Below are positions 1-64,000 of a DNA stretch of 64,000 bases, piece after piece (positions within the stretch are counted from its first letter, which is position 1; the number at the start of each line of letters is the position of its first letter). The notes beneath the pieces are model-generated. The model did not search any database and was not told the DNA's origin. It was given only the letters and a program-made list of their open reading frames with translations. This DNA is from Actinomycetota bacterium (lineage in GTDB: Bacteria; Actinomycetota; Acidimicrobiia; Spongiisociales; UBA4744): contig JAADGS010000031.1 in the NCBI GenBank assembly GCA_013152275.1, positions 1 to 64,000 of the forward strand, in the 5' to 3' direction. Position numbers and translations under genes: made by a program.

Positions 1-576
1 GGACCATGCCGCTCGGCGGAGTGTGTCTGTGCTGAGCTGTTCAGAAGCTCCTGTGACCAGTCGTGTGTTGCCGTATTGGTGCGTAGTAGCCAGCGAGGTT
101 GCTGATGAACGAGGGTCTTCGGCTCCAAGGGCGAAGTGCGCCTCCACCAACACAAACGTCTCCGTCAGTCCCTCGTAGTGGGCGTTCTGGTCGAGCAGGT
201 CCTGGATCTCGGCGAGGGTGTCACGCATCTCGACGCTGCCCGGTTCGATCACCGTCGCCAGAATGTCCTCGGTCACCTGGTCGGGGTGCTCCAACGCCCA
301 GTTGCGGACCGCGAAGTAGCCCTCGACGAGCGGAATGAAATCTTCGATCTCGTATCCGGCCGGGACCATGTCGACGCTCGGCGGCCCATCGACCGGCACG
401 GTGGTCGTCGTCGACGGGAGGGCCGTCGTGGTCGTCGTGGATGTGGTCGGCGGGGGAGCAGTGGTCGTGGACGAGAGACTCGTCGGTGTGAGCGTCGACG
501 ATGGTGGTGCAGTCTCGACGGTGCTCGAGCAGGCGACGAAGAACCCCAGCAACGCCGCAACGGCGAATCCCCGCAT
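1..576 (-). CDS. Putative exported lipoprotein, C-terminus outside window
   Basis: A minus-strand reading frame opens with ATG at 576, behind a GGAGG-like site, and stays open for 192 codons to the window edge. The first 16 residues are a hydrophobic signal ending FVAC, close to a lipobox, so Cys16 would be lipidated. A low-complexity Thr/Ser/Pro linker follows to about residue 64, then a soluble part without a family I recognise (segment EIEDFIPLVEGYF). Below about position 125 the codons lose the G/C third-base preference, so a frameshift or unreliable sequence near the contig end is possible. Function unknown; a cell-surface role is inferred from the signal and linker only. Confidence 0.6.
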   Translation of the reverse strand, partial: MRGFAVAALLGFFVACSSTVETAPPSSTLTPTSLSSTTTAPPPTTSTTTTTALPSTTTTVPVDGPPSVDMVPAGYEIEDFIPLVEGYFAVRNWALEHPDQVTEDILATVIEPGSVEMRDTLAEIQDLLDQNAHYEGLTETFVLVEAHFALGAEDPRSSATSLATTHQYGNTRLVTGASEQLSTDTLRRAAWS

Positions 577-1033
577 ACCCCTCCTCCCTGGACCCAAGAA
601 ACTAGCAAATGACCTGGCGGTTTTCCACTGCAGCGTAAACTATCACAACCAAAGGCCGACCACAATGGAGCATTCTGAGGACTGGATGGTCCGAAAGGGA
701 AGAGTGCAGGATCGCACCTTTGTCCGTGTCCTCCTGCAGGCGGAAACGGTGAGCGCTGTCTGCGGCTGCAACGCAGGCGTCGATCGTGGACAGTGACGCG
801 CGTGCAGTGACGACATGTGAACGCGCTTGCGAACCGCGACACACATCGATCGGATACCGTCGAGGTCCCCGTTCGAGAGCGCTGCGAGTCAGGAACTCCA
901 GATCCTGTGCCAGGCAGGTTCCGAGGGTTCTTCGATGCTCTTGCCGACGTCGGCCGGGTCAGGCCGAGCGCGGATCTACATCCGTGCTGGTCATTTCACG
1001 CCAGTTGAATCGGTTCCATCGACAACGGGCGAA
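577..1033. other. Intergenic stretch without recognisable gene
   Basis: This 457-nt gap separates the left-edge lipoprotein gene from the end of the cyclase-NTPase gene. Short open frames on both strands lack the third-position G/C bias of neighbouring genes and have no ribosome-binding sites. It must contain the promoter of the lipoprotein gene, but I see no convincing -35/-10 pair, repeat or terminator. Confidence 0.5.
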
Positions 1034-3886
1034 TCACGATGAAAACCGGCGGTTCTGGCAGCCGATCAGTCGTTCCACCACCTGGTCGAGGTCGAGATGG
1101 GCGGCGCGCTGCTCGGCCGCCACCTGTTGCGCCTCGGACAGTGACGAGAGCGCGTCGTCGAGCAGCCGTTGGCCGATGTCGCGGTAGATCACAGGTGTGG
1201 CAGGGTGGCCCAGCCCGAACGTCAGGAGTTCGGCTGCCTCGTCGATCGAGCCTTCCGCCGCGAGGACCCCACCGAGGCCGATCACGGCGAACAGCACCAG
1301 GTTGGTGTATCCGGCTTCCCTCGCCCGCTCCAGTCCGGCCGTGAACCGGGTGCGGGCGGTGGCCACGTCACCGAGACCGAGGGCGGCGTATCCGATGCGT
1401 CCGAGCGCAGCCGACAGACCCCAACGATGTCGGACCTGCTCGAAGCGGCCGAGGGATTCCCCTCCATATCGCATCGCGCCCTCATAGTCACCGAGCGCGT
1501 AGGAGCTCATGGACGCCCGGCTCAACGTATAACCCTGCCCTGCGACGTCACCGAGCCTGGAGAACGTGTCGAAGCACTCCAGATGGTGCTGCAACGCAGT
1601 CGAGTAGTCGTGGTTGGCGTCGGCAATGAGGCCCATCTTGCTGAGCGCGTACGCCGTGCCCCAGACGTCACCACAGTTTCTGAAGGTATCGAGACTCTCG
1701 GTGAACTGGGCTTCCGCAGCGGTCGGGTTGCCGTCCTCCAGATTGACCCAGCCGAGCCAGAGCAGTCCGGCTGCGACCATGATGTCGTCCTCGAGAACGC
1801 GTGCCAACGCAACGGCGCTCTCGAGAGTCGGTCGGGCCGACTTCCACTCCTCCCGGAAGACCTGGCTCACGCCGAGGCCGTAGATGCACAGGACCTCCTC
1901 CTCATGAAGATCGAGCCGCATGGTTGCGTCGCGGAGCTCCAACATTCGCTCCTCCGACATGGCGTACCGGTCGGTGAAACTACCGATGAAACTCATCTGC
2001 ACCGTGGCCGTGAGGTAGGCGGCGTCCCGTGCGAGCTCATCCTTGGTCTTGCCGGAAGCCAGCTTCTCGGAGATGCGAGCGAAGGTGTCTGCACCTTCGT
2101 GGGAGTTGTGCACCCTGAACAAGCGGGACAGGTTCCGGAGGAATGGAACGGTCTCCGTCTCGGGCAGGTTCGCCATTGCCCATTCGGTGGCGGCGCGGAT
2201 GTTGTCCATGTCGGCCATCACGACAGGAAGGGCATCGAAGACTTCGGGTCCGGCAAGTCGCTCTCGGTTCTCTTCGAGGAGTTTCGCGAAGTACTCGGCG
2301 TGGCGGGTCATCACTTCTTTCTCGGCCACCCCATCCGAGTGGAGCTGCATTGCTGCGAACTGCCGCAGCATCTGATGAAGGGAGAACCGGCCAGTGTCCT
2401 CGCGATGCACGAGCGAGCGGCCGGAGAGCTCGGCCAGATCCGAGATGGTGGCCCCGGCCACATCCGACGCGGCTCGTCGATCGAAGCCGCCCCTGAAGAC
2501 CGAGAGCTGCCGATACGTGTCCTTCAGGCGAGTCGGGAGCAGGTTCCACGACCAGTCGAAGACGGCCCTCGCGCTGCGGTGGCGGGCCGGGATGTCCTGC
2601 ATCGTCGTGGTGAGGAAGTCGAGGCTCGTCTCGATCTCGTCCGCGATCTCCTCGCAGGCCAGAACGGGTGTCCAGGCCGCCGCCAGCTCGATGGCCAGAG
2701 GTAGCCCTTGGACGAGATGGCAGATCCGTCGAACCTCGGCCCATTCGGAGGTCGGTTCGAAGGTCGGGTCGGCCTGCCGGGCTCTCTCCACGAACAGGCG
2801 AACCGCGGGGTAGGTGGACGCATCTTCTCCGTTCGTCGGGTAGGGGAGAGAGGGCACCTCGTAGATCCATTCGCCCTGAAGACCCAGTCTGCGGCGAGAC
2901 GTGACCAGGACCCGCAGTTTGGGAGCCTGGCCGAGTACCTCTGCGACCAGGCCGGCGCCCTCGACGACATGCTCGAAATTGTCCATCACCATCAACGCCG
3001 ACTGGTTGGTGAGAAAGTCGAGCAGTTGATCCTTGGGGGCGAGGTCGCTCGTGTGCGTGTCGATGGTCAGTCGCAACGCCTCTGCCACGGCGGGAACGAT
3101 GCGGTCCGGGTTGGTGATGGGTGCCAGAGGCACGAAGTGGGCGCCATTCGGGTAGGCCGATCCAAGACGTTTCGCAACCTCGATGGCCAGTCGCGTCTTG
3201 CCGATGCCACCAGGACCGAGCAGGGTGAGGAGGCGGCAGTCGGGATTCGTGAGGAGCCGATCGATCTCGGTGAGTTCCTCCGTGCGGCCGACGAAACTCG
3301 TTGGCGGGACAGGAAGATTCGTCTCGGACGTATCGAGCGTCCTGAGCGATGGAAACGCGGAGGGAAGGTCCGTCGCGGTGAGCTGATAGATTCGCTCGGG
3401 GCGCGACAGTCCCCGAAGACGATGTTCCCCCAGGTCGACCATGTCGGCATCATCGGGGAGTTGATCCTGCACGAGTTCCCTCGTCGAGGCGGAGATCACC
3501 ACCTGGCCTCCATGCGCAGCCCCTTCGATCCTCGCCACGCGGTTGACGGCAGCGCCGAGATAGTCGCCGTCGTGGAACTCGACGGTTCCGGTGTGGAGGG
3601 CCATCCGCACCCGCACGTTTCCAACCTCGGGGCTCCATGGTTCTGCCTGGATGCTGCGTTGTGCCTCCAGCACCGCCCGAACGGCATCCGGGGCCGAGGC
3701 GAAGGCGGCGAAGAACCCATCACCCTTGTTCTTGACGATGTGTCCTCCGTGTCCGACGATCGCGCCGGCGATGAGGGCATCGTGGCGAGCCAGGGCGCGC
3801 GCCATCGTTGACGGTGACCGATCCCACATCTCCGAGCTGCCCTCGATGTCGGTGAACAACAGCGTGATGGTTCCGCTCGGCAGCAT
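1034..3886 (-). CDS. Class III adenylate/guanylate cyclase-NB-ARC ATPase-TPR regulator
   Basis: The product (950 aa) starts with a class III nucleotide cyclase domain (about residues 1-170). The metal-binding Asp lies in LLFTDIEGS, a second Asp in NKGDGFFAAF, and the transition-state Asn/Arg pair in NRVARIE, so catalysis looks intact. An NB-ARC/STAND-type NTPase follows, with Walker A GPGGIGKT and a Walker B-like LMVMDNFEHV, and then a long alpha-helical TPR-like C-terminus. There is no LuxR helix-turn-helix. The ATG at 3886 was chosen because homologous cyclase sequence begins there and GAGAGGAAG precedes it; the frame stays open upstream but codes poorly. The family couples ligand or partner sensing to cyclic nucleotide output, but the signal here is unknown. 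It is divergent from imuA', about 170 nt away. Confidence 0.85.
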   Translation of the reverse strand: MLPSGTITLLFTDIEGSSEMWDRSPSTMARALARHDALIAGAIVGHGGHIVKNKGDGFFAAFASAPDAVRAVLEAQRSIQAEPWSPEVGNVRVRMALHTGTVEFHDGDYLGAAVNRVARIEGAAHGGQVVISASTRELVQDQLPDDADMVDLGEHRLRGLSRPERIYQLTATDLPSAFPSLRTLDTSETNLPVPPTSFVGRTEELTEIDRLLTNPDCRLLTLLGPGGIGKTRLAIEVAKRLGSAYPNGAHFVPLAPITNPDRIVPAVAEALRLTIDTHTSDLAPKDQLLDFLTNQSALMVMDNFEHVVEGAGLVAEVLGQAPKLRVLVTSRRRLGLQGEWIYEVPSLPYPTNGEDASTYPAVRLFVERARQADPTFEPTSEWAEVRRICHLVQGLPLAIELAAAWTPVLACEEIADEIETSLDFLTTTMQDIPARHRSARAVFDWSWNLLPTRLKDTYRQLSVFRGGFDRRAASDVAGATISDLAELSGRSLVHREDTGRFSLHQMLRQFAAMQLHSDGVAEKEVMTRHAEYFAKLLEENRERLAGPEVFDALPVVMADMDNIRAATEWAMANLPETETVPFLRNLSRLFRVHNSHEGADTFARISEKLASGKTKDELARDAAYLTATVQMSFIGSFTDRYAMSEERMLELRDATMRLDLHEEEVLCIYGLGVSQVFREEWKSARPTLESAVALARVLEDDIMVAAGLLWLGWVNLEDGNPTAAEAQFTESLDTFRNCGDVWGTAYALSKMGLIADANHDYSTALQHHLECFDTFSRLGDVAGQGYTLSRASMSSYALGDYEGAMRYGGESLGRFEQVRHRWGLSAALGRIGYAALGLGDVATARTRFTAGLERAREAGYTNLVLFAVIGLGGVLAAEGSIDEAAELLTFGLGHPATPVIYRDIGQRLLDDALSSLSEAQQVAAEQRAAHLDLDQVVERLIGCQNRRFSS

Positions 3887-4014
3887 CACCACTTCCTCTC
3901 TCGCGAAGTGTATGGCACGGAGGACGGACGTGCAGGTCGAGCCGGGTTTCGTCGCCTTGTCGGACCGGTCCGGTTTGGACACGCGGGCAGAGGGTCCCTT
4001 CGCCCATTGACGAA

Positions 4015-4036
4015 TCGAACAGACGTTCGATACAGT
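4015..4036 (+). promoter_or_regulatory. SOS box and adjoining -10 of imuA'
   Basis: TCGAACAGACGTTCGA (4015-4030) holds the actinobacterial LexA palindrome GAAC-N4-GTTC at 4017-4028. A TANNNT hexamer (TACAGT, 4031-4036) follows directly and could be the -10 element. The box lies 28 nt upstream of the imuA' start. LexA control is inferred from the motif. Confidence 0.85.
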
Positions 4037-4058
4037 GAGGCCCTTGGAGGACGCGAGA

Positions 4059-4646
4059 ATGACGGTGGCGCCACCGGTGGTGCTCTCCGTGCAGGCAGGG
4101 AGGGTCATCGGGTTGGTGGGCACGCCCGGGATGGGACTTACCCGGGTTGGGTTGTCGCTGCTCGCAGAACCATCCCGCATCGCCCCGGTGGCCTACGTGG
4201 ACGTGCGGGGTTGGTTCCATCCACCGGCCGCGTGGGAGGCCGGGATCGACCCGGAACGGCTGGTCGTCGTTCGTAACCGGGACCGGCTCCAGTGGTCGCG
4301 AGTGACGGCAGCACTGCTGGAAGGGATGGCAGCGGTCTATGCCGAAGTGCCGGACAGGGTGCCAGATCAGATCCTGCGCCGTCTCGCAGCGCTCACCAGA
4401 TCACGCCGGGCGGCACTGGTGCTGCGTCCGTTGTCGGGAGACCTGCCGTCGGGCGTCGCATACCTGCGGGTGCGGGGGAGGGATGTGGTGTGGGACGGGG
4501 CCGACGATGGGCATGGTCGGCTGCTGAGAAGGCGATTGATTCTCGAGGTATCCGGCAAGAACCTGCCCGAGCAGGTCATCGAAGTCGAGGACGACGGGAC
4601 GCTGCTCTCCGCACCGCGTTCGATGCCTGTGCCGTTCGTCGGATGA
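4059..4646 (+). CDS. imuA': ImuA'-like mutasome accessory protein
   Basis: This 195-aa protein has a RecA-like first third with a degenerate P-loop, GTPGMGLT at residues 21-28, in which the Walker A lysine is replaced by leucine. Recognition rests on that motif, the size, the SOS box just upstream and the presence of imuB and dnaE2 within 10 kb. In mycobacteria ImuA' works with ImuB and DnaE2 in damage-induced mutagenesis, and ATP binding is not expected. The ATG at 4059 has GGAGG eight bases upstream; an in-frame GTG at 4035 lies closer to the SOS box and is less likely. It converges on zwf with a 3-nt gap. Unlike the usual arrangement it is not cotranscribed with imuB. Confidence 0.7.
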   Translation: MTVAPPVVLSVQAGRVIGLVGTPGMGLTRVGLSLLAEPSRIAPVAYVDVRGWFHPPAAWEAGIDPERLVVVRNRDRLQWSRVTAALLEGMAAVYAEVPDRVPDQILRRLAALTRSRRAALVLRPLSGDLPSGVAYLRVRGRDVVWDGADDGHGRLLRRRLILEVSGKNLPEQVIEVEDDGTLLSAPRSMPVPFVG

Positions 4647-4649
4647 AGG

Positions 4650-6047
4650 TCAAGGGACGGGATCGTGCCATGGGCCATGCTCACCGATGAGGCGATCTGC
4701 CGCCTCCTTCGGTCCCCACGTTCCCGTTTTGTAGATCAGCGGCGCCGCATCCTGTCGGAGTACGGGGTCCACCACGCGCCATGCGTTTTCCACGGCCGGC
4801 GCGCTCGTGAACAGCAGCTTCTCACCCGCGAGTGCATCACCGATGAGTCGCTCATATGGTGTCATCTCGTTCGGGTTGTCGTCTCGGAGCAACAGCTCTC
4901 GCCTCTCTCCCGAGAACGCCGTGCCGGGTGCCTTGACGTTGATGTCCAGTCCGATCTGGCCCGATGGCGTGAACCGAAACCTGATCGCGTCGGCTTCCTT
5001 CCTGCGGGGTCCTTCCGGCAGCACCGAGGTTGGTGGTTTCTGCAGTTTGATGTACGCCTCGGTGACATGTACCGGCAGGTTCTTTCCCGTCCTCAGGAAG
5101 AAAGGCACGCCTGCCCACCGCCACGTATCGATGTTGATTCGCAGCGCGGCGTAGGTCTCGACCTTCGATTTGGGGGCGACACCTTGTTCTTTCCGGTAGG
5201 TGTCGAATTGGCCTCTGACGGCCGCCCGCGGCGGCACGGACTTCATCGCACGCAGAATCTTCTCCTTCTCCACCTGGATGGATGACCGATCCATGATGGG
5301 TGGCTCCATGGCGAGGAGTGCCACGAGCTGGAGCATGTGGTTCTGGACGACGTCTCGAATGGCGCCGACCCCGTCGTAGAACCGTCCGCGTCCTGCCACG
5401 CCGAAGTTCTCGGCCATGGTGATCTGGACACTGTCGATGGTGGCACGGTTCCAGAGGGGCTCGAACACGGCGTTCGCGAACCGTGCATACAGCACACCGA
5501 GCACCTCCTCCTTGCCGAGGTAGTGGTCGATGCGATAGACGGCGGATTCCGGGAAGACTTCGTTGATGGTCCTGGTCAGCTCGCGGGCGGACGCCAGATC
5601 CCTGCCGAACGGTTTCTCGACGATCACCCTCCCGTTCGTGGCGAGTCCGGCTTCGCCGAGGGAGCGGATCACGGGCGAGAACATCGATGGTGGAATGGCC
5701 AGGTAGTGGGCCGGTCTGGTGGCTCCCGCCGTGTCGAGCTTCTGGTGAAGAGCCCTGAATGTCGACATGTCCGTGTAATCGCCGTCGACGTAGTCGAGAT
5801 GTTGCATCAACCGATCGAACGCCTTGCCGTCCTCCGCCCCGTGGATGCCGCCGCCGTACGTATCGATGCTTTCCCGTGCACGCTCCTGGAGATCGTGCAG
5901 CGTCCATCCGGAGAGGGCGATGCCGACCACCGGGACCGCGAGCTTGTTCCGTCTGGCCATGTTGAACAGTGCCGGGAACGTCATCTTGAGGCCGAGATCG
6001 CCTGTGCAGCCGAACCAGCACAGGGCGTCGGCGTCCGCGCGTGTCAT
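4650..6047 (-). CDS. zwf: Glucose-6-phosphate 1-dehydrogenase
   Basis: The 465-aa product has the usual length and features of G6PD, which oxidises glucose-6-phosphate to 6-phosphogluconolactone with NAD(P)+ and feeds the oxidative pentose phosphate or Entner-Doudoroff pathway. The substrate motif RIDHYLGKEEV is present near residue 171. The N-terminal Rossmann motif reads FGCTGDLGLKMTFPALF, with Cys in place of the common Ala and without the usual Lys/Arg after the GDL segment, so cofactor preference may differ. It is the last gene of a minus-strand cluster and its ATG overlaps the stop of the DUF1003 gene (ATGA), implying translational coupling. It has no tal, gnd or opcA neighbour. Confidence 0.93.
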   Translation of the reverse strand: MTRADADALCWFGCTGDLGLKMTFPALFNMARRNKLAVPVVGIALSGWTLHDLQERARESIDTYGGGIHGAEDGKAFDRLMQHLDYVDGDYTDMSTFRALHQKLDTAGATRPAHYLAIPPSMFSPVIRSLGEAGLATNGRVIVEKPFGRDLASARELTRTINEVFPESAVYRIDHYLGKEEVLGVLYARFANAVFEPLWNRATIDSVQITMAENFGVAGRGRFYDGVGAIRDVVQNHMLQLVALLAMEPPIMDRSSIQVEKEKILRAMKSVPPRAAVRGQFDTYRKEQGVAPKSKVETYAALRINIDTWRWAGVPFFLRTGKNLPVHVTEAYIKLQKPPTSVLPEGPRRKEADAIRFRFTPSGQIGLDINVKAPGTAFSGERRELLLRDDNPNEMTPYERLIGDALAGEKLLFTSAPAVENAWRVVDPVLRQDAAPLIYKTGTWGPKEAADRLIGEHGPWHDPVP

Positions 6048-6526
6048 GGCGTCTCCGGTGCGGCCGAGAGTCGCTTCTGGATCTCTCTCAGCATCAGGGT
6101 GTGCGATTCGAGCAAGGTCAGTACCTCCTCGATCTCCACTTCCGCACGCTGGTTTACCTCGAAGTCGTTCCGCGCCTGGAGGCGGTCGAGCTCCGACGTA
6201 CGATTCTGGCTCATCATGATGATCGGTGCGGCGTAGGCGGCCTGAAACGACAACATGAGGTTGAGGAGTATGAATGGATATGGGTCCCAGTGTTTGAGCC
6301 AGCCCACCAGGTTGAGGATGAGCCAGGCTGCAAGCAGCGCGGATTGAATGATGATGAATCGCCAGGATCCGACCGTGACCGCAAAGGCATCCGCTATTCG
6401 TTCCCCGGGAGTGAGCTGTACGTCGAACTCTCCGACGACGTCTCTCGTCCTCGGCGTCGGAACGGATCGTCGCTTGAGGCGGAGGCGCTGGACACGTTGC
6501 AGTAGGTGTTCGGGGGTTGGTTCCAT
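6044..6526 (-). CDS. DUF1003 family membrane protein
   Basis: This 160-aa protein matches DUF1003 in layout: a cytoplasmic N-terminus, two hydrophobic helices (about residues 67-90 and 96-118, including NLMLSFQAAYAAPIIMMSQNR), then a charged helical tail that probably forms a coiled coil. The segment ending IMMSQNR is the most conserved part of the family. Function is unknown. The ATG at 6526 has AGGAG upstream (CAGGAGAATCCC). It lies 28 nt behind the mtfA-like gene and overlaps zwf by 4 bp, so it is probably cotranscribed with both. Confidence 0.85.
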   Translation of the reverse strand: MEPTPEHLLQRVQRLRLKRRSVPTPRTRDVVGEFDVQLTPGERIADAFAVTVGSWRFIIIQSALLAAWLILNLVGWLKHWDPYPFILLNLMLSFQAAYAAPIIMMSQNRTSELDRLQARNDFEVNQRAEVEIEEVLTLLESHTLMLREIQKRLSAAPETP

Positions 6527-6554
6527 GGGATTCTCCTGGGTATCTGAGCGCAGG

Positions 6555-7307
6555 CTACCGACCGGCTCGCCGTCTGGTCGCAGGGTCCTGACCGTAGAAG
6601 TTCGAAAGCATCGCGTACAAAGCCGGGATCGAGTGCAGGAGGGCGGCAGGAGCATCGAAGAAACCCTCGGTCGCCACAGCGAAGAGCTCGGCGGTGTTGG
6701 TTCCCGCGTAGGGGTCGAGCGAAGTTGCATGGGTGGACCGGACCAGATGGAGGGTCTTCTCCATCATGGCATGCCACTCGAGCTGCGCCGCCCGGTTCGG
6801 CAAGGGCGGCATGCCGTCGGCGGCACCGTCGGACATGTCGATCTTGTGGGCGAACTCGTGGAATACGACGTTGTGTCCTCGCTCCGGATGGCGTGCCTGG
6901 CGAAGTGCCGCATCCCACACGAGGACCACGGGTCCGTGCAGGCGTGCCTCTCCGGCCATGGGGAACGCGCCATCGTCGACGATCCCGTCGCTGATGCCCC
7001 GCGATCCTGCCTTGACCACGGCCGACGGATAGACGATGACGGCGGTTACGTCCCGATACCATTCGATTCCCAGGTTGAGGACCAGCAGGCACGCCTGGTA
7101 GGCGATGATCACCCGGATCTCGTCGTCGATCTCGAGCCCGCCCGCACCCTCGAAGCGCGTTTGCGAGAGGAACATGCGGGTCAGGTCCTCCATCTTCCCC
7201 TGTTCCGACGGGTCGAGGAGCGTGTACCAGGAGACTCGTCCGGCAAGGAGTTCGCGCCACGCCTCGGGAAACGGAGTGGCGAGCGCCTTGCGGAATCGCC
7301 GTTTCAT
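6555..7307 (-). CDS. mtfA: MtfA-type zinc metallopeptidase (peptidase M90)
   Basis: A 250-aa cytosolic protein with the M90 signature: zinc motif HEFAHKID and the hydrophobic segment VVLVWDAAL just before it, with the downstream TNTAELFAVATEGFF holding the conserved third-ligand Glu region. In Escherichia coli MtfA binds the glucose repressor Mlc and shows aminopeptidase activity; no Mlc is visible here, so that role cannot simply be transferred. Its position between a GH15 glucan hydrolase and zwf still suggests a link to sugar metabolism. The ATG at 7307 was chosen because homology starts there; weak ribosome-binding site. Confidence 0.85.
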   Translation of the reverse strand: MKRRFRKALATPFPEAWRELLAGRVSWYTLLDPSEQGKMEDLTRMFLSQTRFEGAGGLEIDDEIRVIIAYQACLLVLNLGIEWYRDVTAVIVYPSAVVKAGSRGISDGIVDDGAFPMAGEARLHGPVVLVWDAALRQARHPERGHNVVFHEFAHKIDMSDGAADGMPPLPNRAAQLEWHAMMEKTLHLVRSTHATSLDPYAGTNTAELFAVATEGFFDAPAALLHSIPALYAMLSNFYGQDPATRRRAGR

Positions 7308-7344
7308 GGGGTGAGGACGACCAGAGCGGTCGTATCGAAGACGT

Positions 7345-9687
7345 TCATGATCTCGAGGGGCCATCGATGGCAACGGTGTAGTTGGTGCCTTCCCAACGAT
7401 CTGCGAATCGGAACGTGAAGCTGACGATCCTTCCCTTGCCGAGTCCGGAGGTCGGCAGCTCTGCGGTGTGGATGCCGAGCCCTGGGTCGCTGCTTTCCAG
7501 GTCATGTGACGTGGACCAGTCGTCGATGCTCCACCGGAGCGTGAACGGTTCCGGGATGACGATCCGAAGTGTCGTGTCGACCGGCACGGAACGGCACTTC
7601 TGTTTCCGGCTCCACACCATCGAACAGGCGGGAGTGCCCTCGCGCACATAACGCTCGAACGGGCCTTCCGGTCGATCGAACACGACCCCGTCCCTCAGCG
7701 AGCGTTTCAACCGCAGGTACTCGGCGTGGGCCCAGCACAGGGGCATGGCAGAACCAGTCGGACCGCCGAGGTACAGCTCATGTTGAGGAAGGTCGGGACC
7801 ATTCCACAGCTGCTCCGGGAGAAGGAGGGAGTCGCCGGCCGACGAGAACAGCATGGCGGCGAGCCGGCGTGCCTCGTCGATGTTGCCGGCCGCCAGCTCA
7901 TAGTGAGCCCGCTCACCCGTGAGCAGTGGCCAGGGACGTCCCACGCCGGTACCGTCGAACGGCGACCCGTCATCGTGCTCTCCGTAGCCGTCGCCGTCGT
8001 AGCGCAGCCACGCAGGCCCCTGGGGCAGGTCGACCTTCAGGAGCTCGTCGATCACCTTGATCGTGGAGAGGATCCTCGGATCGTCGGGTGAGCGAAGCCC
8101 GAACCGTACGAGGGCGAGTGCGTCGGGGCTGACCACCTCTGCGGCCGGGGCACTGCTCTGTGCCGGGGGACGGTTCTTGATCGGGATCCACCCATCCTCG
8201 GGTGCTCCGGTATCGGAGGAGGAGATGCGCACGTAGTAGCCCTCCACACCGACACGGGCGGCCAGATCGGTATCGGTGACGAACAGCCAACGCTCGATCT
8301 GGGCATTCCAGGCGTCGGCGACCTCGCAGAGGAGCATGGCGGCTTCGTGCTCGCCGGCCACATCCGCGATGTGCGCAGCCGTCAGCAGTGCCGAGATCTC
8401 CGTGGCGACCGTGAATGGCGAGTAGCCCGGGTCCTCCTCCCACCGGTCTTCGGGTGAGACGGGCCCGTTGGCGACGATGAATGCCGCCGCCTGTCGCACC
8501 ATGGGCCAGTAGGATCGCGCATCCATGTCGGCTCCCGAGCGGAGGGCAAGGCCGACGGCCAGGATGGGCAGGGCCGTCTCGTCCATCTGGATGCCCGTCC
8601 AGTGGGGACTTCCATCCAGCCACATGTTCTGAGGCCAGTGCCCATCGTGCTCTTGCGTCGCACAGAGGTATTCGAGGACCCTGACCGCCGGACCGGTCCT
8701 TCCGGCAGCGAGGAATCCGGTCGCCGTCTCCACGAGATCCCGGGCCCACACGAGGTGGTAGCCGCCGATGTCGTCGTCTCCCTTGGAGAAGCCCCAGGGG
8801 ATCGACAGGGACGCGATGAACCCGCCAGGGAACCCGGCGGATTCGTGCACCTCGAGTACTCGTATCGAGGCGGCTTCGAGCCGATCGTCGGCTTCGGGTT
8901 CGTCGTCACTCCAGCCGGCAATGAATCGGCGTTGCACCGCCTCGAACCCCTGGGCGAGTGCCGATCGAACCTGATACCCGGCTTCGGCCGCGGATGCCCC
9001 GAAGCCCAGTCCGATCGTGAAGGACCCGTCGTGTTCCTGCCAGGCGATCTCGCCCGCCAATGCAACGTTGCCTCCATCGGCCCGGTCGTACTCCCAGGTC
9101 ATCTTTCCGTGCCGGCGGACGTCCTGCCACGCGTCGGACATCCCGACGAAGCCGACCGACCGTGCCAGCCACGGGACATCGGCCGCCATCGCCAGCACCG
9201 TTCCCGAACCTTCTGCGAAGAGCATGGGGACTCCCTTGTAGTCCCCGATCCATGCGACGTTGTCGCTTCCTCGATTCACCAGATGAGGCGCAACGAGGGC
9301 GGTGACATGGAACGTGCCGCTTTCTCCCGGTGTGTATCGGGTTGACTGAAGGAGGCAATCGTGTGTGGGATCGGTGATGATGGTCTTCTCGATCCGATGG
9401 CCTCCGGGGAGATCGTTCGTTATGACGAATCCGGGAGTGAAGTGGTCGAACGGATGCTGCCGGAGTTTTGCGTGCCGTTTCTCTTCGAAGAAGACCCCGT
9501 CCTCGGATGAGATGAGAAGTCCGAAATCACGTGTGCACGCCCGGTCGATGCGGGGGTAATAGATCTCGTTCAGGATGCCGTGGCTGGTGGTGAACCACAC
9601 CCTCCCGTTACGCGCCGTGCCGACCCCGGTCTTGGCGCTGGAGGTCCATCGTGGTGAGATGCCGGGTTTCCCGGGTGCCTGGCTCAT
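7345..9687 (-). CDS. Glycoside hydrolase family 15 (glucoamylase/trehalase-like)
   Basis: The 780-aa product has an N-terminal beta-rich domain beginning with PRWTSSAKTGVGTA and NGRVWFTTSHGILNEIYYPR, then an (alpha/alpha)6 barrel. The catalytic acid region is RWEEDPGYSPFTVATEI and the second acidic region is LLPEQLWNGPDLP. GH15 enzymes release glucose from alpha-1,4/1,6-glucans, and several actinobacterial members are trehalases or glucodextranases; the substrate cannot be fixed here. No signal peptide is evident, so it is probably cytosolic. The start is uncertain: 9687 fits homologous N-termini, while an upstream ATG at 9720 also exists. It heads the cluster with mtfA, DUF1003 and zwf and is divergent from imuB; the imuB SOS box lies in the shared gap. 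Confidence 0.88.
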   Translation of the reverse strand: MSQAPGKPGISPRWTSSAKTGVGTARNGRVWFTTSHGILNEIYYPRIDRACTRDFGLLISSEDGVFFEEKRHAKLRQHPFDHFTPGFVITNDLPGGHRIEKTIITDPTHDCLLQSTRYTPGESGTFHVTALVAPHLVNRGSDNVAWIGDYKGVPMLFAEGSGTVLAMAADVPWLARSVGFVGMSDAWQDVRRHGKMTWEYDRADGGNVALAGEIAWQEHDGSFTIGLGFGASAAEAGYQVRSALAQGFEAVQRRFIAGWSDDEPEADDRLEAASIRVLEVHESAGFPGGFIASLSIPWGFSKGDDDIGGYHLVWARDLVETATGFLAAGRTGPAVRVLEYLCATQEHDGHWPQNMWLDGSPHWTGIQMDETALPILAVGLALRSGADMDARSYWPMVRQAAAFIVANGPVSPEDRWEEDPGYSPFTVATEISALLTAAHIADVAGEHEAAMLLCEVADAWNAQIERWLFVTDTDLAARVGVEGYYVRISSSDTGAPEDGWIPIKNRPPAQSSAPAAEVVSPDALALVRFGLRSPDDPRILSTIKVIDELLKVDLPQGPAWLRYDGDGYGEHDDGSPFDGTGVGRPWPLLTGERAHYELAAGNIDEARRLAAMLFSSAGDSLLLPEQLWNGPDLPQHELYLGGPTGSAMPLCWAHAEYLRLKRSLRDGVVFDRPEGPFERYVREGTPACSMVWSRKQKCRSVPVDTTLRIVIPEPFTLRWSIDDWSTSHDLESSDPGLGIHTAELPTSGLGKGRIVSFTFRFADRWEGTNYTVAIDGPSRS

Positions 9688-9734
9688 TGCAATGGAGAGG
9701 GTAGCGAGAGGCCGTGCCATAAAGTCCGTCAGGC

Positions 9735-9755
9735 CGAACGTATGTTCGATAGACT
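9735..9755 (+). promoter_or_regulatory. SOS box and adjoining -10 of imuB
   Basis: CGAACGTATGTTCGA (9735-9749) contains GAAC-GTAT-GTTC at 9736-9747, directly followed by TAGACT (9750-9755) as a possible -10. The imuB start is about 98 nt downstream, leaving an unusually long leader. Because the divergent GH15 start lies within 50 nt, LexA could affect both directions. Confidence 0.85.
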
Positions 9756-9846
9756 GGAAATCTGCCGGGTACTGCCGGCGCGTGAACAAGTGGTCGAGAT
9801 GCGCGCCGTGCAGTGCTCGATGTACCAAGGCTTCAAGTGGAGGGCG

Positions 9847-11298
9847 ATGGGGCGGACGCTGTGTGTGTGGTTTCCCGACTGGTCACTTCGACGGCCGGAT
9901 GTGCCGTCGGAGAGGTCATGTGTGGTCATCGACGATGGCAGCCGGGTCGTCGCCGCCAACGATGTGGCGATGCAAAAGGGGGTCGAGGTCGGGATGCGCC
10001 GATCGGAAGCCGAGGTGCTCTGTCCCGGTGGAGTGACGCTGGAGCAAGATCCCGGTGCCGAGGCCGCGATCTTCGAACCGGTCGTTGCGGCCATCGAAGC
10101 GCTCGTGCCTCGGGTCGAAATCGCCGAACCTGGGCTGGCGTTCGTGTCCATCGACGGTGCGGTGCGGTACTACGGCGGGGAGGAGGCGGTGCTGGCCGAG
10201 ATCGTTGCAGCTGTCGAACCGGTCGCCCCAGGCGGACGGTTCGGCCTTGCCGGCGGGCCATTCGCAGCACGATGGGCCGCAGCGACTACACCCGGAAGGA
10301 TCGTGACCGACGACACGGCGTTTCTCGCAGGCCTCGATGTGGGGACGCTCAAGATGGACGATCTCGTTGCAACGTTCCGCCGGCTGGGCGTCGGAACGCT
10401 CGGTGATCTGGCTCGTCTGCCGAGGGCGGCCGTTCTCTCGAGGTTCGGGAATATCGGGACGGCGGCACACCGGCTCGCCGCCGGCGAGGACCGGGCACCC
10501 GTCCCGCGGGAGATTCCACAGGATCTCGCTGTCGAAATGCGGTTCGAAGAACCACTTCTGCTGGTCGAACAGGTCGGGTTTGCCGCCCGCACGCTTGCAC
10601 ATCGACTCATGGGTGTGCTCGCTGCTCGCGGGGTTGCCCCGCATCGGATAGAGATCTCGGTCGCCGCCGCAGACGGTACCGAACGGCACCGGGTGTGGCG
10701 GAGCAGGGATCCGTTCGATGCGTCGGCGCTGACCGAACGGACATGGTGGCAATTACGTGCATGGATCGAAGCTGCGGGTATTCCCGGAGGAGTCGTTCGG
10801 ATGCGCATCACGCCGACAGACCTGTCTGGGGAAGGGCGGGCATTGACCCTCTTCGAGAACATCGCCGCCCGGATCGAAGCAGAACGCGCCATCGCTCGCG
10901 TCCAGGCGCTCGTCGGGCCCGATGCGGTCCTTCAGGCGACACCTCGGGGAGGGAGATCTCTTTCTCAACGGGTTCTCTGGCGACGATGGGGGGAGAATCG
11001 GTCTCGTGCACCTCGAGACGAGGCACCTTGGAGAGGAGCGACTCCCGCACCGTCCCCCGCGTTGGTCGTTCCCGATCCGCGGCCGGTCGAGATCGAATGG
11101 GATGCCGGAATGCCTGTGCGTGTGCGGCTGCGGAGCCGGTGGGAGAACGTGCTGTCGTGGGCCGGACCATGGCGCGTGACGGGACGATGGTGGGCCGGCG
11201 AGGCCGCTGTGAATCGCTACCAGGTGGTCACGTCCGCAGGCGCTCTGCTCTGTGATGTCCGCGAAGGGAAGAGTTACGTGGCCGGGCTATACGACTGA
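9847..11298 (+). CDS. imuB: ImuB, catalytically inactive Y-family polymerase homologue
   Basis: A 483-aa protein of the DinP/UmuC superfamily beginning MGRTLCVWFPDW, typical of ImuB. In the palm motif the conserved SxDE reads SIDG (residues 101-104), so the catalytic Glu is missing, as expected for the non-catalytic adaptor. A beta-clamp binding motif QRVLW lies at residues 374-378. In the mycobacterial mutasome ImuB bridges the clamp, DnaE2 and ImuA' during error-prone translesion synthesis. The ATG at 9847 has GGAGGG seven bases upstream; the frame is open from an ATG inside the SOS box, which cannot be the real start. It is transcribed alone between minus-strand genes and ends 57 nt before a convergent plsC gene. 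Confidence 0.9.
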   Translation: MGRTLCVWFPDWSLRRPDVPSERSCVVIDDGSRVVAANDVAMQKGVEVGMRRSEAEVLCPGGVTLEQDPGAEAAIFEPVVAAIEALVPRVEIAEPGLAFVSIDGAVRYYGGEEAVLAEIVAAVEPVAPGGRFGLAGGPFAARWAAATTPGRIVTDDTAFLAGLDVGTLKMDDLVATFRRLGVGTLGDLARLPRAAVLSRFGNIGTAAHRLAAGEDRAPVPREIPQDLAVEMRFEEPLLLVEQVGFAARTLAHRLMGVLAARGVAPHRIEISVAAADGTERHRVWRSRDPFDASALTERTWWQLRAWIEAAGIPGGVVRMRITPTDLSGEGRALTLFENIAARIEAERAIARVQALVGPDAVLQATPRGGRSLSQRVLWRRWGENRSRAPRDEAPWRGATPAPSPALVVPDPRPVEIEWDAGMPVRVRLRSRWENVLSWAGPWRVTGRWWAGEAAVNRYQVVTSAGALLCDVREGKSYVAGLYD

Positions 11299-11317
11299 GG
11301 TTGCCCGGTTCGTGAGC

Positions 11318-11348
11318 CGTATCTCGTATTGCGCACTTCGTATCTCGT
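11318..11348. repeat. Short direct repeat between convergent genes
   Basis: CGTATCTCGT occurs twice, at 11318-11327 and 11339-11348, in the 57-nt gap between imuB and the convergent plsC gene. It is AT-richer than its surroundings. No hairpin with a T-tract is evident, and no role can be assigned. Confidence 0.4.
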
Positions 11349-11355
11349 GGCGCGA

Positions 11356-12075
11356 TCAGCTTTCGGCCATGCGCTGCAGCGATGCTGCGATCCAGGCTCG
11401 TACCCGATCCCTGAGATCGTTCACGTCGGCGAGGGTGAGGCCGGTCGTCTCGATCGGTTCGCCGATCTCCAGTTTGACCGGGCCCGGATGCATCATCTTT
11501 GCTCCTGGCGGCCAGATGGCATTGGTTCCCTCGATGGCAACCGGCACGATCGGCAGCCCCGTTTGGATAGCGATGACGAAGGGTCCCTTCTTGAACGGTC
11601 CCAGCTCGCCGGTCTTGCTGCGAGTGCCCTCTCCATAGATGATGATCGACCTGCCGCGCGCCACCGCTTTGTCCACTTGCTTGTTGATGTAGGCCATCGA
11701 CGGCTGGTCCCGGTCGACTTTGATCATCCCGAACGCCTTGATCGCGATGCCGAACACGGGCACCGAGTACAGCTCCTTCTTGGAAAGGAAACGGAGGGGT
11801 ACAGGGAGGGTGAGGAAGTGAATCACCGGATCGAGGTTCGACTGGTGATTGCCGACGACGATGTATGAGCCCGACGGGTCAACCCGATCCACACCTTCAA
11901 CCTCAGGCCGAACGTTAAGCCCGACGAGCCAAAGGTGCGACCAAAAGGTGGCGAAACGTTCCATCCATGGGCTTGCCGGGTTGATCCAGCCGATGATGAT
12001 GAATGCCGGAGTGACGATCAAGGTTCCGAGAACGATCAGAAGGTACGTGATGCCGGTTCGGATGACGTCGATCAT
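11356..12075 (-). CDS. PlsC-type 1-acylglycerol-3-phosphate acyltransferase
   Basis: This 239-aa protein has an N-terminal membrane helix (about residues 8-30) and the PlsC catalytic motifs: NHQSNLDP (NHx4D) and the glycerophosphate-binding GEGTRSKTG. The family transfers an acyl chain to lysophosphatidate at the cytoplasmic face of the membrane, giving phosphatidate. Its ATG overlaps the stop of the upstream paralogue by 4 bp, so the pair is translationally coupled. The two copies are clearly homologous and could differ in acyl-chain or position preference, which the sequence alone does not show. Confidence 0.87.
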   Translation of the reverse strand: MIDVIRTGITYLLIVLGTLIVTPAFIIIGWINPASPWMERFATFWSHLWLVGLNVRPEVEGVDRVDPSGSYIVVGNHQSNLDPVIHFLTLPVPLRFLSKKELYSVPVFGIAIKAFGMIKVDRDQPSMAYINKQVDKAVARGRSIIIYGEGTRSKTGELGPFKKGPFVIAIQTGLPIVPVAIEGTNAIWPPGAKMMHPGPVKLEIGEPIETTGLTLADVNDLRDRVRAWIAASLQRMAES

Positions 12076-12806
12076 GGGAGCGCCCGGGAGAGATCGTCGA
12101 GGGTGTCCTGGATGACGGCTTTCGTCTCGTCTCTCAGGCGGCTGACATCATCGTCGGTGAGCCCGGCAGTGGAGATGGGAGCTCCGATGGACACGATGAT
12201 CGGTCCCCCATCTATCCTCTTTCGATTCGGAACCCAGGTCTTGTCTGCCCCGTAGATGGTCGTCGGGAGGATGGGAAGGCCGGTATGGATGGCGATGGCG
12301 AAGGCGCCCCGTTTGAACGGCAGCAGGTTGCCGTCTCTGGTCCGGGTTCCCTCCGGATAGACGATGATCGACTTGCCGAGCTCTGCGACTCGCAGTGCGC
12401 CTTCCTCCACCTCCCGGTAGGAACTGCGCGCCCTCCGGTCCACCGGCACCATCGACATCGCCTTCAAGGCCCATCCCAGCAGTGGAGCGGAGAAGAGCTC
12501 CTTCTTCGCGAGGAAACGGATGGGTACGGGGATGGCGATGAAGTGCGCCATGATGTCGAACGTGGATTGGTGGTTGGACACGACGACGTATGACCTGTCC
12601 GGATCGACATTCTCGGTCCCCCGAATGTCGAGGTGCACCCCGGATGGCCACAGGCATGCCTTGGCCCAGGCGAGTGCGATCTTGTCGATCCAGGGGGACT
12701 CGGGGCGGATCAACCCGACGATCGTCACGACGATCGAAGCCACTGCCGTGACGAGCAGTCCGTTTGCCACCGTCAGCACCGTGCGGATCGGAGATGACAG
12801 CCTCAT
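12072..12806 (-). CDS. PlsC-type acyltransferase, upstream paralogue
   Basis: The 244-aa product carries NHQSTFD and PEGTRTRDG motifs of the PlsC family, plus a membrane helix near residues 8-30 and a short hydrophobic start. It is a tandem paralogue of the following gene with the same spacing of motifs. The start at 12806 (MRLSSPIRT) was chosen because the open upstream frame codes poorly and lacks homology; the ribosome-binding site is weak. Phosphatidate synthesis is the family role; specificity is unknown. A 190-nt gap without clear signals precedes it. Confidence 0.85.
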   Translation of the reverse strand: MRLSSPIRTVLTVANGLLVTAVASIVVTIVGLIRPESPWIDKIALAWAKACLWPSGVHLDIRGTENVDPDRSYVVVSNHQSTFDIMAHFIAIPVPIRFLAKKELFSAPLLGWALKAMSMVPVDRRARSSYREVEEGALRVAELGKSIIVYPEGTRTRDGNLLPFKRGAFAIAIHTGLPILPTTIYGADKTWVPNRKRIDGGPIIVSIGAPISTAGLTDDDVSRLRDETKAVIQDTLDDLSRALP

Positions 12807-12997
12807 GGGTCGGCAGCGTAGTCGAAGAGCGCAGGCGGGAGACAGGATGTTGCCCAGGGTCATCCTCCTGGCGTTCCTCGGCCTCGCGCGTGTGCCCGAT
12901 CGTGTGCCTCGAGGTGGACGCGGGAAGCCGGCGCCTGGGCCGGTCGTCGGCAATCGACGTGGTGCCCCCTTGCCGGGAACGCTCTGATGAGCGGCTC

Positions 12998-13732
12998 TCA
13001 CCGTCGGAGGTAGTCGAGAGCCTCGGTGATCGTGGGGAGGGCCGCTTCGGCGAACAGGGCATGGCCTCTCTCGCTTGCATGAAACAGATCGGGGGACCAC
13101 AGGGTGAGGTCCGTGCGGAACGCTTCGGCGAAGTCCCACAACGGTACCTTGAAGACGTTGGGCCGACTCTCTGCAACGCGGGCATGCACCCGGTCGGCGG
13201 CACGCCCTCTGACACGGGCCGGCCACCTGAGGAGGAGCGGAAGGCGGGGAATACTCCCCATGTCTCCAACGCCGGAGAGTACGATCGCTCCGGCCGAAGA
13301 GGCGAGGGTATCCACGATGCAGGCCAGTCGGCGATGGAACGTCGCGACGGGAACACCGAAGAGCATGTCATTGCCCCCGACCGACACGATCGCGAGGTCG
13401 TAACGGCGTTCGATCGCCTTCGGGACTTGATCGGCCAGCACGTCTCGCGTCTTCGAACCGCCGATCGCGAAGCTGTCCAGCGTCACATGGAAGCGTTGTC
13501 CGAGGTCGCGTCCGATTCGCTGGATCCAGATGTCTCGTGGGTGTTCGAGGCCCGGTCCGGTGCAACTCGAGTCGCCGAGGACGACGATGGACAACTCGGC
13601 GAGGCCGGCATCGCCAAAAACCCCTGATGCGTCGCTTCCTTGGAAGCTCGGCAAGTTGTGCCACTTGGTGTACACCGCTCCCATCGACCACGCCAGCGTG
13701 ATCAAGCCGGCGGTCCGCAGCGTCCTCCTCAT
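12998..13732 (-). CDS. SGNH/GDSL-type hydrolase
   Basis: A 244-aa protein with one N-terminal hydrophobic segment (about residues 5-20), then the SGNH blocks: GDSSCTG with the nucleophile Ser, SVGGNDMLFG (block III, oxyanion Asn) and SPDLFHASERG holding the Asp-x-x-His pair. The family covers lipases, esterases, lysophospholipases and acyl-carbohydrate esterases; the substrate here is unknown. The hydrophobic segment suggests a membrane-anchored or exported enzyme. The start at 13732 begins MRRTLRTAG and has only a weak ribosome-binding site. It follows the PEBP-like gene by 32 nt on the same strand and may be cotranscribed. Confidence 0.85.
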   Translation of the reverse strand: MRRTLRTAGLITLAWSMGAVYTKWHNLPSFQGSDASGVFGDAGLAELSIVVLGDSSCTGPGLEHPRDIWIQRIGRDLGQRFHVTLDSFAIGGSKTRDVLADQVPKAIERRYDLAIVSVGGNDMLFGVPVATFHRRLACIVDTLASSAGAIVLSGVGDMGSIPRLPLLLRWPARVRGRAADRVHARVAESRPNVFKVPLWDFAEAFRTDLTLWSPDLFHASERGHALFAEAALPTITEALDYLRR

Positions 13733-13764
13733 CGGTGGGAAGCTACCAGATGGAGGAGGGACGG

Positions 13765-14328
13765 TTATCGGCGATAGGTGCCGATCAGTTCGGTCTGATC
13801 GATGACATGGCCATCGAATGCCGCCTCGACATCGGCCTTGCTCGCGGACGGCGTCAGAGCCAGCGTCGTGTCGAGAGCGAAGAGCTTGAAGAAGTAGCGG
13901 TGCGTTCCGATCGGTGGACAGGGTCCCCCGTAGTCGTTTCGGCCCCATGAGTTCTTGCCCTGAACCGCGCCGGCCGGGACGGAGCCCTCGCCGATCTCGG
14001 TCGTCGTCGGGTCGATGTTCCAGACGACCCAGTGGTCCCAGACCATCTTGGGTGCCTTCGGGTCTGGGGCATCGGGATCGTCGACGAACAGGACGAGGCT
14101 CATGGTGCCCGAGGGGACGTCGCTGATCCGCAGCGGTGGGTTCACGTCGAATCCGTCGCACGTGTAGCGGGACGGTATGAGTGTGTTGTGGGCGAATGCA
14201 GGGCTGGAGAGGCGCATGGTTCCTCCTTGCTTTGTCGCGGTGGTGGGGTCTGTGGAAATCGGACCTGTGTCCGGGGCGCATGCGGCGGCGAGCAGCGTGA
14301 TCCCAAGGATGATGCTCGCTATTCGCAT
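13765..14328 (-). CDS. YbhB/YbcL family (PEBP-like) lipoprotein
   Basis: The 187-aa product starts with a lipoprotein signal (hydrophobic stretch ending LLAAAC, Cys17). The mature part shows the bacterial phosphatidylethanolamine-binding protein fold markers: SSPAF, TCDGFDVNPPL, LVLFVDDPDAPD, WDHWVVWNI and GPCPPIGTHRYFFKLFALD. The family is called Raf-kinase-inhibitor-like, but its bacterial function is not well defined; ligand binding is presumed. The ATG at 14328 has GGGAGG upstream. It is divergent from dnaE2, whose SOS box lies in the shared 209-nt gap. Confidence 0.9.
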   Translation of the reverse strand: MRIASIILGITLLAAACAPDTGPISTDPTTATKQGGTMRLSSPAFAHNTLIPSRYTCDGFDVNPPLRISDVPSGTMSLVLFVDDPDAPDPKAPKMVWDHWVVWNIDPTTTEIGEGSVPAGAVQGKNSWGRNDYGGPCPPIGTHRYFFKLFALDTTLALTPSASKADVEAAFDGHVIDQTELIGTYRR

Positions 14329-14492
14329 GCGCCTCCCTTCATGATCAACCTACCGATCTTGCGGGTCAATGTGGGCGTTGTCGAGTCTATTGCCTTCCCC
14401 GGTGAGGGCTTTGCCGGGTGTTGGAGGGGATGTCCTTTCCGAGGATGGAGAGAGGTCTTGGTGTGCGCCTCGTCACCTCTCGCCCCGCGGAC

Positions 14493-14513
14493 CGAACATA
14501 CGTTCGATAGTAT
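14493..14513 (+). promoter_or_regulatory. SOS box and adjoining -10 of dnaE2
   Basis: CGAACATACGTTCGA (14493-14507) contains GAAC-ATAC-GTTC at 14494-14505, matching the actinobacterial LexA consensus. TAGTAT (14508-14513) follows directly as a plausible -10. The dnaE2 ATG lies 30 nt downstream. Confidence 0.88.
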
Positions 14514-14537
14514 GAGGTGGTCCGACAGAAACGAACC

Positions 14538-17500
14538 ATGACCTACGCAGAGCTGCACTGCCACACCAACTTCTCGTTCCTCGACGGTGCCTCCCCTCCC
14601 GAGGAACTCGTGGAGCGGGCTGCGACGCTCGGGTACCGGGCGCTGGCGGTCACCGATCACAACGGGTTCTACGGGGCGGTGCGGTTCTCGCGGGCTGCTC
14701 GCAGCGCCGGCCTGTCCACGGTGTACGGAGTGGAGGTCGGACTTGTCCGTGGCGAGCCCGACCCGGGAGCTTCGCACGCACGGACGCAGGACGGGGACAT
14801 CGCGAGCGGCATCCCCGGCCTACAGGACGGCCCGATGGTTGATGGTCGAAACTTCAGGTCTCGCAGGCGGGGTCGGACCAGGCGGAGACACGGCACCAAG
14901 CCCATGGATACCCCGCAGACCGACCATCTCGTACTCCTTGCGCCATCGGCGGACGGGTACGCGGCGTTGAGCCGATTCGTGACCCGAGCCCAGTTCCGCG
15001 GCGAGAAGGACCGTGCCGTCTACACCTGGCGGGATCTCGAAGAAGCGGCACAAGCAGGAGGTCTGTATGCGCTGACAGGCTGTCATCACGGCGCGGTGCC
15101 CAGGGCGGCCCAGGCCGGAGATCTGGTGGGAGCGTTGCGCGAGGCGGCTCGTCTGCGGGAGATCTTCGGACGTAGATTGCACATCGAGCTGTGGCATCAC
15201 GCGATGCCGGAGGACGATCCCCGCAACGATCTGCTGTGGGACGTCGCCCGACGGCTGCGACTGCCGGTGGTCGCCACCAACAACGTCCACTATGCAGACC
15301 GCAGCGACGCAGATCTCGCCGATGTGCTGGCCGCCATCGGGGGACGGCGAAGCCTCGACGATGCGGACGGGTACCGCTCCGCCGTCGACGAGCGGTACCT
15401 GAAGGACCCTTCCGAGATGGTCGGGCGTTTCGCCAGGTATCGAGGAGCGGTGGAACGCGCCGGCGAGCTCGGAGACGTCCTCTCCTTCGACCTGCGACTC
15501 GTTGCCCCGAAGCTTCCCGATTTTCCGATGCCGGGCCATTTCCGCTCCGAGATGGAGTACCTGCGGTATCTCACCTTCGAAGGGGCCCACAGCGTATATC
15601 CGGGCTCCGATGACGGTATCGAACCGCGGGCACGAGAACGACTCGAACATGAACTCGACGTGATCGGACGCCTCGGGTTCCCCGGCTACTTCCTCGTCGT
15701 ATGGGACATCGTCGACTTCGCTCGTTCCCAGGACATCTACTGCCAGATTCGCGGATCGGGCGCCGACTCTGCGGTGTGTCGTTGTATCGGCCTCACCAGG
15801 GTCGACCCGATTCGACTGCACCTGCCGTTCGAACGGTTCCTCTCCGACGAGCGAGGACGGCCTCCGGACATCGACCTCGATCTCGAGGCCGAGCGCCGGG
15901 AGGAGGTCATCCAGTATTGCTACCGTCGATATGGGCGTGAGCGTGCGGCGATGGTCGCCAACGTCATCACCTACCGTGCCCGCTCGGTGCTGCGTGATGT
16001 CGGCAAAGCCTTCGGACTGACCCAGGCTCAGGTGGATGGCCTGTCCAAATACGTCGATACCCGCAATCCGGCGAAACTGCGGCTGGAGGCGCCGTTGCCG
16101 GCGGGAATGACCGCCGAGTTCATCTACGACGTGTGCCGGCGACTCGACGGATTCCCCCGACATCTCGGCATCCATTCGGGTGGAATGGTGATCGCCGACC
16201 GTCCCCTGTGGCAGGTCGTCCCCATGGAGTGGGGCCGGATGCAGGACCGGTCCGTATTGCAGTGGGACAAGGACGACTGCGCAGCGATCGGGATCGTCAA
16301 GTTCGATCTCCTCGCTCTCGGCATGCTCAATGCCCTCCACCTCACCGTCGACACGATCGCGGATACGCACGGCGTCACCATCGACCTGGCCACGATCCCG
16401 CAGGAACCGGCCATCTACGAGATGCTTACGACCGCGGACACGGTCGGGGTCTTCCAGGTGGAGTCCCGGGCGCAGATGGCGACCCTTCCGAAGATGAAAC
16501 CGAAGACGTTCTACGACCTCGCAGTGGAGGTCGCGCTGATCCGGCCCGGACCGATCCAGGGCCAGTCCGTGCATCCGTACCTGCAGCGCCGCAACGGTGA
16601 AGAGCCGGTCCGGTACCCACATCCGCTGACCGAGTCGGTTCTCGCCAAGACCCTCGGGGTCCCGATCTTCCAGGAGCAGTTGATGGAACTCGCCCGGGTC
16701 TGTGCCGGTTTCGACGGCAGCCAGTCCGACCGGTTGCGATCGGCGATGACCCACAAACGCTCCGATGAGGCGATGGAGAGGCTGCGCACCGAGGTTTTCG
16801 CCGGAATGGCGCGAAACGGGATCACCGGGCGTGCGGCGGACGAGATCTGGGAGAAACTCCAGGGGTTCGCCAGCTTCGGGTTCCCCGAGAGTCATTCGGT
16901 GAGTTTCGCCTACATCGTGTACATGTCCGCCTGGCTGAAGTATCACTGGCCGACCGAGTTCCTCGCCGGTTTGTTGAACGCCTACCCGATGGGGTTCTAC
17001 AGCCCCAATACGCTGGTGCAGGATGCCCAGCGCCACGGTGTCGTGGTCTTGGAACCGGATGTGAACCGTTCCTTTCACGACTGCACCGTCGAGCCGTATG
17101 ACACCGATCCGGACGAGGTGGTGACGTACTACGACAAGTCGTGGCGACGGGGAAGGGGAGCGACCGACGATCCCGTCCGTGCGGCGGTGGCGCTGCGCAT
17201 GGGGCTGCGGTACGTACGGAACCTGGGAGAGAAGGAGATCGGACGGATCGAAGCTGCACGACTGATCGGTGGCGAGTTCCGGGACACACGGGATTTGGCG
17301 CAGCGCACCGGTCTGCCGATCGACGCGTTGGAGGGATTGGCGGCCGCGGGTGCGCTCGGATCGCTCGGCGTGTCCCGGCGGGAAGGGTTGTGGGCGGCCG
17401 GGGCGCTCGCGGAGATCGATCCGGGGCGGCTGGCACTCGCCCCCGGCGTCGACGCGCCCGCGTTGGTGGGGATGAACGACGCCGAGCGACACCGGGCAGA

Positions 17501-17882
17501 CCTGTGGGCGACGGGTGTGTCGCCGCGCCATCCCGTCGAGTTCGTGAGAGAACGGCTCGACGAGCAGGGATGCGTCCGTATCGCAGACGTGTTGGGGCGC
17601 CGCCGCAACGGATGGCGAGCTCGAGTCGGTGGGATCGTGACGCACCGACAGCGCCCCGGTACGGCAAACGGGGTGGTGTTCTTCAATATCGAGGACGAGA
17701 CGGGGTTGCTCAATGTCGTCGTGCTTCCCGAGGTGTGGCAGACCAATAGGGAGACGGCCAGACGTCATGTGGGGTTGGTGGTCGATGGAGTGGTCGAGTA
17801 TCGAGACGGAGTCACCAACCTGGTGGCGCGCGGGTTCACCTCGTGGCCGGTCGAAGGGGTCCGGTCCAGGGATTTCCGGTGA
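14538..17882 (+). CDS. dnaE2: DnaE2, error-prone DNA polymerase III alpha subunit
   Basis: A 1114-aa replicative-type polymerase of the DnaE2 subfamily. It begins with a PHP domain (AELHCHTNFSFLDGAS), followed by the C-family palm with the catalytic motif PDIDLD (Asp446 and Asp448), then a helix-hairpin-helix region and a C-terminal OB fold ending TSWPVEG. In the mutasome it performs translesion synthesis with ImuA' and ImuB. The ATG at 14538 was chosen because homology begins there; a GTG at 14517 in the same frame is closer to the SOS box and has no better ribosome-binding site. The residue-75 to residue-125 stretch is rich in Arg and Gly and looks like a lineage-specific loop. It is transcribed alone under its own SOS box. 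Confidence 0.95.
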   Translation: MTYAELHCHTNFSFLDGASPPEELVERAATLGYRALAVTDHNGFYGAVRFSRAARSAGLSTVYGVEVGLVRGEPDPGASHARTQDGDIASGIPGLQDGPMVDGRNFRSRRRGRTRRRHGTKPMDTPQTDHLVLLAPSADGYAALSRFVTRAQFRGEKDRAVYTWRDLEEAAQAGGLYALTGCHHGAVPRAAQAGDLVGALREAARLREIFGRRLHIELWHHAMPEDDPRNDLLWDVARRLRLPVVATNNVHYADRSDADLADVLAAIGGRRSLDDADGYRSAVDERYLKDPSEMVGRFARYRGAVERAGELGDVLSFDLRLVAPKLPDFPMPGHFRSEMEYLRYLTFEGAHSVYPGSDDGIEPRARERLEHELDVIGRLGFPGYFLVVWDIVDFARSQDIYCQIRGSGADSAVCRCIGLTRVDPIRLHLPFERFLSDERGRPPDIDLDLEAERREEVIQYCYRRYGRERAAMVANVITYRARSVLRDVGKAFGLTQAQVDGLSKYVDTRNPAKLRLEAPLPAGMTAEFIYDVCRRLDGFPRHLGIHSGGMVIADRPLWQVVPMEWGRMQDRSVLQWDKDDCAAIGIVKFDLLALGMLNALHLTVDTIADTHGVTIDLATIPQEPAIYEMLTTADTVGVFQVESRAQMATLPKMKPKTFYDLAVEVALIRPGPIQGQSVHPYLQRRNGEEPVRYPHPLTESVLAKTLGVPIFQEQLMELARVCAGFDGSQSDRLRSAMTHKRSDEAMERLRTEVFAGMARNGITGRAADEIWEKLQGFASFGFPESHSVSFAYIVYMSAWLKYHWPTEFLAGLLNAYPMGFYSPNTLVQDAQRHGVVVLEPDVNRSFHDCTVEPYDTDPDEVVTYYDKSWRRGRGATDDPVRAAVALRMGLRYVRNLGEKEIGRIEAARLIGGEFRDTRDLAQRTGLPIDALEGLAAAGALGSLGVSRREGLWAAGALAEIDPGRLALAPGVDAPALVGMNDAERHRADLWATGVSPRHPVEFVRERLDEQGCVRIADVLGRRRNGWRARVGGIVTHRQRPGTANGVVFFNIEDETGLLNVVVLPEVWQTNRETARRHVGLVVDGVVEYRDGVTNLVARGFTSWPVEGVRSRDFR

Positions 17883-17935
17883 AGACCTGTCAACGCCGGC
17901 AGCACCTGTTCCTGCCGGCATCGACGAGACCGGCT

Positions 17936-18877
17936 TCAGTCGATGGCCGCATAGATCTCCCGCCGATCGATCGTGCCCGGGAACGGCCCGATCGTGGCGA
18001 GTTTTCGTGCAGCGATCTCGCAGGCGAATCGGACGCTGCGCTCCAGATCATGGCCGTCGAGCATCGCGACGAGAAAACCACCCCAGAACGAATCACCCGC
18101 CCCGGTCGCGTCCCTCACTCTCACCGGTCGTGCGGGAACATGGAATCTCCGGTGCCCATCCGAGGCGAGCGTGCCGTCCGGTCCCATCGTCAGCACCACC
18201 GTGTCTGCACCCATGTCGTGGAACCGGTCTACGTAGAGGCCTGGCTCGACGTCATCGTTGAAGAGGCGGTGGCAGTCGTCGAGGGAAGGCTTTGTGAAGG
18301 TCGTGCGGGTGAGGAGGCCCTTGATCACGTTCAGCGCCTCGGTTCGCTGTGGCCAGATGATCGGGCTGTAGTTGGGGTCGAGTGAGGTCAGCTTTCCGTG
18401 TCGGGTGGCCAAGGCGAACGCGCGTTGCACGGCGACGCGCTCAGGCTGGCGTGAGAGGGCAAATGCGGACGAATGCACGATCCGGGATCGGCGGATTGCA
18501 TCGGCGGGAACGTCGCCGGGACCGAGCTGAGCGTCACCGGCACGCAGCGCCTCGAAGTCCGGTGTGCCGGACGTGCGCGCAACGAACACCACCGTCGTGT
18601 GGACACGGTGATCCATCAGGAGGTAGTCCGTGTCGACCCCGGACGCTCTCAGTTCGGATTTGATGAATGCACCGAACGCTCCGATGCCCACCTTGGCTAC
18701 GACCGCGGCCTTGCCACCCAGTTTCGCGACGTTGACGGCGACGTTGGCGGGGGAGCCGCCCTGGTGCCGGCGGAACAACTCGACCTCCCGCAGGTGCTCG
18801 GCAGGTGTTTCCGAGATGAAATCGACGAGGGCTTCTCCCACGGTGAGGAGATCCAGGTCACCGTTCGCGATGATCAC
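17936..18877 (-). CDS. PfkB family carbohydrate kinase
   Basis: The 313-aa product is a ribokinase-fold sugar kinase. The N-terminal signature reads RHQGGSPANVAVNVAKLGG and the C-terminal signature DATGAGDSFWGGFLVAML holds the anion hole and catalytic Asp. The family phosphorylates fructose, ribose, 2-keto-3-deoxygluconate, adenosine and others; the substrate cannot be read here, although similarity to fructokinases is plausible. A GTG start at 18877 is inferred because coding bias and homology begin at VIIANGDLDLLTVGEAL. The upstream open frame runs through a 63-nt hairpin (18910-18972) and is not coding. Confidence 0.85.
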   Translation of the reverse strand: MIIANGDLDLLTVGEALVDFISETPAEHLREVELFRRHQGGSPANVAVNVAKLGGKAAVVAKVGIGAFGAFIKSELRASGVDTDYLLMDHRVHTTVVFVARTSGTPDFEALRAGDAQLGPGDVPADAIRRSRIVHSSAFALSRQPERVAVQRAFALATRHGKLTSLDPNYSPIIWPQRTEALNVIKGLLTRTTFTKPSLDDCHRLFNDDVEPGLYVDRFHDMGADTVVLTMGPDGTLASDGHRRFHVPARPVRVRDATGAGDSFWGGFLVAMLDGHDLERSVRFACEIAARKLATIGPFPGTIDRREIYAAID

Positions 18878-18909
18878 ACGGCCAGGGTAGCGGGCGATGC
18901 ACGGCCGAT

Positions 18910-18972
18910 AACCGTTGAACCCAGGGCTCGTAGGGGTCGTGGCGACCCCCCTGAGCCCTGGGTTCAACGGTT
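18910..18972. repeat. 63-nt near-perfect hairpin, possible terminator
   Basis: Two exactly complementary 20-nt arms (18910-18929 and 18953-18972) enclose a 3x3 internal mismatch and a second 7-bp stem GGGGTCG/CGACCCC with loop TGG. It lies between the end of the YhhN gene and the start of the pfkB gene, both on the minus strand. No T-tract follows on either side, so if it terminates transcription it is of the U-poor type; a mobile-repeat relic is the alternative. Confidence 0.75.
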
Positions 18973-19007
18973 TGGGTGCGCCGGCCCTTTCGCGTGTCGG
19001 TGATCGG

Positions 19008-19646
19008 CTACTTCGAGACGGACAACAACGACCAGGCGATGAGCAATTGACCGGCGTAGTAGAGCGGTAGACCCCACACTCGATTGACGAAACCGGGGGC
19101 CACGAAGCGGTCACGGGCAACAGAGAGGTCCGAGAGGTAGAACGCAACGGTGCCGGCGAGGAGCATCGGCGTTGCCCCGGATGCCGTCGCGCCAACCGCC
19201 AGGACGAGCATGGTCGAGATCACGGCAATGTATGCGATGATCGGGCCGATCATCGCGGCCGGTAGGTGGGGGCGCAGCCAGACGAAGATCAACGCGGCGA
19301 CGACGAGGGCGACGCTGCCGGCGATGAGGGACACGCCGGAATCGACACCAAGCGTCGCGAAGGCGACGACATAGGCGATATGCCCCAGGAGGAACGCGCC
19401 GAGGCCGACGAGGAACGCCGTGTGTGATGCGCCGAGCAGCAGCACATCGCCCGATGCGCCGAGCATGAGTCCGAGAAAGATCCATGTTCCAACGTTCGTG
19501 TCGAGCGCACCCGCGCTCAGGGCGACCCCGACGAACCCGGCGGAGGCGACCGGTTTGGCGAGATTGCGAAGCGTGACGTTGCCGCGCTCACCGGAGAGCA
19601 GGACCGGCAAGGCCAAGACGGTCATGGCGGTGAATACCCAGGTCAT
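19008..19646 (-). CDS. YhhN family membrane protein (lysoplasmalogenase-like)
   Basis: A 212-aa integral membrane protein with about seven to eight hydrophobic helices and the YhhN family segments GDVLLLG, FLLGHIAYVVAF and VNRVWGLPLYYAGQLLIAWSL. Eukaryotic relatives (TMEM86B) hydrolyse lysoplasmalogens; bacterial members are less studied, so the activity is a family-based guess. The start at 19646 overlaps the stop of the AroQ-hydrolase gene by 4 bp (ATGA), which couples the two. Confidence 0.85.
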   Translation of the reverse strand: MTWVFTAMTVLALPVLLSGERGNVTLRNLAKPVASAGFVGVALSAGALDTNVGTWIFLGLMLGASGDVLLLGASHTAFLVGLGAFLLGHIAYVVAFATLGVDSGVSLIAGSVALVVAALIFVWLRPHLPAAMIGPIIAYIAVISTMLVLAVGATASGATPMLLAGTVAFYLSDLSVARDRFVAPGFVNRVWGLPLYYAGQLLIAWSLLSVSK

Positions 19647-20800
19647 GACAGCATCTCGACGAGTAGGCCGGCGATGTCGGACCAATGTGGGCTCTGTTCA
19701 TCGATGAGGCTCGCGTGTCCGACGGACGCGAGCTCGAGGTACCGGACATCCTCTCCGGCCGCCCGAGCCGAATCGACGTAGCGGCGCCCGTAGTCGACCG
19801 GGACATCGTCGTCGTCGGTCCCGTGGACGACCAGCTGTCGAATTCCGAGGGGAAGCATGGCGGCAGGTGATGCCTGGGCCACGGCCGTCTGGGAGGTGGC
19901 ATCACCCATGAAGGTGGCGACCGCGCCGGACCCGAGCCCGTCTCGGAGAGCCGCAGCGAGGTCGGTGATGCCGGCCAGCGAGACGAGAAGTGCCGGCGTG
20001 ACCGCATCGGTCCGAGCGGAGGAGGCGAGCGCGAGATGACCGCCTGCCGAGTGACCGATGACGACGACCCGAGTTCGGTCGATGGCGGCATCGAGAAGCG
20101 CGACGTGATCGATCCCTCGTGCGACGTCGAGCACGGTCGCCGGCCATCCTCCCCCCTCACCGACTCTCCGATACTCGATGTTCCAGGTGGCGAATCCCCT
20201 CTTCGTGAGGTCGGCCGCCAAACCGTCCATGAGATCTCTGGTCCACTGCCGTCTCCAGAAACCGCCGTGTACCAGAACGGCGATCGGATGAGGTCCGGGC
20301 CCTTCGGGGAGCCGGAGGTCTCCGACCTGATCGGGACGCTCCCCATAGGCAAGGACCTTCGGCGGAACCCGGTGGGCGAAGACGAGGTGACGCAGCGCCC
20401 ACCGGTATCCCTGGATCCCGCGACCATAGATGGTTGCGGTGCAGGCGGGAGCCGTCACCGAGACGCTCCTCCACGGTTCCCGTTCCTTGATATTGGAGAT
20501 GTGGACTTCAACCGTCGGAATGCCGGCGGCTTCGATCGCGTCGTGGATCGCGTAGGACGTATGCGCGTAGGCGCCGGGGTTGAGGACGATGCCGTCGAAC
20601 ACCTCGCGTGCTTCGTGGAGACCGTCGATCAGAGCGCCTTCGTGGTTCGACTGGAAGGCTCGCACTTCGACTCCCAACTCGGTGCCCCAAGATCTGCAAA
20701 GGGCCTCGAGGTCGGCGAGCGTCGTCGTGCCGTAGATCTCAGGGCTCCGCGTACCGAGCAGGTTCAGGTTCGGTCCGTTGATCACCAGGATGTGTTGCAT
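19643..20800 (-). CDS. aroQ: Fusion of type II 3-dehydroquinate dehydratase (AroQ) and alpha/beta hydrolase
   Basis: One uninterrupted 385-aa frame joins two enzymes. Residues 1 to about 142 are type II dehydroquinase: NGPNLNLLGTRSPEIYG with the active-site Arg and Tyr, QSNHEG, LNPGAYAHTSYAI and EVHISNIKEREPWR with the catalytic His. This catalyses 3-dehydroquinate to 3-dehydroshikimate in the shikimate pathway. From about residue 148 an alpha/beta hydrolase follows, with oxyanion motif LVHGGFW, nucleophile GHSAGGHLA, an acidic residue in TDDDDVPV and His in VGHASL. The second half resembles kynurenine formamidase/BD-FAE-type esterases, and its substrate is unknown. ATG at 20800; a typical free-standing AroQ is 145-150 aa, so the join sits exactly at the domain end. 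Confidence 0.9.
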   Translation of the reverse strand: MQHILVINGPNLNLLGTRSPEIYGTTTLADLEALCRSWGTELGVEVRAFQSNHEGALIDGLHEAREVFDGIVLNPGAYAHTSYAIHDAIEAAGIPTVEVHISNIKEREPWRSVSVTAPACTATIYGRGIQGYRWALRHLVFAHRVPPKVLAYGERPDQVGDLRLPEGPGPHPIAVLVHGGFWRRQWTRDLMDGLAADLTKRGFATWNIEYRRVGEGGGWPATVLDVARGIDHVALLDAAIDRTRVVVIGHSAGGHLALASSARTDAVTPALLVSLAGITDLAAALRDGLGSGAVATFMGDATSQTAVAQASPAAMLPLGIRQLVVHGTDDDDVPVDYGRRYVDSARAAGEDVRYLELASVGHASLIDEQSPHWSDIAGLLVEMLS

Positions 20801-20947
20801 GGGACAAGGCTATCGAGTTTGCCCGGGTGCCGTGGCGTTCAGGGACGCCCGACACGAAGACCTCGGTGTCGCGGTACAGCGAATCGACGTACCTCGTCTT
20901 GCCGGTCGACGCGCAGGATCGGTCTCGACAGGCACGGTGCGCGGGGT

Positions 20948-21253
20948 CTAGTCGGGCTTCCTTCTCGAGAACTTGGGAATGAGCACGATGACGGCAACTG
21001 CCACCGGCAGCAGCAGCGCCGCGAAGCGCGGTCGGTACAACAGCACAAGTCCCACGACGGCAAGGGGAACGGCGACTCTGGGACGAACCCGGCGCAGGTC
21101 GGGGAAGGCGAGCCAGACGGCGCCGAAGAGGATACCGACCCGGATCGCCATACCGCCGACGAGGCGGGTGGGTTCGTCCAGGGATGGTGAGAGCATCACG
21201 AGCGTTCCGACGACGAGGAGGGCTGCCACGATGGCGCCGAGGAAGGACCTCAT
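20948..21253 (-). CDS. Small hypothetical membrane protein
   Basis: A 101-aa product with four hydrophobic segments (about residues 4-21, 32-50, 59-74 and 77-92) and a basic C-terminus ending FSRRKPD. Third-position G/C bias supports real coding. I do not recognise a family. It lies 61 nt downstream of the lplA-like gene on the same strand and could be cotranscribed with it. The ATG at 21253 has no strong ribosome-binding site. Confidence 0.6.
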   Translation of the reverse strand: MRSFLGAIVAALLVVGTLVMLSPSLDEPTRLVGGMAIRVGILFGAVWLAFPDLRRVRPRVAVPLAVVGLVLLYRPRFAALLLPVAVAVIVLIPKFSRRKPD

Positions 21254-21314
21254 GTGTCACGACTCGGCATAGAGGCGGATCGTACTCCCCATGTCGCGTG
21301 CTTCGAACTCACGG

Positions 21315-22067
21315 CTACGCGAGATGAGTCGGGCGGTGGATCGGCCCGAGTTCCGAGGCGAGAGCGAGAGTCGCTTCGTCCAACCCGGCAGGCTCGAGTG
21401 TGTAGCCGCCGGACCGGAACGCGTCGAGGATTGCCCGTCGGGCGTGCGCCGTCGTGACGCCCGGCGCGGCGGAACGCAGGTCTCCACTCGTCGCCGGATC
21501 CCATTCGATACCCAGGGCTTCGTACACGGGAATCAGCACATCCGCGACCCGGTCACCACCGGAGACGACGACGACCCCGCCGATGTGGGCCGCTCCCGAC
21601 ACGATTCGCTGGCCGACACCCATCACTTTTCGTACTCCACCGATGTTGACGCTGTGGGCTCCCGGGCAGTACTCGCCCGGCACTTCTCCGACACGAGCAT
21701 CTGTGCCGAGAGAGCGGAAGGCGTCGACCATGATGGTGCCGATCTCCTCGAAACGCTCATTGATGCCGACGCGAGGGTCGTCGACGGGGACCGTCCACGA
21801 GAAGGCGATCGTGCCGGAATGGAACACTGCGGCACGCCCTCCCGCGAGTCGCTCCACTGCACCGAATCCGCAAGCGAGGGCGGCATCGACGGCGCGCCGA
21901 TACCCGGGCTGGACGGCGTCTCTTCGACCGAAGGCCACGATGGAGCCCGGCTCGTACAGACGCAGGATCGCTTCTGTGTCTCCACGAGCGACCTGGAGGA
22001 GGAGGGCGTGGGAGATGGCGGTATCCAGTTCGGGAGGGTCGGGGAAACCGGCATCCAGGAACAACAT
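21315..22067 (-). CDS. Lipoate-protein ligase A-like / BPL-LplA-LipB family protein
   Basis: This 250-aa protein has the LplA-type core: ERLAGGRAAVFHSGTIAFS (counterpart of RRxGGGxVFHD) and RKVMGVGQRIVSGAAHIGG with the lysine-containing substrate segment. The family attaches lipoate or octanoate to dehydrogenase E2 subunits or GcvH, or acts as an amidotransferase. The altered glycine loop (LAGGRAA) means substrate and reaction are uncertain. The start at 22067 (MLFLDAGFPDP) fits homologues. It is divergent from the exported duplication protein, with an 80-nt gap. Confidence 0.78.
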   Translation of the reverse strand: MLFLDAGFPDPPELDTAISHALLLQVARGDTEAILRLYEPGSIVAFGRRDAVQPGYRRAVDAALACGFGAVERLAGGRAAVFHSGTIAFSWTVPVDDPRVGINERFEEIGTIMVDAFRSLGTDARVGEVPGEYCPGAHSVNIGGVRKVMGVGQRIVSGAAHIGGVVVVSGGDRVADVLIPVYEALGIEWDPATSGDLRSAAPGVTTAHARRAILDAFRSGGYTLEPAGLDEATLALASELGPIHRPTHLA

Positions 22068-22147
22068 CGGTGCAGTATCCCAGATACTCGTTCTCCTAAC
22101 AGTTCTCGAACATCCGTTGTGCACAATGGATGCAGAAGGAGGTTGTG

Positions 22148-22975
22148 ATGCAACGTACAGCCAAGATTGCAGTCCTGGTCCTGGTCGTCGTGGGTCTTCT
22201 CGTCGGGGGCCTCACCGTGGCGGGAGCGACAGAGGGTGACCGCGCGACGGTCCCGCAGACCGGGATCGTGGCAGTGCTGCGACCGCTCATCGACGATGGG
22301 ACCATCACAGAGTCCCAGGCGGAGGCCGTCGCCGCGCGGCTCGGACCGATCGTCAGATCCGAGGGCATCCGTCGTGACGCGGAACGTTTCCGTGGACGGG
22401 CGATGGCTGTGGCGCGCCGCGTCGCCGACATGCTCGACATGACCGTGCCCGAACTCGGAAAGGAGCTCGAGGGCGGTGCGACGCTGGCACAGATCGCAGA
22501 GAGCCGAGGGTCGAGCGGTGGGGAGATCGTGAGCACGCTCGTGGGTGAGATCTCCCAACGTCTCGCCGACCAGGTCGCCGAGGGGCGAATCACGCAGGAA
22601 AGGGCCGATGAGGTGCTTGCCGGCGCGACCGGGCGTATCGCCGATCTCGTCGAATCTCCACATCCTGGGCGAGTGGCGTTCAGGGAACACCGCTCTCGCC
22701 TCGCCAGGCTGGGCGCGCTGCGCATCGGCGCGGACGTCTTGGACATGACTCCGCAAGAACTGAGAAGTGCGCTCCAGAGCGGTCAGAGTCTCGGCGAGAT
22801 CGCAGCGAGTAGAGGCGTCGACGAGGACGTGCTGGTCGATGCCCTGCTACGGCCGATACGCGAGCAGGTTGCCCTGGCCGTCGAACGCGGTCGCATCGAT
22901 GGAGACCGGGCGGGGAGGATACTCGACCAGGCGGCCGAGCGGGTCCGAAATCTGGTTGAAACCCGGCGCGGGTGA
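22148..22975 (+). CDS. Exported protein with two tandem ~76-residue repeats
   Basis: The 275-aa product begins with a signal peptide or anchor (hydrophobic residues 6-28 ending GATEG). Two helical repeats of about 76 residues follow. One starts ADMLDMTVPELGKELEGGATL and the second ADVLDMTPQELRSALQSGQSL; both continue with a QIAESRG/EIAASRG motif, a basic helix and a LVE end. Such repeats occur in actinobacterial secreted proteins of unknown function. The ATG at 22148 has GGAGG upstream (AGAAGGAGGTTGTG). A partial SOS-like sequence upstream (GAAC-ATCC-GTTG) has a mismatch in the second half-site. No partner gene is evident. Confidence 0.75.
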   Translation: MQRTAKIAVLVLVVVGLLVGGLTVAGATEGDRATVPQTGIVAVLRPLIDDGTITESQAEAVAARLGPIVRSEGIRRDAERFRGRAMAVARRVADMLDMTVPELGKELEGGATLAQIAESRGSSGGEIVSTLVGEISQRLADQVAEGRITQERADEVLAGATGRIADLVESPHPGRVAFREHRSRLARLGALRIGADVLDMTPQELRSALQSGQSLGEIAASRGVDEDVLVDALLRPIREQVALAVERGRIDGDRAGRILDQAAERVRNLVETRRG

Positions 22976-23193
22976 GCGCATCTCCGTGGCGGTTCATCGG
23001 GACTGCGGCAGATCCTGCGTGTGAAGTGCCGCCGTGGGCGAGAGCAACGGAAACCTCGGGTCGTAACCCTCGAAGTCGACGTGGACGATGGGAGTGCGGC
23101 GAGGACCTACCGGCGAGGGTCAAGTAGACTGAAGGGGCTCCGAGGGCGGGGGACCTGGGGTTGGGGCGTGGCTGGTGGGCCGAATGGAAACCG

Positions 23194-24459
23194 ATGCCTT
23201 CGTCGAACCGTCGAGAGCGACTCCTCAGGCGCTTTGAACGCAACTCCCGTGCAGGCGCGGAGGCGGGTGTGTTCCGCGTCCGTGTGGAGGATCGTGTCCT
23301 TACGGGAGACACGATCACCATCAATGGTCGCAGACTCCTCAACTTCGGCATGGCTTCGTACCTCGGCCTCAATCTGGACCCGCGGCTCAAGGCAGGTGCG
23401 ATCGACGCCATCTTGCGCTACGGTCCCGTCTATTCGTCGTCGACTGCTTTCACTTCGCTTCCTCTGTACACCGCGCTCGAAGAACGCCTGGAGCGCATGT
23501 TCGAGGGACACGTGGTCATCGCGCCGACCACGACGCTTGCCCATCTCGCTGCCCTTCCCCTGATCGTCACCGTCGGATCCGCCGTTCTGATCGATGCGCA
23601 GGCACACGAGTCCCTTCGCCTGGCCGCTCAGATCCTGCGCGCATCCGGATCGTCCGTCTCTGCAGTACCGCACAACGACATGGAGGCGCTTGCAGATGCC
23701 GTGAAGCGATCGTCGAGTCCTTCGGTGTGGTATCTGGCCGATGGTGTCTACTCGATGTTTGGAGATCTTGCACCGCTCCACGAGATCTCTGCGCTCATGG
23801 ATCGGTTTCCGAACCTGCACGTGTACCTCGACGATGCGCACGGTTTCGGGTGGGCGGGTACACACGGTCGGGGGTACGTGCTGGCCAACGTACCGATCCG
23901 TGAGCGCATGGTGGTCGCCGGGTCGCTCTCGAAGTCGATCGGCGCGGGTGGTGGAGCGCTCGTCTTCGCGGATGAGAGCACCGCCAGACGTGTGCGAACA
24001 CTCGGCGGGACGATGACATTCTCCGGTCCGCTCCATCCTGCCGAGCTCGGCGCCGCGCTCGCCTCGGTGGACATTCACCTCTCCGGCGAGCATGCCGTGT
24101 TGCAGTCCCGGCTCCTGGCACAGATCGAGTTGACCCGTGGCCTCCTCGTCGAACGGGGACTTCCCGTCGTCGGAGTGGCCGACTCGCCCGTGTGGTTCAT
24201 CCGCATCGGTACCTCCGGTGACACGATCGAGGTGGCGAAACGCCTGCAATCGGATGGTTTCTACGTGAATCCTTCCGGATACCCTGCAGTGCCGGTCGGC
24301 TACGCGGGAGTGCGACTCACCAACACCTTGTATCTCCCGGACGACGCCTATGTCGCGCTCGCCGATGCGCTCGCGAGGCGTGTCCGGGAGGTCTTGGGCG
24401 ACGTGGAGATCGAGATCGATCTGACAGAGGAGATATCACCGCGCGTTGATCCGCTTTAG
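23194..24459 (+). CDS. Alpha-oxoamine synthase family PLP enzyme
   Basis: A 421-aa PLP-dependent enzyme of the KBL/BioF/HemA/serine palmitoyltransferase family. Recognisable parts are NFGMASYLGLNLDPRLK, the cofactor Asp/His in LDDAHGFGWAG and the Schiff-base lysine Lys247 in SLSKSIGAGGG. These enzymes condense an amino acid with an acyl-CoA. Absence of biotin, threonine-degradation or heme genes nearby leaves the substrate open; a sphingoid-base or other lipid role is possible but unproven. The start at 23194 (MPSSNRRERLLRRFE) was taken because the preceding frame is not coding-like. A histidine kinase gene begins 2 nt after the stop, so the two are probably one operon. Confidence 0.82.
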   Translation: MPSSNRRERLLRRFERNSRAGAEAGVFRVRVEDRVLTGDTITINGRRLLNFGMASYLGLNLDPRLKAGAIDAILRYGPVYSSSTAFTSLPLYTALEERLERMFEGHVVIAPTTTLAHLAALPLIVTVGSAVLIDAQAHESLRLAAQILRASGSSVSAVPHNDMEALADAVKRSSSPSVWYLADGVYSMFGDLAPLHEISALMDRFPNLHVYLDDAHGFGWAGTHGRGYVLANVPIRERMVVAGSLSKSIGAGGGALVFADESTARRVRTLGGTMTFSGPLHPAELGAALASVDIHLSGEHAVLQSRLLAQIELTRGLLVERGLPVVGVADSPVWFIRIGTSGDTIEVAKRLQSDGFYVNPSGYPAVPVGYAGVRLTNTLYLPDDAYVALADALARRVREVLGDVEIEIDLTEEISPRVDPL

Positions 24460-24461
24460 GG

Positions 24462-26198
24462 GTGAAGGCCTTGTGCCGATACAGCGGCGTGCAACCGTTC
24501 CTCAACGTCTGGAAGCAACACCCAGTTTGGTTTCGGTGGATCGCAGCGATCGTGTTCGCGCTGCTGTTGGGGTTGGCCGTCGTCTCGGCCACGGTTCCTT
24601 CTGCAGAGGACACCGCCGGGCCCATCGGTCTCTTTCTCGGCAGTGTTTCCGCAGGCGTCACCTTTGTCGTCGGAGCCCGGCGTCTCCACGGGAGAGAGCG
24701 TGTTTCGTGGACGTTCGTTGGTGTCGGCCTGCTCCTCATCGCGACCGGTGTCTTCGCGGTGGCACTCATCTCGTCATTCACGGAAATGGCGGCTTTTGGA
24801 CCGCCGGACCTCCTCTTTCTCAGCGGGTACGCGTTCGGGATCGTGGGATTCGCCCTCCTTCCCCAGGTCGCCTCCGACTGGTCGGAACGGCTACGGGTCC
24901 TACTCGACGGCCTCATCGGTGCGATCTCGATAGGTGTCATCGCCTGGCTTCTGATACTTGGTGACCTGCTCGGGAAGCTGCAGTCGCTGACGGCGTGGGA
25001 ACGGTGGGCCGGCTCCGCGTATCCGGTGCTGGATGCGATCGCGATGATCGTGATCATTCTGGTGTTCGTGCGCCGCAGCACGTACCGTTTCGACGCCCGG
25101 CTCCTGTTCGTCGGCGCGGCATTCATTGCCCAGATCGTGGCGGATCTCGCCTATCTGAAATCCGGTGTCGGGCACACGTTCACGGAGGCAAAGCCGATCT
25201 ACCCACTGAGCATCTCGGTGCTCATTCTCTTCTTCGCAGCTGCACTGATGGTCCGGTCTCGTCCGGAGCGTCGCGAATACGCGGATCGCAGGTCGTCGCT
25301 GCTCGTGCTGGCCACCCCCTACTCGCTCGCCGCGGCCATGACGACCTTCCTGATCGTGCGCATCGTCCAGGAGCGACTCGATACCGGCTTCTGGGCACTC
25401 CTGTGGGGAACGATCGCAGTCTCCGTGCTCGTCTTCGTCCGGCAAGGCGTTGCCATCCGTGAGAACAGAAGGCTCGTCGAGCGGCAGCGGGCTGCGCTCG
25501 TCTCGTCCATCTCCCATGAGTTGCGCACTCCGCTGACCGCCGTCGTCGGATTCCTGGATCTCGTGATCGATGAGGTGACTCCTCTCGACACGGAAGAACG
25601 GGACGAGCTCCTGTTGGTCGTACACCAACAGGCTCGGTACATGGCCCGGATCGTGTCCGATCTCATCTTGCTGGCCAGAGGCAATCTCGACAGTATCGAC
25701 ATCGCGCCGGCGAAGGTCTCTCTGAAGAGTCTCCTGAACTCCGCGATTGCGACGGTGGATTCCGGCGGGTCGTCCGTGACGGTCGAATCGGACGCGAACC
25801 TCGAGGTCTTTGTCGATTCGGAACGGTTGCAGCAACTCATCGTCAATCTCGTCTCGAATGCAATTCGTTATGGGAGAGGTCGCGTGAACGTCGTGGCGAA
25901 GGCGGCGGGCTCGGCGCTCGTCATCGAGGTCCACGACGATGGGCTCGGGGTGCCCAAGCGGCATGAATTGACCATCTGGGAGCGTTTCGAGAGAGGTGCT
26001 CATCGTCTCGACGGGACGCGGCCCGGATCGGGCATCGGGCTGGCGGTCGTGCGTGTCGTTGCCGAGGCGCACGGAGGGACTGCCGACTATCGACGTTCGG
26101 AACGTCTCGGCGGCTCGTGTTTCTTTGTGACCTTGCCGCGCAGGATCGTCGAAACCAGTCGAGAGAAGCTCGACGGTTCGGTTCGATCGGCGAGCTGA
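24462..26198 (+). CDS. Membrane-bound sensor histidine kinase
   Basis: The 578-aa product has about nine hydrophobic helices over residues 20-330, forming a membrane sensor without an obvious periplasmic domain. The kinase core follows: H-box SHELRTPLTAVVGF with His352, N-box QLIVNLVSNAIRYG, G1 DDGLGV and G2 GSGIGLAVV. No response regulator gene is adjacent, so it is an orphan in this window. The start is a GTG at 24462 just after the stop of the oxoamine synthase; a GTG at 24489 is possible. Coupling with that enzyme suggests it may sense or be influenced by a membrane lipid state, which is inference only. Confidence 0.85.
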   Translation: MKALCRYSGVQPFLNVWKQHPVWFRWIAAIVFALLLGLAVVSATVPSAEDTAGPIGLFLGSVSAGVTFVVGARRLHGRERVSWTFVGVGLLLIATGVFAVALISSFTEMAAFGPPDLLFLSGYAFGIVGFALLPQVASDWSERLRVLLDGLIGAISIGVIAWLLILGDLLGKLQSLTAWERWAGSAYPVLDAIAMIVIILVFVRRSTYRFDARLLFVGAAFIAQIVADLAYLKSGVGHTFTEAKPIYPLSISVLILFFAAALMVRSRPERREYADRRSSLLVLATPYSLAAAMTTFLIVRIVQERLDTGFWALLWGTIAVSVLVFVRQGVAIRENRRLVERQRAALVSSISHELRTPLTAVVGFLDLVIDEVTPLDTEERDELLLVVHQQARYMARIVSDLILLARGNLDSIDIAPAKVSLKSLLNSAIATVDSGGSSVTVESDANLEVFVDSERLQQLIVNLVSNAIRYGRGRVNVVAKAAGSALVIEVHDDGLGVPKRHELTIWERFERGAHRLDGTRPGSGIGLAVVRVVAEAHGGTADYRRSERLGGSCFFVTLPRRIVETSREKLDGSVRSAS

Positions 26199-26560
26199 GT
26201 TCATGTCTGTCGGCGTGTATGCGGTTCGTCCGGCGGAGAGCGTCGGGGGAGGCGATGGGGAGGCGATCGGGGCGCGGATGGTCGGGACATCTCGACTCGC
26301 CTCGAACTCGTCGATCGGCACGACCCTGAGACGGGTTTCTCGACGGTGGAGCGGCTCGCCGGCCGGCGTGCGGCGACCATCGTCGGAGGCGGAGGTGCCC
26401 GTCGGTGTACGCCCCGTGCGGTGGGCGGTCTCTCCGCCATGCCTGGTCGAAGACGTGCGTGTCCGAGGATTCGATCTCCGTGAGAGTGCTTACGAGTAGG
26501 GGCTTTCGACCCTTTCGATTGGGACTTTTGCAGCTCGTGCCAGCTCATACAGCAAGGTAG
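26199..26560. other. Non-coding gap before the sulfur operon
   Basis: Open frames exist on both strands here but their translations are Arg/Ser/Pro-rich, lack homology and have no ribosome-binding site. I regard the stretch as untranslated; it ends in the iteron block and must carry the promoter of the downstream operon. No clear terminator for the histidine kinase was seen. Confidence 0.5.
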
Positions 26561-26587
26561 TATGCAGGGTATGCAGAATATGCAGAG
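26561..26587. promoter_or_regulatory. Three 9-bp TATGCAG iterons
   Basis: TATGCAG occurs at 26561-26567, 26570-26576 and 26579-26585 in perfect 9-bp phase (TATGCAGGG, TATGCAGAA, TATGCAGAG), 34 nt before the PocR-regulator start. This is the best operator candidate of the operon. The 9-bp period is slightly less than one helical turn. Confidence 0.65.
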
Positions 26588-26620
26588 TGATGTACGAAAG
26601 GCAGGACGCGGTTGGCCGGC

Positions 26621-27361
26621 ATGTTGACGTCCAAAGAGTTACAGGAGTTGCTCCAGGTGGATCGCTCGACGATCTACCGCATGGCCGAAGCCGGGTCGCT
26701 TCCTGCGGTCAAGGTGGGACGGCAGTGGCGGTTTCCCGAGGCAGCCATCGAACGCTGGCTCGCATCCGGACACGACGGGAGCGCCCCGTCGCGTGCAGCC
26801 GAGGCCGATGAGGGATTCGATCTGGCACCCACCTCATGTATCCAGCCGATCATCGACCTGCTCGCCGACATGCTGGGGGTGATGCTCGTCGTCACCGACA
26901 TGCAGGGCGTCCCGATCACCGACGTGTCCAACCCGTGCGGGCTGTTCAACGCCGTCGCACAGATACCCGGCGGAACCGCCGAATGTGTCGCGGGATGGCA
27001 GGATCTCGCCGGATCATCCGACCTCGAGCCTCGCTTCACCGGAAGCCATCTCGGCCTCATGTGTGCACGCTCATTCATTCGGGTGGGTACCGAACTGAAG
27101 GCGATGGTGATCGCGGGCGGTATCGCTCCAGGTGTCTGGCCGCCGAGTGACACGGAGTTGGAGTCGATGGCGCAGAGTTTCGGCGCGGATTCGGCGGACC
27201 TCGCCACCCACGTGGATGAGGTGTACGAGCTCGACGCGAACGCCCGGCAGAGAGTGTTGGAGGCACTGCCGCGTGTTGCGGCATTGATTTCCGAGATTAC
27301 GACGGAGTTCCGGTCGTTGCGAGGCAGGCTCGAGGCGATTGCCGCCCTCATCGAACGATAG
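26621..27361 (+). CDS. Excisionase-type HTH - PocR domain transcriptional regulator
   Basis: The 246-aa product has an N-terminal MerR/excisionase-like DNA-binding domain (residues 1-50, LTSKELQELLQVDRSTIYRMAE ... WRFPEAAIERWL) and a PocR ligand-binding domain from about residue 70. PocR domains are PAS-like sensors. This one has four cysteines, in SCIQPIID, NPCGLFNAV, AECVAGW and LMCARSF, which could bind a metal or react with sulfide. ATG at 26621; a TTG at 26612 is less likely. It is the first gene of the sulfur operon, 16 nt before the SQR gene, and the TATGCAG iterons upstream suggest autoregulation. Confidence 0.85.
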   Translation: MLTSKELQELLQVDRSTIYRMAEAGSLPAVKVGRQWRFPEAAIERWLASGHDGSAPSRAAEADEGFDLAPTSCIQPIIDLLADMLGVMLVVTDMQGVPITDVSNPCGLFNAVAQIPGGTAECVAGWQDLAGSSDLEPRFTGSHLGLMCARSFIRVGTELKAMVIAGGIAPGVWPPSDTELESMAQSFGADSADLATHVDEVYELDANARQRVLEALPRVAALISEITTEFRSLRGRLEAIAALIER

Positions 27362-27377
27362 ACAAGGAGCTGAGCGA

Positions 27378-28613
27378 ATGAGGAAACTGTTGGTCCTGGG
27401 CGCAGGCACTGCCGGCACCATGGTGGTGAACAAGATGAGCCACCATCTCGATCCCGACGAATGGCAGATCACGATCGTGGACCAGGACGAGACGCACTAC
27501 TACCAGCCGGGGTTTCTGTTCATCCCGTTCGGGATGTATGGGCGCAACGACGTCATCAAGGCCAAGCGAGACTACATCCCGACCGGTGTCGAGATGATCG
27601 TCTCGGAGATCGATGTGATCGACCCGGACAACAACCAGGTCAAACTCGTCAAGGGAGATCGCCGGCTGGACTACGACTACCTGGTCATTGCCACCGGGAC
27701 GCATCCGAGGCTGGACCAGACGCCCGGGCTTCTCGACGAAGAGAAACTTCCGGAGAACATTCACACCTTCTACACCCTCGAGGGAGCCGTGAACCTCGCC
27801 AAGTACCTGCGGTCCTGGGAAGGCGGACGGCTGGTGCTCAACATCATGGAGTTCCCGTTCAAGTGCCCGGTCGCTCCGCTGGAGTTCATCTTCCTTGCCG
27901 ACTGGTGGTTCACCGAGCAGGGGATCCGCGACAAGGTGGATCTGACCTTCGTGACCCCGCTTCCTGGGGCGTTCACGAAGCCGATCGCCTCTCGAGCGCT
28001 TGGCGGGATGCTGGAAGAGAAGAAGATCGCCCTGGTTCCGGACTTCATGCCGGAGCGGGTCGATGCGGACCGCAACACCCTCGTCGCGTTCGACGAGGAG
28101 GAGGTCGCATACGATCTGCTCGTCACCGTGCCGGTCAGTATGGGTGCCGACGTGATCGGACGATCGGGACTGGGAGATGAACTGAACCACGTTCCGGTCG
28201 ACAAGGAGACGTTCGTTTCCAAGAAGTACGACAACATCTTCGCTCTGGGCGACGCTGCAGCGCTGCCGACGTCCAAGGCGGGATCGGTTGCGCACTTCGC
28301 CGTCGATATCTGGACCGAGAACTTCCTTCGGTACATCGACGGCCTTCCCATGCTCGAGAGATTCGACGGTCACGCGAACTGTTTCATCGAGTCGGGCTTC
28401 GGCAAGGGGCTCCTGATCGACTTCAACTATGACACCGAGCCACTTCCGGGTAAGTACCCGCTTCCCGGCTTGGGCCCGTTCTCGCTGCTGCAGGAATCCG
28501 AGATGAACCACTGGGGCAAGATGATGTTCCGGTGGATGTACTGGAACGTGCTCCTCAAGGGCAAGGAAATGCCGGTCACCTCCTACATGACGATGGCAGG
28601 GAAGTGGAGCTGA
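27378..28613 (+). CDS. sqr: Sulfide:quinone oxidoreductase-like FAD protein
   Basis: This 411-aa flavoprotein starts with an FAD Rossmann motif (LVLGAGTAGTMVVNKM) and has a second one-end motif NIFALGDAAALP. It contains exactly two cysteines: Cys163 in FKCPVAPLE and Cys334 in HANCFIESG, matching the redox pair of SQR and flavocytochrome c sulfide dehydrogenase; the third SQR cysteine is absent. The C-terminus has amphipathic aromatic helices (KMMFRWMYWNVLL) suited to membrane attachment. Likely reaction: sulfide oxidation with electrons passed to quinone. RBS AAGGAG-like, ATG at 27378. The DUF1641 gene follows after one nucleotide. Confidence 0.85.
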   Translation: MRKLLVLGAGTAGTMVVNKMSHHLDPDEWQITIVDQDETHYYQPGFLFIPFGMYGRNDVIKAKRDYIPTGVEMIVSEIDVIDPDNNQVKLVKGDRRLDYDYLVIATGTHPRLDQTPGLLDEEKLPENIHTFYTLEGAVNLAKYLRSWEGGRLVLNIMEFPFKCPVAPLEFIFLADWWFTEQGIRDKVDLTFVTPLPGAFTKPIASRALGGMLEEKKIALVPDFMPERVDADRNTLVAFDEEEVAYDLLVTVPVSMGADVIGRSGLGDELNHVPVDKETFVSKKYDNIFALGDAAALPTSKAGSVAHFAVDIWTENFLRYIDGLPMLERFDGHANCFIESGFGKGLLIDFNYDTEPLPGKYPLPGLGPFSLLQESEMNHWGKMMFRWMYWNVLLKGKEMPVTSYMTMAGKWS

Positions 28614-28614
28614 G

Positions 28615-29301
28615 ATGAGTACCACGACCGACGACGTCGCCGAGCTGAGTCACAAGATCGACCAGCTCACCGCTCAGGTGCAGTTCCTCACCGAGGAGGC
28701 GCTCCTCGCGAGGGAGCGTCGCCAGGAACGCGACGAACTCATGGCCGACGTGACGCCGCTTGCCGGCGAGGCATATCGGTATGCAGTGCGTCAGCTCGAG
28801 CAGATAGATCGATACGTGACGCTCGACGACATGACCCATCTGGTCAAGAAGCTGTTGCGGAACGTCAAGAATCTCGAAGAGCTCCTCGACAGGATGGACA
28901 GTATCAAGGAGTTCATCGAGGACGCGACTCCCTTGACGCAGAGCGGAGTCATCAGCTTGATGGACGCGTTGCAGGACCTCGAGCACCGCGGCTACTTCGG
29001 GTTCATCCGAAGCGGTGGACAGGTGCTGGACAACATCGTCACGAGTTTCACGGAGGAGGATGTGCGCGCACTGGGCGACAACATCGTGCTGATCCTTCAG
29101 ACGGTGCGCGAGATGACTCAGCCGGAAGTGATGACGATGCTGCAGGATACGGCGAGGACGGTCCGCGAAGAAGAAGTTCCCGAAGACATCACGTGGCGGG
29201 CGTTGGTTCGCCAGATGCGTGACCCGGCGACCAAGAAGGGTCTGGCGAAGCTGATGCTGACCCTTCGGACGATTTCGGGCGAACAGCCGGAAAGACAGTA
29301 G
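28615..29301 (+). CDS. DUF1641 family protein
   Basis: A 228-aa, largely alpha-helical acidic protein of the DUF1641 family, with a helical N-terminus (KIDQLTAQVQFLTEEALL) and the conserved core around GVISLMDALQDLEHRGYFGF. Members are repeatedly found next to SQR-like flavoproteins or formate dehydrogenase-type genes; their biochemical role is not established. It starts one nucleotide after the SQR stop, which suggests coupled translation and a protein partner role for the flavoprotein. No membrane segment or cysteine is present. Confidence 0.87.
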   Translation: MSTTTDDVAELSHKIDQLTAQVQFLTEEALLARERRQERDELMADVTPLAGEAYRYAVRQLEQIDRYVTLDDMTHLVKKLLRNVKNLEELLDRMDSIKEFIEDATPLTQSGVISLMDALQDLEHRGYFGFIRSGGQVLDNIVTSFTEEDVRALGDNIVLILQTVREMTQPEVMTMLQDTARTVREEEVPEDITWRALVRQMRDPATKKGLAKLMLTLRTISGEQPERQ

Positions 29302-29314
29302 TAAAGGAGAAGTC

Positions 29315-29632
29315 ATGGCAACAGAAGTGATTGCCGGCCATGAGATCACCGTCGATGACGAAGGTTTCATGACCGATCCGAGCGAGTGGAGCGAGGTGCT
29401 CGCCGAGGCGCTCGCCAAGGAGATCAACATCGACGAACTGACCGAAGATCACTGGAAGGTGATCCGGTTCCTGCGAGCAGACCATGCAGAGACAGGGGAG
29501 ACGGCGACGATCCGGCGAGTTTCGATACAGACCGGTGTGACGACGAAACAGCTGTACCAGCTCTTCCCGAAAAAGCCTGCCAAGAAGATGGCGTACATCG
29601 CCGGCCTTCCAAAGCCGACCGGTTGCGTCTGA
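29315..29632 (+). CDS. tusE: DsrC/TusE family sulfur carrier, single-cysteine type
   Basis: The 105-aa product has the family fold and the C-terminal arm GLPKPTGCV with the penultimate redox cysteine (Cys104, CysA). The second cysteine of true DsrC, ten residues before, is replaced by Tyr, so the protein belongs with TusE-like sulfur relay forms that carry a persulfide but cannot make the intramolecular trisulfide of dissimilatory DsrC. No dsrAB is in the window. The RBS AAGGAG precedes ATG 29315. It likely accepts sulfur from the DsrE2-like neighbour or from the SQR product. Confidence 0.9.
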   Translation: MATEVIAGHEITVDDEGFMTDPSEWSEVLAEALAKEINIDELTEDHWKVIRFLRADHAETGETATIRRVSIQTGVTTKQLYQLFPKKPAKKMAYIAGLPKPTGCV

Positions 29633-29645
29633 AGGGAGTGCACCA

Positions 29646-30125
29646 ATGCCGAAGTTCGATGATGAGACGGACCGTAAGATCAGCATCATCCTGAGTAAGG
29701 GGAGCCTGGACTGGGCGACCGCAGCGATGGTGATCGCCAACGCGGCGGTCTCCGAAGGAACCGAACTGCATATCTTCTTCACCTTCTACGGCATGGATGC
29801 CGTGCTGAAGAAGAAGATGGATCATCTCAAGGTCACACCGCTCGCGAATCCATCGATGGGAATGCCGAACGCCGTTGCCGCCCTTCCGGGAGTGACGGCG
29901 ATGGCGACGGCGATGATGAAGAAGATGATGAAGAAGCAGGACGTTCCGGAGCATCGCGACTTCATCCAGATGGTCGCCGACGCAGGTGGTCACCTGCACG
30001 TGTGCCGGATGACGTTCGACATGTTCGGATTCAAAGAGGAGGATCTCTACGAAGAGGTGGAAGACGTGCTCAACGCAACCGATTTCCTCGAGCTTGCCGA
30101 CGGCGGCCAGATCATCTTCATCTGA
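29646..30125 (+). CDS. dsrE2: DsrE2-like sulfur transfer protein
   Basis: A 159-aa DsrE/F-like protein with one cysteine, Cys120 in HLHVCRMTFDMFGFK, the DsrE2 persulfide position. The N-terminus KISIILSKGSLDWATAAMVIANAA and the central Met-rich patch (MATAMMKKMMKKQ) are typical of this group. DsrE2 proteins exchange sulfane sulfur with TusA or DsrC/TusE partners. RBS AAGGGAG, ATG 29646. It is the last operon gene and is followed within 15 nt by an intrinsic terminator. Met and Lys clusters near residues 85-97 may mediate membrane or partner contact. Confidence 0.87.
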   Translation: MPKFDDETDRKISIILSKGSLDWATAAMVIANAAVSEGTELHIFFTFYGMDAVLKKKMDHLKVTPLANPSMGMPNAVAALPGVTAMATAMMKKMMKKQDVPEHRDFIQMVADAGGHLHVCRMTFDMFGFKEEDLYEEVEDVLNATDFLELADGGQIIFI

Positions 30126-30138
30126 TTGCAGACTGTTG

Positions 30139-30165
30139 GAGGGGGTCCGCGAGGGCCCCCTCTTT
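30139..30165 (+). terminator. Intrinsic terminator of the sulfur operon
   Basis: GAGGGGG (30139-30145) pairs perfectly with CCCCCTC (30156-30162), extendable through TCC/GGG, with a small loop and a TTT start of the tail. It lies 14 nt after the dsrE2-like stop codon. Confidence 0.85.
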
Positions 30166-30404
30166 CGTTGTACCCACGCTCGCCGTACTCGGTATGTGGC
30201 ATTCGGTACCGCAACCGGCATCGCTGCCAGATCGTAGGGCGGGCGTGGCGACCCTCGGCGGCGACCGGAAGACGGCAGAACTCGCTTTGCTCGCCGGGGG
30301 GAGCAGTGTTCGCCCTGCTCGGTGGGGGAGGGCTTTGACGAGCGTCGGGGAGGTGTCCACGAGATCTTGGCCGAGGGCGGCGGGTGGCCCGCCGATCCGC
30401 GCGC

Positions 30405-30896
30405 CTAGGAGCGGGAGCCGTCTTCGTGCTCGACGGGAGGGACGAGGATGACGGGGACGTGGGTCTGTTCCATGACTTCGGCCGAGACGGAGCGCCATGC
30501 ACCGTCGCTGAACAACCTGCGGGTCACTCCGAGGAGGACGAGGTCGGCTCCGATGGTGTCCGCCGTATGGCAGATCACCTTCGCGGGGTTGGATCCCTCC
30601 AGGAAGAGCTTCTTCGGAAGCAGGCCCCTTGCGATCAGTGCAGCCAGGACGGGAGCGGCAAGGCGCTCGCCACGTTCCTCCACATAGCGGGCGGTTCGTG
30701 CCTGTTCGCTCTCGCTGTCAGGGGGGAACTCGGTGAGTGGATGCCACAGTTCGAGCTCCAGAGTGTCGAGGAACTCCTGGGGGGCAGGGACGACCGTGAG
30801 TACGGAGACGTCCCCCGTCGTACCCGCGAGGCGCAGAGTCAGGTCCGCGACGGGGCCCGGAGGGAGGACACCCGTGGTGGCTATCAGCACGTGCAC
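30405..30896 (-). CDS. Universal stress protein-like (UspA) protein
   Basis: The 163-aa product has the Usp layout: N-terminal strand VHVLIATTG, central helix region and C-terminal ADLVLLGVTRR ... EVMEQTHVPVILVPP. The ATP-binding Gly-rich motif is degenerate (GVTRRLFSDG), so nucleotide binding is doubtful. A GTG at 30896 with TAGAGGC upstream is the likely start. It converges on the end of the sulfur operon with a 240-nt gap. Stress response is the general family role; no specific trigger is seen. Confidence 0.75.
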   Translation of the reverse strand: MHVLIATTGVLPPGPVADLTLRLAGTTGDVSVLTVVPAPQEFLDTLELELWHPLTEFPPDSESEQARTARYVEERGERLAAPVLAALIARGLLPKKLFLEGSNPAKVICHTADTIGADLVLLGVTRRLFSDGAWRSVSAEVMEQTHVPVILVPPVEHEDGSRS

Positions 30897-31149
30897 GCCT
30901 CTAGCGTAAACCACTTTCCGACCGCACATCCCGACGGGAGCCTCCCGAGCAACGCATGGCCCACATTTCGACGACCGTGCATCGCCCCCTGTCTCCGCCA
31001 CGATGTGGCGCGCGACTGCCCTTTGTCACGTCCGAGCCGTCATGCCCGCCCCGCGGTCTCGCAGCGATCTGAGGCTGTGATGCGCAGTGCAAAGCACCGG
31101 TGCCGGCATCGCTGGACTCCTACGAGCCCCCGTCGGGTACAGTGCGCGC

Positions 31150-31659
31150 ATGTCCACACCCACTCCCCAGCTGATCAACCAGGTGACGTGGATGATTCCG
31201 AACGCTCTGGCCCTCATCGGTGCACGCTCCGGCGAAGAGTGGAATGCCATGACGGCTTCGTGGATCACCCAGGTCTCCATGGAGCCCGTCTCGATAGCCG
31301 TGTCCATCGACAAGAAGGCGCTGACACACCGACTCGTCGGCGAGGGTGGGGCCTTCTCCGTGAATCTGTGGTCGCCGGACGACACTCGTGTCTTCGTGAA
31401 GTTCTCGAAGCCGGCCACGAAGGACGGGATGCGGCTCAACGGCCTGCCCTTCAGGGAGGGTGTGACCGGCGTACCCGTTTTCGAAGCGTCCGTGGCGTGG
31501 CTCGAGGCGGCCGTGATCGATACGATCGATGTGGGCACCCACACGCTGTTCATCGGCGAGCTCGTCGCAGCCGGCAAGGATGCGAGTCACCAGGGGCGAG
31601 CGGCATCCATTGGCGACACACGAATGAAGTATGGAGGGGTGCGACGGGGAGGGCACTGA
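31150..31659 (+). CDS. Flavin reductase-like (DIM6/NTAB family) FMN protein
   Basis: A 169-aa protein with the flavin reductase split-barrel features: WNAMTASWITQVSMEPVSIAVSIDKKALTHRLV and FSVNLWSPD. The family reduces free FMN/FAD with NAD(P)H or serves as the reductase half of two-component oxygenases. No oxygenase component is adjacent. ATG at 31150. The SDR gene begins 78 nt later on the same strand. Confidence 0.83.
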   Translation: MSTPTPQLINQVTWMIPNALALIGARSGEEWNAMTASWITQVSMEPVSIAVSIDKKALTHRLVGEGGAFSVNLWSPDDTRVFVKFSKPATKDGMRLNGLPFREGVTGVPVFEASVAWLEAAVIDTIDVGTHTLFIGELVAAGKDASHQGRAASIGDTRMKYGGVRRGGH

Positions 31660-31737
31660 GTTCCCCACTCTCCGTTGCCGGCCGTTCAGATCACAGGGTG
31701 CCGGTGGCCGGTACCATACGAAACCGGAGGTGAGGGC

Positions 31738-32502
31738 ATGGACATTCGCGTCGATGGCAAGGTCGCGCTGATCACTGGCGGCAGCAGAGGGATCGGGGAG
31801 GCCATCGCCAAGGAGTTTCTTGCCAGTGGCGCCGCAGGAGTCGTGATCACAGGCAGGAAGCAGGCTGGACTCGACCAGGCGCTGGAAGAGATCGATGGAG
31901 GCGATCGTGTCATCGCAGTGGCGGGAGGCGCCGACGATGCAGACCATGTCACGCGAGCCGTGCAGCAGACGATTCGTGAGTTCGGCTCTTGTGATGTTCT
32001 CGTCAACAACGCGGCGACCAACCCGGTCGCAGGGAACATCACCGATATCGACCTTGGAGCGCTCGACAAGACCTGGTCGGTGAATCAGCGCGGTCCACTC
32101 ATGTTCGCGCGAGAGACCTGGCGGCAGTGGATGCGCGAACACGGTGGCTCGATCGTCAACATTGCATCGGTCGGGGGGCTCATGCCCGGGCCGCTGCTCG
32201 GAGCGTACAACGTGTCCAAGGCGGCGCTCATCTTCATGACGCGACAACTCGCTTTTGAGATGGCTCCCGGCGTGCGGGTGAACGCCGTCGCGCCGGGTAT
32301 CGTGAAGACCAGGTTCTCACGGCTTCTCTGGGAGATGAACGAGGAGGCCGCCGGCGGGCTCCATCCACTGAAATGCCTCGGAGAGGTGGAAGACGTGGCC
32401 GCGGCGGTCCTGTTCCTCGCATCGGACACCGCTTCGTGGATCACCGCGGTGACCATTCCGATCGACGGCGGGATGACCGGAGCGAGACCTGGTATCGGGT
32501 AG
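31738..32502 (+). CDS. Short-chain dehydrogenase/reductase (SDR)
   Basis: The 254-aa product is a classical SDR: cofactor motif TGGSRGIG, NNAAT, catalytic Ser in NIASVGG, Tyr-x-x-x-Lys in YNVSK and PG motif VAPGIVKT. It resembles 3-oxoacyl-ACP reductase/gluconate dehydrogenase-type enzymes; the last part has the C-terminal PIDGG motif. ATG 31738 with GGAGG six to eight bases upstream (CCGGAGGTGAGGGC). The substrate is unknown. A DUF4032 gene converges on it with a 26-nt gap. Confidence 0.9.
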   Translation: MDIRVDGKVALITGGSRGIGEAIAKEFLASGAAGVVITGRKQAGLDQALEEIDGGDRVIAVAGGADDADHVTRAVQQTIREFGSCDVLVNNAATNPVAGNITDIDLGALDKTWSVNQRGPLMFARETWRQWMREHGGSIVNIASVGGLMPGPLLGAYNVSKAALIFMTRQLAFEMAPGVRVNAVAPGIVKTRFSRLLWEMNEEAAGGLHPLKCLGEVEDVAAAVLFLASDTASWITAVTIPIDGGMTGARPGIG

Positions 32503-32528
32503 CGAGGGTATCCGGTACCCATTCGGCT

Positions 32529-33698
32529 TCACTCGGGTGGGTACCCGGGACGTCCGGTTTCGATCCAGTCGCTGAAAGCGGCATCTGTCCCGACGTCACA
32601 CGCGGCGTCGACCGACATCAGGTAGCGATGACGGAGGAGGTCGCAGTAGGCCTGGATGGCATCGTGGACTTCCGGAAGGTCCCGAAGACGCTGCAGCGTG
32701 GGTTCGAAAGCGTCGATCCGCCACTGGACGGCTGCGAGGGGAGGGGAGAGTTCGAACTTGACCGCGTGGTAGTACAGGTCATCGAGGATCTGACGGGCCT
32801 GGCGTTCCCCCGCTTCGACTCCGGTCAGCTCTTTGAGCTTGTTGGCGTGGAAGGTGCGCCCTCCTACCCGGGTCCGCACCTCGAGTCGGTCACCTGTGGA
32901 GGCGACGGAGACTTCCTCCACGTGGAAGCCGAGATCGTTGATCCGGTTGATTCGCTCCGCGATCTTGTAGCGCTCGTCGGGTCCCACGACCCACACTGCC
33001 GAGAGTTCGTCCCAGAGGGCGCGATACCGGTCGGCGATATCCTCTCCGAGGGAGAGGTCGGCGTAGTCGAGAGGTACCCCTCGTTCGGCGGCGATGTCGG
33101 CCATCCCGCCGGCAACGTTCTCGGTCATGATCGCCAGATCTTCTTCACGCCGCCCGTCGGTCAAGGTGGGGAGAATGGACGCGGTTTCCGCATCCACCAT
33201 GCGGGTATCAAGACCATCCGCATCCCAGCGATACAGGGTGTTCGAAAGGGAGCAATCACCCCAGAAGCATCCCGCAAGGTGCAGTTGCACGAGGAGCGAG
33301 GCGAACGCATCGAGCATCTGGTTGCGACGGGCGCCGAATCCGGGTCCTTGCAGGAGCTCCCGATATGAAAACGAGTAGTCGAGATAGCGGGTGATGAGTG
33401 CTGCCGAGGGCTCTGCGGCGGCATCGTCTGCCCTCCCGGTCACCAGCCCGATCGCGGTGACGGCCGGTGCATGGAGATCTTCCAGGGTGCGCAGCGCCTC
33501 GTACTCACGACGGGCTGCGTCGGTCGGGAGCTCCTTGATCGCATAGATGCCGAGGCGATAGGCCACGAATCGGACCTCGTGTCGGGAGATTCCACGGGGG
33601 AGGTCGACGAGTCTCTCCGTGGTCCACGTGCTCAAGGGCCGATCCCAGGACAAGTCCAGGAAATCCGGGTGGCCGGGACGAATCGTGAGGTCGGGCAT
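32529..33698 (-). CDS. DUF4032 family protein with kinase-like fold
   Basis: This 389-aa protein matches the DUF4032 family of actinobacteria, whose N-terminal part looks like a lipopolysaccharide/Kdo kinase-type fold. Residues near GDCSLSNTLYRW and VDAETA resemble catalytic and metal-binding segments of atypical kinases, with a Lys in YAIKELP as a possible ATP-binding lysine. The C-terminal third carries the DUF4032 domain (HANKLKELTGVEAGERQARQILDDLYYH). Substrate and function are unknown. The ATG at 33698 begins MPDLTIRPGHPDFL. Confidence 0.8.
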   Translation of the reverse strand: MPDLTIRPGHPDFLDLSWDRPLSTWTTERLVDLPRGISRHEVRFVAYRLGIYAIKELPTDAARREYEALRTLEDLHAPAVTAIGLVTGRADDAAAEPSAALITRYLDYSFSYRELLQGPGFGARRNQMLDAFASLLVQLHLAGCFWGDCSLSNTLYRWDADGLDTRMVDAETASILPTLTDGRREEDLAIMTENVAGGMADIAAERGVPLDYADLSLGEDIADRYRALWDELSAVWVVGPDERYKIAERINRINDLGFHVEEVSVASTGDRLEVRTRVGGRTFHANKLKELTGVEAGERQARQILDDLYYHAVKFELSPPLAAVQWRIDAFEPTLQRLRDLPEVHDAIQAYCDLLRHRYLMSVDAACDVGTDAAFSDWIETGRPGYPPE

Positions 33699-33766
33699 GG
33701 GGTGAACGCTAGTACCACCTCTCCGGATGCCGTTCGCAGTCTCCTCCTATCCTCGGTTGCACGCAG

Positions 33767-34001
33767 TTGCCCATCAGGGTCGAACTGGAACGGGGTGAGC
33801 GGCCGGGGCCGATCCGGGGATGGGGAACCCACCGAGTTGGCCGTCACTCTGCTGCGCGAGGCGTGCCCGTGTGCCGTATGCGAGGGAGCGGCCGGCGGTT
33901 GGCAGAATCGTTCGGTCACGATCGCGAACATCGAGGAATCCGGGGCGCACGGACTGCGTCTGGTGCTCGCACCCGACGGTCATCAGGCGTCTGTCGAGTG
34001 A
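33767..34001 (+). pseudogene. DUF971-like gene, apparently frameshifted
   Basis: The frame ending at 34001 encodes ELAVTLLREACPCAVCEGAAGG and later IEESGAHGLRLVLAPDGH, the typical DUF971 pattern with the CPCAxC core. The expected N-terminal strand (LPIRVELERGERPGPIRGW) is encoded just upstream but in a different frame, starting about 33767; the switch lies near 33800-33835. Either the gene is broken or the sequence has an indel. If translation is intact in the second frame, a GTG at 33795 could give a 68-aa protein. DUF971 proteins are linked to iron-sulfur or carnitine-related enzymes, function unclear. Confidence 0.5.
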
Positions 34002-34157
34002 TGCCGGTACGAGGCGCTTCGTATTCCGTATGCGGCCTCGGGTCGATGCGAGACCGCGGGGCGGGTGCGGGGGCTCTCGGTCCCCCGGCGAGCGAAGCGA
34101 CCGATTGGGGGAGAAGAGCGAAGTCCGAAAGGGGGAGTACGGCGAACCGAGGGGCGC

Positions 34158-34709
34158 TCAGGCGGCGAAGACGAGTTGATCTTTCAGCATTGCCGCGACG
34201 ACGGCCGGATCGAACTGGGCGCCTGCGTGAAGCTTGAGTTCGCCCAACGCGATCTCTGCGGAGAGTGCCGGCTGGTAGGGCCGCTCACTGGTGATGGCGT
34301 CGAAGGCGTCGGCGACGAAGAGGATGCGGGAGAGATGGGGAATGGCGGTTCCCGAGAGGCCGTATGGGTAGCCGCCACCATCGAAGCGTTCATGGTGGAA
34401 CAGGACCGCCGTGGCGATGTCGGGGTGGACGAGTCCGTCGAGGAGGGAGAATCCTTCTGCCGGGTGGCGGCGCATCTCGTCCCACTCTCGGTCGGCGAGC
34501 GGGCCGGGCTTGTTGACGAGCTTGCTGTCGATGCGGATCTTGCCGATATCGTGTAGATGGGCCGTCATGTGCAGCCGTCGCAGTTGTTCGGCGTCGAGGC
34601 CGAGTCGGGTCCCGAGTGTCGTCGCGATACGGGCAACCCGCGTCCCATGGTCCGCCAGCCACGTTTCCTGCTGCGAGATGAGGTCCGTGAACGTCTCGAT
34701 GGTGTTCAT
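34158..34709 (-). CDS. HD-GYP domain phosphodiesterase
   Basis: The 183-aa product is a stand-alone HD-GYP domain: metal-binding HD in HLHDIGKIRIDS (His53, Asp54), HHERFDGGGYP (the GYP motif) and ADAFDAITSERPYQ. Such enzymes hydrolyse cyclic di-GMP to pGpG or GMP. No receiver or sensor domain is present. The start at 34709 (MNTIETFTDL) has GGAAGG upstream; a GTG at 34748 has none. No cyclase for c-di-GMP is visible nearby. It is divergent from the following gene. Confidence 0.87.
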   Translation of the reverse strand: MNTIETFTDLISQQETWLADHGTRVARIATTLGTRLGLDAEQLRRLHMTAHLHDIGKIRIDSKLVNKPGPLADREWDEMRRHPAEGFSLLDGLVHPDIATAVLFHHERFDGGGYPYGLSGTAIPHLSRILFVADAFDAITSERPYQPALSAEIALGELKLHAGAQFDPAVVAAMLKDQLVFAA

Positions 34710-34827
34710 AACGCCTTCCAACTCCCACCACGGTGCGTAGTTTGCCACGCGCGGAGGGTGATGTCACGCGAAATAGGCCGAAGGGCCTACAGGCATCCTC
34801 TGGTCCCACGGGGGTACAGGGCCCGGA

Positions 34828-35466
34828 GTGAGCAAGAATGTGGGCATGGACATTGCGGTGAATCTCGTGCAGGCATACCTTCGCGTCAACGGCTATCTGA
34901 CGATCACCGAGTTCGAAGTGCAGCGCAGGCGCAGCGATGGCACGTATGAGACCGCGACGGACGTCGATATCATCGCGCTTCGCCTTCCGGGGCAGGTGTA
35001 TCAGGGTGATCCCCACGAAGACACCGATTGCCAGATGCTGCTCATTCGCGACGAGGAGCTGCGCCTGGGACCGGAGGTCATCGATGTGATTCTCGGTGAG
35101 GTGAAGGAGGGGCAGGCCGAGTTCAACCCCGGACTGAAGCGACACGAGGTGTTGCACTCCGTACTCCGGCGCCTCGACTGGCTCTACACGTCACCACTCG
35201 ACGAGGTCGTCGATGCCGTGCACCGCCATGGCCTGTCGGAGACTCCGGCAAGGGGCGGCGGTACCGTCCGAACGCGACTCGTCGCGTTCGGACGCAGTCA
35301 GAAGACCGATCTGCACACCATCTCGTTGACTCATGTCGTCGAGACGATGCTCGACTACCTGCATCAGTTCGAAGACGTTCTGCGGCCGGCGACCTACAAG
35401 AACCCCGCGCCGGCACTGCTCAATCTGCTCGTGAAGACGGGCTTCGTGATCGGCAAGAAGGACTGA
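34828..35466 (+). CDS. Hypothetical protein with PD-(D/E)XK-like pattern
   Basis: A 212-aa protein without a family I can name. The pattern TATDVDIIALRLPG (Asp45/Asp47) followed by ILGEVKEG (Glu91, Lys93) fits the D...ExK core of the restriction-endonuclease-like fold, and a helical region with conserved-looking basic residues follows. This similarity is weak and based on reading alone. The start is uncertain: GTG 34828 or ATG 34846. It is single and divergent from the HD-GYP gene; no methylase is near. Confidence 0.65.
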   Translation: MSKNVGMDIAVNLVQAYLRVNGYLTITEFEVQRRRSDGTYETATDVDIIALRLPGQVYQGDPHEDTDCQMLLIRDEELRLGPEVIDVILGEVKEGQAEFNPGLKRHEVLHSVLRRLDWLYTSPLDEVVDAVHRHGLSETPARGGGTVRTRLVAFGRSQKTDLHTISLTHVVETMLDYLHQFEDVLRPATYKNPAPALLNLLVKTGFVIGKKD

Positions 35467-35471
35467 CAGGC

Positions 35472-36260
35472 TCAGGAGCCCTGTCGATCGTCCATGATCG
35501 CTTCGACGGCCTCGCGATGCTCTTGCGTGTGGTGGGCGATCGCCTGGAAGGCGGCCGTCATATCGAGGAATGCATCGAAGTCGGTGTTCCTGGCATGTCG
35601 CAAGAGACGTTTGGTGAGCCGAACGGCATGGGGAGGCTTGGCCGTGATGGTGTGGGCGAGGTCGTCGACCCGTTCCATGAGGTGATCCGTCTCCGTCAGC
35701 TCGAGCACGAGGCCGAGAGCGAGTGCCTCGTCGGCCTCGACGAGTCTGCCGGTGAAGATGAGCTCGGTGGCGCGTTGCCATCCGACGATACGGGGGAGGA
35801 TCCAGGCACCGCCGTCACCCGGCACGAGGCCAAGGTTGACGGCAGGTTGTCCCAGGCGTGCGGCACGGGAGGCGATTCTCAGGTCGCAGATGAGGGCGAG
35901 ATCACAGCCTCCTCCGACGGCGGGGCCGTTGATTGCAGCGATGGTCACCAGATCGAGAGATGCGACCGTGCGCATGAGCCGGAGGACGCTCGTCCTGTAG
36001 GACTCCGCGATGCGTCGTGCAGATCCCTCGAAGATCCCCTCACCGGCCTGCATGTCCTTCAGATTGCCACCGGCGCTGAAGGCGCTGCCTGCACCGGTGA
36101 GGATGAGCACCGACAGACCGGAATCGTCCTTGATCGTGTCGAGGGACGTGAGGAGACCTTCCAGGACGCCCGTTCCGGTCAAGGCGTTGCGCACGGAGGG
36201 GCGGTTCATCGTAAGCGTGGCGATGCGGCCTTCGACCGAGAGCAGCGTTGCGCCGCTCAT
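35472..36260 (-). CDS. Enoyl-CoA hydratase/isomerase (crotonase family)
   Basis: The 262-aa product has the crotonase oxyanion-hole motifs AFSAGGNLKDM and NGPAVGGGCDLALICDLRIA and the segment GLVPGDGGAWILPR with an active-site Asp/Glu region. It probably hydrates or isomerises acyl-CoA esters in fatty acid or aromatic/amino acid degradation; specificity is not readable. It is the last gene of a minus-strand operon; the upstream BtpA-family gene ends in a 4-bp overlap with its ATG. Confidence 0.87.
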   Translation of the reverse strand: MSGATLLSVEGRIATLTMNRPSVRNALTGTGVLEGLLTSLDTIKDDSGLSVLILTGAGSAFSAGGNLKDMQAGEGIFEGSARRIAESYRTSVLRLMRTVASLDLVTIAAINGPAVGGGCDLALICDLRIASRAARLGQPAVNLGLVPGDGGAWILPRIVGWQRATELIFTGRLVEADEALALGLVLELTETDHLMERVDDLAHTITAKPPHAVRLTKRLLRHARNTDFDAFLDMTAAFQAIAHHTQEHREAVEAIMDDRQGS

Positions 36261-37036
36261 CCGGAAGCCTTGCCTGCGGCGGCGACGAATGCGGCTGCGC
36301 GGTCGGGATCGACGGGATTCGTCGTACGGCCATCGACCTCGATTGCCGTCCCGACGATCACCCCGTCGGCGTGCTGCAGGATCCGCTCGATCGTGTCGAT
36401 GCTCGCTCCGGACCCGACGAAGACGGGAAGCCTCGGGCAGGCTGTCCTCACCTCGTCGATGATGGCGATCTCGGTCGGCTTTCCCGTTCCGGTGCCGGAG
36501 ACGACGATCGCGTCGGCGCCACCGCGCTCACAGAGGTCCTCCGTCGCCTGAGCGAGCGTGAGACCGGCGGGCGGAACGGCATGTTTGACGAACACGTCGG
36601 CGAGAATCTCGATATCCGGGCCAAGCGACGATCGCAGGCGCGAGAGCTCCGCAGCCCGGCCCCCGAGCACACCCTGATCGGTGAACATCGTGCCGGTCAG
36701 GACGTTGACACGAATGAACGATGCGTCGCATGCCGCGGCAATCGAGAGTGCGCTCAGCGCGTCGTTCCGGAGTACGTTGACCCCGACGGGGATGGACGTC
36801 GCGGCGATGACGGCGCTGATCGTCCGGGCCATGGCCGCGACGGTTGCCGGGGGAACGGCATCGGCAAAGAAAGGAGCGTCACCGAAGTTCTCGACGAGGA
36901 CGGCGTCGAATCCGGCTCGTTCGAGTGCGACGGCGTCGTCGATGGCGCGCTGGACGACCGAGCGCATGTTGTCGGCGAAACGGGGGGCTCCCACCAGGGC
37001 GCCGAGATGCACCATGCCGATGAGCGGACCCGGCAT
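36257..37036 (-). CDS. BtpA/SgcQ family TIM-barrel protein
   Basis: A 259-aa protein of the BtpA family, beginning GPLIGMVHLGALVGAP with the barrel segments FDAVLVENFGDAPF, IPVGVNVLRNDALSALSIAAACDASFIRVNV and GTGTGKPTEIAII. BtpA is linked to photosystem I assembly in cyanobacteria, and other members (SgcQ) occur in sugar operons, so in a non-phototroph the role is unknown. The start at 37036 overlaps the stop of the TIGR03084 gene by one base (TGATG). Confidence 0.82.
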   Translation of the reverse strand: MPGPLIGMVHLGALVGAPRFADNMRSVVQRAIDDAVALERAGFDAVLVENFGDAPFFADAVPPATVAAMARTISAVIAATSIPVGVNVLRNDALSALSIAAACDASFIRVNVLTGTMFTDQGVLGGRAAELSRLRSSLGPDIEILADVFVKHAVPPAGLTLAQATEDLCERGGADAIVVSGTGTGKPTEIAIIDEVRTACPRLPVFVGSGASIDTIERILQHADGVIVGTAIEVDGRTTNPVDPDRAAAFVAAAGKASG

Positions 37037-37770
37037 CAAACGGCGGTGCTGGCAATCAGGAGGGCAAGCTCGGCTGTCTCGCCCTCCGCGGAGAGCGACG
37101 TCTCCGAGGCAGGGATGCGCCGCACCGCGACGCGGCACCATTCACCTGCGGAGCCTTTGATGCGCTGGCCGGAGTCCTCGGGGCCGTAGACCCATTTGGC
37201 GTAGCCGGGGCCGATCACCTCCACGCGAACCGGTGCGTAGGCATGGCCGGCTCTCTTGAATGCATGCGGGAGGGTTCGCCAGGCGAGCCACGCGATGTGG
37301 CGGAGCCTCGGTGTGTCCTCCATCGGAACGTCGGCAACGGTCTGAACGTCGAGTCCGAATGCCCATGCCTCGGCGAGACGCGCCGTCGCGAACGTCTGGG
37401 CGGAGACATCGTCGACGAACCAGGGGATTCGCTGGGATCGAGTCATGCGCGAGAGAGCGTCGACGACGCCGGCGCGCGCCCCACGCCACCATTCGATGAC
37501 ATCCTGAGGGCGCATCGAACGCCCGCGATCGATCCCGGAAGTGGCGATCTCGTCGAGTGAAGCGTAGGTCTCGGCCTCGGCCAACGGGGCACGACCCTCC
37601 TGAAGCACTCGGAGTGCGAACTCCTCCGAGGACGCGAGAAACGCGACGATATCCTGGATGGACCAGTTGTTGGTCGGGGTCTTCCGTTTCCAATCGCGTA
37701 TAGCGATCTTCTGCAACAACTGATCGAGTGCCTGTTCTTCGGCAACCAAGTCTGAAAGGATCTCACGCAC
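37036..37770 (-). CDS. TIGR03084 family metal-binding (MDMPI-N-like) protein
   Basis: The 244-aa product has an N-terminal mycothiol-dependent maleylpyruvate isomerase/DinB-like helical bundle (LVAEEQALDQLLQKI ... NWSIQDIVAFLASSEEF) and a second domain in the TIGR03084 style (WAFGLDVQTVADV, PRLRHIAWLAWRTLPHAF). Members are actinobacterial, with presumed metal-binding His/Asp/Glu ligands and unknown substrate. It is the first gene of a three-gene operon with the BtpA and crotonase genes. ATG at 37770; no strong ribosome-binding site. Confidence 0.8.
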   Translation of the reverse strand: MREILSDLVAEEQALDQLLQKIAIRDWKRKTPTNNWSIQDIVAFLASSEEFALRVLQEGRAPLAEAETYASLDEIATSGIDRGRSMRPQDVIEWWRGARAGVVDALSRMTRSQRIPWFVDDVSAQTFATARLAEAWAFGLDVQTVADVPMEDTPRLRHIAWLAWRTLPHAFKRAGHAYAPVRVEVIGPGYAKWVYGPEDSGQRIKGSAGEWCRVAVRRIPASETSLSAEGETAELALLIASTAV

Positions 37771-37908
37771 AATCCCACAGGATAGTGCAATCAGAGGGGC
37801 CCGAGACGCCCTGGCCTCACATCGTTTGTTCGTGTCCCGTCTCCGGAATCCCGCGCGGACACGTGGGAAGAACCCGCTCGAGGGACGATCGATCCGGCAG
37901 TTCCGTGA

Positions 37909-38979
37909 TCAGATGTTGAAGGTCGGTGGCGGATGCACGACCGGGCGCGGTTCGACGAGTTCGTTCAAGGCGTCGACAAACTGGCGGAGGCGCCCGTAGG
38001 AGCGTCTGGTGAAATGCAGGGCCACGCGGCTCGCATCGATGGAATCGCCGTCCTTGACCTCTGCCGGTGTGGCTTCGATGACTTCGATGGCGCCTTTGGC
38101 GACGATGTCGGAGAATTCCTCGTTGAGCCGCGCGAGGTCCTCGGCGCTCGGTGCCTGGTGGAGGCGGATGATGAGCAGGCCGTCGACGTAACGCTGCGAC
38201 TGGTAGTTGGCGTAGAAATGGCAGATCTCGTCAACCGCGTTCTCCACGCTGCTCGTCGTCTTGTAGATGCTGAGGTCGTCGGGTGAGATCAGACCCTTGC
38301 CCAGGAGATCCTCTCGAACGAACTGGTTGAACGTCTCCCAGTAGCCGGTTCCCTCGGCTTCGAGGAGCACGATCGGGTGCAGGTCGCTCTTGCCGGTCTG
38401 GACCAGCGTCAGCAGTTCGAACGTCTCGTCCATGGTTCCGAATCCTCCGGGGAACAGGGCGAAGGCGTGTGACTCCTTGATGAATCCGACCTTGCGGGTA
38501 AAGAAGTACTTGAAGTTGATGATGCGTTCCGTGTCCAGATAAGGATTCGCGGAGTCTTCGAACGGGAGCCGGATGTTGACACCGAACGAGTGATCCGCCC
38601 CCGCACCCTCGTTGCCCGCCTGCATGATCCCCGGTCCGGCACCGGTCACGACCATCCAGCCACGTTCATGCACCATCGTGCGGGCGAAGTCGTAGGCGAG
38701 CTGATAGTTCGGTTCGCCCTTACCGGTCCTTGCCGATCCGAAGACGGTCACCTTCGGGATGTCGCGATATCGGGAGAACACGAGTGTCGAGTACCGCATC
38801 TCCTTGACGGCCGCGTTGATGAGCTTGACATCGCCCCGGTCTGCACGGTCGTGATACAGCTTGATCGCCGACACGATCAGTTCCCTCACCAGGTCCTCGT
38901 GTGCACCGTCGCCGGCAGCTTCGAGAAGCTCATCGATCATCCTGGCAAGCTTGTCCTGTCCGGTGGAGTAGGGCCGCAT
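37909..38979 (-). CDS. LOG family (TIGR00730-like) Rossmann-fold protein
   Basis: A 356-aa member of the LOG/lysine-decarboxylase-like family, with VTVFGSARTGKGEPNY, TGAGPGIMQAGNEGA and the PGGFGTMDETFE motif that holds the catalytic Glu. Short relatives hydrolyse cytokinin riboside 5'-monophosphates; this longer form, with an N-terminal helical part and a C-terminal domain ending PPPTFNI, resembles the nucleotide nucleosidase branch, so nucleotide 5'-monophosphate hydrolysis is possible. The start at 38979 (MRPYSTGQDK) is chosen from homology; an ATG at 39018 lies upstream. Confidence 0.85.
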   Translation of the reverse strand: MRPYSTGQDKLARMIDELLEAAGDGAHEDLVRELIVSAIKLYHDRADRGDVKLINAAVKEMRYSTLVFSRYRDIPKVTVFGSARTGKGEPNYQLAYDFARTMVHERGWMVVTGAGPGIMQAGNEGAGADHSFGVNIRLPFEDSANPYLDTERIINFKYFFTRKVGFIKESHAFALFPGGFGTMDETFELLTLVQTGKSDLHPIVLLEAEGTGYWETFNQFVREDLLGKGLISPDDLSIYKTTSSVENAVDEICHFYANYQSQRYVDGLLIIRLHQAPSAEDLARLNEEFSDIVAKGAIEVIEATPAEVKDGDSIDASRVALHFTRRSYGRLRQFVDALNELVEPRPVVHPPPTFNI

Positions 38980-39138
38980 CGGCAGAGGGTACCGCAGGAA
39001 GCCGTGTAGGGCTTTCATGGGGGAGCGCGACGGGCCGAGTGCGGCGAGGCGCGGCCGTGTGCTGCATCGAGGGAGCACGGCAAGGTGCCGCCCTCGCGTT
39101 GCGGGCGATACCCAGTTCAGCCTTCTCCTGACGGGCCG

Positions 39139-40146
39139 TCAACCGGGTCGGTCGTTCTCGAATGGTGGTTCGGGCGGTCCCTTGCGCACAACGGCACTCC
39201 AGACGGTCTCATAATGATCCCGGTCGTACGGATCGACATGGGGAAGCACGAAGTCCTGCCATGCCCGGCGCAAGGGATCGTCGGCCTCCGCGAACACGGC
39301 CAATCCGGTCGGCACCCGGTCGAGGACGGTCCGTAGGCTCATCGGTGTCTCGACCCTGGTGCCGGCATCCCTTGCCTGAAAGGACTCGTTGACCTCCACG
39401 GCCAGCCGGGCGATTGCATCGACGAACACCGTCTTCAACGTCGGGTATCGCCTCCGCAGCATCTCTTGGAGCTGTTCCCCGCTGGGAAATTCCTTCTCCC
39501 AGATGACCCATCGGTCTGCAAAAGCCTTGTTGAGGGTCTGGGTTCCTGCGTAGTCCCTCAGGTCGGTCGGGTTCATCGTCCCAAACAGGCGGACATCGTC
39601 GCGGAGGCGCACGGTGTCTCCGTTCGGCAGGTCGAGACTCTGGTAGCGGTCGAGCAGACCATGGAGGGCGAAGAGCGTCTCCGCACCGGCCGCGTTGAGT
39701 TCCGACAGGTTGACGAGTGCAGGTCCCCGCAGCGCCCTGGTGATGTCCCCATCCTCCCAGCGACTCTCCGTGCCACCCTTGCCGTCACCGTGCAACTGGG
39801 TCGATCCGATCAGCGTGACGTCTCTCACTTCGCCGGTGAGGGGAATCCGGTAGTAGGGGAGGCGAAGCAGCGCTGCGAACTGTTCGATGTCGTGATCCTT
39901 GCCGGTGCCCATGTGGCCGCGGACGGCAACGTGGAGGGGGACGAATGCGGGCCCTGTGGAGCGACGCACCCGTTCGATGGCGGCAAAACGGTACAACATG
40001 CCCAGATCCACGTAGTACGGGTCGGGTTCCGGAATCTTTCCGACGCGTTGGGCACGGTCGAAGAAGCCTTCAGGAACTTCGAAGACTTCGAGACGAATCG
40101 GTCTGCCCTCTCCTGTCGGGTCGGTGAACGTAACGGTGTCAGCCAC
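39139..40146 (-). CDS. CobS-like AAA+ ATPase with altered Walker residues
   Basis: The 335-aa product resembles the CobS/MoxR AAA+ group (RGHMGTGKDHDIEQFAALLRLP). The P-loop ends GKD rather than GKS/T, and the Walker B position reads LVNLSELN, with Ser where an Asp is expected, although the following Glu remains. Sensor 1 FGTMNP and a possible Arg finger (FADRW) are present. ATP hydrolysis may therefore be impaired. A GTG at 40146 is the likely start because AAGGAG lies seven bases upstream; it overlaps the stop of the vWA gene by 8 bp. The pair probably functions as an AAA+/vWA machine. Confidence 0.82.
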   Translation of the reverse strand: MADTVTFTDPTGEGRPIRLEVFEVPEGFFDRAQRVGKIPEPDPYYVDLGMLYRFAAIERVRRSTGPAFVPLHVAVRGHMGTGKDHDIEQFAALLRLPYYRIPLTGEVRDVTLIGSTQLHGDGKGGTESRWEDGDITRALRGPALVNLSELNAAGAETLFALHGLLDRYQSLDLPNGDTVRLRDDVRLFGTMNPTDLRDYAGTQTLNKAFADRWVIWEKEFPSGEQLQEMLRRRYPTLKTVFVDAIARLAVEVNESFQARDAGTRVETPMSLRTVLDRVPTGLAVFAEADDPLRRAWQDFVLPHVDPYDRDHYETVWSAVVRKGPPEPPFENDRPG

Positions 40147-42157
40147 GAGTCGGCTCCTTGGGTTCTGCTCTTGCTGCTCGACCCCACCAGGTGTCGACAC
40201 CCCAGAGGGCGAGGCTCCGGCGCAACGCTCCGCGTACGCCGTCGACCATGGCGCGGGTCAGTTCTTCGGGTTGTTCCGCTATCTCGAAACGGCCGTAGGT
40301 GTCTTGCACCGTAGCGTCACCGATTCCGATGCCGAGAACGGTCGTGCCGGTCCGCTCGATGTCTCGAGCAGTCGCGGCGAGGGCGGAGGCGGAACCCCGT
40401 GTCAATCCATCGGACAGCACGACGAGCACTCGGACGTTGCTGCGCCGTCGAGCCATCCGCTCGGCGGCGTGCACGAGGTTGTATTCGTCGACGTTCGCCG
40501 CCTTGTCGAACAGGGAGACGGGCGGGGCCCCGGCCTCGTCGCGTCGGGCGGACGCCGCCGCCTTCGCCGGTTCCATGGCCGCCCAGAACAACCCTGCAAG
40601 AAGGTCCTCTGCGCCGCGCCATGAGTCGTCGAAGGTCTTGATCAGATAGTGGTTGATCGTGTTCGTGAGCCGCTGGGCGTCGGTGCCTCTGGACTGTCGC
40701 AGCCCTCCCATCGTTCGGCGGCGACGCTGTGTGAACGATCGCTCGGTATCGTCCGCCCTGGCCGCGAAGGAACGGTTGAAGAGAGCGACTTCGAACTCGA
40801 CCTGTAGCTCGTCTGCGAGGTGCGCGAGGGTCCACGCGCCGAGGGTGGCTGCGGCCATCGGCCAGTGTCCGGACCGCTGCAGCATCGATGCCGATCCGTC
40901 GATGAGCAGACTCACCGAATACGCCCTGCGGGTCGGCAGGTCCCGTCGCTCGTACATGCGCCGATACAAGCCGGCGCCGAGGAACAGAGCGGCATACGGT
41001 GAAAGGTCGCCGGCGTCGTACCCGGCTCTGAGGCCGCGCCGCTGATTGGCGACGAAGAGGGGGTGCAACTCTCCGGAAACGTGGTGTTGTGCCACCGACC
41101 AGCGGCGAGCGGCATCCGCCATGGCGGCACGCCCTTGCGTTGCGAACGAGCGAAAGCGGGCGGGGAATGAGGACACGACCAGCTTGCCCTTCTGGCCGGT
41201 GGGCAGATAGATCGTCGGGGCCTGGCTGACGCGCAACAACTGGTCGGTCGATGCCTCGCCGGCCAGCTGGGAGGGAGCCTTGCGGCCGGAGGCTCCCGAC
41301 CGTGCCTCGGCGGCGTCCCTTGTGCTTTGATAGCCGTCCGCGTCCTGGACGACGGGGGAGTGGAGCCGGACTTCGTCGACCCCTTCGCGGATGGTGTCCG
41401 CGTCCGACCTGGTGTGGTTTGCTCCCGCGGTCGACAGCAGCCGATGCCGCCGGGCGATCTCCACGAGTTTGGTGGTGAGATCGGCGACTTCCCAGGGGTC
41501 CCGAGCATCGCCGACCTCGTCGAGGAGATGTTCCGCCTCGGCGACGGCGGCGGTTGCGTTCGGATGCAGGCCGCGCGCGTTCACGACGTATCCGCCGGCT
41601 TTGAGAAAGCACAAGAGGGCGAACTGCGCGAGGGGCCCGGACGTTTCGAGCGCAGGTCGGTGTGCGGCGTGATACAGGTCCGCCAGCACCGACAGGGCAC
41701 CCGGATACCGGCCGAGGTTCGTCTTCTCCTGTCGGGCATCCTCGAGAACGAAGAACAGTGCCTCCGTCTCGGGACGCCCGGCGAGCACCGTGAGGAGGTC
41801 GACCGGCTCGTCTCCATAGTCGAGACCCCACGAGTCGGGGACTCGGCGTTGCTCGGTCAGGTCCGTTGCGATGAGGTGTACGACCTCGTGGAGCGCCGAG
41901 GCGAGCGCCACCTCCCGAGCGGTCACCGGAGCGTTGCGCGCGTACGCGGCCTGGAAGGTGGCCGGGTTGAGGACGATCTCGTCGGCGCTCGCGGATGGGT
42001 TAGGGCCGAGCAGTACATGCAACTCGTCGTTTCCGGTCAGCGATCGGGCGAGTCGAGTGACGGCGGGCGCGACCGACTGATAGCGTGCAACGACGGACTC
42101 GATGGCGTACTCGTCCGCCGGAAGGATGGTGTTGAGGGTGGTTCGGCGCTGTGCCAC
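40139..42157 (-). CDS. HExxH-vWA domain protein (CobT/NorD-like)
   Basis: The 672-aa product has an N-terminal zincin-like part: HEVVH at residues 90-94 and the conserved FVLEDARQE at 136-144. The middle is helical. A C-terminal von Willebrand A domain has the MIDAS motif DGSAS (Asp420, Ser422, Ser424) and LVVLSDG. This combination is seen in partners of MoxR/CobS-like ATPases (CbbO, NorD, CobT), which insert metals or remodel metalloenzymes. No chelatase, rubisco or NO-reductase gene is adjacent, so the client is unknown. ATG 42157. It is upstream of and coupled to the AAA+ gene. Confidence 0.82.
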   Translation of the reverse strand: MAQRRTTLNTILPADEYAIESVVARYQSVAPAVTRLARSLTGNDELHVLLGPNPSASADEIVLNPATFQAAYARNAPVTAREVALASALHEVVHLIATDLTEQRRVPDSWGLDYGDEPVDLLTVLAGRPETEALFFVLEDARQEKTNLGRYPGALSVLADLYHAAHRPALETSGPLAQFALLCFLKAGGYVVNARGLHPNATAAVAEAEHLLDEVGDARDPWEVADLTTKLVEIARRHRLLSTAGANHTRSDADTIREGVDEVRLHSPVVQDADGYQSTRDAAEARSGASGRKAPSQLAGEASTDQLLRVSQAPTIYLPTGQKGKLVVSSFPARFRSFATQGRAAMADAARRWSVAQHHVSGELHPLFVANQRRGLRAGYDAGDLSPYAALFLGAGLYRRMYERRDLPTRRAYSVSLLIDGSASMLQRSGHWPMAAATLGAWTLAHLADELQVEFEVALFNRSFAARADDTERSFTQRRRRTMGGLRQSRGTDAQRLTNTINHYLIKTFDDSWRGAEDLLAGLFWAAMEPAKAAASARRDEAGAPPVSLFDKAANVDEYNLVHAAERMARRRSNVRVLVVLSDGLTRGSASALAATARDIERTGTTVLGIGIGDATVQDTYGRFEIAEQPEELTRAMVDGVRGALRRSLALWGVDTWWGRAARAEPKEPTRG

Positions 42158-42174
42158 AGCCGATCATTGTCTCA

Positions 42175-42993
42175 TCAGCCGAGCAGAATCGCCACTACGG
42201 AGAGCAAGACGGCCACGGCTGCAGCCGCAATCGCCACCGCAGACCGTGTACTGGCCGTTTCACGTCGCATTCCAATCTTCTGCCAGCCCCACACGATGAC
42301 CAGACCGGCGATGAGCCCTCCCACGTGCGCCTGCCATGCCACACCGGGGAGGATGAATGGGAGGAGCATGTTGATGCCAAGCAGCACGATGAGCTGCCGG
42401 AAGAGTCGCTTGCCCGCGGGCGTGTGTCGCACACGGTATGAAGCGGCGATCCATGCACCGAACAGTCCGAAGATTGCGCCGGACGCACCGATCGCGACTC
42501 CTGCGGGGACCATGATCAGGAAGAACGCCGACCCCCAGAGCAGTGAGGCGCCGTAGAGGGCGGCGAACGAAACCGAACCGACCCGTCGCTCGATCTGCGG
42601 ACCGAAGAGCCAGAGTGCGTACATGTTGAAGAAGATGTGCATGATTCCACCGTGCAGGAACGCACCGGTGACGAGGCGCCACCATTCGCCGGCATGGATC
42701 AACCGGTTGCTCTGTTCGAGCAGGACGAACAGAGAGGGTATGAGGTAGTAGCTCAGGACGAACATGCCGATGTTGATCGCGAGGAGTGCTGCGGTGACCG
42801 GTGGCAGCGTCGTCACCGCGGCGCGCCCGTGGATCACTTTCGTGGTGGACCGTGCGCATTCGGGGCACTTTTGTCCTCCCGGGGTGTCCACGGAGCACTC
42901 GGGACAGATGGGTCTGCCGCAAGAGGCGCACCGAAGGCGTGTGCGTCGGTTCGGATGGCGATAGCAGACCGGGATCGTGGCTTCGTCTGTCAC
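42175..42993 (-). CDS. Rhomboid intramembrane serine protease with N-terminal zinc ribbon
   Basis: A 272-aa protein. Residues 10-46 have a B-box-like zinc-binding pattern (Cys10, Cys22, Cys25, Cys30, Cys33, Cys43, Cys46). Six to seven membrane helices follow, with the rhomboid catalytic residues: oxyanion Asn123 in HIFFNMYALW, nucleophile Ser171 in GASGAIFG and His223 in QAHVGG. The family cleaves transmembrane substrates within the membrane; the substrate is unknown. It lies 17 nt upstream of the vWA gene on the same strand, which may place it in the same unit. Confidence 0.9.
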   Translation of the reverse strand: MTDEATIPVCYRHPNRRTRLRCASCGRPICPECSVDTPGGQKCPECARSTTKVIHGRAAVTTLPPVTAALLAINIGMFVLSYYLIPSLFVLLEQSNRLIHAGEWWRLVTGAFLHGGIMHIFFNMYALWLFGPQIERRVGSVSFAALYGASLLWGSAFFLIMVPAGVAIGASGAIFGLFGAWIAASYRVRHTPAGKRLFRQLIVLLGINMLLPFILPGVAWQAHVGGLIAGLVIVWGWQKIGMRRETASTRSAVAIAAAAVAVLLSVVAILLG

Positions 42994-43070
42994 AAGGGGT
43001 CACTGTAGAGGCTTTCAAGGTCTTCTCCACCCAAGGTCCGGGTGATCTGCGAGTCTCCTATCATCGCGCC

Positions 43071-44318
43071 ATGTCTTTCGATCGCACGGTGCTGCCCAAC
43101 GGGCTGACGGTCATCACGGAGGCGATGACGGAGATTCGGTCTGTCGCAGTGGGAATCTGGGTCGATACGGGGGCCAGGGACGAGCTTGCGGGAGAGCGGG
43201 GAGCTTCGCATTTCCTCGAACACCTGCTCTTCAAAGGAACCGATGAACTCGGCTCGCTGGAGATCTCGCGACGGTTCGACGCGATAGGAGCCGAAGCGAA
43301 CGCGTTCACCTCCAAAGACTCGACCTGTTTCTGGGTCCGACTCCTCGACGAGGACCTCGCCGAGGGCCTCGGGCTCTTGGCACAGATGTTGCAGCGGCCC
43401 GCGTTCCGTCCCGGCGACGTGGATTCGGAGCGGGACGTCGTGATCGAGGAGATCAGCATGAGCGACGACGATCCGGGAGACCTCGTCCACGAGCAGTTCT
43501 TCCGCGCCGTGTTCTCCGGGCATCCCCTGGAACACCCTGTGCTGGGGTCGAAAGACTCTGTCAGGGCGCTCACCCCCGAGCTGCTCGAACGATACTGGCG
43601 CCGTCGATACCGGGCGGGATCCACCGTGCTGGCGGTCGCCGGAAACGTCGATCACCGGCATGTCGTCGATCTCGCAGGGAGGTTCTTCGGAACGTGGGAC
43701 GGCGGTTCCGTCGCGCATTCGTTGGAAGAAGCGCCTACCGACCCGGGGGTTCGGGTGGTCCGACGCGAGACGGAACAGGTACACGTCGTGCTGGGAGGCC
43801 GGGGGCTCGTCAGAGGTGACGAGCGCAGGTACGCGTTCGGGGTGTTGGACTCGGTGCTGGGTGGCACGGCATCGTCGCGGCTCTTCCACACGATTCGTGA
43901 GGACCGTGGACTGGCCTACTCGGTGTACAGCTTCCGCGCGGCGTACGCAGATGCCGGGGCCTACGGCGTGTACGCGGGAACCACGCCGCGCAATGTCGGC
44001 ACGGTGCTCGACCTGCTCAACAGGGAACTCGCGAGCGTCGCACGCGACGGTGTCACCGACGAGGAGCTGGCGCGAGCGAAGGGCGGGATGCGCGGCTCCA
44101 TGGCGCTCGCCCTCGAAGACCCGAACAGCCGTATGGTACGTCTCGGTCAGGAGGAGATCGGCGGGATGGAGCATCTCTCGGTGGATCAGCGGATTGGCCG
44201 GCTGAACGCGATCACGGCCGATGATGTGCACGAGGTGGCCGAAACGGTGTTGACGGGGCCGCGGGCCCTGGGAGTCGTCGGACCGTTGGATGCGGCAGAT
44301 GTGGAGAGGTTTCTGTGA
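43071..44318 (+). CDS. M16 family zinc peptidase (PepR-like)
   Basis: The 415-aa product has the inverted zinc motif HFLEH (His47, Glu50, His51), with the third-ligand Glu near residue 127 (VVIEEISM), and a two-domain processing-peptidase layout with RRSxxxY-like RGLAYSVYSF. It probably degrades or processes short peptides in the cytosol. The ATG at 43071 (MSFDRTVLPNGL) fits homologues. It overlaps dapB by one base (TGATG). The order M16-dapB is widely conserved in actinobacteria. Confidence 0.92.
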   Translation: MSFDRTVLPNGLTVITEAMTEIRSVAVGIWVDTGARDELAGERGASHFLEHLLFKGTDELGSLEISRRFDAIGAEANAFTSKDSTCFWVRLLDEDLAEGLGLLAQMLQRPAFRPGDVDSERDVVIEEISMSDDDPGDLVHEQFFRAVFSGHPLEHPVLGSKDSVRALTPELLERYWRRRYRAGSTVLAVAGNVDHRHVVDLAGRFFGTWDGGSVAHSLEEAPTDPGVRVVRRETEQVHVVLGGRGLVRGDERRYAFGVLDSVLGGTASSRLFHTIREDRGLAYSVYSFRAAYADAGAYGVYAGTTPRNVGTVLDLLNRELASVARDGVTDEELARAKGGMRGSMALALEDPNSRMVRLGQEEIGGMEHLSVDQRIGRLNAITADDVHEVAETVLTGPRALGVVGPLDAADVERFL

Positions 44319-45067
44319 TGCTGAAGGTTGGTGTTTCTGGTGCGGCAGGTCGGATGGGTCGCGCGGTCGCCGCTGCGATCGATGCGGATCCGGAATTGGT
44401 CGTTGGTGGCCTGTTCGATCCGGCGGGCGGGGAGGTCGGGGGGATGGCGATCTCGACCGATTCGGACGCGATCGACGGGTGCGACGTCGTCGTCGAGTTC
44501 ACGAATCCTGCCGTGGTGATGGACAATCTGGCAACCTGGCGGCGGATGGGTGTCCACGCGGTCGTCGGTACGTCAGGCTTGACCGAGGATCGGATCGAAG
44601 TGGTGAGAACGTCCTGGGGCGGCGGTCCTCCCAACTGTCTGATCGTGCCCAACTTCTCGATCGGGGCCGTGCTGATGATGCGATTCGCGGAGATGGCTGC
44701 GCCGCACTTCGACGCGGCCGAGATCGTCGAGCTGCACCATGATCACAAGGCAGATGCCCCATCGGGGACTGCTGTCGCCACGGCGTCACGAATTGCCGGA
44801 GCGAACCCCGAGCAGCGACGCGCCGTAGAGTCGAGTGAACTCGTACCCGGTGCCAGAGGCGCCTCGATCGCGGGTGTCCGCGTGCATGCGGTTCGGCTCC
44901 CTGGGCTGCTCGCCCACCAAGAGGTGCTGTTCGGCACCGCGGGCGAGGTGTTGCGAATCCGTCACGACACGACCGACAGGTCTTCGTTCCTGCCGGGCGT
45001 GCTGCTCGCGATCCGCAGGATCGGTGAGTTGCCAGGGGTCACGGTTGGCCTCGACGCACTCCTCTGA
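44318..45067 (+). CDS. dapB: 4-hydroxy-tetrahydrodipicolinate reductase
   Basis: A 249-aa DapB with the NAD(P)-binding motif VGVSGAAGRMGRAV, the conserved IVPNFSIGAVLM and the active-site signature ELHHDHKADAPSGTA. It reduces 4-hydroxy-tetrahydrodipicolinate in the diaminopimelate/lysine pathway, next step after DapA, whose gene is 3.2 kb downstream. The ATG at 44318 overlaps the M16 stop; GGAGAGG lies upstream. Length and motifs are standard. Confidence 0.95.
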   Translation: MLKVGVSGAAGRMGRAVAAAIDADPELVVGGLFDPAGGEVGGMAISTDSDAIDGCDVVVEFTNPAVVMDNLATWRRMGVHAVVGTSGLTEDRIEVVRTSWGGGPPNCLIVPNFSIGAVLMMRFAEMAAPHFDAAEIVELHHDHKADAPSGTAVATASRIAGANPEQRRAVESSELVPGARGASIAGVRVHAVRLPGLLAHQEVLFGTAGEVLRIRHDTTDRSSFLPGVLLAIRRIGELPGVTVGLDALL

Positions 45068-45103
45068 ACCATCCTGAACCGTTCTCGTGACGTTTGACGG
45101 CAA

Positions 45104-45610
45104 TTAACCGGACGAGACGTCACAAGAATGGATGATGGCGTCCTCGAGGGGTCGTTCGCCGCGCAGCGGTGTGGCCGCGATGGCGTCGACGACGTCCATG
45201 CCTCCGGTCACCTTGCCAAAGATCGTGTAGGCGTGGGGGAGCCCCACGTCTTTGAGGCAGACGAAGAACTGGGATCCGTTCGTGTTGGGGCCGGAGTTTG
45301 CCATCGCCACGGTGCCCCGTGTGTAGCTTCTCGGGTGATCGAGTTCGTCCCGGAAGCGATAGCCGGGACCTCCGCGGCCGGTGCCGGTCGGGTCGCCTCC
45401 CTGGATGACGAAGCCGGGCACGACACGGTGGAAGATCGTGCTGTCGAAGAAGCATTCCTCTGCGAGGAACATGAAGTTGTTGACGGCTTGTGGGGCTTCC
45501 TCGGCGAAGAGCTCGATCTCGATATCGCCATGGTTCGTGTGCACCGTCGCCGTGTGCGTCTTCGACAGGTCGATCGTGATCTCCGGCGGGCTGGAGTATT
45601 GCTTGGACAT
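45104..45610 (-). CDS. Cyclophilin-type peptidyl-prolyl cis-trans isomerase
   Basis: The 168-aa product is a single cyclophilin domain with FHRVVPGFVIQGGDPTGTGRGG, MANSGPNTNGSQFF and FGKVTGGMDVVDAI. Residues for catalysis (Arg, Phe, Gln) are visible in the first motif. No signal peptide is seen, so it acts in the cytoplasm, assisting protein folding. The ATG at 45610 (MSKQYSSPP) is preferred over the open upstream frame, which is Val/Thr-rich and antisense to the lipoprotein's repeat region. It converges on dapB with a 36-nt gap. Confidence 0.92.
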   Translation of the reverse strand: MSKQYSSPPEITIDLSKTHTATVHTNHGDIEIELFAEEAPQAVNNFMFLAEECFFDSTIFHRVVPGFVIQGGDPTGTGRGGPGYRFRDELDHPRSYTRGTVAMANSGPNTNGSQFFVCLKDVGLPHAYTIFGKVTGGMDVVDAIAATPLRGERPLEDAIIHSCDVSSG

Positions 45611-45698
45611 AGGCACCTCGTTGGGAAGGCGCCAGGGTACCGTGCGGACGGCACAATCGGCGTTCCCGGGAGTAACCTCAGATCGACTGGAGGTGGTG

Positions 45699-47072
45699 GT
45701 GTTACGAAGGCCGTTGATAGCCCTCTTGTTCCTTTCGGCCGCCTGCGCCGGGATGCCGGGGGCATCCACGACCTCATCGACCCCGGTCGCGTCGACGGCC
45801 GTTGCGGCGCCGATGAGCAGCACGACGAACGCGACCGTCACGACTTCGACGGAGGCTCCGACTACCGCTGCGACCACTTCGACCGTCGTCACGACCACTT
45901 CGACCGTTGTCACGACCACTTCGACCGTCGTCACGACCACTTCGACCGTCCCGACGATGCCCCTCGTGACCGGCCCGAACGTTCCTCAGGCCCGTGCCGG
46001 CACCGAGATCCCTTGGGACGAGGTCGGAGACGGCTGGCACGTCGTTCTCTACAACGCATCGCGGGCAAACCCGATCGGCCCCGAGGATGTCGAGGAACGC
46101 TCTGTCCTTGCCTACATGGTGTCCCCCGACGCGACGCTGTACCAGGCTGTCGTGTGGGCGCCGGGCACAGGTCCCGATACGATCGCGGACCTGGCGGGAA
46201 CGCATCTGCTGGTGATCGGAAGCACGGGTGACGGTCCGCTCTACCAGGTCGCCGACCTTCGTGACGGGTCAAAGACGACGATCCGTGTTCCGGGGACCGG
46301 ACTTCTGGACGGGCCGTGGCCGCCGGTCGGGCTCACGAGGCCCACCGGCAAGAACATGATCGTGTGGGGGAGTGACGGAACGACCGAGTGGCTTGAACGT
46401 CGAGCTCTCGACGGCACCGTGCTCGCCCGTGTCTCCGAACGTCCGTACACGGGATGGGCCGGCACGTTCAGTTGGCTGTATGGATACGCCGGTCTGAAGG
46501 TTGTCATCGGCCACGGGGGCGAGCTCGCCTCTGTGAGAACGAACGGGGAGCCGCTCCGCACACTGATGGTGCCGGACGACCGGATATGTGAGCCGGTACG
46601 GTGGTGGGACGCCGACACGGTGCTCGCGCGGTGTAGCAGCGCCGAGGGTACCTACGGGTATTACTTTCAGCTTTGGCTGATTCCGAGCGACGGCACTCCC
46701 GGGGTGGCGCTGACGTCACTGCCACCGAGCCCCGAGGTCGTGGACTTCGGCTATGTGGATGCGTGGCCCGCCGGCGGGCAGACCCTGCTCCAATGGACTG
46801 GCGACTGCGGAGCCTCCAACGTCCAGATCCTGCAGCCGGACGGGACGGGAATCGGACTGGAAACACCCTGGATGGAAGGTATCGACGGGTATCGATTGGT
46901 GGACGTCGTCGGCGGCATCGCGACCATCCAGACGTGGCGCGGATGTGACGCGTGGGAGGGGTCGCTCGACGCGATCGGACTCGACGGTGCGCTCATACGT
47001 CACCTCGTACCCATCGTCGGTGACGCTCGCGGCGTCATCGATTCCGCAGGGCCGGCGACCGTGTACCCCTGA
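45699..47072 (+). CDS. Putative lipoprotein with Ser/Thr-rich repeat linker
   Basis: The 457-aa product starts at GTG 45699, five bases after GGAGG. A signal ends in LSAAC (Cys at about residue 15). A Thr/Ser/Val linker follows, encoded in part by three to four copies of a 21-bp repeat (STVVTTT). From about residue 88 a beta-rich domain follows with WD-like or propeller-like strands (WHVVLYNAS, LLVIGSTGDGPLYQV, MIVWGSDGTTEWL), with no recognised family. An extracellular, surface-anchored role is inferred. It converges on the CnoX gene with 12 nt between stops. Confidence 0.75.
   Translation: MLRRPLIALLFLSAACAGMPGASTTSSTPVASTAVAAPMSSTTNATVTTSTEAPTTAATTSTVVTTTSTVVTTTSTVVTTTSTVPTMPLVTGPNVPQARAGTEIPWDEVGDGWHVVLYNASRANPIGPEDVEERSVLAYMVSPDATLYQAVVWAPGTGPDTIADLAGTHLLVIGSTGDGPLYQVADLRDGSKTTIRVPGTGLLDGPWPPVGLTRPTGKNMIVWGSDGTTEWLERRALDGTVLARVSERPYTGWAGTFSWLYGYAGLKVVIGHGGELASVRTNGEPLRTLMVPDDRICEPVRWWDADTVLARCSSAEGTYGYYFQLWLIPSDGTPGVALTSLPPSPEVVDFGYVDAWPAGGQTLLQWTGDCGASNVQILQPDGTGIGLETPWMEGIDGYRLVDVVGGIATIQTWRGCDAWEGSLDAIGLDGALIRHLVPIVGDARGVIDSAGPATVYP
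45873..45951 (+). repeat. Tandem 21-bp repeat in lipoprotein linker
   Basis: Units of 21 bp start at 45873, 45894 and 45915 with a partial fourth at 45936; units differ by one base (GTCGTC or GTTGTC). They encode a Thr/Ser/Val linker in frame, so copy-number changes would alter length without breaking the gene. Confidence 0.85.
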
Positions 47073-47084
47073 GCCGGTGCAGCC

Positions 47085-47924
47085 TCAGAACAGCGCGCTG
47101 GCCAACTTCCGGCGGTACTCGCCTGTCAGCGGATCATCCGGTCCGAGGACCTCGAAGATATCCAGCATGGCCCTGCGCCCATCCTCGCGAGGTTCCCCTC
47201 CGAGGACGACGGCGCGCAGGAGAGCATCCAGCGCCTCTTGCGTGCGTCCTGCTGCGCTCAGCGCGCGGCCAAGGTGCACGAGGAGGACGCCGTTGTCCGG
47301 GTCGTCGGCGAGTTTCGCCTCGAGATCGTCGATCGAGGACGTATCCACGCTTTCGATCCGAGCCATGGCTTGCAGACGCTGGACCTTCGATGTCGGAGGC
47401 AGGGGGTCCAGGAGCGCGAGTGCTTCTTGTGCGTGGCCCTGGGTCACCAGCAGATCGGCCAGTCCGACCGCCGCCTCCTCATGTGTCGGTTCGACGGCCA
47501 GGACTTGACGAAAGAGACGTTCGGCGGTGGCGATGTCGCCGGACGAGGCGGCCGACAGAGCGGTGGCACATGTCTTGTCGGTCTCGGAAGGAATGATGTT
47601 GCGAAGCCACGCGCGAATCTGTGACTCGGGGAGCGCGCCTGTGAAACGGTCGACCGCCTCGCCATCCCGGAAGGCGATGACGGTCGGGATCCCCTGCACC
47701 TGAAACCGGCCGGCCAGGCTCTGGTTGGTGTCCACGTCCAGTTTCGCCAGCTCGAACCCGCCCTGGTATTCGTCGGCGAGGCGCTCGAGCGTGGGTCCGA
47801 GTACGCGGCATGGGCCACACCATGGAGCCCAAAAATCCACGACCACGGGGACCTCTCGGCTTCGCTCGAGGACTTCGCTCGAAAAGTCTGCAGTATCGAC
47901 GTTCTTGACAAATGCTGTTTCCAT
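47085..47924 (-). CDS. cnoX: Thioredoxin-TPR protein (CnoX/YbbN-like)
   Basis: A 279-aa cytosolic protein with an N-terminal thioredoxin domain (DFWAPWCGPCRVLGP, with an intact CGPC pair) and a C-terminal TPR-like helical region (DIATAERLFRQVLAVEPTHEEAAVGLADLL). E. coli CnoX is a holdase with a degenerate active site; mycobacterial and other relatives retain CxxC, as here, and may act as both reductase and chaperone. ATG 47924. No GroEL gene lies nearby in the window. Confidence 0.9.
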   Translation of the reverse strand: METAFVKNVDTADFSSEVLERSREVPVVVDFWAPWCGPCRVLGPTLERLADEYQGGFELAKLDVDTNQSLAGRFQVQGIPTVIAFRDGEAVDRFTGALPESQIRAWLRNIIPSETDKTCATALSAASSGDIATAERLFRQVLAVEPTHEEAAVGLADLLVTQGHAQEALALLDPLPPTSKVQRLQAMARIESVDTSSIDDLEAKLADDPDNGVLLVHLGRALSAAGRTQEALDALLRAVVLGGEPREDGRRAMLDIFEVLGPDDPLTGEYRRKLASALF

Positions 47925-48050
47925 GACCCGAGAAGCGTAGTGGCGTGTCGTACGAACGATCTCGATGCCGGACCGTTCGATCGTGCAAGGTTCAGGTGGC
48001 GGCCGCTTCCGACCTGGTGCCTCGACGCCAGAGCGACGCCGGCCAAGGCA

Positions 48051-48070
48051 CTAGTGCCTCGACCGGCAAC
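48051..48070 (-). repeat. Dispersed repeat, copy 1 (inverted)
   Basis: CTAGTGCCTCGACCGGCAAC, whose complement matches copy 2 (48196-48215) with two mismatches; similarity extends outward for about 31 nt with 26 matches. It forms the left arm of a 165-nt inverted pair upstream of dapA. Confidence 0.55.
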
Positions 48071-48190
48071 CTTTGCGGTGTTCTGCCGGCCAGGAACGCC
48101 GCTCGCTGCGTTCTCCGCCTCGACGCACCTGCCGGTGCGCCTTCGTTGTGCGGCCTTGCGGGCGACGCCCCTGCCTCGGCATCGACACCC

Positions 48191-48215
48191 CGAACGTTAC
48201 CGGCCGAGGCACTAG
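48191..48215 (+). repeat. Dispersed repeat, copy 2
   Basis: CGAACGTTACCGGCCGAGG followed by CACTAG. It is the right arm of the inverted pair upstream of dapA, and it resembles a third copy before recA at 59371. Confidence 0.55.
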
Positions 48216-48243
48216 TCTGCAGACAGTGACCGGAGGAGGCACA

Positions 48244-49128
48244 TTGACAGCGCCATTCGGTGAGGTACTCACCGCCATGATCACTCCATTCGACGCCGAC
48301 GGAAATGTGGATTATCAGCAGGCGTGGAACCTGGCGACACACCTGGTCGAGAACGGCTCGGACGGGCTCGTCGTCACGGGAACGACCGGCGAATCACCGA
48401 CCTTGACGACGGACGAGAAGGTTGCCTTGTACCGTACGGTGGTCGATGCCGTCGGCGGCAAGGCCGTCGTCGTGGCGGGAGCCGGCACGAACAACACCGC
48501 TGCGTCCGTGGATCTCACGATGCGCGCCGCCGATGTCGGCTGTGACGGCGTGATGGCGGTGACACCGTATTACTCGAAACCTTCCCAGGCGGGGCTCGTC
48601 TCGCACTTCACGGCGATCGCCGACGCATCGCAACTACCCGTATTGCTGTACAACGTTCCGTCGAGGACAGGTCGGCTGATCGAAGTCCCGACCCTGGTGG
48701 AGGCAGCGGCGCACCCTCGGATCGTCGCGGTGAAGGACGCCGTCATGGACATCGACCATACGGCGCAGGCCAGGGCCGCCCTACCCAAGGACTTCTCCAT
48801 CTACTCCGGCCAGGACAGCTACACGCTGGCCATGATGACGGTCGGGGCGATCGGAGTGGTCTCCGTCGCTTCGCATCTCGCCGGCAAGCAGATCCGGCGG
48901 ATGGTGTCGGCATTCACGAGTGGCGATATCGACGAGGCGATGCGGCTGAACTACGGAATGCTTCCGCTGTTCTATGCGTGCTTCCTCGAACCGAACCCTG
49001 CTCCGGTGAAGACGGCGATGGACAAACTGTGGGGAACGGTGGGAGCACCGAGACTGCCACTCCACGCGGCCTCCGCCGAGACGGTCGCCGCCATCGAAGG
49101 AGCGCTCGGGGTGGTGCAGCAGTTGTGA
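48244..49128 (+). CDS. dapA: 4-hydroxy-tetrahydrodipicolinate synthase
   Basis: A 294-aa DapA with the pyruvate-binding GTTGES, YNVPSRTGRLIE with the active-site Tyr, and AVKDAVMDID with the Schiff-base Lys. It condenses pyruvate with aspartate semialdehyde, the first committed step to diaminopimelate and lysine. A TTG at 48244 with GGAGGAGG ending four bases upstream is the likely start; no ATG or GTG fits as well. The rnj GTG overlaps its stop by 4 bp. The order dapA-rnj-ftsK is conserved in actinobacteria. Confidence 0.95.
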   Translation: MTAPFGEVLTAMITPFDADGNVDYQQAWNLATHLVENGSDGLVVTGTTGESPTLTTDEKVALYRTVVDAVGGKAVVVAGAGTNNTAASVDLTMRAADVGCDGVMAVTPYYSKPSQAGLVSHFTAIADASQLPVLLYNVPSRTGRLIEVPTLVEAAAHPRIVAVKDAVMDIDHTAQARAALPKDFSIYSGQDSYTLAMMTVGAIGVVSVASHLAGKQIRRMVSAFTSGDIDEAMRLNYGMLPLFYACFLEPNPAPVKTAMDKLWGTVGAPRLPLHAASAETVAAIEGALGVVQQL

Positions 49129-50756
49129 GTGTTCGAGTTACCTTCCTCGGTGGTCTGGGCGAGATCGGTCGCAACTGTGCGGCGATCGAGCACGATGGAA
49201 AGATCGCCCTCATCGATTGCGGGCTCATGTTCCCCGAAGAGCATATGCTCGGTGTCGATCTCGTATTCCCCGATTGGGGTTGGCTCGTCGAACGCAAGAG
49301 AGATGTCGTCTGTGTCGTGGTCACACACGGTCATGAAGATCACATCGGGGCCCTCGGACAGTTTCTCGGCGAGGTAAACGTGCCGGTATATGGGACCGAG
49401 TTCTCAATGGCCCTCGCATCCAAGCGGGTCGAAGAGTCCTTCGTCGACGCCGACCTGCGGCCCGTCGTCGACAACGAATGGGTCGAAGAAGGTCCGTTCC
49501 GATTCATGCTCATTCCGGTCTCGCACAGCGTGCCGCAGGGAGCGGGAATCGCCTTCGACACCCCGGAGGGCCTCGTCGTGCACTCGGGAGACTTCAAGCT
49601 CGACCCGACGCCCATCGATGGGCGGCCGACCGACCTGCCGGGCTTTGCCGCGCTGGGGAATGACGGTGTGCGGCTGTTGCTGGCAGACAGCACCAACGCG
49701 GAGGAGCCGGGATTTGTCCCCTCGGAGACGTCATTGGCGACACCGATTCGCGAGATCGTCCAGCATGCTCCCGGGCGGGTGATCTCCGCCTGCTTTGCCT
49801 CCCATGTCCATCGAGTTCAGCAGATCGCGGACGCCGCACTGGCGAGCGGACGCAACGTCGCATTCCTCGGACGTTCGATGCAACGAGTGAGCGGCGTCGC
49901 GAGAGATCTCGGGATCCTGCAGATTCCCGAGGACCGAATCATGGACATCGTCGATCTGATCGACCTGCCTCCTCACAAGCAGATGGTGATCTCGACCGGC
50001 AGCCAGGGTGAGCCGTTTGCAGCCCTCTCACTCATAGCGTCGGGCCGGCACAAGTTCATCGAACTGGACCCGACCGACACGGTGCTGGTGAGTGCAACAC
50101 CGATCCCCGGCAACGAGGCGGCCGTGTCACGGGTCATCAGCAGGCTCTGGCGCTCCGGCGCAACCGTATACCACGGTCGAAACTCGCAGGTCCACGTCTC
50201 GGGGCACGGTGCACAAGATGAGCTGAAGACCTTCCTCAACGTCGTTCGGCCAAGGTCGTTCGTTCCCGTCCATGGCGAATACCGGCATCTTCGTGCGCAC
50301 TCGGACCTCGCGAGGCAGATGCGCGTGCCCGAGGTGTTCACCCTCGAAGACGGAGACGCGATCGTTCTCGACGGTGACGAGACGCGAGTCGAGTGGGGGG
50401 CGGTCTCCGGGGACTTCGTCTACTTCGACGGTTCGGAGCTTGGCGATGTGGGAGCGTCCGTCATCCGGGACCGCCGGCATCTCGGCGACGACGGAGTCGT
50501 GATCGCGATCGTGGGAGTGCGGCACGGAACCGCGGAAGTCACCTATGGGCCCGAGTTGCACAGTCATGGTCTGATGGACGCCCCGGCAGCGTTACTCGCC
50601 GAGGTCAGGGATGCCATCATGGCCGAACTCGCTTCCCGAAACGGCTCCTGTGAGGCGGCGGTCGTCAAGAAGGCCATACGAAGCATCGTTCGTCGGATCG
50701 TCCGTGAAAAGACCGCGCGCAAGCCCGTGGTGGTGTCGGTCGTCCTCGAAACCTGA
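49125..50756 (+). CDS. rnj: Ribonuclease J
   Basis: The 543-aa product is an RNase J of the beta-CASP metallo-beta-lactamase group: GLGEIGRNCAAIE, zinc motif THGHEDHIGAL, SHSVPQGAGIAF, LLADSTNAEEPGF and the beta-CASP part STGSQGEPFAAL, with VHGEYRHLRAH in the last part. It has endo- and 5'-exoribonuclease activity in RNA decay and rRNA maturation. GTG start at 49125 overlapping dapA (GTGA). Together with rny downstream it indicates an RNase J/RNase Y decay machinery. Confidence 0.95.
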   Translation: MSVRVTFLGGLGEIGRNCAAIEHDGKIALIDCGLMFPEEHMLGVDLVFPDWGWLVERKRDVVCVVVTHGHEDHIGALGQFLGEVNVPVYGTEFSMALASKRVEESFVDADLRPVVDNEWVEEGPFRFMLIPVSHSVPQGAGIAFDTPEGLVVHSGDFKLDPTPIDGRPTDLPGFAALGNDGVRLLLADSTNAEEPGFVPSETSLATPIREIVQHAPGRVISACFASHVHRVQQIADAALASGRNVAFLGRSMQRVSGVARDLGILQIPEDRIMDIVDLIDLPPHKQMVISTGSQGEPFAALSLIASGRHKFIELDPTDTVLVSATPIPGNEAAVSRVISRLWRSGATVYHGRNSQVHVSGHGAQDELKTFLNVVRPRSFVPVHGEYRHLRAHSDLARQMRVPEVFTLEDGDAIVLDGDETRVEWGAVSGDFVYFDGSELGDVGASVIRDRRHLGDDGVVIAIVGVRHGTAEVTYGPELHSHGLMDAPAALLAEVRDAIMAELASRNGSCEAAVVKKAIRSIVRRIVREKTARKPVVVSVVLET

Positions 50757-50848
50757 TTCGATCACCGGGCCTCATCGCGCGGTACGCGCGGGCTTGCGCG
50801 CGCAAATGATTGGCCCTGTCCCGTGCCCGGTGTAGAGTCTGCGGCAAT

Positions 50849-53149
50849 ATGGCAACCCGGACACCCACCCGCCGGGGAGCGAACGGGCGGAAGCGGGTGT
50901 CTCGGAAAAAGAAGCCGGCACCTCGCGCGACGCGCGGCCGCTCGAAGGCGCCGAAACGAATCTCGGTAGCGAAGCGTTTCGCAGCTCTTCGTGGTCGTGT
51001 TCGTCACCACCTCGGACGCCAGACCGACGACGTCTGGGGGATGGTGCTGACCGTACTGGCCATCCTGCTCACACTCGCGTTCTTCGGACAGGCCGGTCCT
51101 GCGGGGAGATGGACGGTTGCAGCGCTCGAGCTGCTGTTCGGCCTCTGGTCATACGCCGTGCCGGTCGCTCTCGCCGGCCTCGGATTCCTCTTGATTGCGG
51201 ACGGTCGCAAGTCGCCTTCGGGGCGCATCGCCACAGGGGTCACTCTCGCCTTCGTCGGGACGCTTGCTTTGTTTCACCTCATGACCGGTACGGTCTCGCT
51301 GTCCGCGTCGATCGATCTCGTGAAGGAACGCGGCGGCGCCGTCGGATCACTCGTGGCCTTTCCGCTGCGCAGGTTGATCGGTTTCTGGGGCGCGTTCGTC
51401 GTGCTGGTCGCGGTCACGGGAGCGGGCCTGCTGATTCTCACCCGCAGCAGCGTTCGTCAGATGTGGCTTGCCGCCGCGGAGATGTTCGGCGCGCTGCGCG
51501 CCTGGTCCCGACAGGTCGGTGCCAAACCGAAACGTGTCGCGGTCGTTCGGCAGGTGAAGCCCCAGCCCAAGCATCGGGCCGTTACACAGCAGCCTCCCAA
51601 GAAGGCGTCTCGTCCCCCGAAAGCGTTGCGGGCGAAGCCAAAGCCGGGCCCGGGCCAGACTTCCATCCCGTTGCCTCCACCGACTCCCGGGGAGGGCTAT
51701 CGCAAGCCTCCGTTGGAACTGCTGAACGTCGGGGCCGGGGAAGCCCACAGCCGGCGCGCGTTGGAGGAGACGGCCCGCGAGCTCGAAAACGCCCTCATCC
51801 AGCACGGGGTCGACGCTCATCTGACCAAGATCGTTCCCGGGCCGACCGTGACTCGCTACGAGATCGAGCTGGCTCCTGGCGTCAAGGTGGCGAAGGTGAC
51901 GAGCCTGGCGCACGACATCGCATACGCGTTGGCGACACCCGACGTGCGGCTCCTTGCGCCGATCCCCGGCAAGAGCGCGATCGGCGTCGAGGTACCGAAC
52001 CGCCGGCGCCGCCTCATCACCCTTGGTGACGTCCTGCGGAGCAGAGAAGCCGAAGAGGACGCCGATCCGCTCACCGTCGGCCTCGGGCTCGACATCTCCG
52101 GCAATCCCACGCTGCTTCATCTCGAGGAGCTGCCGCATGTGCTCATCGCCGGCGCCACGGGAGCAGGCAAGTCGTCCTGTATCAACTCGATGGTGACGTC
52201 ACTGCTGATGCGCACGAACCCCGAAGATGTACGGCTCATCATGGTCGACCCGAAGCGGGTCGAGCTGAGCCAGTACAACGGTGTACCGCATCTGCTGACG
52301 AAGGTGATCACGAACCCGAAAAAGGCCGCGGATGCGCTCCAGTGGGTCGTCGCGGAGATGGACCGTCGGTACGATCTCGTCGCGGACGCGCAGGTCCGCG
52401 ACATCGTCGGTTATCGGGAGAAGTGGGATGCGGATGCCTTGGACAGGGATGCATTCGACCGGTTCCCCTACATCGTCGTGATCGTGGACGAGTTGAACGA
52501 TCTCATGATGGTGGCCGGCCGTCAGGTGGAGGCGGCAATCGTGAGAATCGCTCAGATGGCGCGGGCTGTCGGCATCCACCTGGTGATTGCCACGCAGCGT
52601 CCATCCGTCGACGTGATCACCGGCGTGATCAAGGCGAACATCCCGAGTCGCCTCGCCTTTTCGGTTGCGTCGATGGCCGACAGCAGGGTGATTCTCGATA
52701 CGGGTGGCGCAGAGAAACTGGTTGGCATGGGCGACATGCTGGTGGCAACGGCGACCCAACCACGGCCCGAGCGAATCCAGGGCGCCTGGGTGAGCGAAGA
52801 CGAGATCCATGCCGTGGTCAGTTGGGTCAAACAGCAGCAGAAGGCGCGGTACCAGGACCAGGTGATCGAAGCGGTCGCGAGGCAACGGCAGGAGGAGGCC
52901 GAGGCGGACGAAGGGGAGGACGCGGCGCTGCTTCGCCAGGCGATGGATCTGGTCGTGCGCTCCCAACTTGGGTCCACCTCGATGTTGCAGCGGAAACTGC
53001 GCGTCGGGTTTGCGAGGGCGGGCAGACTCATGGACATTCTCGAACGCAAGGGCGTCGTCGGTCCTTCCGAGGGCTCGAAGGCCAGAGCGGTCCTGATGAC
53101 GGTCGAAGAGCTCGAGGAACTCCTGGCCGGTGCGGGCAAGCAAGGCTGA
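50849..53149 (+). CDS. ftsK: DNA translocase FtsK
   Basis: A 766-aa FtsK/SpoIIIE protein. The first 60 residues are very basic; four membrane helices follow (about 65-220). A Pro/Lys-rich linker leads to the motor domain with an alpha part (GPTVTRYEIELAPGVKV), Walker A GATGAGKS, Walker B-like IVVIVDELNDLMM and HLVIATQRPSVDVITG. The C-terminal gamma winged helix (LVVRSQLGSTSMLQRKLRVGFARAGRLM) recognises KOPS-like sequences. It pumps DNA at the division septum. ATG 50849 (MATRTPTRRG); the gap to rnj is 92 nt. Confidence 0.95.
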   Translation: MATRTPTRRGANGRKRVSRKKKPAPRATRGRSKAPKRISVAKRFAALRGRVRHHLGRQTDDVWGMVLTVLAILLTLAFFGQAGPAGRWTVAALELLFGLWSYAVPVALAGLGFLLIADGRKSPSGRIATGVTLAFVGTLALFHLMTGTVSLSASIDLVKERGGAVGSLVAFPLRRLIGFWGAFVVLVAVTGAGLLILTRSSVRQMWLAAAEMFGALRAWSRQVGAKPKRVAVVRQVKPQPKHRAVTQQPPKKASRPPKALRAKPKPGPGQTSIPLPPPTPGEGYRKPPLELLNVGAGEAHSRRALEETARELENALIQHGVDAHLTKIVPGPTVTRYEIELAPGVKVAKVTSLAHDIAYALATPDVRLLAPIPGKSAIGVEVPNRRRRLITLGDVLRSREAEEDADPLTVGLGLDISGNPTLLHLEELPHVLIAGATGAGKSSCINSMVTSLLMRTNPEDVRLIMVDPKRVELSQYNGVPHLLTKVITNPKKAADALQWVVAEMDRRYDLVADAQVRDIVGYREKWDADALDRDAFDRFPYIVVIVDELNDLMMVAGRQVEAAIVRIAQMARAVGIHLVIATQRPSVDVITGVIKANIPSRLAFSVASMADSRVILDTGGAEKLVGMGDMLVATATQPRPERIQGAWVSEDEIHAVVSWVKQQQKARYQDQVIEAVARQRQEEAEADEGEDAALLRQAMDLVVRSQLGSTSMLQRKLRVGFARAGRLMDILERKGVVGPSEGSKARAVLMTVEELEELLAGAGKQG

Positions 53150-53285
53150 CATCGCCTTCCCCGGGCAGTGCCGGATCTACCACCGCGATCGTCTCAAACC
53201 CTGAGGCCAGGGTCTGGTTGCCACGTCGGCACGGTCGGTTGCATCGCCGTAAGCTGAGGGCACGAGAGCCGATCCAGGAGGAGTC

Positions 53286-55079
53286 ATGCCCGAGCTAACG
53301 CAGCGATTTGGGACGCTGGTCGACATCTATTCGCAAGCTGTTCGAAACTTCGGCGATCGTCCGGTGTTCGGAACCAAGATCGGCGACGACTGGCACTGGA
53401 TCACCTATCACGAGTTCGGTGAGTTGATCGATCAGATGCGAGGCGGGATGGCGAGCCTCGGTGTCGGTCGTGGGGATCGCGTCGCCATCATCAGCAACAA
53501 TCGTGTCGAGTGGGCGGTGATCGCCGGGGCGACGTACATGCTCGGCGCCACCGTCGTGCCCATGTACGAAACCCAGCTCGACAAGGACTGGAAGTACATC
53601 ATCGGTGACTGTTCGGCGAAGGTGTTGTTCGTGGCGAACGAAGAGATCGCCGACCGGGTCGAAGCGTTTGGGGACGAGTTCCCGACACTGGAACACATCG
53701 TTGTCATCGATGCCGGCCCCGGCCATGAAGGTCTCACCTACGCGGAGCTCCTCGAACGTGGATCCGCCCGGCCTGCACCTGTCGCACAGGTCGACAGAGA
53801 CGATCTCGCGGACATCATCTACACGTCCGGTACGACGGGAAACCCGAAAGGGGTGCTGCTCACACACGCCAACCTGGCGGACAATGTGAGCGCCGAACTT
53901 GCCGTCGTGCCTGTGACCGGAGATGATCGAACCCTCTCGTTCCTCCCCTGGGCGCACAGCTTCGGTCAGACCCTCGAGCTGCATGGAATCTTGGCCGTGG
54001 GCGGGTCGATCGGGATTGCCGAGTCGGCGGCGAAGATCGCCGAGAACCTGATGGAGGTGAAGCCCACGCTCTTGATCGCCGTTCCGCGCATCTTCAACCG
54101 TGTCTATGACGGTGTGAATGCACTCATGGCAGAAGAAGGAGGGCTCAAGAAGAAACTGTTCGATGCTGCACTGGCCAACGAGTATCGGAGAATGGAGATG
54201 GCCGAGGCCGGGCGAACCAGCCCTTGGGTCGAGGCGAAGCATGCGCTGTTCGATCGGCTCGTCTTCTCGAAGATTCGTGAACGGTTCGGAGGCAGGCTGG
54301 CCTATGCGGCAAGTGGATCCGCGGCGCTGTCGCCGGAGGTGAACAGGTTCGTCGACGCGCTCGGCATCGTGGTGTTGCAGGGCTACGGCCTCAGCGAGAC
54401 ATCGCCACTGGCGACGGTGAACCCACCCGAGAAACGTAAGATCGGGTCGGTGGGACCTGCAGTGCCGGGGGTGCGAATAGCGCTCGATCATGTGGCGACG
54501 GCGGATCCGGACGACGGAGAGATCATCATCTACGGGCACTGCGTCATGAAGGGATACCACAATCTGCCGGAGGAGAACGAGGCGGTCTTCACCGAAGACG
54601 GCGGGCTGCGTACCGGAGACATCGGCCATCTCGACGAGGACGGCTACCTGTACATCACGGGCAGGGTGAAAGAGCAGTACAAACTCGAGAACGGCAAGTA
54701 CGTCGTGCCGGCACCCATCGAAGAGCACGTGCGCCTCTCGCCGTTCATCGCAAACATCATGATCTACGGGGTGAACCGTCCGCACAATGTCGCATTGATC
54801 GTCCCCGATTTCGACGTGTTGGAGAAATGGGCACAAGGAGAAGGCATCGATACGTCCGACCGGAAGCGACTCCTCGGCGACGAGCGGGTCCGGGACCTCT
54901 TCGGCCTCGAGATCGAAGCACATTCCGAAGGCATCAAGTCCTACGAGCGGGTCCGGGACTTCTTCCTCATCGAGGAGGATTTCACCCAGGAGAACGGCAT
55001 TCTCTCTCAGACGCTGAAGGTGAAGCGCCGTGAGGTCATGAAGCGGTACGGAGGCGACCTGGAGGCCCTCTACAAATAG
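53286..55079 (+). CDS. Long-chain acyl-CoA ligase (AMP-forming)
   Basis: The 597-aa product is an ANL-superfamily ligase with the AMP motif YTSGTTGNPKGVLLTH, A5-like GYGLSETSPLATV and TGDIGHLDEDGYLYITGRVKEQYKLENGKYVVP holding the conserved Asp and Lys region. It is similar to FadD15-type long-chain fatty acyl-CoA synthetases, activating fatty acids for degradation or lipid synthesis. ATG 53286 with GGAGGAG five bases upstream. A 32-bp perfect palindrome lies 38 nt after the stop codon. Confidence 0.93.
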   Translation: MPELTQRFGTLVDIYSQAVRNFGDRPVFGTKIGDDWHWITYHEFGELIDQMRGGMASLGVGRGDRVAIISNNRVEWAVIAGATYMLGATVVPMYETQLDKDWKYIIGDCSAKVLFVANEEIADRVEAFGDEFPTLEHIVVIDAGPGHEGLTYAELLERGSARPAPVAQVDRDDLADIIYTSGTTGNPKGVLLTHANLADNVSAELAVVPVTGDDRTLSFLPWAHSFGQTLELHGILAVGGSIGIAESAAKIAENLMEVKPTLLIAVPRIFNRVYDGVNALMAEEGGLKKKLFDAALANEYRRMEMAEAGRTSPWVEAKHALFDRLVFSKIRERFGGRLAYAASGSAALSPEVNRFVDALGIVVLQGYGLSETSPLATVNPPEKRKIGSVGPAVPGVRIALDHVATADPDDGEIIIYGHCVMKGYHNLPEENEAVFTEDGGLRTGDIGHLDEDGYLYITGRVKEQYKLENGKYVVPAPIEEHVRLSPFIANIMIYGVNRPHNVALIVPDFDVLEKWAQGEGIDTSDRKRLLGDERVRDLFGLEIEAHSEGIKSYERVRDFFLIEEDFTQENGILSQTLKVKRREVMKRYGGDLEALYK

Positions 55080-55116
55080 GCGCAGGGCGTTTGCCGTCCG
55101 TTTCGATACCCCGTTG

Positions 55117-55148
55117 CGATGGGGGCCTCGTCGACGAGGCCCCCATCG
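55117..55148. terminator. 32-bp perfect palindrome, likely bidirectional terminator
   Basis: A perfect 16-bp inverted repeat (55117-55148, centre GTCGAC) follows the acyl-CoA ligase gene and faces the convergent SDR gene. No T-tract is directly adjacent, though GGGCCCTTTT occurs about 15 nt on. It could end transcription from either side. Confidence 0.65.
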
Positions 55149-55435
55149 GTTCGAGCGAAGGGCCCTTTTCTCGAGACGGCCGACGCTCTGGGTCGGTAGG
55201 ACTCCTGGGGGGCCGGCGGATCGGTCCCGACGAAGTGGCGGGGCGATAGGCACGATCTCGAACATCGGTGCCATGGGGCAGGAATCGGAACGCTCATCGT
55301 GCCGTGCATTGCGACCGGGCTCCTCTCCGTCGGCGGAGCAGGCGACAAGCCGGTCACCGGAGGCTCGCAACTGACGGCTCCTGCCCGAAGTCGAGTACCG
55401 GAGACGGGAAGCCGGCCGGCGACCGTGAACCCGGA
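55149..55435. other. Non-coding gap between convergent genes
   Basis: No frame here has the coding bias or motifs of the neighbours. Apart from the palindrome at its left end and a short AGGGCCCT-TTT element near 55160, I see nothing. Confidence 0.5.
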
Positions 55436-56212
55436 TCAGCGGTTTCTGAGCACTCTGCCCACGATACGCGTCATCAGGCGCCTCGGAAGGAGGCGATTCG
55501 CCTGGACGGTCGCCTTGTTCAACGGTCCCGGGATGACGATCCTCTTGCCGGCCAGCATCCCTTCGTACCCAGCGGTGGCGACATCGTGGGCGCTCATCAT
55601 GCCGATCTGGATGAGGCGGGATGCCTCGACCCCGGCGCGTCGCTGAAAGCCGGTCTCCGTGGGGCCCGGGCAGAGGGTCGTGACGGTTACGCCCGAACCA
55701 TGGAGTTCCTCCGCGATCGCCTCGGAGAAAGACAGCACGTAGGCCTTCGTGGCGTAGTAGACCGCCATTCCAGGTCCCGGTTCGAACGCCGCCGTGGACG
55801 CGACGTTGAGGATCTTGCCGTGGCCGCGTTGGAGCATCGGGCGGGCAAGCCGATAGGTCAGCTCCGTCAGGGACGCGATGTTGAGTCGGATCATCCCCAG
55901 TTGGGTATCCAGATCGAGTTCCGTAAAGGAACCGCTCGCGCCGTAGGCGGCGTTGTTGACGAGCACCTCGATGTCGAGGTCCCGCTCGCCGAGCTGTTCG
56001 ACGAGCCGTTCGGTCGCCCCCGGCAGTGAGAGATCTGCCGAGAAGACGATGGCTCGGCCCGGCTGATCGAGTTCGAGCTGGGCAGCGGCCAGTTCGAGGG
56101 TGTGCGGATCGCGCCCGACGAGCACGAGGCTGTATCCGTCGGCCGCCAGCCGCTCCGCAAGCTCGAGTCCGATCCCTTGTGATGCTCCGGTGACGAGCGC
56201 GATCTTGGGCAT
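55436..56212 (-). CDS. Short-chain dehydrogenase/reductase, DltE-like
   Basis: A 258-aa classical SDR with cofactor motif LVTGASQGIG, NNAAYG, catalytic Ser in NVASTAAF, Tyr/Lys in YYATKAY and PGPTETGF. It resembles the subgroup of oxidoreductases annotated as DltE-like or acyl-chain reductases; substrate unknown. ATG 56212 with AAGGAG upstream. The C-terminus is basic and Arg-rich (RLLPRRLMTRIVGRVLRNR), which could contact the membrane. It is divergent from rimO. Confidence 0.9.
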   Translation of the reverse strand: MPKIALVTGASQGIGLELAERLAADGYSLVLVGRDPHTLELAAAQLELDQPGRAIVFSADLSLPGATERLVEQLGERDLDIEVLVNNAAYGASGSFTELDLDTQLGMIRLNIASLTELTYRLARPMLQRGHGKILNVASTAAFEPGPGMAVYYATKAYVLSFSEAIAEELHGSGVTVTTLCPGPTETGFQRRAGVEASRLIQIGMMSAHDVATAGYEGMLAGKRIVIPGPLNKATVQANRLLPRRLMTRIVGRVLRNR

Positions 56213-56278
56213 GGCAGGCTCCTTCGCAACCGAGTCTAGGGATCCGGTCCGATCCCGTGCCGGGAGTACCCTGTGGCC

Positions 56279-57586
56279 ATGTCCTCTCCCACCGTTTGGC
56301 TGACGACGCTCGGATGCGCCAAGAACCAGGTCGATTCCGACAAGGTCTCCGGGCTGCTCGAGGCTGCCGGTTTTCGGGCGTCGTCCTCACCGGAAGATGC
56401 CGATATCGTCATGGTCAACACCTGCGCGTTCATCGACGAGGCACGTCGGGAATCCGTCGACGCGATCCTCGATGTGGAACGGTCCATGCGGCCGGACGCG
56501 AAACTGGTGGTGTTGGGGTGCATGGCCCAGCGCTACGGGAGCGAGATCGGTGATGCCATTCCCGAGGTCGACGCCGTCGTCGGGATCGACCGATACCCCG
56601 AACTCGTGGAGACACTGGCCAAGATGACGGACTGGCAGCCGGTCGCGCTCCAGAGATCACCGATGGCGATTCTGCACGAAGTGCGAAGGACATCACCGGC
56701 GATGCCGTATGCCTATCTCAAGGTTGCCGAGGGATGCGACAAGGTCTGCACGTTCTGTGCGATTCCATCGTTCCGGGGAACACAACGGTCTCGACCGGCG
56801 GCCGAGATCGCCGCCGAGGCAGCCCGGCTGGTGGAGGAGGGAGTGAGTGAACTCGTGCTGGTCGCCCAGGACCTCGCCGCCTACGGGCGAGATACGCGCG
56901 ACCCGGAGGGAATTGCAGGCCTGGTCCACCGCATCGCAGAAACGGCGGACCTGCACCGGCTCCGGCTTCTCTACCTGTATCCCTCGGAGATACGAACATC
57001 TCTCATCGACGAGATCGCGTCCAACCCGGTGGTGGCCACCTACTTCGATCTGAGCCTGCAGCACGCCGAGCCGAGACTCCTGCGTGCGATGGCCCGGCCC
57101 GGGGGAGGGGAGCGTCATCTCTCGTTGATCGAGCGTATCCGGGCCGCTGCCCCGCACGCGGCGCTGCGTTCGAGCTTCATCGTGGGTTTTCCCGGTGAGA
57201 CGGAGACCGACGTGCAGACGATGACCGACTTTCTGGAGGCGGCGGGTCTCGACTGGGCCGGGTTCTTCCCCTACTCGGCGGAAGAAGGCACACCGGCGGC
57301 GTTCCTGCCCGACCGGGTCGATCCGATCGAAAGCGCGGAGCGGACCCGGTATTTGCAGCAGATCCAGGAACGAATCACGGCTCGGCGCCAGGCCGATCGG
57401 GTCGGCGGGGTCGTCGACGTACTCATCGACCAGGTGGAGGAAGGCGTCTCGGTGGGGCGGTCCTTCAAAGAGGCTCCCGAGATCGACGGGATGATCACCC
57501 TCGATCGCGGGGTGCAGGGAGCATGGGTGCGTGCCAAGATCACCGGCGCATACGGACCCGACCTCGAAGGGGAGGTGCAGGAGTGA
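56279..57586 (+). CDS. rimO: Ribosomal protein S12 methylthiotransferase RimO
   Basis: The 435-aa product has the three MTTase cysteines (LGCAKNQVDSD, VNTCAFI, LGCMAQRYG), the radical SAM cluster CDKVCTFC, and a C-terminal TRAM domain (GVVDVLIDQVEEGVSVGRS). The first motif with KNQVDSD distinguishes RimO from MiaB. It adds a methylthio group to an Asp of ribosomal protein S12. ATG 56279; an in-frame GTG six bases earlier is less likely. Its stop overlaps the cinA GTG by 4 bp. Confidence 0.93.
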   Translation: MSSPTVWLTTLGCAKNQVDSDKVSGLLEAAGFRASSSPEDADIVMVNTCAFIDEARRESVDAILDVERSMRPDAKLVVLGCMAQRYGSEIGDAIPEVDAVVGIDRYPELVETLAKMTDWQPVALQRSPMAILHEVRRTSPAMPYAYLKVAEGCDKVCTFCAIPSFRGTQRSRPAAEIAAEAARLVEEGVSELVLVAQDLAAYGRDTRDPEGIAGLVHRIAETADLHRLRLLYLYPSEIRTSLIDEIASNPVVATYFDLSLQHAEPRLLRAMARPGGGERHLSLIERIRAAAPHAALRSSFIVGFPGETETDVQTMTDFLEAAGLDWAGFFPYSAEEGTPAAFLPDRVDPIESAERTRYLQQIQERITARRQADRVGGVVDVLIDQVEEGVSVGRSFKEAPEIDGMITLDRGVQGAWVRAKITGAYGPDLEGEVQE

Positions 57587-58821
57587 TCGTCGAAGTCGTC
57601 GCCGTCGGCACGGAGCTGCTTCTCGGTCAGATCGTCAACGGGAATGCGGCGTCGATCGGCCGGCGTATCGCCGAAGAGGGACACGACGCCCACTACCAGG
57701 TGGTCGTGGGCGACAACATTACGCGGATCGCCTCGACGATCAGGGAAGCGATGTCGCGTGCGGACGCGGTGATCCTCACCGGTGGTCTCGGTCCGACGCA
57801 GGATGACCTGACGAGGGAAGCGATCTGTGAGGCGACCGGCAGGCCGATGGTGTTCGAGCAAGAGGTCGCCGATCGTCTTCGTGAACGGTTCGCGGCGTTC
57901 GGACGGTCGATGCCGGTGGCCAACCTGCGTCAGGCGGAACGGCCCGACGGGTCCGTGCAACTCGAGAACACCAAGGGGACCGCCCCGGGTATCGCGCTCG
58001 ATCATGAAGGCACGTGGATCTTCGCGCTCCCCGGAGTGCCGGAGGAGATGGAGACCCTGTTGGAGGACGAGGTCCTGCCCCGCTTGCGGCGTGATTCGGA
58101 AGGTGTGTCGGTGTTGAAGAGTCGGCTTCTTCGGACCTGGGGCTCGAGTGAGTCGACGGTCGCAGAGATCCTCGACGATCTCTACGGGCCGGCCAACCCG
58201 TCTCTGGCGTTCCTGGCGTCCGCCGGCGAGATCAAGATCCGGATCACTGCGAAGGCAGCGACCGATGCGGAGGCCGAAGCAATGATCGCCCCGCTCGAGG
58301 CTGAGGTCCGCTCGAGGCTCGGGACGCGGGTCTTCGCTACCGACCAGGACACCATCGAAACCGTTCTGCTGCGTCTCCTGGCCGATCGGGGATGGAGCCT
58401 CGCAGTTGCCGAGTCGGCGACGGGCGGAATGATTGCCGCTCGGGTGACCTCGGTTCCGGGAGCTTCGAGTGTGTTTCGTGGCGCGGTCGTCCCCTATGCG
58501 ACGGATCTCAAGACGGCGCTGCTCGGCGTGCCGGTGCAGGCGATCGAGCACAGTGGTGTCGTGAGCGAGAGCACGGCGCTGGCGATGGCCGAGGGTGCGT
58601 CGCTGCGTCTGGGCGCCGAGGTCGTCATCTCGATCACGGGTTCCGCGGGACCGGAGCCACAAGAGAAGCCGGTGGGAACCATGGTGGTCGGGGTGATGAC
58701 TCCGGAAGGGGCGAGGGCCCGGACCCTGCACCTTCCCGGGGATCGAGAACGCATTCGCACGTACGCGACGACGGCGGCGCTGCACTTGGCCCGTCTCGGG
58801 GTCACGGGATCGTGGTGGTAG
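57583..58821 (+). CDS. cinA: CinA family nicotinamide-nucleotide amidase
   Basis: A 412-aa CinA: an N-terminal MoaB/MogA-like COG1058 domain (VAVGTELLLGQIVNGN, LTGGLGPTQDDLTRE) and a C-terminal PncC domain (AESATGGMIAARVTSVPGAS, GAVVPYATDLKTALL, SITGSAGPE). The C-terminal half deamidates NMN to nicotinate mononucleotide; the N-terminal half is linked to ADP-ribose pyrophosphatase activity. GTG at 57583 with GGAGG upstream overlaps rimO's stop. Despite the name it is not shown to be a competence factor here. Confidence 0.93.
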   Translation: MIVEVVAVGTELLLGQIVNGNAASIGRRIAEEGHDAHYQVVVGDNITRIASTIREAMSRADAVILTGGLGPTQDDLTREAICEATGRPMVFEQEVADRLRERFAAFGRSMPVANLRQAERPDGSVQLENTKGTAPGIALDHEGTWIFALPGVPEEMETLLEDEVLPRLRRDSEGVSVLKSRLLRTWGSSESTVAEILDDLYGPANPSLAFLASAGEIKIRITAKAATDAEAEAMIAPLEAEVRSRLGTRVFATDQDTIETVLLRLLADRGWSLAVAESATGGMIAARVTSVPGASSVFRGAVVPYATDLKTALLGVPVQAIEHSGVVSESTALAMAEGASLRLGAEVVISITGSAGPEPQEKPVGTMVVGVMTPEGARARTLHLPGDRERIRTYATTAALHLARLGVTGSWW

Positions 58822-59357
58822 AGAGACTCTTTCTTGCCGTCGTACTCACCGAGGATGCTCGGCACGCTCTCGCTGCGCGTATTCGCGACGGCACGCGGGT
58901 GCTGCCCGGACGACCGGTCCGCCCCCAAAACTGGCATCTGACGCTGCGATTCCTCGGAGATGTGGACGGTCCAGGGTACGACCGGCTGCTCGCTGCACTC
59001 GACGAAGCAGATCTGGGTGAGCACTTCCGTGTCCGCCTCGGCGGCCTCGGAGCGTTCCCGAAGCCTTCGCGAGCGACCGTCCTGTGGGTCGACTTTGCGC
59101 AAGGAAAGGATCGGTTGGCGGACCTTGCCGCACGGGTGGAGCAGGCCGTGGAGATCGCCGGGCTGCCGGGGGAGGATCGGCCGTTCCGGGCGCATCTGAC
59201 CTTGTCGCGGATCCGTCCGCCCCAGGACGTGCGCCGATTCCTGGAGGAAGTCGGTCCTCTCGGGATCGGGTGGGGCGTCGATCGTGTCGTCCTGTATCGA
59301 AGCCATCTCGGCCCGGGTGGACCTCGGTACGAGGAGATGGCGGTGTTCGCTCTCTAG
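58815..59357 (+). CDS. thpR: RNA 2',3'-cyclic phosphodiesterase
   Basis: The 180-aa product has the two HxTx motifs of the 2H phosphoesterases (NWHLTLRFLG and RAHLTLSRIR) and the closing strand VDRVVLYRSHLGPGG. ThpR hydrolyses 2',3'-cyclic phosphates and was first known as RNA 2'-5' ligase. A GTG at 58815 (or 58812) is the start, so the gene overlaps the end of cinA by 7 bp; probably part of a rimO-cinA-thpR operon. It ends 14 nt before the copy-3 repeat and the recA promoter. Confidence 0.92.
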   Translation: MVERLFLAVVLTEDARHALAARIRDGTRVLPGRPVRPQNWHLTLRFLGDVDGPGYDRLLAALDEADLGEHFRVRLGGLGAFPKPSRATVLWVDFAQGKDRLADLAARVEQAVEIAGLPGEDRPFRAHLTLSRIRPPQDVRRFLEEVGPLGIGWGVDRVVLYRSHLGPGGPRYEEMAVFAL

Positions 59358-59370
59358 CGCCTCGACGCCG

Positions 59371-59395
59371 CGAACGTTGCCGGCCGGCCACTTGT
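59371..59395 (+). repeat. Dispersed repeat, copy 3
   Basis: CGAACGTTGCCGGCCGGCC followed by CACTTGTGCC, preceded by CTCGACGCCG. It matches copy 2 (preceded by ATCGACACCC) with few differences and one small gap. It lies between thpR and the recA SOS box. Confidence 0.5.
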
Positions 59396-59412
59396 GCCGA
59401 CATGCTTGGAGG

Positions 59413-59434
59413 CGAACACACGTTCGACTAGGCT
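59413..59434 (+). promoter_or_regulatory. SOS box and adjoining -10 of recA
   Basis: CGAACACACGTTCGA (59413-59427) holds GAAC-ACAC-GTTC at 59414-59425, and TAGGCT (59429-59434) follows as a possible -10. The recA start is about 95 nt downstream. Confidence 0.88.
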
Positions 59435-59522
59435 CTGCGCCGGATCTGCAATAAGATGACATGTATGTGATTTGTCACACCGACCCCGTACGGTGACATC
59501 ACACCCAGAAGGGAGCAGGCAA

Positions 59523-60545
59523 GTGGAACGTGACAAGGCCCTCGAGATGGCGATGTCGCAGATCGAGCGGCAGTTCGGCAAAGGCGCCATCATGAAAATG
59601 AGTGACGGTGCTCACGAGAAGATGGCCTCGATCTCGACCGGTGCCCTCTCTCTCGACTTGGCGTTGGGTATCGGAGGCGTCCCCAGAGGACGGGTCGTCG
59701 AGATCTTCGGACCCGAGAGCAGTGGGAAGACGACCCTGGCGCTGCACATCATCGCCGAGGCGCAACGTAACGGGGGGATCGCGGCGTTCGTCGACGCGGA
59801 GCATGCCCTGGATGCGTTCTACGCGAAGGCCCTCGGTGTGGACATCGACGAGTTGCTGATCTCGCAGCCCGACACCGGTGAGCAGGCCCTGGAGATCATG
59901 GACATGCTCATCAGATCCGGCGCCCTGGACGTCGTCGTGATCGACTCCGTGGCAGCTCTCGTTCCCAGAGCCGAGATCGAAGGCGAGATGGGCGATTCCC
60001 ATGTCGGCCTCCAGGCTCGCCTCATGTCGCAGGCACTGCGCAAGCTCACCGGCAACATTCACCGATCCCAGACGACCGCCATCTTCATCAACCAGCTTCG
60101 CGAGAAGATCGGAGTGATGTACGGCTCGCCGGAGATCACCCCCGGGGGGAGGGCGTTGAAATTCTATTCGTCGGTTCGTATCGATATTCGCAGGATCGAA
60201 ACGATCAAGGACGGTCAGACATCGATCGGAAACCGGGTGCGGGCCAAGATCGTCAAGAACAAGGTTGCCCCGCCGTTCCGCCTTGCGGAGTTCGACATCA
60301 TGTTTGGAGAGGGCATCTCTCGGGTTGGGAGTCTCCTGGATGTCGCGGTGACCGAGGGCATCGTTCGCAAGAGCGGTGCCTGGTATAGCTACGACAACGA
60401 TCAGCTCGGGCAGGGACGAGAGAATTCCAAGCGATTTCTCCAGGAGAACCCGGAAGTGGCGGTCCAACTGCAGGCGAAGGTGCTCGAAGCGGTCGGGCTT
60501 CTCGAAAGCGAGGAAGCCGACGAAGTGGAAGAAGTGCACGAGTAG
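59523..60545 (+). CDS. recA: Recombinase A
   Basis: A 340-aa RecA with Walker [10 protein letters not shown], Walker B-like [10 protein letters not shown], and the DNA-binding loops [12 protein letters not shown] and the segment after [17 protein letters not shown]. It binds ssDNA, catalyses strand exchange and stimulates LexA self-cleavage. A GTG at 59523 with GGGAG upstream (AAGGGAGCAGGCAA) fits the usual [10 protein letters not shown] start. The C-terminus is acidic ([11 protein letters not shown]). No recX follows; the next gene on is rny, 259 nt away. Confidence 0.96.
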
Positions 60546-60804
60546 GAACCTCGTGCCATCTCCCTGTCGGATCGCAATCTTCCCCTGTGCGCAGCGGGTT
60601 GGATGCGGTACGATGCAGATAACGCACACACATGAAGAACACCAATTGAAACGCACGAAAAACACCAGAGAACCTGCAACGAGGGGGGGATACCGGGCGA
60701 GACGACGGTAAGAAGCCGACGTGTCGAGTGACCGGTTGTGTGTGTGCCGGGCCCGTGTGGGCTCGGCATCTGTGTTGTGAAGGTTCCGAGAAAGCGAAGA
60801 AACA

Positions 60805-62334
60805 ATGGATGTCATCGTTGGGGCCGTCGGTGCAGCGCTCGGCGGTATCTTCGGTTTCCTCTGGGCGAAGTACCGCGCGCGGATGGCCCGCACGAACGCC
60901 GAATCGACCGCCGAGGGCTTGTTGGCCAAAGCCCGTGTCGAAGCCCAGGAGTTGCTGTCACGAGGCGAGGACGAGGCGCGCGCAAAGGCAGATGCCTATC
61001 GCGAGCGTGAGGATGCTGCGCTCGAACATCGTCGTATCGAGCTCAAGTCGTCTGAAGAGCGCCTGTCGCAGCGAGAGCAGACGCTCGAGCAACGTGCGGC
61101 CAATCTCGCCCAGCGCGAGCAGATCCTGATCCGTCGCGAGCACGAGACGACGGTCCTCCAAGCCGAAACCGGAAAGCTCCGTGAGCAGGCGAGGAGCGAA
61201 CTCGAGAGGCTCGCCGGATTCGATGCGAACGCAGCGAAGGCCGACCTTCTCCATCAGGTTGAGGATGAAGCCAGAAGGGAGGCGATGGTGCTGGTGCGCG
61301 ACATGGAGATTCGCGCCCGGGAAGAGGCCGACCGGCGCGCTCGGCGAATCTTGGCGACCGCGATCCAGCGTCTGTCCTCGGAGGTGGTCACCGAATCGAC
61401 GGTCTCGGTGGTCGAGCTTCCGAGCGACGAGATGAAAGGTCGCATCATCGGTCGCGAGGGACGCAACATTCGCGCATTCGAGGCGATCACCGGCGTGAAC
61501 TTGATCGTCGACGACACCCCGGAAGCCGTCTCCGTCTCTTCGTTCGACCCGGTTCGTCGGGAGGTGGCACGTCTGGCGTTGGAGCGTCTCGTGCAGGACG
61601 GGCGGATTCATCCGGCTTCGATCGAAGAGATGTTCGAAAAGGCGAGAGCGGAAGTGGAAGAGTCGGTGCGTGATGCCGGCGAATGGGCACTCGTGGAGGT
61701 TGGTGTATCGCGCGTTCACCAGGAGCTCGTCACGTTGCTGGGCAGGTTGAAGTACCGGACATCGTATGGCCAGAACGTGCTCAAGCACCTGGTCGAATGT
61801 GCACACGTGGCGGGGATGCTCGCTTCCGAACTCGGCATCGACCCTGCGCCGGTGAAGCGAGCGGCGCTGCTACATGATCTCGGCAAGGCCGTTACGCATG
61901 AGGTGGACGGCTCTCATGCGCTGATCGGAGCCGAGATCGCTCGCAGGTTCGGCGAGGACGCTGCGGTCGTCCATGGCATCGAGGCCCATCACAACGAGGT
62001 GGAACCGAGAACCGTCCTTGCGGTCGTCGTGCAGGCCGCAGACGCCGTGTCCGCCGCCCGTCCAGGAGCGCGGCGCGAAGCGTTGGAATCCTATGTGCGG
62101 CGTCTCGAGAAACTCGAGGAGCTCGCCTACGACTTCAGCGGCGTCGAGAAAGTCTTTGCGATGCAGGCGGGACGAGAGGTGAGGGTCGTTGTCGACCCTG
62201 GCAAGGTCGATGACCTCGGTGCATCCGATCTTGCCCGCCGCATCGCCAAACGGCTCGAAGAGGATCTGCAGTATCCCGGTCAGATTCAGGTCACGGTGAT
62301 TCGGGAGCTGCGTGTGAGTGACTACGCGCGATGA
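60805..62334 (+). CDS. rny: Ribonuclease Y
   Basis: A 509-aa RNase Y with one N-terminal membrane helix (residues 1-20), a long coiled coil (residues 30-190), a KH domain (GRIIGREGRNIRAFEAITGVNLI) and an HD domain (LLHDLGKAVTHEVDGSHALIG). It is a membrane-associated endoribonuclease that starts mRNA decay. Start ATG at 60805; the ribosome-binding site is poor. The 259-nt gap before it holds no gene. It overlaps miaB by 4 bp. Confidence 0.94.
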   Translation: MDVIVGAVGAALGGIFGFLWAKYRARMARTNAESTAEGLLAKARVEAQELLSRGEDEARAKADAYREREDAALEHRRIELKSSEERLSQREQTLEQRAANLAQREQILIRREHETTVLQAETGKLREQARSELERLAGFDANAAKADLLHQVEDEARREAMVLVRDMEIRAREEADRRARRILATAIQRLSSEVVTESTVSVVELPSDEMKGRIIGREGRNIRAFEAITGVNLIVDDTPEAVSVSSFDPVRREVARLALERLVQDGRIHPASIEEMFEKARAEVEESVRDAGEWALVEVGVSRVHQELVTLLGRLKYRTSYGQNVLKHLVECAHVAGMLASELGIDPAPVKRAALLHDLGKAVTHEVDGSHALIGAEIARRFGEDAAVVHGIEAHHNEVEPRTVLAVVVQAADAVSAARPGARREALESYVRRLEKLEELAYDFSGVEKVFAMQAGREVRVVVDPGKVDDLGASDLARRIAKRLEEDLQYPGQIQVTVIRELRVSDYAR

Positions 62335-63710
62335 GTGAGACGCTTCTCGGGAGGATGGATGTCGTCGTCGATCGCGTGCCAAAGCGCACCGGAAAGCGCT
62401 ACGTGATCAAGACGTTCGGTTGCCAGATGAATGAGCACGACAGTGAGCGTGTGGCGGGCCTCTTCGAGATCGACGGCATGGAACGGGCCTCCGACATCGA
62501 TGGTGCCGACGTGATCTTCGTGAACACCTGCACGATTCGTGAGAACGCGGACAACCGGCTCTATGGAAACCTCGGTCATCTGAAACAGTTCAAAGACGAG
62601 CACCCTGAGGCGACGCTCATCGTCGGGGGATGTGCCGCACAGAAAGACCGCGACCTCGTTCGTGAGCGCGCACCGTGGGTCGATGTCGTTCTCGGAACCC
62701 ACAACCTCGATCGTGTCCTGGATCTGATGGATGTCGCCGCCGCGAGTGGCGGAGTGACGGAGGTCGTCGATGAGCTGGAGACCATGCCTTCATTGCTGCC
62801 CGTCCGGCGGCGGCACGCGTACTCCGCGTGGGTGACGATTCAGATCGGATGTAACAACACCTGTACGTTTTGCATCGTTCCCTCGGTGCGTGGTCACGAG
62901 ATCAGCCGGCGTCCGGGAGATATCGTGGCGGAGATCGAAGAGCTGGCGGCAGGAGGGGTCGTAGAGGTGACGCTCCTGGGTCAGAACGTCAACACGTACG
63001 GCCGTGATCTTGCACTCGACGGAAAGCGCAGGCCGATTTTCGCCGAGTTGCTTCGGCGGGTCGGCGACATCGAAGGGATTCGGCGCATTCGGTTCACGAG
63101 TCCACACCCTGCCGATTTTCGGGAAGATGTTGCGGCCGCGATGGCGCAGACCGACGCGGTGTGCGACCAGCTCCATCTTCCCTTGCAGAGTGGCAGCGAT
63201 CGCATCCTGGCCATGATGCATCGCGGCTACAACGTGGAGCGGTTCTTCGAGCGCCTTGTGCTCGCTCGCTCGTACATGCCGACGCTTGCGGTGTCGACCG
63301 ACGTGATCGTCGGCTTTCCCGGCGAGACGGAACAGGATTTCGATGGCACGATGAGCGTGATGGAGACGGCTCGGTTCGATCAGGCTTTCACGTTCATCTT
63401 CTCACCCCGTCCGGGAACTCTCGCGGCAGAGATGAAGGACCGGTTTGTGGACGAGGAGGTGGTGCACGACCGTTACCAGCGTCTGATCGGGCTTCAGAAT
63501 CGGATCGGCCTCGAGAAAAACCGTGAGCAGGTGGGACGTGTCGTCGAAGTCCTCACCGAAGGTCCGTCGAAGAAGGATCCGGCGATGGCAACGACCCGGA
63601 CTACCGGGAACAGGGTGGTCCACATCCCCGGAGAGTATCCGGTGGGGGAGTTCCTCAACGTTGAGATCACCGGGGCGGCCCAGCATCACCTCGTGGGGGT
63701 CGTACGCTGA
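62331..63710 (+). CDS. miaB: tRNA-2-methylthio-N6-dimethylallyladenosine synthase
   Basis: The 459-aa product has the MiaB cysteines (TFGCQMNEHDSER, VNTCTIREN, GGCAAQK), the radical SAM motif CNNTCTFC and a C-terminal TRAM-like segment. It adds the methylthio group to i6A37 in tRNAs. The ATG at 62331 overlaps the rny stop by 4 bp; its own stop overlaps the miaA start. It works on the product of MiaA, encoded directly downstream. Confidence 0.95.
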   Translation: MSETLLGRMDVVVDRVPKRTGKRYVIKTFGCQMNEHDSERVAGLFEIDGMERASDIDGADVIFVNTCTIRENADNRLYGNLGHLKQFKDEHPEATLIVGGCAAQKDRDLVRERAPWVDVVLGTHNLDRVLDLMDVAAASGGVTEVVDELETMPSLLPVRRRHAYSAWVTIQIGCNNTCTFCIVPSVRGHEISRRPGDIVAEIEELAAGGVVEVTLLGQNVNTYGRDLALDGKRRPIFAELLRRVGDIEGIRRIRFTSPHPADFREDVAAAMAQTDAVCDQLHLPLQSGSDRILAMMHRGYNVERFFERLVLARSYMPTLAVSTDVIVGFPGETEQDFDGTMSVMETARFDQAFTFIFSPRPGTLAAEMKDRFVDEEVVHDRYQRLIGLQNRIGLEKNREQVGRVVEVLTEGPSKKDPAMATTRTTGNRVVHIPGEYPVGEFLNVEITGAAQHHLVGVVR

Positions 63711-64000
63711 TTCTCGCCATTCTCGGACCGACCGCTTCGGGCAAGAGCGATGTGGCGTTGCGCCTTGCAGAAGAGCTCGGTGCTCAGATCCTCTCGGTCG
63801 ACTCGATGCAGGTGTATCGCGGCATGGATATCGGCACCGCAAAAGCCACTGCCGTCCAGCAGACTCGCGTCCAACACCACATGGTGGATCTCGTCGACCC
63901 GGACGTGGAATTCAGTGTGGCCGAGTTTCAGAAGACGGCCAGGGAAATCCTCGACCAAACCGAACGCATCGTGCTGGTAGGTGGATCCGGCCTGCACTTT
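63707..64000 (+). CDS. miaA: tRNA dimethylallyltransferase, C-terminus outside window
   Basis: The 98 codons in the window carry the MiaA P-loop LGPTASGKSD, the DSMQVYRGMDIGTAK motif and the HHMVDLVDPDVEFSVAEF region. The enzyme prenylates A37 of tRNAs reading UNN codons. No ATG, GTG or TTG exists in this frame before the P-loop; the frame begins with CTG (63707-63709) overlapping the miaB stop as CTGA, or ATT at 63710. The gene is cut by the window edge. Confidence 0.93.
   Translation, partial: MILAILGPTASGKSDVALRLAEELGAQILSVDSMQVYRGMDIGTAKATAVQQTRVQHHMVDLVDPDVEFSVAEFQKTAREILDQTERIVLVGGSGLHF

Follow-up and report, generated by a model that had tools for sequence, protein, structure and literature searches.

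The five genes studied here belong to a true and broadly distributed gene unit. Its core comprises four genes, encoding an SQR-type flavoprotein, a DUF1641 protein, a DsrC-family protein and a DsrE2-like protein, and in many Actinomycetota it consists of three, without DUF1641. Judging from profiles and conserved residues, the most likely role of the cassette is to oxidise sulfide, with the menaquinone pool taking the electrons, and to capture sulfane sulfur on proteins. That it forms a self-contained, locally switched cassette for sulfide oxidation and sulfane-sulfur export is a reading we hold with moderate confidence.

In the window, i.e., the whole stretch of 64,000 nucleotides that was analysed, the cassette consists of five ORFs on one strand, spanning 26621-30125. 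The families assigned to them by profiles are, in order, HTH_17+PocR, SQR (NF049943), DUF1641, DsrC and DsrE2-like. The features of the locus are the following:

26561..26585, no strand given: three TATGCAG iterons spaced 9 bp apart, predicted to be the operator for the HTH17-PocR regulator
26621..27361, + strand: HTH17-PocR one-component regulator, with a BldC/excisionase-type winged HTH and a PocR sensor (from profiles)
27378..28613, + strand: SQR-type flavoprotein of the NF049943 family, Cys form, with redox C163 and C335 (from profile and structure alignment)
28615..29301, + strand: DUF1641 protein, all-helical and Cys-free, predicted to couple to the membrane or to menaquinone in the manner of ForE/YjlC
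29315..29632, + strand: DsrC-family sulfur carrier of the TusE type, with the penultimate C104 as its only cysteine
29646..30125, + strand: DsrE2-like sulfurtransferase with a single cysteine, C120
30138..30163, + strand: terminator-like hairpin of 11 pairs with a loop of 4 nt and a short stretch of T behind it

The original prediction described five tightly spaced genes (gaps of 1-16 nt) between an iteron block and a terminator. The ORF calls bear out the spacing, with intergenic gaps of 16, 1, 13 and 13 nt, and the iteron block is present upstream as three copies of TATGCAG (26561-26567, 26570-26576 and 26579-26585), exactly 9 bp apart. The hairpin is also present at the 3' end. Given that shuffled sequence yields about as many terminator-like sites in the same scan, its reading as a terminator rests on its position. 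No sigma-70-like promoter was found at the five-gene locus, and no fusions between the five gene families were found in a neighbour survey of 105 loci.

Bacterial genomes were scanned with the SQR profile alone, so the neighbouring genes had no influence on the selection of loci. Gene order was then counted in the best 80 named loci, i.e., the ones with the highest similarity to the query. SQR-DUF1641-DsrC-DsrE2 occurs in this order and strand in 72 of these 80 loci. Among the eight exceptions, six are cut by a contig end and the remaining two (L127 and L133) do not have DUF1641. The unit is present in at least nine phyla, namely Actinomycetota, Chloroflexota, KSB1, Calditrichota, Fidelibacterota (Marinimicrobia), Bacteroidota, Verrucomicrobiota, Caldifarciminota and Ignavibacteriota. 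Given this recurrence, the order is beyond chance, and the possibility that the five genes came together by chance, or form an arrangement of merely local extent, is refuted to the point of being vanishingly improbable. A lack of conservation of the order had been named beforehand as a refuting outcome, and it did not occur: the four-gene order is conserved, whereas membership of the PocR regulator varies.

Any further neighbour family appears in at most 13 of the 105 loci, and the four-gene unit is therefore self-contained. Between the four proteins, pairwise distances are correlated with r of 0.53 to 0.72 (permutation maximum 0.14), a correlation to which common organismal descent contributes. 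Mapped onto the SQR tree, DUF1641 requires four changes of presence and the PocR regulator eleven. The three-gene form SQR-DsrC-DsrE2 is common in the sample from Actinomycetota, the phylum of the window, and no hidden DUF1641 gene was found near these three-gene cassettes. Within the order and family of the window, SQR is found in 39 of 59 genomes, and all five genes are present in most of the best-matching ones.

The flavoprotein scores 626.6 bits against NF049943, for which the curated cut-off is 525. Human SQOR has two catalytic cysteines, numbered Cys201 and Cys379. Its structure (8dhk) is the best solved match, over the whole length (E 8e-41), with C163 and C335 aligned to both catalytic cysteines, and these two residues are invariant in 96 of 96 homologues. 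The two-cysteine SQR-like flavoprotein first proposed is confirmed, with C163 placed correctly and the second cysteine being C335 rather than C334. The protein is similar to human SQOR and to the NF049943 type III selenoprotein subtype over its whole length, and in the FAD site and both redox cysteines. In contrast with that subtype, Cys replaces Sec at C335: the motif in the window is HANC, with no Sec in an HxxU motif, which places the protein outside the selenoprotein subtype. Unlike known SQRs, it has DUF1641, DsrC and DsrE2 as fixed partners.

A 2026 review lists the NF049943-type SQR as a selenoprotein with HxxU (PMC13188914). Among the homologues, an in-frame UGA lies exactly at the C335 position in seven of seven UGA-bearing sequences (motif DGHATU), all of which belong to one actinobacterial family. 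This exchange of Cys and Sec in nature marks C335 as a reactive nucleophile. The UGA-bearing homologues (L039-L043, L049 and L051) have no cassette DsrC or DsrE2 adjoining, and the DsrC of L049 has both arm cysteines. Two more SQR-like flavoproteins are encoded in the genome of the window (L063 on contig C20 and L064 on contig C40), both far below the family cut-off, and no partner genes were found near them.

Anaerolinea thermolimosa, a strict anaerobe reputed to be fermentative, has all four core genes (L103), so sulfide respiration with oxygen is not the only use of the cassette. The four genes are also present in Kineosporia sp. A_224, and neither of these two records is a MAG. The presence of the cassette in such an anaerobe also favours another reading, in which the flavoprotein is a quinol- or NAD(P)H-linked reductase of persulfide, polysulfide or protein disulfide, or uses some sulfur compound instead of sulfide as its substrate. 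CoA-disulfide reductases and NDH-2 belong to the flavoprotein superfamily and gave weak matches, and the evidence for a sulfide oxidiser is mostly homology. Nevertheless, the whole-length match to SQOR with both catalytic cysteines, the score of 626 bits to the SQR family and the Sec substitution at C335 all argue against this alternative, which we consider unlikely.

The DUF1641 protein of the window scores 20.5 bits against PF07849, just below the Pfam cut-off of 21, and 64 of 68 family members match PF07849 at E<0.01 (best 1.9e-11). Given it has no cysteine, and none is conserved across the family, it is not a sulfur carrier. No membrane helix was detected by hydropathy. The AlphaFold model is an extended helical protein with a low pTM of 0.37, and a Foldseek search with this low-pTM model returned no fold match. 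When a profile built from the 68 family members was compared with solved structures, it matched ForE1 (E 1e-7), YjlC (0.002) and an "NDH-2 membrane coupling protein" (0.004), with the ForE1/YjlC match lying mainly in the C-terminal half. In the named loci, the DUF1641 gene is located directly 3' of SQR wherever it is present.

Formate dehydrogenase requires ForE for menaquinone use (PMC8808070), and a Parageobacillus hydrogenase operon also includes DUF1641 genes (PMC12976888). As in the ForCE formate dehydrogenase and the YjlC/NDH-2 pairs, where DUF1641 partners a soluble or peripheral dehydrogenase that needs menaquinone (PMC8808070; 8rqz, 9snk, 9pxk), the family is found here beside a flavoprotein. 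In this case, however, the partner is of the SQR type, two sulfur carriers and a regulator are encoded in the operon as well, and the quinone coupling is predicted. A further likeness is found in Ignicoccus hospitalis, where a DUF1641 protein (Iho_0672) and an FAD oxidoreductase (Iho_0673), encoded by genes with consecutive locus tags, rise together in co-culture, although that study assigned no function to them and reported no carriers (PMC3149612).

These similarities suggest DUF1641 probably couples SQR to membrane menaquinone, and the simplest reading is that it would be a common adapter bringing dehydrogenases to the quinone pool. Given many actinobacterial cassettes do without it, DUF1641 would improve SQR action rather than enable it. 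It is fairly unlikely that DUF1641 instead serves as a scaffold, keeping SQR, DsrE2 and DsrC together for substrate channelling, with no quinone coupling. A long, helical and cysteine-free protein encoded directly after SQR would suit this role, as would a profile match mostly limited to its C-terminal half, but the solved relatives bear the names ForE1 and NDH-2 membrane coupling protein, and menaquinone use depends on ForE.

The DsrC protein scores 117.9 bits against PF04358 (cut-off 24.9) and 89.2 against TIGR03342 (cut-off 53.5), and hence belongs to the TusE/DsrC/DsvC family, but it reaches only 70.6 against the TusE equivalog NF008562, whose cut-off is 191. Its penultimate C104 is kept in 94 of 94 sequences. 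The family has no CysB column, which separates it from the two-cysteine dissimilatory DsrC; given only the penultimate cysteine is present, the protein is of the TusE type and no DsrC trisulfide is possible. Likewise, the DsrE2-like protein scores 120.6 bits against PF13686 (DrsE_2; cut-off 25) and 119 against the DsrE2 equivalog NF047629, below its cut-off of 210, and C120 is conserved in 87 of 88 sequences. The conservation of both residues upholds the claim of two single-cysteine sulfur carriers. As both proteins fall below the cut-offs of the characterised equivalogs, they represent separate subfamilies.

By analogy with family chemistry, a sulfur relay may run between DsrE2 and DsrC, in either direction. 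The cassette is similar to the DsrEFH-DsrC and dsrE3A-dsrE2B-tusA relays in that carriers of the DsrE and DsrC families present single reactive cysteines. It differs from the DsrE/TusA/TusE relays in that the operon has no DsrEFH, DsrAB or Hdr and its carriers, neither of which reaches the cut-off of its equivalog (TusE or DsrE2), are tied to SQR.

The operon contains no gene for a sulfur sink. Profile searches of the genome gave no match for dsrA or soxB, and none above the cut-off for hdrB; the HdrB-like matches are far below it, and the best of them has neighbouring ORFs suggestive of a lactate-utilisation cluster. On contig C18, outside the window, a tusA and a second dsrE2 adjoin (L150:980-1489 and L150:1486-1971). 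This distant pair is a possible next acceptor or downstream partner of the cassette. The genome has one MnmA, and MnmA matches occur in 13 of 14 control genomes.

The cassette could alternatively supply sulfur for biosynthesis, with the TusE-type protein passing it to enzymes of thiolation, either MnmA (acting on tRNA) or others, and the SQR persulfide as source. The TusE-like, single-cysteine DsrC is in line with this, as are the one MnmA and the separate tusA-dsrE2 pair of the genome. We nonetheless regard it as quite improbable: DsrC is far under the TusE equivalog cut-off, the cassette is missing in about one third of the relatives whereas MnmA is present in nearly all control genomes, and a dedicated one-component regulator in varied clades suits induction better than housekeeping.

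Both domains of the regulator in the window are supported by profiles, with 65.4 bits for HTH_17 (cut-off 27) and 61.2 for PocR (cut-off 23.9). Its structure model has a pLDDT of 92, and Foldseek returned only weak matches of the IclR/CodY/GAF-like kind. The regulator profile matches the BldC-DNA structures 6ama/6amk (E 6e-5), while its score of 17.6 against the BldC subfamily is below the cut-off of 77. BldC subunits bind 9-bp direct repeats (PMC5859096). Upstream of the HTH17-PocR genes, TGCA pairs at 9-bp spacing were found in 20 of 34 cases (42 pairs), compared with 0 of 77 control upstreams and a mean of 0.1 (maximum 2) of 34 in shuffles, and such repeats recur in near relatives. These values make it a strong prediction that the TGCA iterons at 9-bp spacing are the operator of the HTH17-PocR regulator. 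As in BldC of Streptomyces, a related winged HTH is associated with 9-bp direct-repeat sites, but here a PocR sensor is attached, the site is based on TGCA instead of the AATT of BldC, and the protein lies under the BldC subfamily cut-off. A genome search for a wider regulon through the triple repeat yielded one other site only, at C90:14172-14193, which may be due to chance.

The PocR sensor of this regulator has cysteines at C106, C122 and C148. PocR domains may commonly have such a triad of cysteines, and the conserved cysteines were therefore rejected as proof of sulfide sensing.

An HTH17-PocR gene is located 5' of the cassette in 34 of the 80 loci, almost all from Actinomycetota and Chloroflexota. 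Elsewhere its place is taken by ArsR (Chloroflexota) or Cys-rich MerR genes (KSB1, Calditrichota and Fidelibacterota), and in single cases by an XRE-cupin gene or by divergent Crp/Fnr genes. Given these replacements in other clades, the unit has no constant PocR regulator, and PocR-type control, originally presented as part of the system, proved to be clade-specific. Cys-rich MerR-type regulators were observed upstream of SQR at L093, L097, L113, L123 and L135. Regulators of the ArsR type, the majority of which have one cysteine near the N-terminus, lie directly upstream at L072, L103, L105, L109, L116, L118, L127, L129, L130, L142 and L147, all of which are cassette loci of Chloroflexota.

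The mechanism we propose for sulfide oxidation by the cassette has the following steps. By homology and conserved residues, the SQR flavoprotein would oxidise sulfide via FAD and C163/C335, leaving a persulfide. The helical DUF1641 would dock SQR at the membrane and aid the passage of electrons to menaquinone, as suggested by its adjacency and its profile similarity to ForE and YjlC. The sulfane sulfur would pass to C120 of DsrE2 and on to C104 of the TusE-type DsrC, or in the reverse direction, and this relay would keep free polysulfide low and deliver sulfur to an acceptor encoded elsewhere. The predicted operator of the regulator is conserved; HTH17-PocR presumably binds its 9-bp TGCA iterons head-to-tail, in a BldC-like manner, and would control its own operon upon a sulfide-linked signal.

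Literature searches for SQR with DsrE2 and TusE, for DUF1641, and for PocR with sulfide returned open papers, none of which describes the cassette. The combination of SQR, DUF1641, DsrC and DsrE2 is thus not described in the open literature covered, which includes few subscription journals and in which only nine papers mention DUF1641. This agrees with the initial claim that PocR-type control and a DUF1641 partner in such a setting had not been reported as a system. The parts are of known kinds, while the combination and the DUF1641-SQR link appear to be undescribed. We consider the chances evenly balanced that the cassette is a widespread, undescribed sulfide-oxidation module of bacteria in which the Dsr and Sox genes searched for gave no match. 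In such a module, SQR would leave membrane and quinone coupling to a detachable subunit of the ForE type, persulfide would pass directly to DsrE2 and a TusE-type DsrC, and one-component switches would be clade-specific, one of them a ligand-controlled BldC-like protein on 9-bp TGCA iterons.

These results provide a testable function for DUF1641 in sulfur metabolism and suggest that it is a general adapter linking dehydrogenases (of formate, NADH, perhaps hydrogen, and now sulfide) to menaquinone. An exact operator, TGCA with a 9-bp period, is predicted for BldC-like regulators of a new class, in which a sensor domain is attached. The results also indicate that Acidimicrobiia, Anaerolineae, Marinimicrobia, Calditrichota and others have a route of sulfide handling which would escape surveys of dsr and sox genes.
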